Notes under the pieces: generated by a model
Database searches by the model: none
What the model was told of the DNA's origin: nothing
The model's input: the letters and a program-made list of their open reading frames with translations, nothing else
Part shown: one piece after another, positions 1 to 32,710 of the stretch
Position numbering within the stretch: position 1 is the first letter of the stretch
Layout: the number at the start of each line of letters is the position of its first letter
Source of the DNA: a virus
IMG/VR virus record: IMGVR_UViG_3300042523_000176
Span: 1 to 32,710 of that record
Length of the DNA: 32,710 bases
Reading direction: 5' to 3' (one strand)
Program-made: the position numbers and the translations under genes

Positions 1-14
1 ACATCAAATCCCAT
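1..14 (-). CDS. Major capsid protein, 5' fragment (duplicate of gene at 31644-32597)
   Basis: Only the ATG and the next few codons of the capsid gene lie here. The fragment belongs to the duplicated junction and is not a second gene. The complete copy is at the right end of the window. In the circular genome the capsid start lies 12 bases downstream of the scaffold stop codon. Confidence 0.85.
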
Positions 15-127
15 TTTATTTTATTTTTATTTGTTTAATAAAGCGTTTCTAAATTTTTCTAATCTTTCGTACTTCATTGCGTGTGTAGTAACGTTAGCAG
101 AAAAGTTGTTTTTTGGTTGCGCAATAG
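1..127. repeat. Terminal direct repeat, left copy (circular junction)
   Basis: These 127 bases are identical to the last 127 bases of the window. The repeat contains the first 14 bases of the capsid gene and the 3' end of the scaffold gene, so it cuts through coding sequence. That is expected of an assembly overlap on a circular or circularly permuted molecule. A biological terminal repeat would more usually sit between genes. A length of 127 equals a common largest assembly k-mer, which supports the artefact reading (inference). Confidence 0.95.
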
Positions 128-617
128 GTTCAGCGTTAGGTGTCTTAGTAAGTGCTTCTATTAATTCAGCTACTTGACTAAAGCCATTCTTAACTTTTGC
201 CTCTAATTGTGCTACTTGTGTTTTAAGATTTTCATTTTCAGACACTAAAGCAGCGATTTCGTCAGCCATTTTCTCGTCAATCTTATTGCCCATTTCGGCA
301 GGTGTTTCGTCAGCTTCTTTTGCTTCAGCTTCAGGAGTTTCGATTGATAAGATTTTTGCAGCTTCGTCTAATACGATTTTAGTGCCGTCTGCTAATTGGT
401 GTTCGCCCATTGGAGCAGGTGTTCCGTCAGCCAATGTAACTTCCCCACCGATAGCAAGTTCGCTAACCATAACCTTTGTTCCGTCCATAAGGCTATACTC
501 AGCAAATGTAACAGGTACTTCCTCGATTGGTGCTTCAGCAGGTGCAGGAGCATCTACCATTGGCATATCTTCGAACAAAGCCCTAATTTGCATAATTGCA
601 TCTTTTGCGTTCATCAT
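27..617 (-). CDS. Putative head scaffolding protein
   Basis: This 196-residue acidic protein lies between the prohead protease and the major capsid gene, the usual place for a scaffold. The N-terminal half has several DGT-containing strand motifs (residues about 45-85), and residues about 110-165 look like a continuous charged coiled coil, which is common in scaffold proteins. The basic C-terminal tail could contact capsid subunits. The start could be either of two consecutive ATG codons. Scaffold identity is inferred from position and composition; I see no catalytic motif. The gene is transcribed straight into the capsid gene across the circular junction, and its 3' end is repeated at the right end of the window. 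Confidence 0.65.
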   Translation of the reverse strand: MMNAKDAIMQIRALFEDMPMVDAPAPAEAPIEEVPVTFAEYSLMDGTKVMVSELAIGGEVTLADGTPAPMGEHQLADGTKIVLDEAAKILSIETPEAEAKEADETPAEMGNKIDEKMADEIAALVSENENLKTQVAQLEAKVKNGFSQVAELIEALTKTPNAEPIAQPKNNFSANVTTHAMKYERLEKFRNALLNK

Positions 618-653
618 TCTTTTTGTTTAAATATTAATAAAAGATTTTGTTTA

Positions 654-1238
654 TCATTTAACTCGTTGCAATATTCCCTTTATTGCATTCATAAGTTCTT
701 GCTCTTTGCTTGGCTTTGTCTTGTAGGTAAACAATCCCTCTACACTAAAGCCTTTGAATTTACCCTCTTTAACATCGTTCCACACACCTTCGTTATCTAC
801 TTTAAACGAACCGAACCACGACCCGTCAGGTGCATCTTCAAATCCTTTCATTGGTTGTATGCCTCTGCTCTCGTCTGTAATAAAGCTTTCAAACATTGTA
901 ACACCTTCTACCTGAGCATCTGGAGAATGCATTAAGTTTACGTTTGATTGGTAGCCTCTTTTGAAAAACTTTTGAGCAATCTTAAAAATAGTATCTTTAG
1001 AGAACACCACATAGTAATCGCCATAAGTAGCATCGCTGCGAAAAATAGGTACGTCAGCAAGCATAAGAGGTCCCGAAATAATACGCTTATCTTCGCTAAC
1101 CACTTCAAAGCGTTGTTGGTTTTTAAAGGCATTCCAATTCTTTTGAATAGCAGGGCGGTCTACCAATGCAACGTAATCTACCTCGGCATCGTCATTCATA
1201 TCCTCGCTAATGTCTAATAAATAAACAGGTAAGTCCAT
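654..1238 (-). CDS. Prohead protease, XkdF-like (Peptidase S78_2 type)
   Basis: The 194-residue product carries the N-terminal VDYVALVDRPAI..NW..F signature seen in XkdF-like putative prohead serine proteases. A histidine in NLMHS (about residue 103) and a serine in GFSVEG (about residue 163) are plausible catalytic residues; this assignment is inferred from the family. Such enzymes cleave the scaffold, and sometimes capsid N-termini, during head maturation. It lies directly upstream of the scaffold and capsid genes in transcription order, the standard head-assembly arrangement. The C-terminal end is basic. Confidence 0.8.
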   Translation of the reverse strand: MDLPVYLLDISEDMNDDAEVDYVALVDRPAIQKNWNAFKNQQRFEVVSEDKRIISGPLMLADVPIFRSDATYGDYYVVFSKDTIFKIAQKFFKRGYQSNVNLMHSPDAQVEGVTMFESFITDESRGIQPMKGFEDAPDGSWFGSFKVDNEGVWNDVKEGKFKGFSVEGLFTYKTKPSKEQELMNAIKGILQRVK

Positions 1239-1273
1239 AATCTTAAATATTAAGTGTTTTAAATTGTTATCAT

Positions 1274-2998
1274 TTAACCGAACCTGGCTCTTTGCTGAAT
1301 AGCTGCAATCCTTTGTTGGTTACTTGTTACATCGCTTTCTACAACATAGCTTCTAATTGCTTGGTTGCCTATTGCGTTAATTGTTTGGCTACTTAGGTTA
1401 GTAGTCGCTGCTTGAGGTTGTGGAGGTGCTATTGGTGCTGCTGCCGAAACACTTGGAGCAGTCATATTACCACTACTGCCACCACTTGCTGCACCTGGAA
1501 CTTTTGTTGCTATAATGTTTTTAACTGCACTAAAACCGGTAGCCGCTGCAATAGCAACGGCAGGAATAGCCGCAGGGAATCCTAATTTAACACCGGCAGA
1601 AATACCTAAGTAAGTATTAATTAATGCAGCCGATATTGCAAGTGTTTTACCTGCAGCCGTTTCTTTACCTAATATATCGCTAACCGCAGTTAAAGCTGCT
1701 GCACTTTGTTGTGCTAAAGCTATCTTTTGTTCTGCAGTTAGTTTATCTATTTGAACTGATGCGTTTGCTGCTTCTTGTTGATTTTTAATACCTTGCAAAG
1801 CAAAGTTAGTCGTAGTAGACATAACCTTCATTTGCCCAGCTATTCTATCATTATCTTCTTTTTCTTTTTCTGATTTAGCTTTTTCGTCTGCATCTTTTTT
1901 ATCTTGAGCAACTTGCTTTTGACTAATTAGATTATCTTGTTGTAATAGCTTCCTTCTGTCTTGTTGGTTCTTTAATAAGTCCTCAGAAAATTGTTTATCC
2001 TCTGCTAATTTTTTATCATTTTCTGCTTTACGTCTTGCAGCAGCTTCTTTACTTGCATCTTCTCCTGCTTTAGCATTTTCTTTTAAAATATCTTGTTGTC
2101 GCTTTTGTTCTTGAGCATCTAAAACTGCTTGTTCTGTTTTTAAACCTCTAAACTTTTTTAGTTCTTCTTCGTTTAAACCTTCTTTGGTTTTTAGCTTTGC
2201 CCTTAAAAAAGTAAGTTCGTTTTCTCCTTGTTGTTTACTAAGTTCAAATATTTCTTTTTCCTTACCGCCTTGTGCAGTAAGTACTTTAATTCTTGCCTCG
2301 ATACCTTCGTTACCACGCTTAGTTGTTTTCTCTAAAGAAGCTAAAGCACGTTCTGCTTGTGAGGTTACACCTACGAAATCAGTAACTTTTGTAATGATGC
2401 TACTAAAGAACGTTCCAACTTGTGCAAGTCCTGGAACTAAACTTAGTACCGCCTTCTTTACTTTGTCAAAGTTAGCAGCTACTAAACCAATCCCGATTGC
2501 TAAAGCACCAATACCCGTTGCGATTAAAGCACCTCTTAAAGTACTAAAAGCACTTACTACCTGCGTTTTAATAACTGTACCTAATTGCTTAAAGCTATCA
2601 ATACTTTCCCCTACTGCTTGTAAGCCTTGTGATAAAGCCATAGCAGAATTTACCTTAAGTAAAGTTTTCTGCAAGTCCTCGTTCTCTTTACCAAATAAAG
2701 CAGTTGCACCTTGTAAGGCACTAAAGCCACCGGCTACACCACTAAGCGAAGCAGTTAAGGCTTTAAACTTAGCATCTGGATTAAAGGCATCGATTAAACT
2801 TTTAGCATCTCCGATTTGGTCTTTAAGTTCTGCTGCCCTCTTTGCTGCGTTTACGGCTTCCTTGCTACTTGCTCCAAACTGCTCGGATAGTTTTGTTACC
2901 TCAGCCGTTGCCTCTCTTAACTGCGCTTTTAAAGAGCCTAAAGCTTGGTCTTGGTTACCGCCTACCTGTATATTTATACCTACGTTCTCTTGTGCCAT
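1274..2998 (-). CDS. Putative tail tape measure protein
   Basis: The 574-residue protein has the tape-measure profile. Its N-terminal helical region is rich in Ala, Lys and Glu. Hydrophobic segments lie near residues 155-175 (GALIATGIGALAIGIGLVAA) and 450-490. A long, highly charged K/E/Q/D coiled coil spans residues about 240-385, and the C-terminus is rich in Ala, Pro and Gln. Tape measures set siphovirus tail length and occupy the tail lumen. The start codon overlaps the stop of the upstream tail-tip gene as TAATG, implying translational coupling. At 574 residues it is short for the family, so a short tail is expected (inference). Confidence 0.75.
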   Translation of the reverse strand: MAQENVGINIQVGGNQDQALGSLKAQLREATAEVTKLSEQFGASSKEAVNAAKRAAELKDQIGDAKSLIDAFNPDAKFKALTASLSGVAGGFSALQGATALFGKENEDLQKTLLKVNSAMALSQGLQAVGESIDSFKQLGTVIKTQVVSAFSTLRGALIATGIGALAIGIGLVAANFDKVKKAVLSLVPGLAQVGTFFSSIITKVTDFVGVTSQAERALASLEKTTKRGNEGIEARIKVLTAQGGKEKEIFELSKQQGENELTFLRAKLKTKEGLNEEELKKFRGLKTEQAVLDAQEQKRQQDILKENAKAGEDASKEAAARRKAENDKKLAEDKQFSEDLLKNQQDRRKLLQQDNLISQKQVAQDKKDADEKAKSEKEKEDNDRIAGQMKVMSTTTNFALQGIKNQQEAANASVQIDKLTAEQKIALAQQSAAALTAVSDILGKETAAGKTLAISAALINTYLGISAGVKLGFPAAIPAVAIAAATGFSAVKNIIATKVPGAASGGSSGNMTAPSVSAAAPIAPPQPQAATTNLSSQTINAIGNQAIRSYVVESDVTSNQQRIAAIQQRARFG

Positions 2999-5052
2999 TA
3001 GTATGATGTTTCTATTACTTTAAGAAATGATAGTTTAGTAGTGTTGTATTCCATTGGGTTAAAGTTCTCAACTTTGTTAAGCCTAAACAATACCCCGTCT
3101 ATAAATACATACTTACTAAAATCTAAATTGAAAATGTCTACAATATCCAATAAACCAAAACAGGTTAATAGCTTACTATCTTTGCTTGTTATTTCTGCAA
3201 GGTAAGGACTATGAAAGGCATTAAATACATTTGTGATTGGATAACTATTAGGATTAAATTGTAGTTCTTTTGGTGCGCCAAAGTTTATGTCATTGGTAGG
3301 GTTAATAGGGTCGTCTAAGTGTCCTGCATAACCATAGCTTGTAAAAGTTCCTAAAGTTGATGTTGTATCCATTATTTTCCAACTTCCAACACCTGTTATT
3401 TTCTTTGTCTGCATTATACGAATGATGCTTTCCATTCTATCCTCTGCACTATTTGTGTTTGACTTCTTATATATAGCAGGGAATACTTTGTCCTCTCCGT
3501 TTTGTTGAAACAATACAGATGCAGCAAATATAACTTCTAAGGTATCTGTTTCTTTTACAAAGTCAAACTCAGTATCAAATATAAAATCTCCATAACCTTC
3601 GGTGTATTTCTTACGATAGTTTTCTCCGTAAAAGTCGTTATCAGCTTTAAATTTATAGTTATAGTAACGAGCATTAACTTCACTCATTGGTTTAATGCTT
3701 AAAGGTTTTGCCCTATCTACTTTGTTAGTCCAATCTTCTGCCGTAGCTGATGTAACAGGATAAAAGTCCACATACGGACTAATAAGCAGTTCCTTGTCGT
3801 TAAACTTATTCTCATAAACGTAAAGGTTAAACATCTTAACAATGCTTAAAAAGAAATCTGTTTGAAATATACCTTTAGGAATAATATCGTTTACCTTAAT
3901 TGTTTCTCCTAAGTTTACCTGCACTTGTGTAGGGGTGCTTGTAGTTACCCCAAGTTCTCCTAATATAACATCAAGTATAATTCCGTTACCTAATATTTCT
4001 ACCTGCATATAGTCGGTATTAACAAAGGTTATTCCACTTGCAGTAAAATCACAATTAAAAAAGGTACTAACACTTGCATCGAAATCTTGTCTGCCTATTT
4101 CTACGTTATTCTTTTTAAGTACAACAGAAAAGTTTGGTAAAGGTGGATTGTAAAATGTTACGTTGCCTCTTAATAAAACTTGTATATCTGTTGTAATAGT
4201 TACTCCACTTGTATAAGTAAATAACTGACCTAACCCGTCAAGTGTAAAGCTACCTGCCGTTACCATTGTATATTCTACAATAGAACTAAGGTTTGTATTT
4301 ATAGTTATTAACTTGGCTGCTGCGTTAAGACTTGTATTATTTAAAGTAGAAATGTTTGTTTGGTTATGCGGAATAATCAATCGGTTAAATAAAGCCGTAT
4401 CAAAGAACGGGCAACTAAAGGTATAATCTGTTCCTGCAAATATCTTTTGCATATACTCCTTAACATACAAAGCAGGTCTAAACGTTGTATATTGGAAGTC
4501 CTTTTTAATTACTCCATATTGTCCTGTACTTACGTTTCCGTAATCTATAAGCGGATAGTAATAACCAGAACCCCCTGCATTATCCCAACTATTACTAATA
4601 TTAGCTACGCTATAAGTATGGTTGTAAGCACTAAAATCTAAATCTTCTAAACGCTTATTTCCTAACTGATTAATAAACCCACCAAGTTCCCCTACAACAC
4701 TACATTGGTATTCAATAGTTTCTTTGTCTATAACTATTTCCAATATTCGTAAAGTGCCTTTAAATATCTGCACTTTGTCAATAAAGATTTTGCAGTTAGC
4801 TTGTTTAGTTACGTTGAAGTTATAGCCTACGTTTGGTAAGGTGTTATCCGTAAAGTTAGCGTTGTTAAGTTCGAAGATGTAACCAAACACAAGGTTATTA
4901 TTTGCCGTTCCCGGTATGCTTATTGTTTTGCTGAATGAAGTATTGCGACTACCGAACTCACTTACGTCATCAATAGCGTAAGTAAACTCGGTAGATATAT
5001 CTTGCAATAAATCAATCTTCTGCTCTTCTATATAAATCTCGGTACTAATCAT
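2998..5052 (-). CDS. Putative tail tip / baseplate hub-like virion protein
   Basis: This 684-residue protein lies immediately before the tape measure and couples to both neighbours through TAATG stop-start overlaps. The N-terminus contains the sequence SFSKTISIPGT, followed by NN..FGYIFE, which I associate with large tail or baseplate proteins of Bacteroidota phages. It is rich in Asn, Tyr, Phe and Thr and should be mostly beta-sheet, with no transmembrane segment or enzyme motif. A role in the distal tail is inferred from context and composition. An adhesin-type tail protein is the main alternative. Confidence 0.6.
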   Translation of the reverse strand: MISTEIYIEEQKIDLLQDISTEFTYAIDDVSEFGSRNTSFSKTISIPGTANNNLVFGYIFELNNANFTDNTLPNVGYNFNVTKQANCKIFIDKVQIFKGTLRILEIVIDKETIEYQCSVVGELGGFINQLGNKRLEDLDFSAYNHTYSVANISNSWDNAGGSGYYYPLIDYGNVSTGQYGVIKKDFQYTTFRPALYVKEYMQKIFAGTDYTFSCPFFDTALFNRLIIPHNQTNISTLNNTSLNAAAKLITINTNLSSIVEYTMVTAGSFTLDGLGQLFTYTSGVTITTDIQVLLRGNVTFYNPPLPNFSVVLKKNNVEIGRQDFDASVSTFFNCDFTASGITFVNTDYMQVEILGNGIILDVILGELGVTTSTPTQVQVNLGETIKVNDIIPKGIFQTDFFLSIVKMFNLYVYENKFNDKELLISPYVDFYPVTSATAEDWTNKVDRAKPLSIKPMSEVNARYYNYKFKADNDFYGENYRKKYTEGYGDFIFDTEFDFVKETDTLEVIFAASVLFQQNGEDKVFPAIYKKSNTNSAEDRMESIIRIMQTKKITGVGSWKIMDTTSTLGTFTSYGYAGHLDDPINPTNDINFGAPKELQFNPNSYPITNVFNAFHSPYLAEITSKDSKLLTCFGLLDIVDIFNLDFSKYVFIDGVLFRLNKVENFNPMEYNTTKLSFLKVIETSY

Positions 5053-6266
5053 TATCTAAATTGGCTTGTTAAATACTTACCTACTTCTACTTCAATTTCA
5101 AAGTTAAATAGTTTGTCTGCACTTTCTAACTTATACTCGTAATTGCTTGTACTTATTGTAACAGGGAAATAAGCACCAAGAACCTCCATATATACAATAG
5201 GGCTTGATACAAGTTGAGCCAACCAAGAATAATCTTGTTCGCTAACCCAATCAGAAGTAAGCCTATATCTATCTTTATGTTGGATAGCATAGTTGAAAGT
5301 TGTTTCGTTATATCTGTTATATCCATCTATGTTAGTCATTTGTCCACCTACAAGCTGCCAATCGCTGCGCCTATAAGATGCCCTTTGATATTCGCTTGAC
5401 CTTCTATTAACTAATGCAAACTTTTTAGTATCCCAACCTCCAAGCCTATTTAAGAACTCAAGGTTAAATTGTTGGTATTTAGGATAGCACTTATGTCTTA
5501 TCTTAATAACCCTTGTTTGTGCTATGCCTCTTTTTAAATAGAAGTTATAGCCGTATGTGTTTTCGTTTATAATAGTTCCAGATGCCCAATCGTTTATGTG
5601 TCCGGCTTGTAAGTTAAACATATTGAACTGACCGCCTAAAGTTATATTTCCCGATACTGTATTTATTACCGCTTCATTTTGTCCAACTACTTCAACCCAA
5701 GCAGAATAACCGCCCGTTGCTATTCGTAAAAACGTAATGTAAAAGTTATCTCCGTATTCAAGCGTTATGTCGTCCGTGTCCCTTTCGGTAAGAAAATCAT
5801 CGGTAAAGTTTTCCAATAGTAAATTATCGTAATAGTCCGATAGCACCAAAGGTGTTTTGTTTTTTGTTAAGAATACGTCGGCAAACAATGGCGGTACAAA
5901 GTTATAGGCTGAGAAGTTGCCAGATGCTAAGTTTGTAGTCGTTACACCGCTTACCTCTTCGCCTATTCTTAGTTGATAATCTACTTTGATTTTATCGTTT
6001 GATGCTACAAGTATTGAATTTCCTGAAGGCTCAAAGTAATTAGTTACAAAACTTCTTACCATTGGAGATGCATTAAATACCCCATAGCTTCCCTCTGCAC
6101 TTGGAGCAGGGAATACCTTAGACCTAATTACCTGACTTCCGTTTATATAAACATCATAAACAAACTTAAAGTTTGTAGTTCCGCTATTAGTAGAACTTGA
6201 TACGAACCACAGGTTATCGTGCATAGACGAATAAGGTGCAGGACTACTTGTTACTGTTATTGCCAT
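5052..6266 (-). CDS. Putative distal tail virion protein
   Basis: The 404-residue protein is predicted to be beta-rich. It contains LEFLNRLGGWDT near residues 283-294, a motif I recognise from structural proteins of Bacteroidota phages. Its start overlaps the upstream neck-like gene by 23 bases, and its stop overlaps the start of the 684-residue tail gene, so the three probably form one translational unit. I see no catalytic motif. The tail assignment rests on this motif and on its place between the neck-like gene and the tape measure. Confidence 0.6.
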   Translation of the reverse strand: MAITVTSSPAPYSSMHDNLWFVSSSTNSGTTNFKFVYDVYINGSQVIRSKVFPAPSAEGSYGVFNASPMVRSFVTNYFEPSGNSILVASNDKIKVDYQLRIGEEVSGVTTTNLASGNFSAYNFVPPLFADVFLTKNKTPLVLSDYYDNLLLENFTDDFLTERDTDDITLEYGDNFYITFLRIATGGYSAWVEVVGQNEAVINTVSGNITLGGQFNMFNLQAGHINDWASGTIINENTYGYNFYLKRGIAQTRVIKIRHKCYPKYQQFNLEFLNRLGGWDTKKFALVNRRSSEYQRASYRRSDWQLVGGQMTNIDGYNRYNETTFNYAIQHKDRYRLTSDWVSEQDYSWLAQLVSSPIVYMEVLGAYFPVTISTSNYEYKLESADKLFNFEIEVEVGKYLTSQFR

Positions 6267-6921
6267 TCTTACTTTCGTTAATTGTTTGCTTTATTTGTAT
6301 TTGAATATCGCCCCCTACTGCAAGTGCTATATTCTCAATAAATTCTTTATTAAATATTTGTGCTACCGCTCTATCAAAGTAGCGTGTAGATTTTAAACCT
6401 TTCCTATGTATACTACGAGCAATTAAAAAGGCTAAGGACTTCTTGCTATCTATTGCTTTGCTTTCCGTTCCAAGCTTTGTGTACTTTTTAACCGATACAG
6501 ATTTTAACTTGTTATATCCAAGCCATTTTTCTATTGAACTGACCGGAACTGCTTTTTTATTACCCTTAAAAGCATAAGGTGTTTTGCCGTCTGCTTTCTC
6601 GTTCTTTGTACCTTTTACCCCTTTGTTTACAAAGTCATAGTATTTAGATGCTTCGGTTCCTGGTTCGTAACCTAAGCTTAAAATGTAACCTGTTCCGAAT
6701 TTAGTAATGATTGGTAAAGCCGGTTCTGCTAATCTACCAGAACTTGTAATATTATCCTTATCAAGTATTTCTACTATCTTATCGTTAAACGCTTTACCAT
6801 ATAAAGCTAAAGTATCTTCTAAAACGGGAAGTTCTCCTGGCTTGTACTTATTAAAGCTACCGCCTAAGCTTTGTATAAAGCCTTCCCTCAACGCTTGTAT
6901 TTGTGCTTTAGATATACTCAC
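6244..6921 (-). CDS. Putative neck / tail-completion protein, GTG start
   Basis: The product has 225 residues. A C-terminal segment with SLAFLIARSIHRKGLKSTRYFD resembles the end of HK97 gp10-like tail-completion proteins, where a basic helix precedes a G...F motif. That homology is tentative. The only sensible start is the GTG at 6921, because no in-frame ATG lies nearby. A TATATTTA promoter-like box ends only five bases before this GTG, so the mRNA would be nearly leaderless. The gene opens the long structural operon that runs through the tape measure, protease and scaffold into the capsid gene. Confidence 0.6.
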   Translation of the reverse strand: MSISKAQIQALREGFIQSLGGSFNKYKPGELPVLEDTLALYGKAFNDKIVEILDKDNITSSGRLAEPALPIITKFGTGYILSLGYEPGTEASKYYDFVNKGVKGTKNEKADGKTPYAFKGNKKAVPVSSIEKWLGYNKLKSVSVKKYTKLGTESKAIDSKKSLAFLIARSIHRKGLKSTRYFDRAVAQIFNKEFIENIALAVGGDIQIQIKQTINESKNGNNSNK

Positions 6922-6926
6922 GCTAA

Positions 6927-6934
6927 TAAATATA
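6927..6934 (-). promoter_or_regulatory. Promoter -7 box (TATATTTA) for structural operon
   Basis: On the minus strand TATATTTA matches seven of eight positions of the Bacteroidota -7 consensus TAnnTTTG. It lies between an intrinsic terminator and the GTG start of the neck-like gene. No good TTTG -33 box is visible at the usual distance. The spacing to the GTG (five bases) is the same as at 30976-30983. Confidence 0.55.
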
Positions 6935-6943
6935 AGGAAGGTC

Positions 6944-6977
6944 TAAAAATAACTAACCCCACCAAAAATGGCAGGGT
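6944..6977 (-). terminator. Intrinsic terminator after chaperone-like genes
   Basis: On the minus strand the arm at 6977-6969 pairs with that at 6964-6956 in a nine-bp stem (ACCCTGCCA with TGGTGGGGT, two G-U pairs) around a TTTT loop. A T-rich tract follows at 6949-6945. It lies six bases beyond the stop of the -1 frame chaperone extension, ending that transcription unit just before the next promoter. Confidence 0.7.
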
Positions 6978-6982
6978 CGGTC

Positions 6983-7255
6983 TTATTTCAGTTTTCTATG
7001 TTGCTCCTTATCGTAATCGGCTTTAGCCTTTAGATAGGATAGTGTATTTAAGAATTGTATGGTTGTTAGCTCATAGCTTTGGTCAACTGTGATATTTTCG
7101 TGGTCGGCAACAGATTTGGCGCAATATTGCCATCCAAAGTGCTGCATAAAATTTGAACCACCTCTTTCGCTTGTTCCAAACTCATTCCCTTGTTCGTCAT
7201 TTCCTGAACCAAATAAGCCTGAGAAACTTCTATCCAATTTCTGTATACTTGATAA
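6983..7255 (-). CDS. Tail assembly chaperone, -1 frame extension (GT-like)
   Basis: This open frame is -1 relative to the 224-residue upstream protein and overlaps it by 190 bases. No ATG starts it near its beginning; the first available start is TTG at 7237, and the first ATG is at 7147. If ribosomes slip at the T9 run (7254-7262), a 252-residue fusion results: 162 frame-0 residues plus 90 from this frame. The distal part (HFGWQYCAKS.. through YLKAKADYDKEQ) looks like genuine protein and follows the tail-chaperone pattern of lambda G/GT genes. A separately initiated 54-residue protein from ATG 7147 is the alternative. Confidence 0.6.
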   Translation of the reverse strand, partial: LSSIQKLDRSFSGLFGSGNDEQGNEFGTSERGGSNFMQHFGWQYCAKSVADHENITVDQSYELTTIQFLNTLSYLKAKADYDKEQHRKLK

Positions 7256-7740
7256 AAAAAAACAATGGATTGGTAAACGTGCATAAAATTTGCCCCTTGT
7301 AAGTCCTCTGCATATATGCTATGCTTGGCTGCATCGTACTTGTCATTAACCCATTTTCCGTACCAAGTTTTGCGTTGAGGCATAACCATTGAGGCTGCTA
7401 ACTTATGTAGGTTACCTACTAAGTCGGTACTAAATACTTTTGTCTCGATGTATCTGGCTGCTTTGATTTGCTGCACATCGTATATAAACCTATAACGTTT
7501 GCCATTTACTTCAGTATACTTAACTGGCTTACCTTCTATCTTATCGTCTAAGAAAGCTAAGGTTACCTTCAATTTGTTAAACTCCCCTACGCTAAGGCTA
7601 TCAACTTGCGTGTCTGTAAGGTTATGTAAAATGCCTACAAGCTTACTTTCTACATCAAGGGTAGTCCAATCCTTCTCAGGCTTAGTAACTATTGGGTAGA
7701 TTTGTTGGTACTGCCAAACTGTTAATTCGTTCCAAGTCAT
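7066..7740 (-). CDS. Putative tail assembly chaperone (G-like)
   Basis: The 224-residue protein is the frame-0 member of the overlapping pair. It includes KAARYIET near residues 93-100 and NLHKLAASM near 110-118, a pattern I associate with tail chaperone-like proteins of Bacteroidota phages. Chaperones of this kind coat the tape measure during tail assembly and are typically made in two forms by frameshifting, which fits the T9 run at codons 160-163. Its ATG overlaps the TGA of a small membrane ORF upstream (ATGA). Function is inferred from the gene pair and the structural neighbourhood. Confidence 0.55.
   Translation of the reverse strand: MTWNELTVWQYQQIYPIVTKPEKDWTTLDVESKLVGILHNLTDTQVDSLSVGEFNKLKVTLAFLDDKIEGKPVKYTEVNGKRYRFIYDVQQIKAARYIETKVFSTDLVGNLHKLAASMVMPQRKTWYGKWVNDKYDAAKHSIYAEDLQGANFMHVYQSIVFFYQVYRNWIEVSQAYLVQEMTNKGMSLEQAKEVVQILCSTLDGNIAPNLLPTTKISQLTKAMS
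7255..7261 (-). other. Candidate -1 ribosomal frameshift heptamer (T TTT TTT)
   Basis: A run of nine T residues (minus strand, 7262-7254) falls in the frame GTT TTT TTT TAT of the chaperone-like gene, giving a perfect X XXY YYZ heptamer. Slipping back one base after codon 162 leads into the 90-codon -1 frame that ends at 6983. A long homopolymer could also vary in length through polymerase slippage or sequencing error. Confidence 0.55.
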
Positions 7741-7829
7741 TTTCTTAGTTTTAACATTAGCTCATAAGCAAGATGCCCACCTATGTAGCATAACGCTGCC
7801 AAAGGTAAGCAAATTACAAAGAAGTACAA
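7737..7829 (-). CDS. Possible small membrane protein (non-ATG start)
   Basis: A 30-codon frame beginning at TTG 7829 encodes one hydrophobic segment (YFFVICLPLAALCYIGG) followed by a basic tail (LKLRK). Its TGA stop overlaps the ATG of the G-like gene as ATGA, the coupling seen throughout this genome, which is the main reason to believe in it. The start is uncertain: the frame stays open upstream into the end of the previous gene and contains ATT and ATA codons. No function can be assigned. Confidence 0.3.
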   Translation of the reverse strand: MYFFVICLPLAALCYIGGHLAYELMLKLRK

Positions 7830-7837
7830 TATTTTTA

Positions 7838-8302
7838 TTACTTTAATGATACGGCTACACTTGTTGTGCTACTCTTGGCAGGTGGGTAAACTTTTGTAAC
7901 CTCGCCAGTAACTCCGTTAATAATATCAAGACCTTGATGCGGAACTTTCTTTAGGAACTCTTCCATATCCTTTTTGGCTTTAGCTGCGCTATTGTACTCG
8001 GTCATTATCTCATCGTATGCAGGACTTTCACATTTGGTGTAATCATACTTAACCCCTACTTCTCTAATGTTGAACTTTGCACTCATATACTCAAAGTCCT
8101 TCCCATTTAATACGGCTGCTTGTAATACGGCATCTTTATAGTCCTTGTTTGCCTTTAGGGTTTCGAGCATATCCTCTAAAGCTTTAACTTGGAGATGTGT
8201 TTTTAACGGGTCAAGTTCCCCTGCGTTTAATCGTTCAATTAATTGGTAGGTAAACTCAGTCCTTTGTTCTTTTGTTGTTTCGAAGATTTGTTGTAATTCC
8301 AT
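7838..8302 (-). CDS. Hypothetical phage protein, helical
   Basis: I choose ATG 8302 (154 residues), five bases beyond the end of the upstream gene, over the longer frame from 8341 that would overlap it by 35 bases. The N-terminal half is helical and includes NAGELDPLKTHLQVKALEDM, resembling proteins found near structural genes of Bacteroidota phages. The C-terminus has VTGEVTKVYPPAKSS. No catalytic motif or membrane segment is seen. It is cotranscribed with the chaperone-like genes, so an assembly role is possible but unproven. Confidence 0.6.
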   Translation of the reverse strand: MELQQIFETTKEQRTEFTYQLIERLNAGELDPLKTHLQVKALEDMLETLKANKDYKDAVLQAAVLNGKDFEYMSAKFNIREVGVKYDYTKCESPAYDEIMTEYNSAAKAKKDMEEFLKKVPHQGLDIINGVTGEVTKVYPPAKSSTTSVAVSLK

Positions 8303-8306
8303 TTGA

Positions 8307-8540
8307 TTATATTGTTTCGGGTTTGTAGTTATCAATGTCAAAAAAGCCGATTTCTGACTTATGTTCTGGTCTTCTTAATCTACGCTTTGCAGGTTCATAA
8401 CCCTGCTCGTTGCAGTAGGTAAGTATTTCCAGATAGGTCGCATCGATGTTAGACATCATTATACTAATCGGCTCACTTGCGTAATACTTGTCTATATATT
8501 CTTTTGTGCTTTGGGTCATTGTGTTTAATTGTGTAGTCAA
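8307..8540 (-). CDS. Hypothetical small protein
   Basis: This 77-residue frame (alternative start at ATG 8519, 70 residues) has an acidic, tyrosine-containing first half, a basic stretch AKRRLRRPEHK near residues 51-61, and the tail FFDIDNYKPETI. I do not recognise the family. It overlaps the candidate 41-residue membrane ORF in another frame; the shorter start would reduce that overlap. It is followed after four bases by the 154-residue gene. Confidence 0.45.
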   Translation of the reverse strand: MTTQLNTMTQSTKEYIDKYYASEPISIMMSNIDATYLEILTYCNEQGYEPAKRRLRRPEHKSEIGFFDIDNYKPETI

Positions 8541-8598
8541 ATAATGCTGCCATTACAAAACCTGTTGCAATTAGCAGAAGGCAGATAGCGTAAATCAT
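8473..8598 (-). CDS. Possible small single-pass membrane protein
   Basis: A 41-residue frame from ATG 8598 has a hydrophobic segment at residues 2-19 (IYAICLLLIATGFVMAAL) and a basic C-terminus (KHKRIYRQVLRK), giving N-out or N-in topology with a charged tail. Its ATG overlaps the TGA of the preceding 28-residue frame as ATGA. It overlaps the 77-residue frame by 68 bases, so one of them may be spurious. Function is unknown. Confidence 0.35.
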   Translation of the reverse strand: MIYAICLLLIATGFVMAALFDYTIKHNDPKHKRIYRQVLRK

Positions 8599-8681
8599 TT
8601 TGAGTAGATGTCTTGAAGTTGTCCAATAAGGTAACAAGCTACTAAAAATACGGCTAAAAGTTGTGCGGTTTCTTTTTTCAT
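8595..8681 (-). CDS. Possible 28-residue membrane peptide after structured leader
   Basis: This frame is the first ATG after the promoter and terminator-like leader (8698-8838). It encodes MKKETAQLLAVFLVACYLIG and a short polar tail, one predicted membrane span. It ends in an ATGA overlap with the next small frame. The T8 tract of the leader ends 17 bases upstream, so expression should depend on read-through. It could be a real membrane peptide or a leader peptide; support is limited to its position and coupling. Confidence 0.35.
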   Translation of the reverse strand: MKKETAQLLAVFLVACYLIGQLQDIYSK

Positions 8682-8697
8682 TGTGTTTAGTTGAGTT

Positions 8698-8760
8698 AAA
8701 AAAAATATGGGTAAGGCGCTCCCCATCTACGGCATTGGTTCATATTTTAGTGCCTTTACC
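8698..8760 (-). terminator. Terminator-like hairpin with T8 tract in leader
   Basis: On the minus strand the arm GGTAAAGGCACT (8760-8749) pairs with AGCGCCTTACC (8720-8710) in about ten bp with one bulged A and one mismatch. The loop is long (28 bases). Three bases (A, T, A) separate the stem from eight T residues at 8705-8698. It sits between the promoter at 8831 and the first small ORF, so it could act as an attenuator or as the 3' end of a small RNA. The long loop lowers confidence. Confidence 0.5.
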
Positions 8761-8827
8761 TATGCTACATCACTATGTTAAATATGTGCGTTAAATAGTC
8801 GCACATTGTGTTTGTGGTTAATTGATA
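8698..8827 (-). ncRNA. Candidate structured leader RNA or phage small RNA (~130 nt)
   Basis: Between the predicted start near 8827 and the T8 tract lie two hairpins: a perfect seven-bp stem ATGTGCG/CGCACAT (8806-8800 with 8790-8784, nine-base loop) and the terminator-like stem at 8760-8710. No convincing ORF fits inside. The gene-poor stretch 8541-8921 therefore appears to hold a promoter, this leader and small ORFs. It could be a regulatory 5' UTR for the operon that follows, or an independent RNA. I do not recognise a known riboswitch class. Confidence 0.4.
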
Positions 8828-8830
8828 TAT

Positions 8831-8863
8831 CAAATATACAACCTTTTCACATTCCACAACAAA
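8831..8863 (-). promoter_or_regulatory. Bacteroidota-type promoter upstream of leader
   Basis: On the minus strand TTTG (8863-8860) is followed after 21 bases by TATATTTG (8838-8831), an exact match to the TAnnTTTG -7 consensus with a proper -33 element. It lies in the gap after the large terminase gene and drives the structured leader and the chaperone-like operon. The spacing agrees with the promoters at 16687 and 20128. Confidence 0.7.
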
Positions 8864-8921
8864 ATGAGCAAACTTTTTTTAAAAATTGTGATGAGCGGTA
8901 AATATTAAGGATAAACGGTAA

Positions 8922-10070
8922 TTATAGGAAGGCATACCTACCCGTGCCACGTTTAAGGCTAAAGTTCTGCCAAGCCAAAGCCAAAGCCATTACGGCATCA
9001 TCGTGGAAGCCTGAAGGTGCAGAGTACTTAACCCCCGTTGCCGTGTACTGATACTCAAATACTTCTAACTCCTGGCTTATTATTCCCTCAGGATAGCCTA
9101 TCTTCCCTTGATGTATCGCAGCCTGTAAGCCTTCCATTAGCTGCTGCTTACTTGAACTTGTGAACTTTAAGCCTTGTATCATTACCCCTTCTCTTTGTAA
9201 GTCCTCGAGGATAGGGTCGCCAACCCCCGTAGAATCGACAAGGATAGGGCATTTAGGCAGCCTAAGGATAGTTTGCTTGGTATTGTGCCAATCCATTTGA
9301 AAGCGGTCAAAATAGGCTACATTCCCGTCTTCGTCTAAGCCTACTATTACAGTCCAATCGACCGACTTAGCTAAGTCAATCCCGTATGCTACGACAGGCA
9401 TAGTCGTAACAGGGTGTATACACTTTCGAATATGCTGACTCCCGAATGGGTTTGCTGCGTTTTCGGCAGGGTTTGCCATATACTCTTGCTCGAACACAAC
9501 CTCTGGCAGTTGCTTCCTTGCATCGTCTATCTCTTGTGGGTCAATGTAAGGGTTATCGTATGTAGTAAACTTAAAGCTTTGCCAATCTGGTTCGGCTTTG
9601 CTAAATAAACTAAAGAAGTAGTTTTTACCTTTAGGGGTGCTAAGGAATATAGCTTTACCCTTATAGTCCGTTAAGGTAGGTCTTATTGAGTTGAGCCACC
9701 CGTCTTCCAAGTTAGGTATAAAGGAAGCCTCGTCTACTATTACCAGGTTAAACTTTCGCCCTCTTAGATTGTCCAAGCGTTCCCCTGTAAAGAACTCGAC
9801 CTTGCCACCATTCGGGAAGCTAATATTTAAGTCCGATTTGTTATTAGGGAAGGGAAGGCTATTGCATAACTTCTCAAAGAATACCTTAGCCAATTTATAA
9901 GTAGGGGTTATGTAAGCAACCTGACCGCCTTTGATTGCAGTTGTAATACATTTGATTTGGCTTAACTCCGATTTCCCGAACCTTCGACCGCACATAACAA
10001 CTATGTACCTGGCTTCGCAGTCAAGTATCTTCTTTTGGTTTATATGTCCGTTTGGTAGTTCTATCCGCAT
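8922..10070 (-). CDS. terL: Terminase large subunit
   Basis: The ATP-driven DNA packaging motor and nuclease has 382 residues. The N-terminal ATPase shows Walker A GRRFGKS at residues 28-34, Walker B LVIVDE at 109-114 and a coupling motif LSTPKGK at 143-149. The C-terminal RNase H-fold nuclease shows acidic residues in YGIDLAKS (D232), ILVDSTG (D279) and FHDDA (D357/D358). All key residues are present, though the protein is compact for the family. Its ATG overlaps the small-subunit stop as TAATG. The promoter for the following operon lies downstream of its stop. Confidence 0.95.
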   Translation of the reverse strand: MRIELPNGHINQKKILDCEARYIVVMCGRRFGKSELSQIKCITTAIKGGQVAYITPTYKLAKVFFEKLCNSLPFPNNKSDLNISFPNGGKVEFFTGERLDNLRGRKFNLVIVDEASFIPNLEDGWLNSIRPTLTDYKGKAIFLSTPKGKNYFFSLFSKAEPDWQSFKFTTYDNPYIDPQEIDDARKQLPEVVFEQEYMANPAENAANPFGSQHIRKCIHPVTTMPVVAYGIDLAKSVDWTVIVGLDEDGNVAYFDRFQMDWHNTKQTILRLPKCPILVDSTGVGDPILEDLQREGVMIQGLKFTSSSKQQLMEGLQAAIHQGKIGYPEGIISQELEVFEYQYTATGVKYSAPSGFHDDAVMALALAWQNFSLKRGTGRYAFL

Positions 10071-10429
10071 TAAAGAATTGTCTTGCCGTCTACAAATACT
10101 ATCTCTATTCTGTTATCTGTTTGTATGTCCATTTGTTCTTTAGGCTTACCATAAACACGGGTTAGCAAAGTTTCTAAACTATAAAGGCTGCCTTTCTCTA
10201 AGCTCTTACGCATAGCTGCTGCAATCGTCTTTTCAAGTATTGTTGCCTTTGGGTTATCCCATACTGTTTTAAGTTCCTCTAAGTCCATTGACATCATAGC
10301 CTGTATAGTATCATTTATCTCAGCAAGTTTATATCCTTGCTCTTTAAGTAGGCTTACATACTTACGAGGTCTGCCGTTTGGGTTTCCTGATTGTCCTGGT
10401 TTGAATGGTATTAAGTGTTCTTTGCTCAT
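10070..10429 (-). CDS. Putative terminase small subunit (DUF5681-like)
   Basis: I start at ATG 10429 (119 residues), four bases after the methyltransferase stop; a longer frame from 10465 would overlap that gene. The N-terminus contains FKPGQSGNPNGRPRK, typical of DUF5681-type phage proteins that often precede large terminases. The rest is helical and includes ATILEKTIAAAMRKSLEKGS. The small subunit recognises phage DNA and regulates the motor. Coupling to terL through TAATG strongly supports the assignment. Confidence 0.75.
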   Translation of the reverse strand: MSKEHLIPFKPGQSGNPNGRPRKYVSLLKEQGYKLAEINDTIQAMMSMDLEELKTVWDNPKATILEKTIAAAMRKSLEKGSLYSLETLLTRVYGKPKEQMDIQTDNRIEIVFVDGKTIL

Positions 10430-10433
10430 TCTG

Positions 10434-11612
10434 TTACGCTTCTGTTTTAACATAAGGTTGACCATTCCTTTTAACTTCTAATGTCGGGTCAAGTTTAATC
10501 ATTCGGTCCACAATAACCTGGCAGTACTTAGGGTCGAACTCTACTAAATATCCTTTTCTATTAAGTTGATGTGCAGCTACCATTGTTGTTCCTGAACCGC
10601 CAAATCCGTCTGCAACTATATCTCCTTGCTTACTACTATTACCTATTTGGTATGCTATTAAAGGTATAGGTTTCATAGTAGGGTGTTCTGTATTTCTGCT
10701 TGGTCTATCAAATTCTAATATAGTTGTTTGCTTTCTGTCTGAATACCAGCCGTGAGCAGCTCCCTCTTTCCAACCATATAAACAAGGTTCGTGTCTCCAT
10801 TGGTAATCTTGTCTTCCCATTACCATTGAATTTTTAACCCATATTAAACACTGCTTAACCATTATACCTGAGTTCTTCATCGCAGACCTAAAATTAGCAC
10901 CTTCGCTATCAGCGTGCCAAACATACCAAGCACCACCTGCTTTTGTATAACTTCCTAAAGCGGTATAGAAGTCATAAAGGAATTGATAAAAAGAGTCATC
11001 CGACATACTATCATTTTGAATAGTAAGTGCATCTTTCGTTTTGCCTTCATAAGCTACATTATATGGTGGGTCTGTAACAACTAAATCAGCTAATTGATTT
11101 TCAAATAGTTTTGCAAAAGTATCTGTTTGAGTACTATCGCCACACAATAATCTATGTGGTCCTATTTCAAATAAATCTCCTAATACTATATCCGTTCTTA
11201 AATGTTCAGGTATTTCGTAATCATCTTCTTGTGCTTCATCTTCTGTTTTAAAGCCAGGTATATCTAAACCCCACTCTTCAAGTTCTGATGCATCCCAATT
11301 GTTAGCGAGGTCATCCCAGTCCCACTCTCCATAGCCTACATTGTCTTTAACTATAAATTCCTTTTGCTGCTGCTCGGTTAGTTCACTTGCCTTAATGATT
11401 GGTATCTCTTTAAGTCCTGCTTCTTTACAAGCCTTAAGTCGCATATTGCCACCAAGTACAACCATATCGTCATTTACAACAATAGGTCTAAGGTTTAGCA
11501 TTTGTGGGAACTCGTTAATTGACTTTACAAGCTTTGCAAACTTATCGTCTTTAATTATTCTGGGGTTGTTCGGGTTTGCTTTTACTGTGTTGATTGGTAC
11601 GTTTTGTATCAT
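10434..11612 (-). CDS. ParB-like domain fused to DNA methyltransferase
   Basis: The 392-residue protein starts with a ParB/Srx-like fold (residues 1-90) containing VVLGGNMRLKA at 51-61. An N6-adenine or N4-cytosine methyltransferase follows: catalytic DPPY at 181-184 and the SAM-binding FGGSGTT at 337-343, with HPTMKP at 310-315. Motif IV before motif I indicates the beta-type order. It probably methylates phage DNA against host restriction or to mark it for packaging; the target site cannot be read from sequence. The start overlaps the 73-residue gene upstream by ATGA. No matching restriction endonuclease is evident. Confidence 0.85.
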   Translation of the reverse strand: MIQNVPINTVKANPNNPRIIKDDKFAKLVKSINEFPQMLNLRPIVVNDDMVVLGGNMRLKACKEAGLKEIPIIKASELTEQQQKEFIVKDNVGYGEWDWDDLANNWDASELEEWGLDIPGFKTEDEAQEDDYEIPEHLRTDIVLGDLFEIGPHRLLCGDSTQTDTFAKLFENQLADLVVTDPPYNVAYEGKTKDALTIQNDSMSDDSFYQFLYDFYTALGSYTKAGGAWYVWHADSEGANFRSAMKNSGIMVKQCLIWVKNSMVMGRQDYQWRHEPCLYGWKEGAAHGWYSDRKQTTILEFDRPSRNTEHPTMKPIPLIAYQIGNSSKQGDIVADGFGGSGTTMVAAHQLNRKGYLVEFDPKYCQVIVDRMIKLDPTLEVKRNGQPYVKTEA

Positions 11613-11830
11613 AGTATGCCGTTTATTATGTCGTTTGCTTCGTCTATTGCGTCTTCTTGGTCTAAGTAAGTGTCTACGTCTGCTATATGTTTGTTAATCA
11701 AAGTTTCTGCCATTGCGTAGGTATAGTGTCCTATCGTGGTCATATCGTCTCCGTTTTTACCCGTCTTACATACCGCAAGGAAGTAAGCTTTGTGTGTAAG
11801 GAGTAGCCATATAGCAGTTAATTTTCTCAT
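11609..11830 (-). CDS. Hypothetical small protein, conserved-looking N-terminus
   Basis: The 73-residue product begins MRKLTAIWLLLTHKAYFLAV, a short hydrophobic and aromatic segment I have seen in Bacteroidota phage proteins, followed by a polar, acidic helical region. The hydrophobic part is short and contains HK, so a membrane span is doubtful. It is interlocked by ATGA overlaps on both sides, with the 40-residue basic gene upstream and the methyltransferase downstream. No function can be assigned. Confidence 0.6.
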   Translation of the reverse strand: MRKLTAIWLLLTHKAYFLAVCKTGKNGDDMTTIGHYTYAMAETLINKHIADVDTYLDQEDAIDEANDIINGIL

Positions 11831-11949
11831 CTGCCTTGCCCTTTATATGGTTTCGGTCTCGGGTTATGCTTATTAAAGGACTTCTTAGCAAAGCCTCTTT
11901 TTCTTTTCCCGAATGAAATTTTGTTCTTGTTCTCGCTACCTTTTGCCAT
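11827..11949 (-). CDS. Small highly basic protein
   Basis: A 40-residue frame from ATG 11949 encodes a Lys/Arg-rich peptide with FGKRKRGFAKKSFNKHNP near residues 13-30 and the tail YKGQGR. Its TGA overlaps the next gene's ATG (ATGA), and its start overlaps the HNH gene by 14 bases, so it fills the only gap in a tightly packed operon. The composition suggests nucleic-acid or ribosome binding, but that is inference. It is below common ORF length cut-offs and easy to miss. Confidence 0.65.
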   Translation of the reverse strand: MAKGSENKNKISFGKRKRGFAKKSFNKHNPRPKPYKGQGR

Positions 11950-12208
11950 TGGGTATATTTTTTAAGTGTATTTCCATTATCTCTTCCTTAGTCCACCTAT
12001 TCTTAAAGTCATAATCGTAATGACAGTTTCGACACATTGCACATAAATTGGTAATATGGTCTTGCTCCTCTTTTCTTTTACTACCAAACTTTGACCTTGC
12101 AACTATGTGTGCTATATCTACTGCCACTTTACCACACACTTCGCAAAAAATGGTATCTGACGAATCAAAGCCCATTCCTTGCAAATAGTTTAAAGTGTGT
12201 CTTTGCAT
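11936..12208 (-). CDS. HNH endonuclease
   Basis: The 90-residue protein has a zinc-stabilised HNH core: CEVC (C22, C25) and CRNC (C59, C62) as metal ligands, with catalytic-type His34 in DIAHIV, Asn54 and His63. It is short, with no extra DNA-binding domain. HNH proteins near terminases can take part in packaging, as known for HK97 gp74. Here it precedes the terminases by four genes, so packaging, recombination or free-standing homing remain possible. A gap of 80 bases without clear signals separates it from the glycosyltransferase gene. Confidence 0.85.
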   Translation of the reverse strand: MQRHTLNYLQGMGFDSSDTIFCEVCGKVAVDIAHIVARSKFGSKRKEEQDHITNLCAMCRNCHYDYDFKNRWTKEEIMEIHLKNIPNGKR

Positions 12209-12288
12209 AGCTTCCCCATTAAATTTCTTCGCGATTATTAATTAATTGATTAAAAAATTTAACTATGCAAATTATTTTAAATGCCTTC

Positions 12289-13284
12289 TTACTGGCATAG
12301 TTTACTATAAATATACTTTCGGTCTAAATTTATCTCGTCAAAGTTATACTTCTTTTGGCAGAACTCAAATAACTTTTGTCCGCTTTCCTTTCGCATATCC
12401 GCATCGCTTACTAAATCTTTAATGTGTTTGTACCAATCCTTTTGACTTTTAACATAATGAACGGGCATATCAAGGTAAGGATTAACGTGGCTAACTATGG
12501 CAGGGTTCTTTTTAGCAGCTGTTTCTAATACCTTTAAGTTTGACTTCATAGCGTTAAACTTGTTATCTACCAATGGGATAATTGAAATATCGCTATCCGT
12601 ATAAGCACCCATATATTCCGTAACTTTTGCATAGTTATAAATCGTAGGGTTAAGCTTTAGTCCGCAAGTAAAGGCGTCTATCATTTTATCCCATATAACC
12701 TTTTCTCCGTCATTGTAACCTGCTATTACAGTTCTTATATTCATACCTTGTAACCTTTTGAACGGCTGCCTAAGTATTTCTAAATCTCGCTCGTGCGTTC
12801 CGCTTCCGCTCCAAAACAATCTTACTTTGTAATCTTCGGTCTTGTTATCCTGGAACTGCTCTTGCCCATAAGGTAATGCATTTGGTAATATGTGTACGTT
12901 CTTATTGTAATGGCTTATCTCACTTGCTAATCTTTCGTGCGTACAGGTGCAAAGGTCTGCAATCTCTAAGTAATCGGTAATCTGTTTACCTATGTTATTG
13001 TATTTGTATCGGTAATACAAAAGATGGCTTTCGCTAAGTTCCCAGTGGTCATCGTTATCGACTACCAACTTAAACCCGTACTTTGTTCTCCAAGTATCCA
13101 TTTGCGCTGCGCTAATCTCGTTAAGCATTCTATTCATTAATATAATATCCCAACCCTGCTCAAGTATTTCGTCATTCAATACATCGGTAATAAGTGCGTA
13201 CTCCTTTTCTAAGTGTACTATTGGCATCATTATCCTATGTAAACCAACTCCGCTATTCGCTGAAGTTATGCAAAGTATTCGCAT
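12289..13284 (-). CDS. GT-B type glycosyltransferase-like protein
   Basis: I start at MRILCITSANSGVGLHRIMM (ATG 13284, 331 residues); the longer frame adds only overlap. The glycine-rich N-terminal loop, the DNDDHWEL segment, LFWSGSGTHERDLE near residues 155-170, and a C-terminal stretch with LKVLETAAKKNPAIVS match the two-Rossmann layout of GT-B enzymes of the GT4 kind. It probably transfers a nucleotide-activated sugar. It overlaps the GT-A gene by 19 bases and belongs to a cassette with an acyltransferase and a PP-loop enzyme, suggesting modification of host surface glycan or of a virion component. Confidence 0.75.
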   Translation of the reverse strand: MRILCITSANSGVGLHRIMMPIVHLEKEYALITDVLNDEILEQGWDIILMNRMLNEISAAQMDTWRTKYGFKLVVDNDDHWELSESHLLYYRYKYNNIGKQITDYLEIADLCTCTHERLASEISHYNKNVHILPNALPYGQEQFQDNKTEDYKVRLFWSGSGTHERDLEILRQPFKRLQGMNIRTVIAGYNDGEKVIWDKMIDAFTCGLKLNPTIYNYAKVTEYMGAYTDSDISIIPLVDNKFNAMKSNLKVLETAAKKNPAIVSHVNPYLDMPVHYVKSQKDWYKHIKDLVSDADMRKESGQKLFEFCQKKYNFDEINLDRKYIYSKLCQ

Positions 13285-13949
13285 CTTATATTGTTTTGGT
13301 TGTGATATATGTCTTGGTATTTCTCCCATACGCTTTGCGCCCTTGCTAAACTTTCGTCCTTCATTCTACGATAGTCAGTTCCGTTACCGACATCGTGTCC
13401 TATATGTTCCGACCTCATATCTGGTAGGTAATAGTTGGTAAAGCCTGAGATAGTTGCTCTTTCTCCGTAATCTCTGTCTTGCATTCCGTAAGGGTCGTAA
13501 GCTTCATTATAACCACCAACTGCATCTATAAGTTCACGAGTAATAAAGTTATCTCCAAATGGTGTATGTACTTTATGCACCCCGTCTACTATTGGCGGTA
13601 ATGCTTCTACACAATGTATTCCTATTATACCTGTCTTCTCTATTCGTTGTGCAAATAAAACAAAATTAGCTAACCAATTCTCAGGCAGTAATATGTCATT
13701 AGCTAATAAACAAACTGCATCGTAATTAGTAGTAATCCTAAGTCCTGCATTAACTCCTGCTGCTATGCCTCGTTTTTCTTTTGACAAGTCATATCCTGCA
13801 AAAGGGTAGTTAAAGGTTTCGTGCGTGTCGCTTCCGTTATCTATTAAGAAGCAGTCAGCATTATAACCAGAGTTAAAAAAGTTTTGGTTAATTACACGCT
13901 GCGTTAAATCGTGTCGGTTTTGTGTAAGTAATAAAATAGCTACTTTCAT
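13266..13949 (-). CDS. GT-A family 2-like glycosyltransferase
   Basis: The 227-residue protein starts MKVAILLLTQNRHDLTQRV, has FLIDNGSD near residues 34-41, RGIAAGVNAGLR near 60-71 and LLANDI near 81-86, the GT2-type nucleotide and metal binding layout with ND in place of the usual DXD. A later MQDRDYGER segment matches the ED-type catalytic-base region. It uses a nucleotide sugar donor; acceptor unknown. Its ATG overlaps the stop of the LpxA-like gene as TAATG. With the GT-B enzyme it could build a disaccharide (inference). Confidence 0.8.
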   Translation of the reverse strand: MKVAILLLTQNRHDLTQRVINQNFFNSGYNADCFLIDNGSDTHETFNYPFAGYDLSKEKRGIAAGVNAGLRITTNYDAVCLLANDILLPENWLANFVLFAQRIEKTGIIGIHCVEALPPIVDGVHKVHTPFGDNFITRELIDAVGGYNEAYDPYGMQDRDYGERATISGFTNYYLPDMRSEHIGHDVGNGTDYRRMKDESLARAQSVWEKYQDIYHNQNNIRCEYFA

Positions 13950-14428
13950 TATCTTATGTTTGAGCCGATTTCTCGTGCAGGAACTCCTGCGTATTTAGTA
14001 TTAGGTTTTGCATCTCCTTTTACAAAAGCACTTGCTCCTATCATACAATTTTCTCCTACGTTTGCAAATTGATGTAGAACTGCGTTAAGTCCTATATTAG
14101 CACCATTGTCTATAATAGAATGCCCACCTATTTTTGCTCCGCAGCTTATAGTAACATTATCTAAAATAGTGCAGTCGTGTCCAATGTGTGCGTGTTTCAT
14201 TATGAAACAATTATTACCAATAAAGGTGTCAATCTCCGTTCCTGCGTCTATTGTTACAAGTCCTGTAATAACATTATTATCTCCTATGTATACTTTGCCT
14301 TTTTCTTTTTGCCAGAACTTCTTATGCTCGGCTTTGTCGCCTATAATACAATAAGCACCAATATAGTTGCCGTCTCCGATAATTACGTTATCGCCAATGA
14401 TAGCGGTAGGGTGTATAAAGTTTGCCAT
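13949..14428 (-). CDS. LpxA-like left-handed beta-helix acyltransferase
   Basis: From ATG 14428 (159 residues; the longer frame from 14443 would overlap the gene upstream) the protein is made of hexapeptide repeats that form a left-handed beta-helix. His81, His84, His103 and His119 (KHAHIGHDC, GGHS, LHQF) have exactly the spacing of E. coli LpxA His122, His125, His144 and His160, where His125 is the catalytic base. It lacks LpxA's C-terminal helical domain and ends with YAGVPAREIG, as in sugar O- and N-acetyltransferases. It probably acylates a nucleotide sugar or sugar; the acyl chain length cannot be told. Confidence 0.8.
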   Translation of the reverse strand: MANFIHPTAIIGDNVIIGDGNYIGAYCIIGDKAEHKKFWQKEKGKVYIGDNNVITGLVTIDAGTEIDTFIGNNCFIMKHAHIGHDCTILDNVTISCGAKIGGHSIIDNGANIGLNAVLHQFANVGENCMIGASAFVKGDAKPNTKYAGVPAREIGSNIR

Positions 14429-14430
14429 AG

Positions 14431-15135
14431 TTAAGTAGTACAAGCGCAGTCATACGCAGGGTTTATGTTATCTAAATCAAATTCCTTGAACAAATTATTT
14501 TGTGATATACTTTTAAGCGTTTCTATTGTTACGCCATTAAAGTAAGTATACTTGCTATTCTTTTCGTCATTTATCCATTCGTCTGCAAGTTCTGGGAACT
14601 CCCTTAATATTGCTAAGATAGCGTTTTTACCTTTCATAAAACACAAAGTGCAGTTGCCTAATATTGAAGGTATTTCCAAAGTGTAAGGCTTTTTGCTCCA
14701 ATACTCATTTACTATTTGTTTAGTAATCTTGCTTTCAAACAAAGGGAACTTATCGTGTACCTTCTTAAATCTTTGAGTACGTCTGCTAACTCGCATTGGC
14801 TCGTCATATCTAAAGCCTACCAGGTTTTCAAATTCTCTTACTCCTATGCTTCTTAAATATCTTTTAGCCGTTTTAATCTTTAGTTCTATTGTGCAGAACC
14901 TTTTAAACTGATTAGGTAAAGCTTTATGCTTTTTTAACATTCCGGTAAAGCCACCTTCGTAACTTATTCTTGTTATTGGTATATTTTCAAACGCTTCAAA
15001 GTCATTAATAAATTTATAGGTTTTAGGGTGCTCCCTCATAGTATCGCAGAACAATACTATATCTCCTGGCTTATATTCTTGGATAGTCATATAAGCAGAA
15101 GTTTTGCCACCGCTAAAATTAATTACTCTTTGCAT
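14431..15135 (-). CDS. PP-loop ATPase, PAPS reductase-like
   Basis: The 234-residue protein has an N-terminal PP-loop SGGKTSA at residues 8-14, the ATP pyrophosphatase signature of PAPS reductases and relatives. Cys81 in RFCT, Cys162/Cys165 in GNCTLC and Cys230/Cys232 near the C-terminus could hold a metal or Fe-S centre (inference). Related phage proteins are usually annotated PAPS reductase, but true substrates are mostly unproven; relatives act in sulfur transfer to nucleic acids. It lies two bases before the LpxA-like gene, so a role in the same modification pathway is possible. Confidence 0.75.
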   Translation of the reverse strand: MQRVINFSGGKTSAYMTIQEYKPGDIVLFCDTMREHPKTYKFINDFEAFENIPITRISYEGGFTGMLKKHKALPNQFKRFCTIELKIKTAKRYLRSIGVREFENLVGFRYDEPMRVSRRTQRFKKVHDKFPLFESKITKQIVNEYWSKKPYTLEIPSILGNCTLCFMKGKNAILAILREFPELADEWINDEKNSKYTYFNGVTIETLKSISQNNLFKEFDLDNINPAYDCACTT

Positions 15136-15367
15136 TACGTTTCTTAGGTTTAGGTTGTTCTTCGTACCAAGTGTATAAGCGTTTAATCATATCGAATATA
15201 CAATTACCGCACCATACTGTTAATATGAAATCTGGGCTCATATACTTGCGGTATATATGCTCATACATTTTTAAGATGTCTAAATCGATGTTACGCACAT
15301 AACCATTTTGGACTGTATGCCAATTACCAACGTGGTCATCTAAAAATTTGCGGTGTTCTATTTCCAT
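15119..15367 (-). CDS. Hypothetical protein
   Basis: I start at MEIEHRKFLDDHVGNW (ATG 15367, 82 residues), which overlaps the upstream membrane-protein gene by ten bases; the longer frame to 15499 would lie almost wholly over that gene. It overlaps the PP-loop gene by 17 bases. The centre has an aromatic helix with CGNCIFDMIKRLYTWYEE, and the C-terminus is Lys/Pro rich (EEQPKPKKRNAK). I do not recognise the family; its position suggests cotranslation with the PP-loop enzyme. Confidence 0.55.
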   Translation of the reverse strand: MEIEHRKFLDDHVGNWHTVQNGYVRNIDLDILKMYEHIYRKYMSPDFILTVWCGNCIFDMIKRLYTWYEEQPKPKKRNAKSN

Positions 15368-15591
15368 AAGTTCCACATTAATTTTGAAAGTAAAGGTGCT
15401 ATCACTCCTGGTATAAATATAAACGCAATAATATCGGTACATATTGCAGGTAGTAAATATAAAATCAAACCTGTCCAAGCTGCTAAACAACTCGTGCAAC
15501 TAAAAGGCTTAAAATCTAATTTCCACTTCCTATGAAATTGATGTATTTCTACAAAGAATATTGCAAAGCATATCGCTGCTATAATTATCAT
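15358..15591 (-). CDS. Small membrane protein, two hydrophobic spans
   Basis: The 77-residue product has a hydrophobic N-terminus (residues 1-14), a basic HRKWKLDFKPFSCTSC stretch containing a CxxC pair (C31, C34 by count), and a second hydrophobic hairpin from about residue 36 to 70 (LAAWTGLILYLLPAI and IIAFIFIPGVIAPLL). CTSCLAAW-type segments occur in small Bacteroidota phage membrane proteins of unknown role. It overlaps the coiled-coil gene upstream by ATGA. Superinfection exclusion or envelope modification are guesses only. Confidence 0.6.
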   Translation of the reverse strand: MIIIAAICFAIFFVEIHQFHRKWKLDFKPFSCTSCLAAWTGLILYLLPAICTDIIAFIFIPGVIAPLLSKLMWNLWK

Positions 15592-15917
15592 ACTTGTATA
15601 TTTTGGTTATTAAGTTTAAAATATAACTCGCTATTTTTATACATTAATTCTTCACTCAATTTTTTATACTTATGTTTTGATTTTAATGTTTGGTCAATTA
15701 CTTGTTTTAAGTTTTTAACATATTCATCTTGCCTATTAAGTTCGCCATTTTTGCGTAGTATTTTATTTTCATCTTCAAGTTCAGCTATTTGGCTTTCTAA
15801 AATTCCAACCTTAACTCCATACTCTTTTAATTGTCTGTGCAGGTCAGCAATAATTTCATCTTGGCTATAAACCCTTTTAACTTGTAAAAGAACTTCTCTA
15901 TCTACATATTGTTTCAT
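15588..15917 (-). CDS. Coiled-coil protein of unknown function
   Basis: The 109-residue protein is mostly a charged coiled coil (residues about 20-95, with ESQIAELEDENKILRKNGEL). There is no signal peptide, membrane span or catalytic motif. It overlaps both neighbours by ATGA, the sigma-like gene upstream and the membrane protein downstream. It could oligomerise or act as an accessory to the regulator encoded just before it. Confidence 0.6.
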   Translation of the reverse strand: MKQYVDREVLLQVKRVYSQDEIIADLHRQLKEYGVKVGILESQIAELEDENKILRKNGELNRQDEYVKNLKQVIDQTLKSKHKYKKLSEELMYKNSELYFKLNNQNIQV

Positions 15918-16390
15918 TTCCGTAGTTGTTTTTTAAGTTCACGTTTAGTTAGTTTAAGCTCCCTATGAATTGACATATACGGGATACCTGTAACCCTGCT
16001 AAGTTCTTTAGCGTTGCAGTTGTGCTTAATTGCATACACTCGTAATAGTTCTGCTTTGTACCAATGCATCTTGGATAACTCGTCTTCTACTTTATTAAGT
16101 AAATCTTCGTCTCTATCGTGTACTATTAATTCAACCTCTAAAGGTTTGCGGTATGTCCTATAAAATTGGCTTGTATTACTTTGCATCATATTAATCATAG
16201 TCCTAACCAAATAGAACTTTAATACGTTACGAGTGCGCATATCTATTATTCGTTCCTCTTCCATTTCACATAGCACCTTAAATAATTCGCTTCTTAAATC
16301 GTCTCGTAAATCTTCAGGCTGCATTTTATCTATTGCTTCCTTAAGTTCTCGGCTTTCCCAAAGTTCTAATATGATGCTATTCTTGTTCAT
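15914..16390 (-). CDS. Putative sigma-like transcription factor
   Basis: The 158-residue protein looks like a compact sigma-70 family member. An N-terminal helical region has DDLRSELFKVLCEM (residues about 29-42), a central region could correspond to region 2, and a C-terminal helix-turn-helix with AKELSRVTGIPYMSIHRELK (residues about 127-146) resembles region 4. Phage sigma factors redirect host RNA polymerase to middle or late promoters. It overlaps the VRR-NUC gene by 14 bases and sits early in the middle operon, fitting a temporal switch. The homology is weak; a non-sigma HTH regulator is the alternative. Confidence 0.55.
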   Translation of the reverse strand: MNKNSIILELWESRELKEAIDKMQPEDLRDDLRSELFKVLCEMEEERIIDMRTRNVLKFYLVRTMINMMQSNTSQFYRTYRKPLEVELIVHDRDEDLLNKVEDELSKMHWYKAELLRVYAIKHNCNAKELSRVTGIPYMSIHRELKLTKRELKKQLRK

Positions 16391-16682
16391 ATTCTTTTAA
16401 GGTTAGTTTGCCGTTATCTTCGGTTGCTATGTAACAAAAACAATTTGCCGTTTTTGCTAAGTTTAAGAATGCTATTTGGTAGCTGCTAAGTTTATCTCCA
16501 ATGGCTTTTGTTTCGCAGTAAACCGCTACTCCTGTTTGAGTGTGAAAGCCTACAACATCTGGAACTCCTTTAAGTCCTATAAAGGTTCTACCCCTAACCG
16601 CAAGATTGTTATTGCGCCATACAAAGCACCCGTTTTTATTTAGGGTTTTAATTGCTTCTTTGGTTAATTCGTTTGCGGTCAT
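16377..16682 (-). CDS. VRR-NUC domain nuclease
   Basis: The 101-residue protein carries a PD-(D/E)XK core: GVPDVVGF with D42, and CETKAIG with E57 and K59. Length and layout match stand-alone VRR-NUC phage proteins, which cleave branched DNA such as Holliday or flap structures. It is the first gene of the middle operon. A TAGTTTTG promoter box ends four bases before its ATG, so the mRNA would have a leader of only about one base. It probably resolves recombination intermediates made with the ERF-type annealing protein. Confidence 0.85.
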   Translation of the reverse strand: MTANELTKEAIKTLNKNGCFVWRNNNLAVRGRTFIGLKGVPDVVGFHTQTGVAVYCETKAIGDKLSSYQIAFLNLAKTANCFCYIATEDNGKLTLKEYEQE

Positions 16683-16686
16683 ATTA

Positions 16687-16720
16687 CAAAACTATGCTAA
16701 GAAAATGAAACTTTGCCAAA
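16687..16720 (-). promoter_or_regulatory. Bacteroidota-type promoter for middle operon
   Basis: On the minus strand TTTG (16720-16717) is followed after 22 bases by TAGTTTTG (16694-16687), an exact TAnnTTTG match. It lies partly inside the 3' end of the preceding gene, and only four bases separate it from the ATG at 16682, so transcription should begin one or two bases before the start codon. Confidence 0.65.
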
Positions 16721-17458
16721 TTTTATTTGTTCCTCAAAAAATAAAGCTACTGCAACTGCTCGAGCCTGGTTCTTAAGCCATTGTTCAGTCCATTCGTCTC
16801 GGTACTGCTTTGCGCTTATGATGTCCATTTTATTAGCCTTGTAGGTTATAATCTCCATAAGTTTCTTTTTAGCAAGTGCGCCATCTTCTTTTGTCCATAC
16901 CTTGATGCCTGAACTATTAAGCTTTGTAAATACACTCAATGGGTTAAACAACCTGTCAAAAGTTCGGTTTTCTAACAATTTGTATTCCTGGTAACTGTAA
17001 TCAATTATCTCTAAATCGGTTAAGTGTGGGATTGCTTCTACTCGTTCTTGTGGTATCATTTTTCTTACTTCGTTTGCTTTTTTCTTATATCTGTCCATTA
17101 CCTGACTAAAGTATGCAGGACTAAAGTTTTGGTAGTGGTCTATAAAGTCATTGGCTACCATTTGCTTAAACGCTACTTTGACTTCGTTTATTGTAAACCC
17201 ACCATACTCGGTTCTTATCCAATCTTCTAAAATATCTAATTTAACTTTGTCAGGTATTACATTAATACCAACTAATTGAATTAGGTAAATAATGTTTTGA
17301 TTAAATATGATAGAGTTTAGGCTCCGTATCCGTTCCCCCGAAAAGGCGGTCATAATCTCCTGCTCCATAGGAAGTAGAGTAGATTCTGTTGTGGGCATCA
17401 AGGTTAAATTGTTCCCCTTTTGTAAGTTTGCGTTGATTGTTTGTAGTTCCTTTTGCAT
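16697..17458 (-). CDS. Hypothetical replication-region protein
   Basis: The longest frame has 253 residues; later in-frame ATGs at 17398, 17368 and 17353 are alternatives. It is mostly helical, with EDWIRTEYGGFTINEVKVAF near residues 82-101 followed by FSPAYFSQVMDRYKKKANE, a pattern I associate with proteins next to replication genes in Bacteroidota phages. The start overlaps the DUF1376-like gene by up to 158 bases in another frame. No catalytic motif is evident; a helicase loader or replication accessory role is only a guess. Confidence 0.65.
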   Translation of the reverse strand: MQKELQTINANLQKGNNLTLMPTTESTLLPMEQEIMTAFSGERIRSLNSIIFNQNIIYLIQLVGINVIPDKVKLDILEDWIRTEYGGFTINEVKVAFKQMVANDFIDHYQNFSPAYFSQVMDRYKKKANEVRKMIPQERVEAIPHLTDLEIIDYSYQEYKLLENRTFDRLFNPLSVFTKLNSSGIKVWTKEDGALAKKKLMEIITYKANKMDIISAKQYRDEWTEQWLKNQARAVAVALFFEEQIKFGKVSFS

Positions 17459-18077
17459 CTTCTTTTAAGTTAAATAGTCCTTTCCAACCATTTGCTAAGG
17501 ACTGGTTAATAATTTTAATGGCTATATCTTCGTAACCTTTTGATAAAGTTAATAATTCTTTTAATGCAGCTATTTCGCTTTGTTTTGTTTTGTATGTAAA
17601 CTTAAATTCTTTTTTCTTATAAAACTTAAATTGTTCCCAAGCATCTTTAAACTGATAAGATTCAAAAGGAAGTTCAACTTTTTCTTTATTTACATTAGTA
17701 TTTATATCTTCATTTTCATTTTCATTTACATCTTCCATAAGGTTATGTTTAGCTAAACCTATAGGTTTTGTATTATTTTTAGGTCTACCACCCTTAGAGC
17801 CATTGTTTCTACGGCTTTCAGTAAATTGAATGCGTTTTTCGATTTCTTCTTGTAGCCTTTCATTAAAGAAATTTCCGTCTTTGTCTTTAATAAACTTACT
17901 CAAAACATCAACCGAAACAGAACCTAAAGATAACCTAATGGTTTTGTCGGTAAGTGTACCTTTTTGATGTTGTAAACATAAGAGGGTTATAAATTGTCCT
18001 CTCTCGTCCATTGTTAAGTCAGCTACTCCATTTAGGAAATCGCTGCTATAAAATAGGAATGCAGGGTCTTTTGCCAT
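17301..18077 (-). CDS. DUF1376-like replication protein
   Basis: I start at MAKDPAFLFYSSDFLNGVA (ATG 18077, 258 residues). The N-terminus with ADLTMDERGQFITLLCLQ is the DUF1376 signature, often fused to replication-initiation modules. A low-complexity NENENEDINTNVNKE linker near residues 117-130 joins a C-terminal helical domain with WEQFKFYKKKEFK and QSLANGWKGLFNL. It is likely a winged-helix replication initiator or loader. The ATG lies only five bases beyond the T8 tract of an intrinsic terminator, so expression may depend on attenuation. Confidence 0.75.
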   Translation of the reverse strand: MAKDPAFLFYSSDFLNGVADLTMDERGQFITLLCLQHQKGTLTDKTIRLSLGSVSVDVLSKFIKDKDGNFFNERLQEEIEKRIQFTESRRNNGSKGGRPKNNTKPIGLAKHNLMEDVNENENEDINTNVNKEKVELPFESYQFKDAWEQFKFYKKKEFKFTYKTKQSEIAALKELLTLSKGYEDIAIKIINQSLANGWKGLFNLKEDAKGTTNNQRKLTKGEQFNLDAHNRIYSTSYGAGDYDRLFGGTDTEPKLYHI

Positions 18078-18082
18078 AGTGT

Positions 18083-18123
18083 AAAAAAAAGAAGCCCCCA
18101 ATAGAGTCCAGCTATCAGGGGCT
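18083..18123 (-). terminator. Intrinsic terminator / attenuator before DUF1376-like gene
   Basis: On the minus strand AGCCCC (18123-18118) pairs with GGGGCT (18098-18093) across a 19-base loop, followed by TC and eight T residues (18090-18083). It lies in the leader of the gene starting at 18077, not after a stop codon, so it should act as a conditional terminator or as the end of a short RNA. Confidence 0.6.
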
Positions 18124-18175
18124 ATTATTTAACCACTAAACACATTATCGTCTGGACTTCCGTTAATGTATCTTT
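18083..18175 (-). ncRNA. Candidate attenuator leader with pseudoknot topology (~93 nt)
   Basis: The leader runs from a predicted start near 18175 to the T8 tract. Besides the AGCCCC/GGGGCT stem, the seven bases AGTCCAG at 18158-18152 are fully complementary to CTGGACT at 18111-18105, which lies inside the terminator loop. The order of arms is A, B, A', B', so both helices form an H-type pseudoknot or compete as alternative structures. I do not recognise a named riboswitch. A regulator, ligand or ribosome position could decide read-through into the replication gene. Confidence 0.45.
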
Positions 18176-18178
18176 TTA

Positions 18179-18208
18179 CAAATATAAACTAATTTTCCGT
18201 AATTTCAA
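18179..18208 (-). promoter_or_regulatory. Promoter for replication protein leader
   Basis: TATATTTG on the minus strand (18186-18179) matches the TAnnTTTG consensus exactly. A weak TTG at 18208-18206 lies 19 bases upstream as a possible -33 element. The promoter overlaps the stop end of the DnaA-like gene and precedes the structured leader. Confidence 0.6.
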
Positions 18209-18617
18209 TTTTTTGACAAATTCTTTTCATTTTGTCCTTAAACCAATCTTCCGTGTCTATTAGGTTATTTGCTTGTTTGATATTGTGAATTGCGGTCGTA
18301 TGGTCTTTAGTTCCGGTGTATGCGCTTATCTCTTTTAGGTTTAATTTGGTGTACCTTCTAAGTAAATACGCAGCAGCTTTTCGACCGAAGGTTGTTCTTA
18401 AAGACCTATCCCTTCTTGATATATCGCATTCAAATGCTTCTTCTACTAATTTTACGATGCTTCTCGCACCTATATCCGCACCTAAAGGCTCGTTATCTTC
18501 TATGCCTAACAACCCTAATTGCGACATCATTTCGTGCAACTTTGCGTGGGTATTACGTTGAGCATAATATAACTCCTTTAACTGTCTTATTGAAACATCT
18601 CTATTTTTAGTTAGCAT
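18189..18617 (-). CDS. Stand-alone DnaA domain IV-like DNA-binding protein
   Basis: The 142-residue protein ends in a DnaA C-terminal domain: GRKAAAYLLRRYTKLNLKEI (79-97) and the signature KDHTTAIHNI at 104-113, matching the GRDHTTVxHA box that contacts DnaA boxes. There is no AAA+ ATPase domain. The N-terminal 65 residues are helical. It could direct the host replisome to the phage origin, compete with host DnaA, or regulate transcription. It ends the early operon just before the DUF1376-like gene. Confidence 0.8.
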   Translation of the reverse strand: MLTKNRDVSIRQLKELYYAQRNTHAKLHEMMSQLGLLGIEDNEPLGADIGARSIVKLVEEAFECDISRRDRSLRTTFGRKAAAYLLRRYTKLNLKEISAYTGTKDHTTAIHNIKQANNLIDTEDWFKDKMKRICQKIEITEN

Positions 18618-18619
18618 AA

Positions 18620-18814
18620 TTAAAACGGCAATCCTTCCGTGTCTTCTTTAGGTTTGAAATCATTTACATAAATCTTATAATCTGGTTGCTTGTCCTCTGT
18701 CTTGTAGGCATTAACCCACATCGAGTAACGTACATCATTAATTGTAAAATTAATTACTTCTCCTTTAGCAGTTGTCTTTTTCCAACCGCCAGTACTCCAT
18801 TTTTTCTCTGTCAT
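18620..18814 (-). CDS. Small protein with SSB-like C-terminal tip
   Basis: The 64-residue protein has WSTGGWKKT near the N-terminus, a beta-rich centre (EVINFTINDVRYSMWVNAYK) and an acidic C-terminus ending DTEGLPF. The final residues resemble the acidic D-D-x-P-F tip by which SSB proteins recruit partners, and the context is replication. It is too short for a full SSB OB-fold, so it may be a minimal ssDNA-binding or SSB-interacting protein. The family was not identified with confidence. Confidence 0.5.
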   Translation of the reverse strand: MTEKKWSTGGWKKTTAKGEVINFTINDVRYSMWVNAYKTEDKQPDYKIYVNDFKPKEDTEGLPF

Positions 18815-18815
18815 T

Positions 18816-19025
18816 TTATTTGTTTTTAATTGAATATTGAGCTACTAATTTACTTTGTTTTTTCGTACCAACGTTAATTAATTCCGTTTGTACTTTGTAG
18901 CCTTTGCGTTTAAGTTCAAACACTACGGCTGCAAGTCGAAGGCTATTATACTTCGTTAGAGCCTGAATTGGTGTCAATGTTTTGCCCGAAAGCAAGTGGT
19001 TCAAGATTTGTTGTTTCTGTGTCAT
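18816..19025 (-). CDS. Small winged-helix-like protein
   Basis: The 69-residue product begins MTQKQQILNHLLSGKTLTPI, continues with LRLAAVVFELKRKGYKVQTE and ends in a basic tail. This is the layout of the small phage helix-turn-helix proteins in which LTP..AL marks the first helix and RLAA.VFEL the recognition helix. It probably binds DNA as an accessory or regulator. Its start overlaps the preceding 78-residue frame by 80 bases. Confidence 0.65.
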   Translation of the reverse strand: MTQKQQILNHLLSGKTLTPIQALTKYNSLRLAAVVFELKRKGYKVQTELINVGTKKQSKLVAQYSIKNK

Positions 19026-19182
19026 TGTTATTGATTGGGTTAAAAAATACTGGTTTGTCTAATTTGTTTTCATACTTTTTAATAAAGGCTAATAAGTCCT
19101 CGTATGCCTCTTCGTTATACCAAGCGTAATGGTAAACTTCTGCAAGTAGCATCTGCCTTTCAAATGGTAATAGTTCCCTCAT
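18946..19182 (-). CDS. Hypothetical protein in early operon
   Basis: The 78-residue frame has an N-terminal helical half (MRELLPFERQMLLAEVYHYA, then EEAYEDLLAFIKKYENK) and a low-complexity Asn/Thr-rich tail. The tail coincides with the out-of-frame start of the winged-helix gene, which may explain its poor quality. The start overlaps the stop of the ERF gene as TAATG. The first half looks like a genuine helical protein; function unknown. Confidence 0.5.
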   Translation of the reverse strand: MRELLPFERQMLLAEVYHYAWYNEEAYEDLLAFIKKYENKLDKPVFFNPINNNDTETTNLEPLAFGQNIDTNSGSNEV

Positions 19183-19715
19183 TAGCTTTTCTTTATTGTT
19201 TCTTTAATCTTGTTAAATTCCTCTAAGGTCTTGATAGCTTTGATTTTCTCAATAGCTTTATACTTTTGTTCCTGAGTAAACTTTGTCTTATCTAATTGCT
19301 CAATCAAGAATGCTTTTTGACCTTCGCTTACTTCGTCTTTATGCTCATTGGTAGCATCTGCATCTTTGGTATCGTCTATTGCAAACAACCCGTTAAGTGC
19401 GTATTTACGAGCGTAGGAACTTGCCGCTCCAGTAATCTGTGAGCAGTCCATTCCTTTTTTGTTTTCCTCTTCACGAGCAAGACCTGTGCAAGTAATGTTA
19501 TCTTCTCCGTTACTTAAACAAGCCGTAGCCTTTACATAAACTCTACCGCCTACTTCTATTACTTCGTCGCTTAACATTAAAGCGTATCCGTATTTATGGC
19601 AGATAGGTTTAGCTGCTTCGATTATATCTTCTGCACTTCGGTATTTGTATTTAGCAAAAGCGTTGAATTGATTTTTAGGTGCTTTTAGTTCCTGTTGAAT
19701 TTTAATTAGGCTCAT
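19182..19715 (-). CDS. ERF family single-strand annealing protein
   Basis: The 177-residue protein has the ERF layout: an N-terminal KIQQELKAPKNQFNAFAKYK, a central KYRSAEDIIEAAKPICHKYG, and the core CSQITGAASSYARKYALNGLFAIDD (residues about 91-115), matching the GxxxSYxxRYxLxxLFxI signature. The C-terminal 60 residues are helical and acidic. ERF proteins anneal complementary single strands and help circularise phage genomes by recombination. VRR-NUC and DEDDy nucleases elsewhere in the genome are natural partners. Confidence 0.9.
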   Translation of the reverse strand: MSLIKIQQELKAPKNQFNAFAKYKYRSAEDIIEAAKPICHKYGYALMLSDEVIEVGGRVYVKATACLSNGEDNITCTGLAREEENKKGMDCSQITGAASSYARKYALNGLFAIDDTKDADATNEHKDEVSEGQKAFLIEQLDKTKFTQEQKYKAIEKIKAIKTLEEFNKIKETIKKS

Positions 19716-19716
19716 T

Positions 19717-19914
19717 TTATTTGTTTTGGGTGTCTACTGAATAGTGTTCTAAAATTTCGATAATAGGCTCTTGTCTTTTCTTTAGGCTAAGAAAATACTC
19801 GTAGGCTTGTGAGTATTCCATATACATACTCATACCATCGTATTTGTTATCTACTAAAGTATAATAAAAAATAGTGCCGTCTGGCTTTGTTTCTTTTACA
19901 AATTCAATCTTCAT
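19717..19914 (-). CDS. Hypothetical early protein
   Basis: The 65-residue product starts MKIEFVKETKPDGTIFYYTL, probably a beta-hairpin, followed by a tyrosine-rich central helix (YSQAYEYFLSLKKRQ). Similar short proteins are common in early regions of Bacteroidota phages without known function. It overlaps the upstream gene by 11 bases and ends one base before the ERF start. Confidence 0.55.
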   Translation of the reverse strand: MKIEFVKETKPDGTIFYYTLVDNKYDGMSMYMEYSQAYEYFLSLKKRQEPIIEILEHYSVDTQNK

Positions 19915-20110
19915 ATTGTTCGGTTTTTAAAAGTTCAAGTTCTGCATTGTTTTCTACCCAACGAGTAAACGTGTAATCGTCATCTTCGTAATCGTAGTTT
20001 TTAGGCAATAGAGCAGGGTCGTAGGGGTTTGATGTACTGCTATCCCCTTGCAGTAAGATGTTCCCGTATCTCTCGAATTGGAACTTCTGGTAGTAGGTTA
20101 AATGTGTCAT
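19904..20110 (-). CDS. Hypothetical early protein, first gene of operon
   Basis: The 68-residue acidic protein (MTHLTYYQKFQFERYG, later NYDYEDDDYTFTRWVENN) is the first gene behind the early promoter. Acidity and small size are typical of early phage host-takeover proteins or DNA mimics, but I do not recognise it. The ATG at 20110 follows the promoter box by 17 bases. Confidence 0.5.
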   Translation of the reverse strand: MTHLTYYQKFQFERYGNILLQGDSSTSNPYDPALLPKNYDYEDDDYTFTRWVENNAELELLKTEQYED

Positions 20111-20127
20111 TTTGTGTTTTGTTTACA

Positions 20128-20161
20128 CAAATATACAACAATACACAATACAAAGTGCAAA
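20128..20161 (-). promoter_or_regulatory. Early promoter
   Basis: On the minus strand TTTG (20161-20158) precedes TATATTTG (20135-20128) by 22 bases, an exact Bacteroidota-type promoter. Predicted transcription starts about 14 bases before the ATG at 20110. An alternative TTTG at 20154-20151 has poor spacing. Inverted repeats lie 30-75 bases upstream. Confidence 0.7.
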
Positions 20162-20189
20162 ACTATTAAAATATTTTTAAATTATTTTT

Positions 20190-20237
20190 GCAACAATGTT
20201 GCATTTGTACGTACGATTGTACGCATATACGTACAAA
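20190..20237. repeat. Operator- or origin-like inverted repeats
   Basis: Two inverted repeats lie side by side in the 230-base gap before the early operon: GCAACA/TGTTGC around one base (20190-20202), and a perfect ten-base pair TTTGTACGTA (20204-20213) with TACGTACAAA (20228-20237). A further TTGTACG half-site lies at 20217-20223 inside the spacer. A 30-base AT-rich tract (20160-20189) adjoins them. Binding by a phage regulator, or initiator binding beside an unwinding element, would both fit. Confidence 0.55.
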
Positions 20238-20277
20238 GTAAGGGTAAAAAATGCCAAAGTCGGTAACAAAATGAAGT

Positions 20278-20303
20278 CAAAAGTAGTAGTTTTACTACCT
20301 TTA
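20278..20303 (-). terminator. Weak terminator-like hairpin
   Basis: On the minus strand GTAGTA (20298-20293) pairs with TACTAC (20288-20283) over a four-base loop, and flanking A and T runs extend the stem to about ten bp before TTTTG. The stem is AT-rich, so termination would be inefficient. It follows the GNAT gene, the last gene of its transcription unit. Confidence 0.35.
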
Positions 20304-20340
20304 TTTTACTTTAAAGGTCTAAAGTATAACAAGTTGCACT

Positions 20341-20784
20341 TTAGAGCAACTTTTGAAAGTAAAGTTTGTCAGAACCCCCGTAAGAATACTCAGGAAGATA
20401 GAGCCTAAACCCACAAGCTATAAGGTTATTTGCGCTCGGAAAGTTGTCTAATGTTGTGTATGTAATAGCTATATGGCAAAAAGTAGAAGCAGCCTTTAAC
20501 CTTGTTTTTATCATTCGTCTTTGTATGCCCTGCCCTCTATAATCTTTTCTAACCCAAGCTCTATTAAATATGCAAATGCCTTTAGAATAAATAGAACCGC
20601 AATAAGCTACTATTTCGCATTGGTCAAGCATAACCCACCATTCACGATTGAACTGGAACTCGTCAGCACAACCCTTAAAGTTAGGATTGGTATAATCTAA
20701 TTCCCTTAGTTGCTCGTAGGTATCTCGGTCTAATATGTTGCCGAAGCTAAATATCTTTTTGAGGCGCATTGTGTATCTGTTCAA
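20341..20784 (-). CDS. GNAT family acetyltransferase
   Basis: The 147-residue protein has GNAT motif A, with RAWVRKDYRGQGIQRRMIKT placing RGQG at 83-86 for acetyl-CoA pyrophosphate binding, and a late beta-strand/helix with NLIACGFRLY. It would acetylate an amine on a small molecule, peptide or protein; the substrate is unknown. The start overlaps the MazG-like gene by 38 bases; ATG 20769 is an alternative. A hairpin (AAGTTGC/GCAACTT) straddles the stop codon. Confidence 0.75.
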   Translation of the reverse strand: MNRYTMRLKKIFSFGNILDRDTYEQLRELDYTNPNFKGCADEFQFNREWWVMLDQCEIVAYCGSIYSKGICIFNRAWVRKDYRGQGIQRRMIKTRLKAASTFCHIAITYTTLDNFPSANNLIACGFRLYLPEYSYGGSDKLYFQKLL

Positions 20785-20950
20785 GTTTGGTTAAATATAA
20801 AATCGCATCTTGTAGTTCCTGCTTCAAATGTGTTATCCATTCGCCTGTCGATAAATCTTCCCTGTCCATTGTGCAGTTGTACTTCTTTTTACCTACTTGC
20901 TCACGGCTACGCATATCTTCAATTACTAAGCTAAGTATTTTACTATCCAT
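20747..20950 (-). CDS. Putative MazG-like nucleotide pyrophosphohydrolase
   Basis: The 67-residue protein reads SREQVGKKKYNCTMDREDLS then EWITHLKQELQDAILYL, the pattern of small phage MazG-like or dATP/dGTP pyrophosphohydrolase proteins in which the E..QDA.LYL helix supplies acidic metal ligands. It is near the minimal length and lacks a second EExxD helix that I can identify, so catalysis is uncertain. Nucleotide-pool adjustment or clearing alarmones are family roles. It directly follows the exonuclease gene. Confidence 0.6.
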   Translation of the reverse strand: MDSKILSLVIEDMRSREQVGKKKYNCTMDREDLSTGEWITHLKQELQDAILYLTKLEQIHNAPQKDI

Positions 20951-21685
20951 TTATTTGTCTGTTTTGCTATGTATCTTAAAACAAGTTTTACACTTGTATT
21001 GTATTTTCTTTACACCCGTTGCGGTTGTTCTACGAAGTGAAATAATCAAGTCATCGCTTCCGCATTCAGGGCAAGAGCCTCGGTCTTGTCCGAAGATAAC
21101 TCCGTAATGTGTTTTAGGTTCTATATGGTTTTTAAGGGCGTTAAAAACTTGTTCTAATAACACTACGTCCTTTTGGCAGTACTTAATCATTTTAGCCATA
21201 GCCACTTTGTCCTTATGTAGAACAATGTCCTTCCATAAACTGTACTCTGTTTTAATCTTAGTGCCAATTCCTAAGTAGTCAGCTATGTAATTAAGTTTGT
21301 TGCTATTAAATCTAAACTTTGACCTTGCAACCTTTAGCGTGTCAATAGTTGTGTAAGAAGGGAACATAGGTATTCCGTGAAATAAGCACCTTGTTCTAAC
21401 CCAAGGCAAATCGAACTTGTCGCCATTATGTCCTACTAACTCCGATGCAGTATTGGCTACATCTACAAACTTCTTAAGCATTGATTTGTCGTTCTGCTTA
21501 CTATCCCAATGCAAATAATGTACTTCCTTTTCGTCTTCCCACTTGTAACAAATACAGATTATTGCTCGTTCTTTTATAATGCTTTCGGTAGATATGTTTA
21601 ACTTATAACCTGCACTCCAAAAGAAACCGATGTTGGGCGACGATTCCAAATCGAAGTAAAGTCGTTTGCGTTTTGATTTTAGCAT
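20951..21685 (-). CDS. DEDDy 3'-5' exonuclease with zinc ribbon
   Basis: The 244-residue protein has an RNase H-fold exonuclease domain: YFDLES with D12 and E14, KFDLPW with D92, and YCQKD with Y169 and D173, completing a DEDDy set. A C-terminal zinc ribbon follows, C205/C208 (CPEC) and C232/C235 (CKTC). It resembles YprB-type nucleases. It could trim recombination intermediates or degrade host nucleic acid; no polymerase domain is present. It lies four bases after the holin candidate gene. Confidence 0.8.
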   Translation of the reverse strand: MLKSKRKRLYFDLESSPNIGFFWSAGYKLNISTESIIKERAIICICYKWEDEKEVHYLHWDSKQNDKSMLKKFVDVANTASELVGHNGDKFDLPWVRTRCLFHGIPMFPSYTTIDTLKVARSKFRFNSNKLNYIADYLGIGTKIKTEYSLWKDIVLHKDKVAMAKMIKYCQKDVVLLEQVFNALKNHIEPKTHYGVIFGQDRGSCPECGSDDLIISLRRTTATGVKKIQYKCKTCFKIHSKTDK

Positions 21686-21688
21686 TGT

Positions 21689-21907
21689 TTATTTTTGGCT
21701 GAATTTATCTATTGTTGTAGTACCCATTGCAGCTATGCAAATAACCATTACGGCATCTACAAGTTTATCCGAAGGGGCAATCTCTTGATGCGTGAAGCTA
21801 TTAGCTAATAAGGTAATACAGATAAACAAAGCAGATAGTAAAGCAATAACTCGCTTTGTAGACACGCTACCTCTTTCGTCTGATAATAAATTGGCTAACC
21901 ATTTCAT
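21689..21907 (-). CDS. Putative holin, two membrane spans
   Basis: The 72-residue protein has two hydrophobic segments, residues about 20-36 (VIALLSALFICITLLAN) and 49-63 (LVDAVMVICIAAMGT), with a charged N-terminus and C-terminus, the class II holin layout. It lies directly downstream of the lysozyme gene. The lysozyme lacks a signal peptide and needs a holin to cross the inner membrane. The 56-residue protein at 23718 is a competing candidate. Confidence 0.65.
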   Translation of the reverse strand: MKWLANLLSDERGSVSTKRVIALLSALFICITLLANSFTHQEIAPSDKLVDAVMVICIAAMGTTTIDKFSQK

Positions 21908-21916
21908 AGTATTAAT

Positions 21917-22363
21917 TTAAGGTGTGAAGTATAATTTTGACTCAGATGCCCTACGCTTTGTAAGACCTGCAAGAACTTTCCCACCGGCTTTATCCCACTT
22001 AGCAAACTCCAAAGCAATAGTAGGGTCGTTAGGATTAGCGTTTACTTTTTTTAATAAAGTAGAACTCTTTAAGTTTCCGATACCTGCGTTATAGGCAAAG
22101 CTTGTAAGGGCAGCAAACTGATTAGGTGTAACTGTACTTTTAACTAATGGAGAAACTTTGTCAGCAAACTCTTTGGCTATGATTTCAAATAACTCATTGG
22201 CACGTTCTTGCGTAATCTTATCTCCAGGCTTTACAGGTTTACCATCTTCAAAAAAAGTATTACCATAGCCGATAGTATCTTTTGCAGCACTGCATTTGTA
22301 AGCTACTAATTTGCAGCCTTCGAATAATTTAATGAGGTCTTTACCTTTGTCGTTTAATTGCAT
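21917..22363 (-). CDS. Endolysin, GH24 T4-type lysozyme
   Basis: The 148-residue enzyme cleaves the MurNAc-GlcNAc bond of peptidoglycan. The catalytic E-x8-C-x5-T set is intact: E15 in LFEG, C24 and T30 in DTIGYG, the variant with Cys in place of Asp. FAALTSFAYNAGIGNLKSST and a C-terminal GLTKRRASE complete the fold. There is no signal peptide or SAR segment, so release depends on a holin. It is preceded by the spanin cluster. Confidence 0.95.
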   Translation of the reverse strand: MQLNDKGKDLIKLFEGCKLVAYKCSAAKDTIGYGNTFFEDGKPVKPGDKITQERANELFEIIAKEFADKVSPLVKSTVTPNQFAALTSFAYNAGIGNLKSSTLLKKVNANPNDPTIALEFAKWDKAGGKVLAGLTKRRASESKLYFTP

Positions 22364-22364
22364 C

Positions 22365-22805
22365 TTAATTTATTTGTGAGTATAGAAATAATGTTAGCAT
22401 AGCAAACAAAACTGAATTAAGCCTATGAAGTTTTAATTCAAAGTTCATATCCTTTTCGTACTGCTCGTAGATTGCTATATTTTTATAATACCTATTACGA
22501 TAGTCGTTTAACGTATCGTTTGATATTTTATTGCGTATTGTTAGGGTATCTTTAAGGGTAAGTAGGTCAATGCGAAGGCTATCCCTTGTCTTAATGTTAG
22601 CTTTGATTAAGCTATCTATTCGTGTATTTTGGTAGCTTACTAAATTAGTTAGGCTATCAAATGAGTTGTTAATCTTTTCGCCTTCTGACCGGCTAATAAC
22701 AATCTTGTCCTCGCCGCCTATCTTCTTAACGTATTGGGCGAAGCTGAAACTTGGTGCTATTAGTATCGACAGAATTAGCAGAATCCAATTTAGCCTTAAC
22801 TTCAT
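22365..22805 (-). CDS. Putative spanin-like envelope protein
   Basis: The 146-residue protein has an N-terminal signal-like segment (residues 6-22, ILLILSILIAPSFSFA, cleavage after A23 plausible), a long polar coiled coil with repeated RDSL and TL heptads, and a C-terminal hydrophobic stretch (SVLFAMLTLFLYS, about 131-143). This would span the periplasm anchored at the inner membrane. The start lies inside the lipoprotein gene, overlapping it by 80 bases, the nested arrangement known for Rz/Rz1 genes. Role is inferred from position and topology. Confidence 0.55.
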   Translation of the reverse strand: MKLRLNWILLILSILIAPSFSFAQYVKKIGGEDKIVISRSEGEKINNSFDSLTNLVSYQNTRIDSLIKANIKTRDSLRIDLLTLKDTLTIRNKISNDTLNDYRNRYYKNIAIYEQYEKDMNFELKLHRLNSVLFAMLTLFLYSQIN

Positions 22806-23016
22806 TTAGTTCTGTTTTTAATTCTTTTACTTCTTGCTTTAAGGTAACTATCGTTTTTACTGTCTTCGTAATTACCTTCTTATTATCTTCAGAAGCCACA
22901 CCCTGCACCGCTTCACTTTGCACTTGGCTTTCTTTTACTTTGTCTTGCAGCTCTTTGATTTGGTTATCGGTCTTAGTTCCGCAACCTATCAAAGCTATTA
23001 ATAATAAATAGCGCAT
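22726..23016 (-). CDS. Putative o-spanin lipoprotein
   Basis: The 96-residue product has a lipoprotein signal MRYLLLIALIGC with Cys12 after LIG, and +2 Gly, consistent with outer-membrane sorting. The rest is a coiled coil (KQEVKELKTELNEVKAKLD near residues 59-77). It overlaps the preceding membrane-protein gene by TAATG. Outer-membrane lipoproteins with coiled coils next to lysozymes act as o-spanins that fuse the membranes with an inner partner. Confidence 0.6.
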   Translation of the reverse strand: MRYLLLIALIGCGTKTDNQIKELQDKVKESQVQSEAVQGVASEDNKKVITKTVKTIVTLKQEVKELKTELNEVKAKLDSANSVDTNSTKFQLRPIR

Positions 23017-23288
23017 TACTTAAACTTTTTAAGAGCCTTAAGGTCTACTGCCATTTCCAAACGAGCCGTACTCGCTGCGTTACTGCTATCACTTTTACGC
23101 ACCATTTCATACAAGCTGCCTATCTTTTCGTCTTGCTTTTCGTTACGCTTTGCGTTGTCGATGTAGAGGTAACTAATACCGCAGATACATAAAAATAGCA
23201 TACCAACGACAGGGTTTTTGCTAAACTCTTTGAATGAAATCGGTAACGGGTTAGCTGATACGTTTACACTTCTTGCTGCTTTTGCCAT
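23016..23288 (-). CDS. Putative i-spanin-like membrane protein
   Basis: The 90-residue protein has one membrane span (residues about 26-43, PVVGMLFLCICGISYLYI) after a basic N-terminus, then a polar, coiled-coil-like periplasmic region (NAKRNEKQDEKIGSLYEMV). The N-in, C-out topology fits an i-spanin paired with the adjacent lipoprotein, to which it is coupled by TAATG. A class III holin-like function is an alternative. Confidence 0.5.
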   Translation of the reverse strand: MAKAARSVNVSANPLPISFKEFSKNPVVGMLFLCICGISYLYIDNAKRNEKQDEKIGSLYEMVRKSDSSNAASTARLEMAVDLKALKKFK

Positions 23289-23289
23289 A

Positions 23290-23721
23290 TTATTTCTTTT
23301 TCCAAAAGAATAAGATTAGCGTAATTATCAATATAAGCGCGATTAGAGCCTTATAAAATTCGCTGAAGGACTTATCCTTAGTTTTAATTATCTTCGAAAT
23401 TTGGGTACTTTCTGTGCGATTTAGAGCCATTGAGTCCGTCTTGGTCTGCTTACTATCTGTCTGCTTTTCTTTTGTACCCCTTGTATACGTTTCGGTGTAC
23501 TTAGGAATTGTTATCATACTATCCTTAGTTACCCACAAAGTATCGTAGTAAGTAATGGTCTTGGTAAAATACTCTTCCTTTTCTACTATTTTAGTTACGC
23601 TATCTAAAACGATAACACGCACACTATCAAAAGTTTTGACTACTGTGCTATCTAAACGCTCCGATGCCTTCTTTACAGAAGCACACGAAGTAAGTAGTAA
23701 GGCTAAAAGTATTAATCTCAT
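23290..23721 (-). CDS. Putative unimolecular spanin (lipoprotein with C-terminal span)
   Basis: The 143-residue protein combines an N-terminal lipobox (LLLTSC, Cys13, +2 Ala for outer-membrane sorting) with a C-terminal hydrophobic segment (residues 124-140, ALIALILIITLILFFW) followed by KKK. This is the u-spanin architecture, as in phage T1 gp11. The middle is rich in Thr, Asp and Lys and predicted beta or coiled. It couples to the small holin-like gene upstream by ATGA and lies one base before the i-spanin-like gene. Confidence 0.7.
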   Translation of the reverse strand: MRLILLALLLTSCASVKKASERLDSTVVKTFDSVRVIVLDSVTKIVEKEEYFTKTITYYDTLWVTKDSMITIPKYTETYTRGTKEKQTDSKQTKTDSMALNRTESTQISKIIKTKDKSFSEFYKALIALILIITLILFFWKKK

Positions 23722-23888
23722 TTAAGCTTTTTAGTCATTTTGTAGTAGTAGCGAATAGCCATTGCTCCAGAAACAATAGCCACCAAACTTGCAATCAATG
23801 TAAATAGTGGTTGAATACTTGTAATGCTTATTGTTGCACTTACTACTGATACGATTGTTGATTGGTCTGCTTGGTGGTTATTTTCCAT
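23718..23888 (-). CDS. Small holin-like membrane protein
   Basis: A 56-residue frame from ATG 23888 encodes one strongly hydrophobic segment (residues about 26-46, PLFTLIASLVAIVSGAMAIRYY) and a basic C-terminal tail (YYKMTKKLK). Its ATG overlaps the previous stop as TAATG and its TGA overlaps the u-spanin ATG as ATGA, so it is fully interlocked in the operon. The profile is that of a class III holin or antiholin. It falls below a 60-residue cut-off. Confidence 0.75.
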   Translation of the reverse strand: MENNHQADQSTIVSVVSATISITSIQPLFTLIASLVAIVSGAMAIRYYYKMTKKLK

Positions 23889-24274
23889 TAAAGTTCTTCT
23901 TCTTCTTGTTTGTTAAATTCAATCCCGGTAGTCCAATCTTCTAAGAAAGTAAAGTCCTCAAGACCTTGTTGATTGACTACGTTAATTATTACAAAGTCAA
24001 ATTCTTTATCATTTAACGCTTCAATATCTTTAGTCAGCTTCTTGATGCCTTCTTTAGAATACTTGTAATTTCCTTTGTCATCTAATAGTAAACAGTCCTT
24101 ATCGTCGGTTTGCGCTGCATCTAATCTTAGGCTTTCTACTTCCGTATTATATGCTTCGTGATAAGGTTTTACTTTGTTGTAAATCTGAAATAGCTTTTTA
24201 GCCGTTTTCGTTTCCTGACTGCCAATAACTTGATTAAGGCTGCTTACTAATTGTAATAGTTGTTTGTACTTCAT
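23888..24274 (-). CDS. DUF1617-like phage protein
   Basis: The 128-residue protein has an N-terminal helical region (residues 1-50, with TKTAKKLFQIYNKVKPYHEA), a segment reading LLLDDKGNYKYSKEGIKKLT, and an acidic tail ending EEEEL. This resembles DUF1617-type proteins that occur between tail fibre and lysis genes in other phages. The family has no established function; a fibre-assembly chaperone is sometimes supposed. It couples to the holin-like gene by TAATG. Confidence 0.55.
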   Translation of the reverse strand: MKYKQLLQLVSSLNQVIGSQETKTAKKLFQIYNKVKPYHEAYNTEVESLRLDAAQTDDKDCLLLDDKGNYKYSKEGIKKLTKDIEALNDKEFDFVIINVVNQQGLEDFTFLEDWTTGIEFNKQEEEEL

Positions 24275-24303
24275 ATTGTTTTTTTTGTAAAGATATATAG
24301 ATT

Positions 24304-24636
24304 TTATTTATCCCAAGGCAAAGGTAAATTTACAATGGGTGGGTTCTTTAGGTTTTCGATTTGAGTAGTTAAGTTTGTGTCCAAAGCTTCGACGTCGTTA
24401 CCTGCTACTAACCACTCGCATACTTGCTCGTAAGTTAAATCTTCGTAAGCCGTAAAGTCCGTGTCCGAAGGTGTAGCGCAACACATCGCTCCGTAAACTT
24501 CAGCGTTGTAAGTTTTGTCAGTATCTACTTGTTCTGCTTGGTATCTCCAATGTACTGTTTTAACTACATCGGTTAAACCATCTTCGCTTGGTGCGGTGTC
24601 TAATTGGGATACTACCCATTTGTAAGTTGTTGCCAT
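24304..24636 (-). CDS. Tail-fibre-associated protein, DUF7936-like
   Basis: The 110-residue protein starts with TYKWVVSQLDTAP, continues DVVKTVHWRY and YNAEVYGAMCCATP, and ends with NLKNPPIVNLPLPW. This combination matches a family common next to tail fibre genes of marine and other phages. No enzymatic motif is seen. It follows the large fibre by nine bases, so it probably attaches to or helps fold the fibre (inference). Confidence 0.7.
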   Translation of the reverse strand: MATTYKWVVSQLDTAPSEDGLTDVVKTVHWRYQAEQVDTDKTYNAEVYGAMCCATPSDTDFTAYEDLTYEQVCEWLVAGNDVEALDTNLTTQIENLKNPPIVNLPLPWDK

Positions 24637-24645
24637 TATTTATTT

Positions 24646-27513
24646 TTAAGGTGTTGAACTATTTAAGTTAATATAATATACTGTTCCGTCTACGCTTACA
24701 GGTAAATAACGTGTAACGTTAAATGCTAAACCACTTACACTTGCTCCTATCTTGATTGCTGACCTACCCCAACCCGTGTCTGGTTCTCCTGTTTTTATTG
24801 AATCTGAGAATGTAGCTGCTCCTGTAGAGGCTGATAGAATTAAATTATTCGCACTTGCCGTTTGGTTATAGATATAGAAGTCATCATTCGCTAAACCCCT
24901 TAAACCCATAAACCACTTGTTAGTAGTAGATGTATTAAAGTCAATAGTTGCGCCACTTGATGTGTTTCCTCTTTGTACTATTACACTTGCAGAACCGCTT
25001 GAAACAAACCTACCCGCACCTGTTACATCAAGCTTATATGTATCATTAGTGTTTCCTATTGATAAGTTACCTGAAGCGTTTAACGTCATTGCAGGTGTAA
25101 GTGTCAAAGCTGCACCCGCTCCACTTGTATTGTTAGGAGCATTAAACCAATAATGAACTCCAAGTGTTTGCGTATAAGATGTTGCTTGACCATTTGCTGA
25201 ATACAAAAATGAACCACCGCTATTCCTATACCAGTTTGTACCTATTGAAGTTTCGTCAGTATCAGTCCTACTATATACAAAACCTCTTAAACCTATATTA
25301 AATGCTCTATAAGCACTAATCCACGCACTTGGTGTTACTCCTAAACCTAAATTGCCTGAAGCGTCAAGACGCATTCTTTCAGTAAAGCCCGTACCATTTG
25401 CAAATACTAAATTACCACCTGTTCCATATTGTGCCGTAATTCTTGAAACTGTTGTTGTAGGGAAATCAAAAACTAAATCTCCATTTGTTCCGTCCGTAAA
25501 TCTTGCAACTTGTGATGCCGCTGAAGAAACTACTAAAAATCTTTGCGTACCAAAACCACTTGGACTTGCTGTATTTATTGCAAGCTGAGTACCATTATCA
25601 AAGATTTGACTATTCCCTATTGTACTTGTACCTGTAAACTTAGGTAGGTAGTTAGTAGTACCTGTGCCTGTTACGGGGTTTGTTAAAGCACTTTGCTTAT
25701 TGTTAAACGTAGTCCAATCGGTGCTACTTAATAAACCTTGTTGTGAACCACTTGCAGTTGCAATAGCTAAAGTAATTGTTCCACTTGTTGTGATAGGACT
25801 TGAGCCGATAGTTACACCGATTGTTGCAGAAGATAAGCCTACGCTTGTTACAGTACCCACACTCCAAGACCTATTCGCACTTAAATCGTAAGCCGTTCCG
25901 TTAATAGTTAAAGTTCTACTTGTTGGAACATATCCGCTTAAATCGGGTGCGTATTGTGGTACGTTTAAAACACCCGTTGTTGAGTTGTAAGTTGCTGCTC
26001 CGCTTGTACCCGTTGTAGTTAAGCTAATTGCTGCCCTTGCCAAAGCATCGGTATATTGTGTAATAGTAGAAGCTATTACACCCATTGTATTGTTATAGCT
26101 TATCCCTGCTCCTGCACTTAAAGAAGCTAACGTAATAAACGCAGCTCCGTTAGTTAATTGGTTTGTGTTTGTAGGAATAGTAATAACACCCGTTGTAGAG
26201 TTGTACGCTCCGCTACCTGCCGTAAAGCTTAACGCTGCTCTGCTTCTTGCATCGGTGTAATATAAATTAGTCCCTTCTGCTATGTTTGAAGTCGTACCTG
26301 CTACCTTAGTCCATAAACTTGTTGCGGTCTTGTATTGTAGAATATCGTTGTTATCTGGACTTTGTGCAGCTACGTTATGAAGCTCGTCCATTTCATAGCC
26401 GTTCTGTATCTTAATTTCAATAATCCCTTGTGTCGGGTGCGCTCTTACTACGATACCAACATAAACTAAGTGATTAGGTGCGTAAGGTTTTGTACTTGTA
26501 AAAGTACCTGCCGTTGTAGGACTTAAATAAAGTTGAGTGCCTTCTGTATAGGCTTGTGTGTCGATGTCAAGTAAACGACCTGCAACAACTACAAAGCCAT
26601 TGTTCATATTGGTAATATCCGATTGAACAACTCCGTATGTCTGCGCTGAAGTGCTATCGCCCGTTGCTAAAGCCTTCGTAACTGTTGGTAAGTTACCTTG
26701 ACCGCCATTGATATAAACAATAGTTCCCTTTGTTAAAGTCGCTCCTGTGCTATTATATACCTCAGTAATCAAGTTTTGTGCTTGTGCAATAGTTGTAGGG
26801 AAAGTAGCAAGTGTACCATCGCCTTTGATGTACTGCGCTCCCGTTCCTGCAAATGCTAAAGCTAAAGTTCCGCTTGTTGTTATTGGACTGCCCGTTACAC
26901 CGATTGAGTCCCCCGTAATAGTTAATCCTACACTTGTAACTGTACCCACCGCACCGCTTGAACGCTGCCAAATTGAACCGCTATAAATCACATAATCACC
27001 CACCGCAAATGTAATCGGACCTGCGCCAAAGTTTACTGTTCCTGCTACGTTACATAAATAAACATCACCCGTATCACCCGTACCATTCGCAAGTGTAGGT
27101 GTGTTAGTCGCTGCGTTCCAAGTTCCCTTGTATTCCATAATAGAACTCGGTAGCTGACTGATAGGCACTTTACCGCCACTATCCAAAGAAGCATAACCAT
27201 TACTTACACCCTTTTCGCTTCTAAGCTGATAGGTGTCTAATAAAGCTTGTGAAGGGAAAACCTCTACATAAGCACTACCAGACCATAAGTAAAGTTTCTT
27301 TGTGTCTTTAGCGCAGTATATAACGTCAATAGTTCCCGGATTAGGGAACGCTGCAAGGTTAGTATAAAAAGAAACTGCACCGCTAAATATCGCTCCTAAT
27401 TGCGCAAGTGTAATCTTCTTACTCACTCCCGTTGTCGGGTCGCCTATAATAGTTAAATCTGTGCTAACTGGTGCTAACTCGGTAGCTAATTGGTTAATTT
27501 TTTTGCCTATCAT
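24646..27513 (-). CDS. Tail fibre / receptor-binding protein, repeat-rich
   Basis: The 955-residue protein is Gly/Thr/Ser/Asn-rich and contains modular repeats: GTVTSVGL at about residues 189-196 and 551-558, each followed by SPITTSGTL- or SPITTSGTI-like strands, and two YTDA.(S/L).RAA units near 420 and 490. The N-terminus (GKKINQLATELAPVSTDLTI) is the probable virion attachment domain. The C-terminus with NKWFMGLRGLANDDFYIYNQ resembles fibre tips. No S74 intramolecular chaperone was recognised. It overlaps the previous gene by ATGA. It likely determines host binding. Confidence 0.85.
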   Translation of the reverse strand: MIGKKINQLATELAPVSTDLTIIGDPTTGVSKKITLAQLGAIFSGAVSFYTNLAAFPNPGTIDVIYCAKDTKKLYLWSGSAYVEVFPSQALLDTYQLRSEKGVSNGYASLDSGGKVPISQLPSSIMEYKGTWNAATNTPTLANGTGDTGDVYLCNVAGTVNFGAGPITFAVGDYVIYSGSIWQRSSGAVGTVTSVGLTITGDSIGVTGSPITTSGTLALAFAGTGAQYIKGDGTLATFPTTIAQAQNLITEVYNSTGATLTKGTIVYINGGQGNLPTVTKALATGDSTSAQTYGVVQSDITNMNNGFVVVAGRLLDIDTQAYTEGTQLYLSPTTAGTFTSTKPYAPNHLVYVGIVVRAHPTQGIIEIKIQNGYEMDELHNVAAQSPDNNDILQYKTATSLWTKVAGTTSNIAEGTNLYYTDARSRAALSFTAGSGAYNSTTGVITIPTNTNQLTNGAAFITLASLSAGAGISYNNTMGVIASTITQYTDALARAAISLTTTGTSGAATYNSTTGVLNVPQYAPDLSGYVPTSRTLTINGTAYDLSANRSWSVGTVTSVGLSSATIGVTIGSSPITTSGTITLAIATASGSQQGLLSSTDWTTFNNKQSALTNPVTGTGTTNYLPKFTGTSTIGNSQIFDNGTQLAINTASPSGFGTQRFLVVSSAASQVARFTDGTNGDLVFDFPTTTVSRITAQYGTGGNLVFANGTGFTERMRLDASGNLGLGVTPSAWISAYRAFNIGLRGFVYSRTDTDETSIGTNWYRNSGGSFLYSANGQATSYTQTLGVHYWFNAPNNTSGAGAALTLTPAMTLNASGNLSIGNTNDTYKLDVTGAGRFVSSGSASVIVQRGNTSSGATIDFNTSTTNKWFMGLRGLANDDFYIYNQTASANNLILSASTGAATFSDSIKTGEPDTGWGRSAIKIGASVSGLAFNVTRYLPVSVDGTVYYINLNSSTP

Positions 27514-27959
27514 TCTGAATAATTATAGATGCTCGGAATCTGGCATCTGTCGTTTAAGTAAGGTAATTCCATTGTAATGTCTATCTTAACACCTGCAAGA
27601 TAGTCGGGGTCGCTTTCAGTAAAGTAAGTCAAAGGTGCGGTATCGCCAATATCCCAAATAGCTTTAGGGTATCTAAGCTGCGCTACAATATCTTGACCTA
27701 CTAAAGTCATATCGCTAAGGACTTCTGTTTCGTTGGTTTCTTCCATTAACATTCTGTCCATAAAATAAAGGCTAAAATTATAAGTAATATTTTTAGCGTT
27801 TATAGTCGCACCCGTTAGCGTGTAGAACATAGCCGGATAAGTTACCTCTCCGTTGCTTAAACGTTCCCATACATCGCCAAAGTAAACAAAGTTAATTTGT
27901 TCGTGGTCGTTTCCGAGTGTCGTTATTTGTTTTACTACTTGGTTTAGGCTGAGGCTCAT
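27510..27959 (-). CDS. Putative head-tail connector / tail terminator-like protein
   Basis: The 149-residue protein begins MSLSLNQVVKQITTLGNDH, has a mixed alpha/beta layout with VTYPAMFYTLTGATINAKNI and an acidic centre MEETNETEVLSD. Size, position after the adaptor-like gene and before the fibre, and the conserved look suggest a neck or tail-terminator protein. I cannot name the family with certainty. It overlaps a small basic ORF at its start and the fibre gene by ATGA. Confidence 0.5.
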   Translation of the reverse strand: MSLSLNQVVKQITTLGNDHEQINFVYFGDVWERLSNGEVTYPAMFYTLTGATINAKNITYNFSLYFMDRMLMEETNETEVLSDMTLVGQDIVAQLRYPKAIWDIGDTAPLTYFTESDPDYLAGVKIDITMELPYLNDRCQIPSIYNYSE

Positions 27960-28023
27960 TCTTAATTTTTTCTAAATAAACACGCAGTTTATTTTGGTTT
28001 TTAATCGTTGTTACTTTACTCAT
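27892..28023 (-). CDS. Possible small basic protein
   Basis: A 43-residue frame from ATG 28023 begins two bases beyond the stop of the adaptor-like gene and reads MSKVTTIKNQNKLRVYLEKI then NEPQPKPSSKTNND, ending with basic residues. It overlaps the next gene by 68 bases. It fills an otherwise empty gap, which is unusual in this compact genome. Without homology it remains a candidate only. Confidence 0.4.
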   Translation of the reverse strand: MSKVTTIKNQNKLRVYLEKIKNEPQPKPSSKTNNDTRKRPRTN

Positions 28024-28025
28024 AA

Positions 28026-28607
28026 TTAGCAATCACTACAACCTATGTTACCTTGATAAAGTTCCTCGAAGCTTTTACCTGCGCAGCAATCAAAATCACC
28101 AAGCCAAATGCTCGTTGTGTAAGCATCATTCTCAGGGTGTATTGCATCAATGCCGCTACCAGGATTCAAGTACTCAGGGTAAAGTGTAGAATATTCTTTT
28201 AGGTATTTAATCATTCTTTGCTTGTAGAACTCCGCTCTTGCTTTATATCTATTCGCCACGTCAATCATATCCTGCATCGAAGGGTTCTCTGTATTTTCTC
28301 CGCCTTTTCTTAACAAGCCTTTGTTATAGAACTGATAAGATAAACCCATTGGCAACTCACTAAGTACATAGTGTACTAAAGTATCTGCTAAGTATTGGTC
28401 TAATAAAATTACCTCGTTAGCGTTTAAGTTGTTTGCCGTGATACCTGCTTGAAGTCGATTGTACAAAGCACTACCAAGCGCAGGTAAGATATACATATCT
28501 TGTGCGGTCTTAATCTCAGGCAATACAAGTTTCTCGTCTACGTTAGCGTGTAAGCCAGACCTGTCTTTAATATTCTGTACGCTTATGAATAATGTGTTTA
28601 AGCTCAT
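28026..28607 (-). CDS. DUF6712-like head-tail adaptor
   Basis: The 193-residue protein has NTLFISVQNIKDRSGLHANV, ILPALGSALYNRLQAGI and LLDQYLADTLVHYVLSELPM in its first half, a helical layout as in gp6-like connector proteins, then a long helix with KARAEFYKQRMIKYLKEYS. The C-terminus has cysteines (DCCAGKS, GCSDC). It follows the portal gene, the normal place for the adaptor that docks on the portal ring. Confidence 0.65.
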   Translation of the reverse strand: MSLNTLFISVQNIKDRSGLHANVDEKLVLPEIKTAQDMYILPALGSALYNRLQAGITANNLNANEVILLDQYLADTLVHYVLSELPMGLSYQFYNKGLLRKGGENTENPSMQDMIDVANRYKARAEFYKQRMIKYLKEYSTLYPEYLNPGSGIDAIHPENDAYTTSIWLGDFDCCAGKSFEELYQGNIGCSDC

Positions 28608-28619
28608 TTCTTATTTTAT

Positions 28620-30596
28620 TTATTTTCTTCTCACAATATTTGACTTCCACTCGTGTCTGCAACTTGGAGAATGTGTGTTTGTACCCGGCTTAGTATACCA
28701 ACCGCCACGTCTATCCCATACGCTATAACCAAGCCTTGCACTCATCATCTCTATTTCGCTACGGGTATAAAACTTGTTAGCGGTTACTAAGTACTTGCAA
28801 AAAGGTCTGCTTGTATCTAAATCGCCATCGTTAAAACCTGCTTTCCACTCATAAGAGTAACGAATTAATATTTGCGTAGTTTGTGGCTTTATAGCTTCAA
28901 CAATTTGACCAATAGGAGCAGTTAATTGCCTTTCAATAATAACGTTACTATCAATGCCCTTGCCTTGCTTTACTTCGTTTGTCTTAATAAACCCCTTCTC
29001 AATTAATAAATCAATAACACGCTTAACCGCACCTACATCTTCTTTTAAAGTGTCAGCAATTACTTCAGGGGTAATTCTTTTATCCTTAACAATTAAGTCC
29101 AAGATATTGCTTTGTAATTGTGTTACATCTGCAAACATTTCAAAGTCAGCATCGTCGCTAAATCTTGACTTACTTTTAAATACTTCGTAACCGCTTCTAT
29201 CTTCTCCGAACTCAAAGAAAACCTGAAAATCAGTTTCGTTAAATTCTAATTCCTCTGCACCTAACCAAGTAGAAACTTCCTCATCACTTAAAGCATATCC
29301 TCCCTTTAACATTGAACTTGCTTGTTCTCTTGTTATCTTGCCCTTGTTAAAATCTCTAATAATACGCTGCATATTCTGCCACTCACGACCTTTTAAGCCT
29401 TTAATATGCTCGTTCACACTTAAAGGACTTGCTGCCATTGGCTGCTCGGTTTCTGCAACTATTCCATATTGTGTAGGGTCAATACCTAACTTTTCTAATA
29501 TCCACTCTTTCGGTGCTACTTGTAAAATAACGCTTTCGCTAAAGTCAATTCCAATAGGGTCTACTTGTTGAAGTTTTAATTCCTCGGTAACTCCTGCATA
29601 TTGTCCAAGCATATTAAATACTCCTTCAATTTGCATTTGCTTATAGCGTACATAAGTGTTATTGAATATTTCGTAGCTATCTCTAAGTTGTTGTCTGTTT
29701 CCTAATTGACCAGGCATAGCAATACCGAACAAGTCAGGGCTTGTAATTTGATGTCCACTAAAAATGTTAGTTTGTATAAGTTCGTCTACACGGCTAAAGT
29801 CCTCTTTAGTTAAATCACTTGCACCCAAATCATCAACAATAGGCTTTCTGGTTACATCGTTTACAAAAGCAAGTAAATACTTTTTGCCGTCTGCACCCGT
29901 GTACATATTGTCGAACTGTCTGCTAACCGCTCGTTTCTCGTCAGGACTTGGTTCTCCGTTTGGTAAAGTAATAAGTTTACTAGCAGAAAACCCTGTTTGA
30001 GCATTACCCAAAACGTGCTTACTTACTTCTACATCACTTTCAATGTAATTTAAAGCACCAAAATAACCAGGAAGGCTATAAACATTCATTCCAGGTCTGT
30101 ACTCTTTTACATAAAGTATCTGCACACCTTGTGGGTTAGCAGGGTTAAACGCATTGTATATCTCAGCTTTTTCTTGGTTGCGTGTAGCTTTCCAATCGTC
30201 TTTATACCAAAATTGAGTATTGTCTTTATTGGTTCTAATCTTTGTATAATCACAATGCCACAATTCAGCAACCTGACCGCCCATTACACTCCAAATAACT
30301 TGGATGTAAGCACCGCCAAATAGTTCTAAATCTAAAGCAACCTTTTTAGTAAGGTCGTTAAGGGTTTCCTCTCTATTTACTTTTTTAACTAAAGCTTCTT
30401 CTCCTGCCCAACCATTGCCAACAATGTAGTTTACTTTTCCACGAATGATTGCGTTATGCTTTGCTGATTTGTTAAATAGGTCTAATAGGTATTGCGGATA
30501 GTCATTGTTTTGACCATACTGCATATAACCTTCGCCTTTTTTCTCTTTATATTCCGGTTGCTTTGCTTCCGCAAATGTCAATACTTGTATTTCCAT
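28620..30596 (-). CDS. Portal protein fused to winged-helix and MuF-like domains
   Basis: The 658-residue protein has a portal core in residues about 1-390 (QYGQNNDYPQYLLDLFNKS, HNAIIRGKVNYIVGNGW, IQVIWSV). An acidic linker and a winged-helix-like region follow (about 485-545, VKDKRITPEVIADTLKEDVG, LIEKGFIK). A C-terminal MuF-like zinc-binding segment ends the protein: PFCKYL at 598-603 and SPSCRHEW at 643-650, with WDRRGGW between. Portals form the DNA gate at one vertex. The fusion replaces a separate MuF gene. TAATG couples it to the preceding gene. Confidence 0.8.
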   Translation of the reverse strand: MEIQVLTFAEAKQPEYKEKKGEGYMQYGQNNDYPQYLLDLFNKSAKHNAIIRGKVNYIVGNGWAGEEALVKKVNREETLNDLTKKVALDLELFGGAYIQVIWSVMGGQVAELWHCDYTKIRTNKDNTQFWYKDDWKATRNQEKAEIYNAFNPANPQGVQILYVKEYRPGMNVYSLPGYFGALNYIESDVEVSKHVLGNAQTGFSASKLITLPNGEPSPDEKRAVSRQFDNMYTGADGKKYLLAFVNDVTRKPIVDDLGASDLTKEDFSRVDELIQTNIFSGHQITSPDLFGIAMPGQLGNRQQLRDSYEIFNNTYVRYKQMQIEGVFNMLGQYAGVTEELKLQQVDPIGIDFSESVILQVAPKEWILEKLGIDPTQYGIVAETEQPMAASPLSVNEHIKGLKGREWQNMQRIIRDFNKGKITREQASSMLKGGYALSDEEVSTWLGAEELEFNETDFQVFFEFGEDRSGYEVFKSKSRFSDDADFEMFADVTQLQSNILDLIVKDKRITPEVIADTLKEDVGAVKRVIDLLIEKGFIKTNEVKQGKGIDSNVIIERQLTAPIGQIVEAIKPQTTQILIRYSYEWKAGFNDGDLDTSRPFCKYLVTANKFYTRSEIEMMSARLGYSVWDRRGGWYTKPGTNTHSPSCRHEWKSNIVRRK

Positions 30597-30970
30597 TATT
30601 GTCTAATTGTGAATGTGCTTGTTGTTTCGTATTCTGTGAATGATATAGTTGTACCCTCAAGTTCCATAATTCCGCTTTCGAGCAGGTTTAAGCCTGTTGG
30701 GTCTGTGTTGGTAGTACTTGTTTGCTCGTAAATTGTATAGGTGTATTGCCCGTTTAAAGCCGTATTAAAGTAGGTATTAACTACAATACTAAACTCGTTG
30801 TAACGTTCCTTGTAAGCACTAATATCCGTGTTGTTTAGCTTAACAAATTTGATGTCCGTATTTGTACTTCTATTCTCGAAAACAAATAGATAGTTAGGAC
30901 TTGTTAAAAGCTGCTTCTCAGTCAAGGTAAGTATTATGTTTTGGGTTTGACCCTTAGTTAATCTTATCAC
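30596..30970 (-). CDS. Hypothetical virion-region protein, GTG start
   Basis: The 124-residue protein is predicted beta-rich, with VFENRSTNTDIKFVKLNN, NGQYTYTIYEQ and a C-terminal SFTEYETTSTFTIRQ. Similar proteins occur beside portal genes of Bacteroidota phages. The start is GTG 30970: no ATG lies nearby and the frame begins just after a promoter box. It opens the portal-to-GNAT operon. It could be a head decoration or connector protein, but I cannot assign it. Confidence 0.55.
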   Translation of the reverse strand: MIRLTKGQTQNIILTLTEKQLLTSPNYLFVFENRSTNTDIKFVKLNNTDISAYKERYNEFSIVVNTYFNTALNGQYTYTIYEQTSTTNTDPTGLNLLESGIMELEGTTISFTEYETTSTFTIRQ

Positions 30971-30975
30971 AACTA

Positions 30976-31005
30976 TAAATATAAAGTATAGCGATTGTTT
31001 GCAAA
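30976..31005 (-). promoter_or_regulatory. Promoter for portal operon
   Basis: On the minus strand TTTG (31005-31002) is followed after 18 bases by TATATTTA (30983-30976), seven of eight matches to TAnnTTTG. It starts inside the T tract of the terminator upstream and ends five bases before the GTG at 30970, predicting a leader of about two bases. Confidence 0.6.
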
Positions 31006-31037
31006 ATAAAAAACCCCCGCCTAATTAAAGGCAGGGG
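31003..31037 (-). terminator. Strong intrinsic terminator after tail-tube gene
   Basis: On the minus strand CCCCTGCCT (31037-31029) pairs with AGGCGGGGG (31022-31014) in nine bp with one U-G pair around a six-base loop, followed by TTTTTTATTTT (31013-31003). It ends the transcript from the capsid and tail-tube genes, 26 bases beyond the stop codon. Confidence 0.9.
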
Positions 31038-31062
31038 CATCTATATACAAAACCAAAACAAC

Positions 31063-31584
31063 CTAAGAACCTGCGGTGGTTAATTGACCTGCAACAGTAG
31101 AGTTAACTTCTGGAGCAAGGGCAGCTTCCGCACCCGTGAAGGTTAAAGTGTAACCACTTCTATCGCCTTCTGCCGTACCTGTACCTGCGCTACCGCCTGT
31201 AAGGTCTAAGCCTCTTGTTTTTCCTAAGTACCAATATTTGCCATTGTTATCTTTGGCAACTGATACTAAAGTGTTTTGAGCCAACAACAAGATTTCGTTC
31301 CTTGTGTTCGCTTGTAATTTGTTTAATACTATGGTTAATTCTGGAGCGTAAAAGATAGTACCATTCTGTACGTTTGCATTAACATTCTCAACTAATTGAG
31401 AAGTGCCTTTTACAAGTTCGTACTTAAAGAACTTCTTACCTGCTGCCTTTACTAAAGCGGTAATTACACCACTTGCTTCGGTAGTTGAGGTAACATCTGC
31501 TGCTGCCATAAAATAAACCTCAGTAATTCCACCTAAACTGTCTTTACAATCTAAGGTATAATTTTGAGTTAAAGCACAAGCCAT
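31063..31584 (-). CDS. Putative major tail tube protein
   Basis: The 173-residue protein begins MACALTQNYTLDCKDSLGGI, has PELTIVLNKLQANTRNEILL in the centre and DRSGYTLTFTGAEAALAPEV near the end. Beta-rich layout, size and position right after the capsid gene match tail-tube-like proteins of Bacteroidota phages. It is flanked by terminators on both sides, as for an abundant product. A capsid accessory protein is the alternative. Confidence 0.6.
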   Translation of the reverse strand: MACALTQNYTLDCKDSLGGITEVYFMAAADVTSTTEASGVITALVKAAGKKFFKYELVKGTSQLVENVNANVQNGTIFYAPELTIVLNKLQANTRNEILLLAQNTLVSVAKDNNGKYWYLGKTRGLDLTGGSAGTGTAEGDRSGYTLTFTGAEAALAPEVNSTVAGQLTTAGS

Positions 31585-31607
31585 TGTTATTGAATTAAAT
31601 TAGTTTG

Positions 31608-31637
31608 AAAAAAATGGGGGATATATTTCAATCCCCC
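31608..31637 (-). terminator. Intrinsic terminator after capsid gene
   Basis: On the minus strand GGGGGAT (31637-31631) pairs with ATCCCCC (31622-31616) around an eight-base loop, followed by A and seven T residues (31614-31608). It lies six bases beyond the capsid stop codon and should let only part of the transcripts continue into the tail-tube gene. Confidence 0.85.
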
Positions 31638-31643
31638 TATAAA

Positions 31644-32597
31644 TTATGCAAGGATAAACTTCACTACTTCGTCAGGGAAGGCAATGTTTACACCCATCTT
31701 AAATTCAGATACAAATCTAATTTCATCACTTTCTTTTGCGAAGAAAATTTCGTAGCGTTCTTCACCATTAAGTAGGTCTGTACCCAAGAACATATTAGAT
31801 AAACGCATAGCGTAAACTTTATTAGTTCCGTTAAGACCTGCAACTGCTACAACTTTAATTGAAGTACCTGGTAATACAAATTCGCTATCAGCTTTTACAT
31901 CAATTTGATAATTGAAACTACCGCTATTCTTAAGAGCAACAGTATAAGTACGGAACAAATCTTGACCGCAGAAGATAGTCATATCGTCAGCAGCTACAAC
32001 TTGTGCAGGGATTGCTTGGTAAACACCATCAAAGATAGAAATTACGTTAGCAGCAGTAATGCTTGATAAAGGAGCACCACTAATGTAAGTTGAAGCGTTT
32101 GCAGCAACAACACCTGAAGCAGCACCGATTAACTTAACAAGACCATCGAACTTGTTTAAATTTACGTTTACACTTGAAGTGTCCCCTTGCCATAAAGAAG
32201 TTTCTAATTGAGCAGCAATAGTAACCGCTTTCTTTTCAGAATACTCTTGCTCAAAAGGAATAGAGTCATAATAAGACCCTGTTGGTAAAGCTTTCTGAAG
32301 GTACTTTGCTTCTAAATTTTTAGGGCAAAGAGCTTCGTTAATTTTAATCTTACCAGGAGTTACAGTACGTTGAGTAAAAGTTGTAGAGCCAGAAGCAGAA
32401 AAACCACAAGCAGCACCATCTTGGAAGATAGCGTCAGTTTGCATAATGTTAATCTTCTCGCTTGACTTTACGCCAACCATTACGTTACCTGCGCTCTTAA
32501 TAAGAGAAGCAGTTTTTGCACCCAATACAGATGAAGTTACAAGTAGAGCTTCGTTTTCTTTTGTATAGTTTGCTAATGCAGATACATCAAATCCCAT
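31644..32597 (-). CDS. Major capsid protein
   Basis: The 317-residue protein (MGFDVSALANYTKENEALLV) contains FQDGAACGFSASGSTTFTQR near residues 58-77, followed by IKINEALCPKNLEAKYLQ, a segment typical of HK97-fold capsid proteins of Bacteroidota phages. The centre has VVAADDMTIFCGQDLFRTY and the end EIRFVSEFKMGVNIAFPDEV. It is preceded in transcription by protease and scaffold genes across the junction and followed by a terminator. The ATG lies within the terminal repeat. Confidence 0.9.
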   Translation of the reverse strand: MGFDVSALANYTKENEALLVTSSVLGAKTASLIKSAGNVMVGVKSSEKINIMQTDAIFQDGAACGFSASGSTTFTQRTVTPGKIKINEALCPKNLEAKYLQKALPTGSYYDSIPFEQEYSEKKAVTIAAQLETSLWQGDTSSVNVNLNKFDGLVKLIGAASGVVAANASTYISGAPLSSITAANVISIFDGVYQAIPAQVVAADDMTIFCGQDLFRTYTVALKNSGSFNYQIDVKADSEFVLPGTSIKVVAVAGLNGTNKVYAMRLSNMFLGTDLLNGEERYEIFFAKESDEIRFVSEFKMGVNIAFPDEVVKFILA

Positions 32598-32710
32598 TTT
32601 ATTTTATTTTTATTTGTTTAATAAAGCGTTTCTAAATTTTTCTAATCTTTCGTACTTCATTGCGTGTGTAGTAACGTTAGCAGAAAAGTTGTTTTTTGGT
32701 TGCGCAATAG
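32584..32710. repeat. Terminal direct repeat, right copy (circular junction)
   Basis: These 127 bases repeat window positions 1-127 exactly. Removing one copy gives a circle of 32,583 bp in which the scaffold, capsid and flanking genes read without interruption. Confidence 0.95.
32610..32710 (-). CDS. Scaffold protein, 3' fragment (duplicate of gene at 27-617)
   Basis: This is the C-terminal coding end of the putative scaffold, repeated because of the circular overlap. It ends 12 bases before the capsid ATG and is not a separate gene. Confidence 0.85.
   Translation of the reverse strand, partial: IAQPKNNFSANVTTHAMKYERLEKFRNALLNK

Follow-up and report, generated by a model that had tools for sequence, protein, structure and literature searches.

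Attenuation controls a rep gene in plasmid pT181. Among enterobacterial phages, the CI RNA of P4 and the C4 RNAs of P1 and P7 belong to long leaders that end early, before the replication functions, through pairing that acts in trans. In attenuators of the trp and tnaC type, control is exerted by the ribosome. Long-range loop pairing within compact leaders is found in pseudoknot riboswitches and purine-type aptamers, and in the packaging RNA of phi29 two hairpin loops kiss, with matched sequence changes.

The phage leader described here resembles each of these systems in part. It is closest in its proposed working to pT181, with which it shares a kissing hairpin in a rep-gene leader and, as we propose, attenuation of transcription; the pT181 hairpin, however, has a separate antisense RNA as its partner and works with an antiterminator sequence, whereas the phage leader carries both loops in one RNA and no antiterminator was seen in it. 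The P4 CI and C4 RNAs provide the precedent of a phage leader but pair in trans, and the present leader has no Rfam match. As in trp and tnaC attenuators, a short ORF, here a putative one, ends beside or inside a terminator hairpin, but the phage leader has no run of regulatory codons, and a loop–loop contact stands in place of competing hairpins. It differs from the riboswitches in that the pairing partner is the terminator loop and in that its three families have no stretch in common that could serve as a ligand pocket, and from the phi29 RNA in that the latter contact is intermolecular, with another function at another place in the genome. An excerpt of one report describes the kissing hairpin of the pT181 transcription attenuator (PMC3753616), and in an excerpt of another the c4 antisense RNA is RF01695 (PMC2864571).

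A search of Rfam 15 with the whole window, as we call the complete stretch of 32,710 nucleotides analysed, gave no hit at gathering score and, near the leader, five sub-threshold hits up to an E-value of 10; ten further loci, most of them with other leaders, gave none. No description of such leaders appears among the matches listed from the open-access literature, a search that covered abstract openings and outside which subscription journals and preprints lie. Phage-linked RNA candidates, some of them from Bacteroidetes, are reported in PMC8040213, whose excerpt contains neither the word kissing nor pseudoknot.

Results

A predicted loop–loop contact in front of the replication gene

The window is virus record IMGVR_UViG_3300042523_000176, with the leader on its minus strand (Table 1). 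Its two ends form a perfect terminal direct repeat of 127 bp (positions 1–127 are identical to 32584–32710), so the 32.7-kb phage genome is probably complete; the host is probably a member of the Bacteroidetes. The gene behind the leader matches PHROGs families of primosomal and O-like initiation proteins, which agrees with its designation as a replication gene in a preliminary description of this locus; its match to PF07120 (DUF1376) is weak (E-value of 0.00054, 20.7 bits, under the cut-off of 30.1). On the other side, the stop codon of a gene with a DnaA domain adjoins the promoter element TATATTTG. Elsewhere in the window, positions 10434–11612 hold a gene in which ParB-like and DNA methyltransferase parts are fused, as judged by PHROGs.

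The element TATATTTG is of the Bacteroidetes promoter type. It is preceded, at a spacing of 19 nt, by ATTG/TTG (18208–18206), which resembles a −33 element, and the family 1 relatives inspected (see below) have TATATTTG or TATATTCG at the same place. A scan for sigma-70-type promoters found one plus-strand site (18277–18304), which reads away from the leader.

Promoter, AGTCCAG, its complement CTGGACT, terminator hairpin, T8 and ATG all lie on the minus strand where the preliminary description had placed them. It had missed that AGTCCAG lies in the loop of a 12-bp hairpin (H1, 18173–18138), hence the contact is one between two loops. Because AGTCCAG lies in this loop and its complement is the whole loop of the terminator hairpin (H2), H1 and H2 can kiss; and since the kiss occupies exactly the terminator loop, kiss and closed terminator can coexist. 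In the window, H2 has the make-up of an intrinsic terminator, in which a T tract follows a G+C-rich hairpin ahead of a coding region; it is the only terminator-like site found between 17900 and 18400, and the same layout is found in the family 1 and family 2 alignments. The replication-gene ATG, at 18077, lies five bases past T8. Pseudoknot-free folding supports both hairpins of the window leader, with z-scores of −2.75 (95 nt) and −3.26 (terminator alone).

Table 1. Leader elements and flanking genes, in coordinates of the window
Feature	Position	Strand	Remarks
Upstream gene with DnaA C-terminal (DNA-binding) domain	18189..18617	-	PF08299, E-value of 3.1e-11
−7 promoter element TATATTTG, Bacteroidetes-type	18179..18186	-	read directly in the sequence
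Hairpin H1	18138..18173	-	10 + 2 pairs around a 1x1 mismatch, 10-nt loop; fold and RNAalifold consensus
Segment A, AGTCCAG	18152..18158	-	within the H1 loop; covariation of the kissing helix
Short leader ORF, ATG TGT TTA GTG GTT AAA TAA (MCLVVK*)	18125..18145	-	predicted; stop 1 nt before H2
Linker, 14 nt	18124..18137	-	makes up the 19-mer ATGTGTTTAGTGGTTAAAT together with the H1 3′ arm
Hairpin H2, intrinsic-terminator type	18093..18123	-	12 pairs, −17.0 kcal/mol; fold and terminator scan
Segment A′, CTGGACT	18105..18111	-	the entire 7-nt H2 loop; family 1 loop comparison
Terminator tract, TC + T8	18083..18092	-	T8 at 18090–18083; ends 5 nt before the ATG
Downstream gene, DUF1376-like/primosomal, replication-initiation O-like	17301..18077	-	258 aa; Pfam and PHROGs matches

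The same loop–loop layout arises in 16 of 1,000 shuffles of the window leader. A scan of the whole window for it is unspecific (10 hits, against 1–14 in shuffles) and missed the true leader because of the mismatch in H1. A second copy of the leader, or repeats of its linker or loops elsewhere in the window, were sought and none was found clearly beyond chance.

A switch between terminator and anti-terminator, one of two readings first put forward, finds no counterpart here, the kiss using exactly the terminator loop and little of the upstream leader pairing with either arm of H2. Across family 1 (62 of 63 rows scored) no antiterminator was seen upstream of H2: the longest upstream complements reach 4–6 nt for the 5′ arm and up to 8 nt for the 3′ arm. 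In the window, 4 nt pair with the 5′ arm, and an 8-mer pairs with the 3′ arm through five G–U pairs among others.

Matched changes in the two loops of family 1

Family 1 leaders were collected by a protein search combined with a sequence-pattern search. Of the 80 loci kept from the IMG/VR protein search, 74 contain the leader core in exact form. The six exceptions are L043–L045, where an HNH-type gene is preceded by a family 2 leader; L048, which shares a contig with the divergent leader L366; and L047 and L050, which start within the gene. Alignment A1, for which the exact 17-nt core and full flanks were required, comprises 63 distinct leaders of 96 nt from at least 154 occurrences.

A perfect 7-bp kiss can form in 62 of the 63 distinct leaders, in six versions: CTGCGAA/TTCGCAG (n=18), AGTCCAG/CTGGACT (n=13), AGTCGAG/CTCGACT (n=9), GTACGAA/TTCGTAC (n=9), GAGCGAA/TTCGCTC (n=8) and CTACGAA/TTCGTAG (n=5). 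The remaining leader is of a mixed version with a single A–C mismatch. Counted over the alignment, 440 of 441 kissing cells are paired, and five of the seven pairs show double changes, the compensatory changes among relatives that the preliminary description had proposed as a test of the 7-bp helix. The covariation score of the kiss is 0.360 against 0.150 in shuffles (reached by none of 500), and slid registers score 0.092 at most. Two of the five measures applied to family 1 are not apart from shuffles (double-changed pairs, 28/500; further pair types, 500/500). Because cells count related sequences rather than events, the six matched versions are the safest statement of the result. In the same alignment, 99.5% of H1 cells are paired, with double changes at three pairs, and 92.5% of H2 cells, with double changes at four; covariation thus establishes H1, H2 and the kiss.

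The alignment also delimits the kissing helix. Columns 19 and 76, by which it would be lengthened into the H2 stem, hold A and C in every row, so the helix ends at the loop edge on that side. On the opposite side a C27–G68 pair is possible in many rows, yet G68 pairs within H2. Such limits are what should be expected of a kiss compatible with a closed terminator.

The same layout in unrelated leaders

In L043–L045 a different leader stands before the inserted HNH-type gene, AGAAT[GTACGAG]ATTCT followed by a hairpin with the loop CTCGTAC. A search with the replication protein of L043 type, of which the best 80 of 243 loci were used, yielded 70 upstream regions (69 of those 80 loci and the region before the inserted gene of L043), and 53 of these contain a 7-nt loop–loop match in the right layout. 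The layout is missing directly before the replication gene in 17 regions, in five of which (L487–L489, L526 and L538) it stands before an inserted gene instead. When 14 representatives of families 1 and 2 are shuffled, 0.3–2.2% of the shuffles show the layout. The family 2 alignment, A4, consists of 23 of the 36 distinct leaders and L490; ten were omitted as near duplicates by eye, and L536, L537 and L548 on account of their poor alignment. The loops of these last three are perfectly complementary. In the 24 leaders of A4 all 168 kissing cells are paired, double changes occur at three of seven kissing pairs and 13 of 22 pairs in total, and the covariation score is 0.463 against 0.173 in shuffles (0/500).

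A third family emerged from a search with the L548 protein (best 80 of 96 loci used) and comprises 20 distinct leaders out of 24 occurrences, for whose selection start, promoter and one string were used. In family 3 the 5′ segment lies outside any hairpin and forms a 9-bp pairing with part of the downstream hairpin; all 175 cells scored are paired (five gapped cells set aside), six of nine pairs are double-changed, and the score is 0.529 against 0.201 in shuffles (0/500). Its T tracts are weak. The pair-type measure is not apart from shuffles in family 2 (450/500) or family 3 (207/500).

The A-B-A′-B′ order of pairing arms first noticed in the window is thus real and conserved in all three families. 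The H-type pseudoknot that had been drawn from it fits family 3, where the 5′ segment is in no hairpin; for families 1 and 2 a pseudoknot with a free 5′ strand was rejected, segment A fitting into a hairpin loop. The recurrence of the layout in leaders without sequence relationship is likewise shown by covariation. The family 1 covariance model, R1, matched none of the family 2 and 3 examples tried (L494, L536, L537 and L548 included), and the linkers of families 2 and 3 are quite different from that of family 1, with no linker sequence in common. Pseudoknot-free folding closes extra pairs in the H1 loop of L494 and in the H2 loop of L536, and the best fold of L548 is one without H1.

Beyond these alignments, 157 upstream regions were pooled, some of them leaderless; 90 have a promoter motif at a fitting distance and reduce to 18 non-redundant leaders. 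A 5′–3′ complement reaches p≤0.05 in 10 of the 18 and lies under 0.1 in 15, where about 1 and 2 are expected, with several of the 18 still distant relatives and the pairing scored in L608 being a hairpin stem and not A–A′. The same test without the promoter requirement is weaker (13/59 at p≤0.05, some matches being hairpin stems). L602, L644, L622 and L619 are suggestive single examples of the predicted layout. L553, L555, L556, L558, L559, L597 and L600 have possible shorter or shifted pairings and are kept outside the member counts, and no leader can be recognised at further relatives of the gene (L542, L545, L550–L552, L562 and L563 among others).

Counted by hand, families 1 and 2 each have a linker of 14 nt and a coaxial stack of H1, kiss and H2 of ~31–32 rows, composed of 12–13+7+12 in family 1 and of 5+7+20 in family 2. 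The linker would therefore run nearly stretched along the stack, which would fit a contact in cis.

An invariant linker and a short leader reading frame

The 19-mer ATGTGTTTAGTGGTTAAAT has a diversity of 0.00–0.01, whereas third codon positions in the upstream gene reach 0.341 (109 regions, selected by 17 of the 19 ATGTGTTTAGTGGTTAAAT letters). This invariance was not created by the filter, since 74 of the 80 unfiltered loci hold the core. The H1 5′ arm varies against ATGTGTTTAGTGGTTAAAT, with G–U pairs and a few mismatches; as it changes against a fixed strand, that strand must have a duty beyond pairing.

Part of this duty may be coding. The putative ORF MCLVVK* is encoded in 62 of the 63 aligned family 1 leaders and is altered in L080, L334 and L366 (ATG TTT TAG in L366). 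The mini-ORF as the sole cause of the invariant linker is not supported, synonymous sites being fixed as well and the three loci just named altering the ORF. Mimicry of a tRNA D-arm by AGTGGTTA was also considered and rejected: several pattern matches resemble tRNA genes by eye, and the stem is lost in L366 and L446.

Another duty could be binding, the family 1 linker UUUAGUGGUUAARY forming a site for a ligand or protein, framed by the kissed hairpins as in aptamers with loop–loop contacts; the ligand would then set read-through in place of a ribosome. The near absence of diversity in the linker would suit such a sensor, as would L446 (210–305), on a contig with other genes, which has the family 1 linker and terminator and no kissing loops (cmsearch E-value of 0.0018). 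Families 2 and 3, however, share the layout despite quite different linkers, and the absence of an Rfam match at gathering score also counts against a sensor, which we regard as improbable. The L446 element precedes a short gene without assigned function.

Leader ORFs are also found in the other families. In family 3 one is retained in 20 of 20 leaders, with varying residues (MKNILNPTITALP type); in L607–L640, upstream of a DUF1376 gene, a conserved 13-residue ORF of MKNILNPTITALP type directly follows the pairing segment. The ORFs of L548 and L599, of 37 and 31 codons, cross the hairpin to the replication start, and 10 of the 24 family 2 leaders have only ATG–TAG. Of 16 leaders (16 of the 18 non-redundant ones, L643 and L646 being omitted), 15 have a start codon within segment A or immediately 3′ of it, against 7.7 in mononucleotide shuffles (0/2,000), for a window chosen post hoc and with some related rows; in the phage studied here it sits in the H1 3′ arm. 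With the start codon at segment A, translation initiation at the short ORF and formation of the kiss would be in competition.

Position, insertions and reassortment

The leader abuts the first gene in 154 of 154 family 1 occurrences among the matches listed. It stays in front when a gene has been inserted, HNH (PF01844) in L046 and GIY-YIG in L083 by Pfam, and likewise in two family 2 loci with other inserted genes. The site right between leader and replication gene looks like an insertion hotspot (L046, L083, L134, L526 and L538, the latter three by look). The replication proteins themselves have a conserved C-terminus, and their N-terminal parts are exchanged behind the same leader; the exchanged parts are two DUF1376 versions, Lin1244_N and one unassigned type beginning with MAKRFTDTEKW.

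This position bears on the possibility that the kiss is a clamp that protects a constitutive phage small RNA, or exposes its seed, while the replication gene is read from upstream and little affected. The RNA would be compact, with both ends paired, and an invariant stretch separates its hairpins. Against it stand the position of the leader, directly at the start codon of the first gene throughout family 1 and also in the family 2 regions counted, and the lack of a linker sequence common to family 1 and families 2 and 3; such a clamp seems quite unlikely.

Least probable, and very unlikely, is an element of the DNA itself, the inverted repeats of an origin or of a recombination site. A neighbouring gene with a DnaA domain, reassortment at the leader and the endonuclease genes inserted there would be in keeping with it; the G–U pairs, the one-sided G–C/G–U changes and the stems covarying around loops speak for RNA, as does a terminator T tract on one strand.

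The loop versions have been reassorted relative to the upstream gene: parsimony on one quick tree of 109 rows requires 55 changes or more. They differ in 46 of 93 gene pairs at 1–3% divergence and in 1 of 10 pairs within 1%. A good number of these changes must stem from recombination, so they do not count as independent origins of new pairs.

Control in trans would give such versions a meaning: a terminated leader RNA, being diffusible, would kiss the nascent leaders of other genome copies or of a superinfecting relative and so limit replication-protein synthesis, as copy control or superinfection immunity in the manner of pT181 or phage P4, with the loop versions as specificity groups. The loops vary in matched versions while the linker is nearly fixed, and the versions reassort relative to the upstream gene, though those of close pairs (1 of 10 within 1%) rarely differ; kissing attenuation is moreover known for the pT181 rep system, from the excerpt of PMC3753616. 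However, both partners lie in one RNA, and the linker length seems matched to the stack in two unrelated families (14 nt, hand count), which control in trans would not need. A search for tyrosine integrases gave no match in the genome, which looks complete, so there is no obvious case for lysogenic immunity. We consider control in trans rather unlikely.

Outside the IMG/VR loci, the linker-plus-CCC pattern occurs in none of 395 Bacteroidota genomes, and a scan of genome contigs showed flanking hairpins, by eye, in none of 80 loci among the matches listed; in one of them, L238, a terminator-like hairpin follows further on. Annotated phage records gave only partial matches in the DNA search (E-values of at least 0.4 among the matches listed), and with the window protein the sole match was MT837034, which has no such leader upstream; four more annotated phage records match the L494 protein in part.

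Discussion

The reading we prefer, and to which we give about an even chance, is that the leader attenuates replication-protein synthesis in cis, the kissed and terminated form being the default and a ribosome on the leader ORF the probable opener. Covariation supports its structure; termination, regulation, the assignment of OFF and ON states and the ribosome as opener are our inference. Transcription would start just after TATATTTG, and H1 would fold first; as H2 emerges, its 7-nt loop would dock onto the loop of H1, and the kiss would tie the 5′ end, with the leader start codon, to the closed terminator. In this OFF state most transcripts would end as an RNA of ~93 nt just before the ATG, the ON state being read-through into the replication gene.

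A kissed and terminated default with a ribosome as opener was chosen because of the start codons at segment A and the leader ORFs that are kept. A ribosome initiating on the short ORF would push aside both H1 and the kiss, and once at the stop codon, beside the H2 base, it would mask the terminator's 5′ arm; synthesis of the replication protein would then reflect the cell's translational state. The ribosome is the most likely opener, and the opener is the weakest link of the mechanism. The family 2 leaders with only ATG–TAG do not fit the stop-codon step, because they would hold an initiating ribosome and not one near H2.

Compensatory changes have preserved the pairing in three leader families of different sequence, each standing before a gene of the same kind, and this means strong selection. 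The conservation of this pairing across leaders unrelated in sequence points to an undescribed control device for phage replication. More tentatively, the leaders may represent a general class in Bacteroidetes phages, in which a 5′ segment bearing a start codon must match the terminator loop and this pairing rule is inherited while there is complete turnover of sequence, hairpins and even linker; replication would wait for a translating ribosome, and the loop versions may be specificity groups between co-infecting phages. For synthetic use, the leader offers a natural design for a kissing attenuator made of one RNA. For the little-studied phages of environmental Bacteroidetes, it provides a testable model of how replication may be timed.
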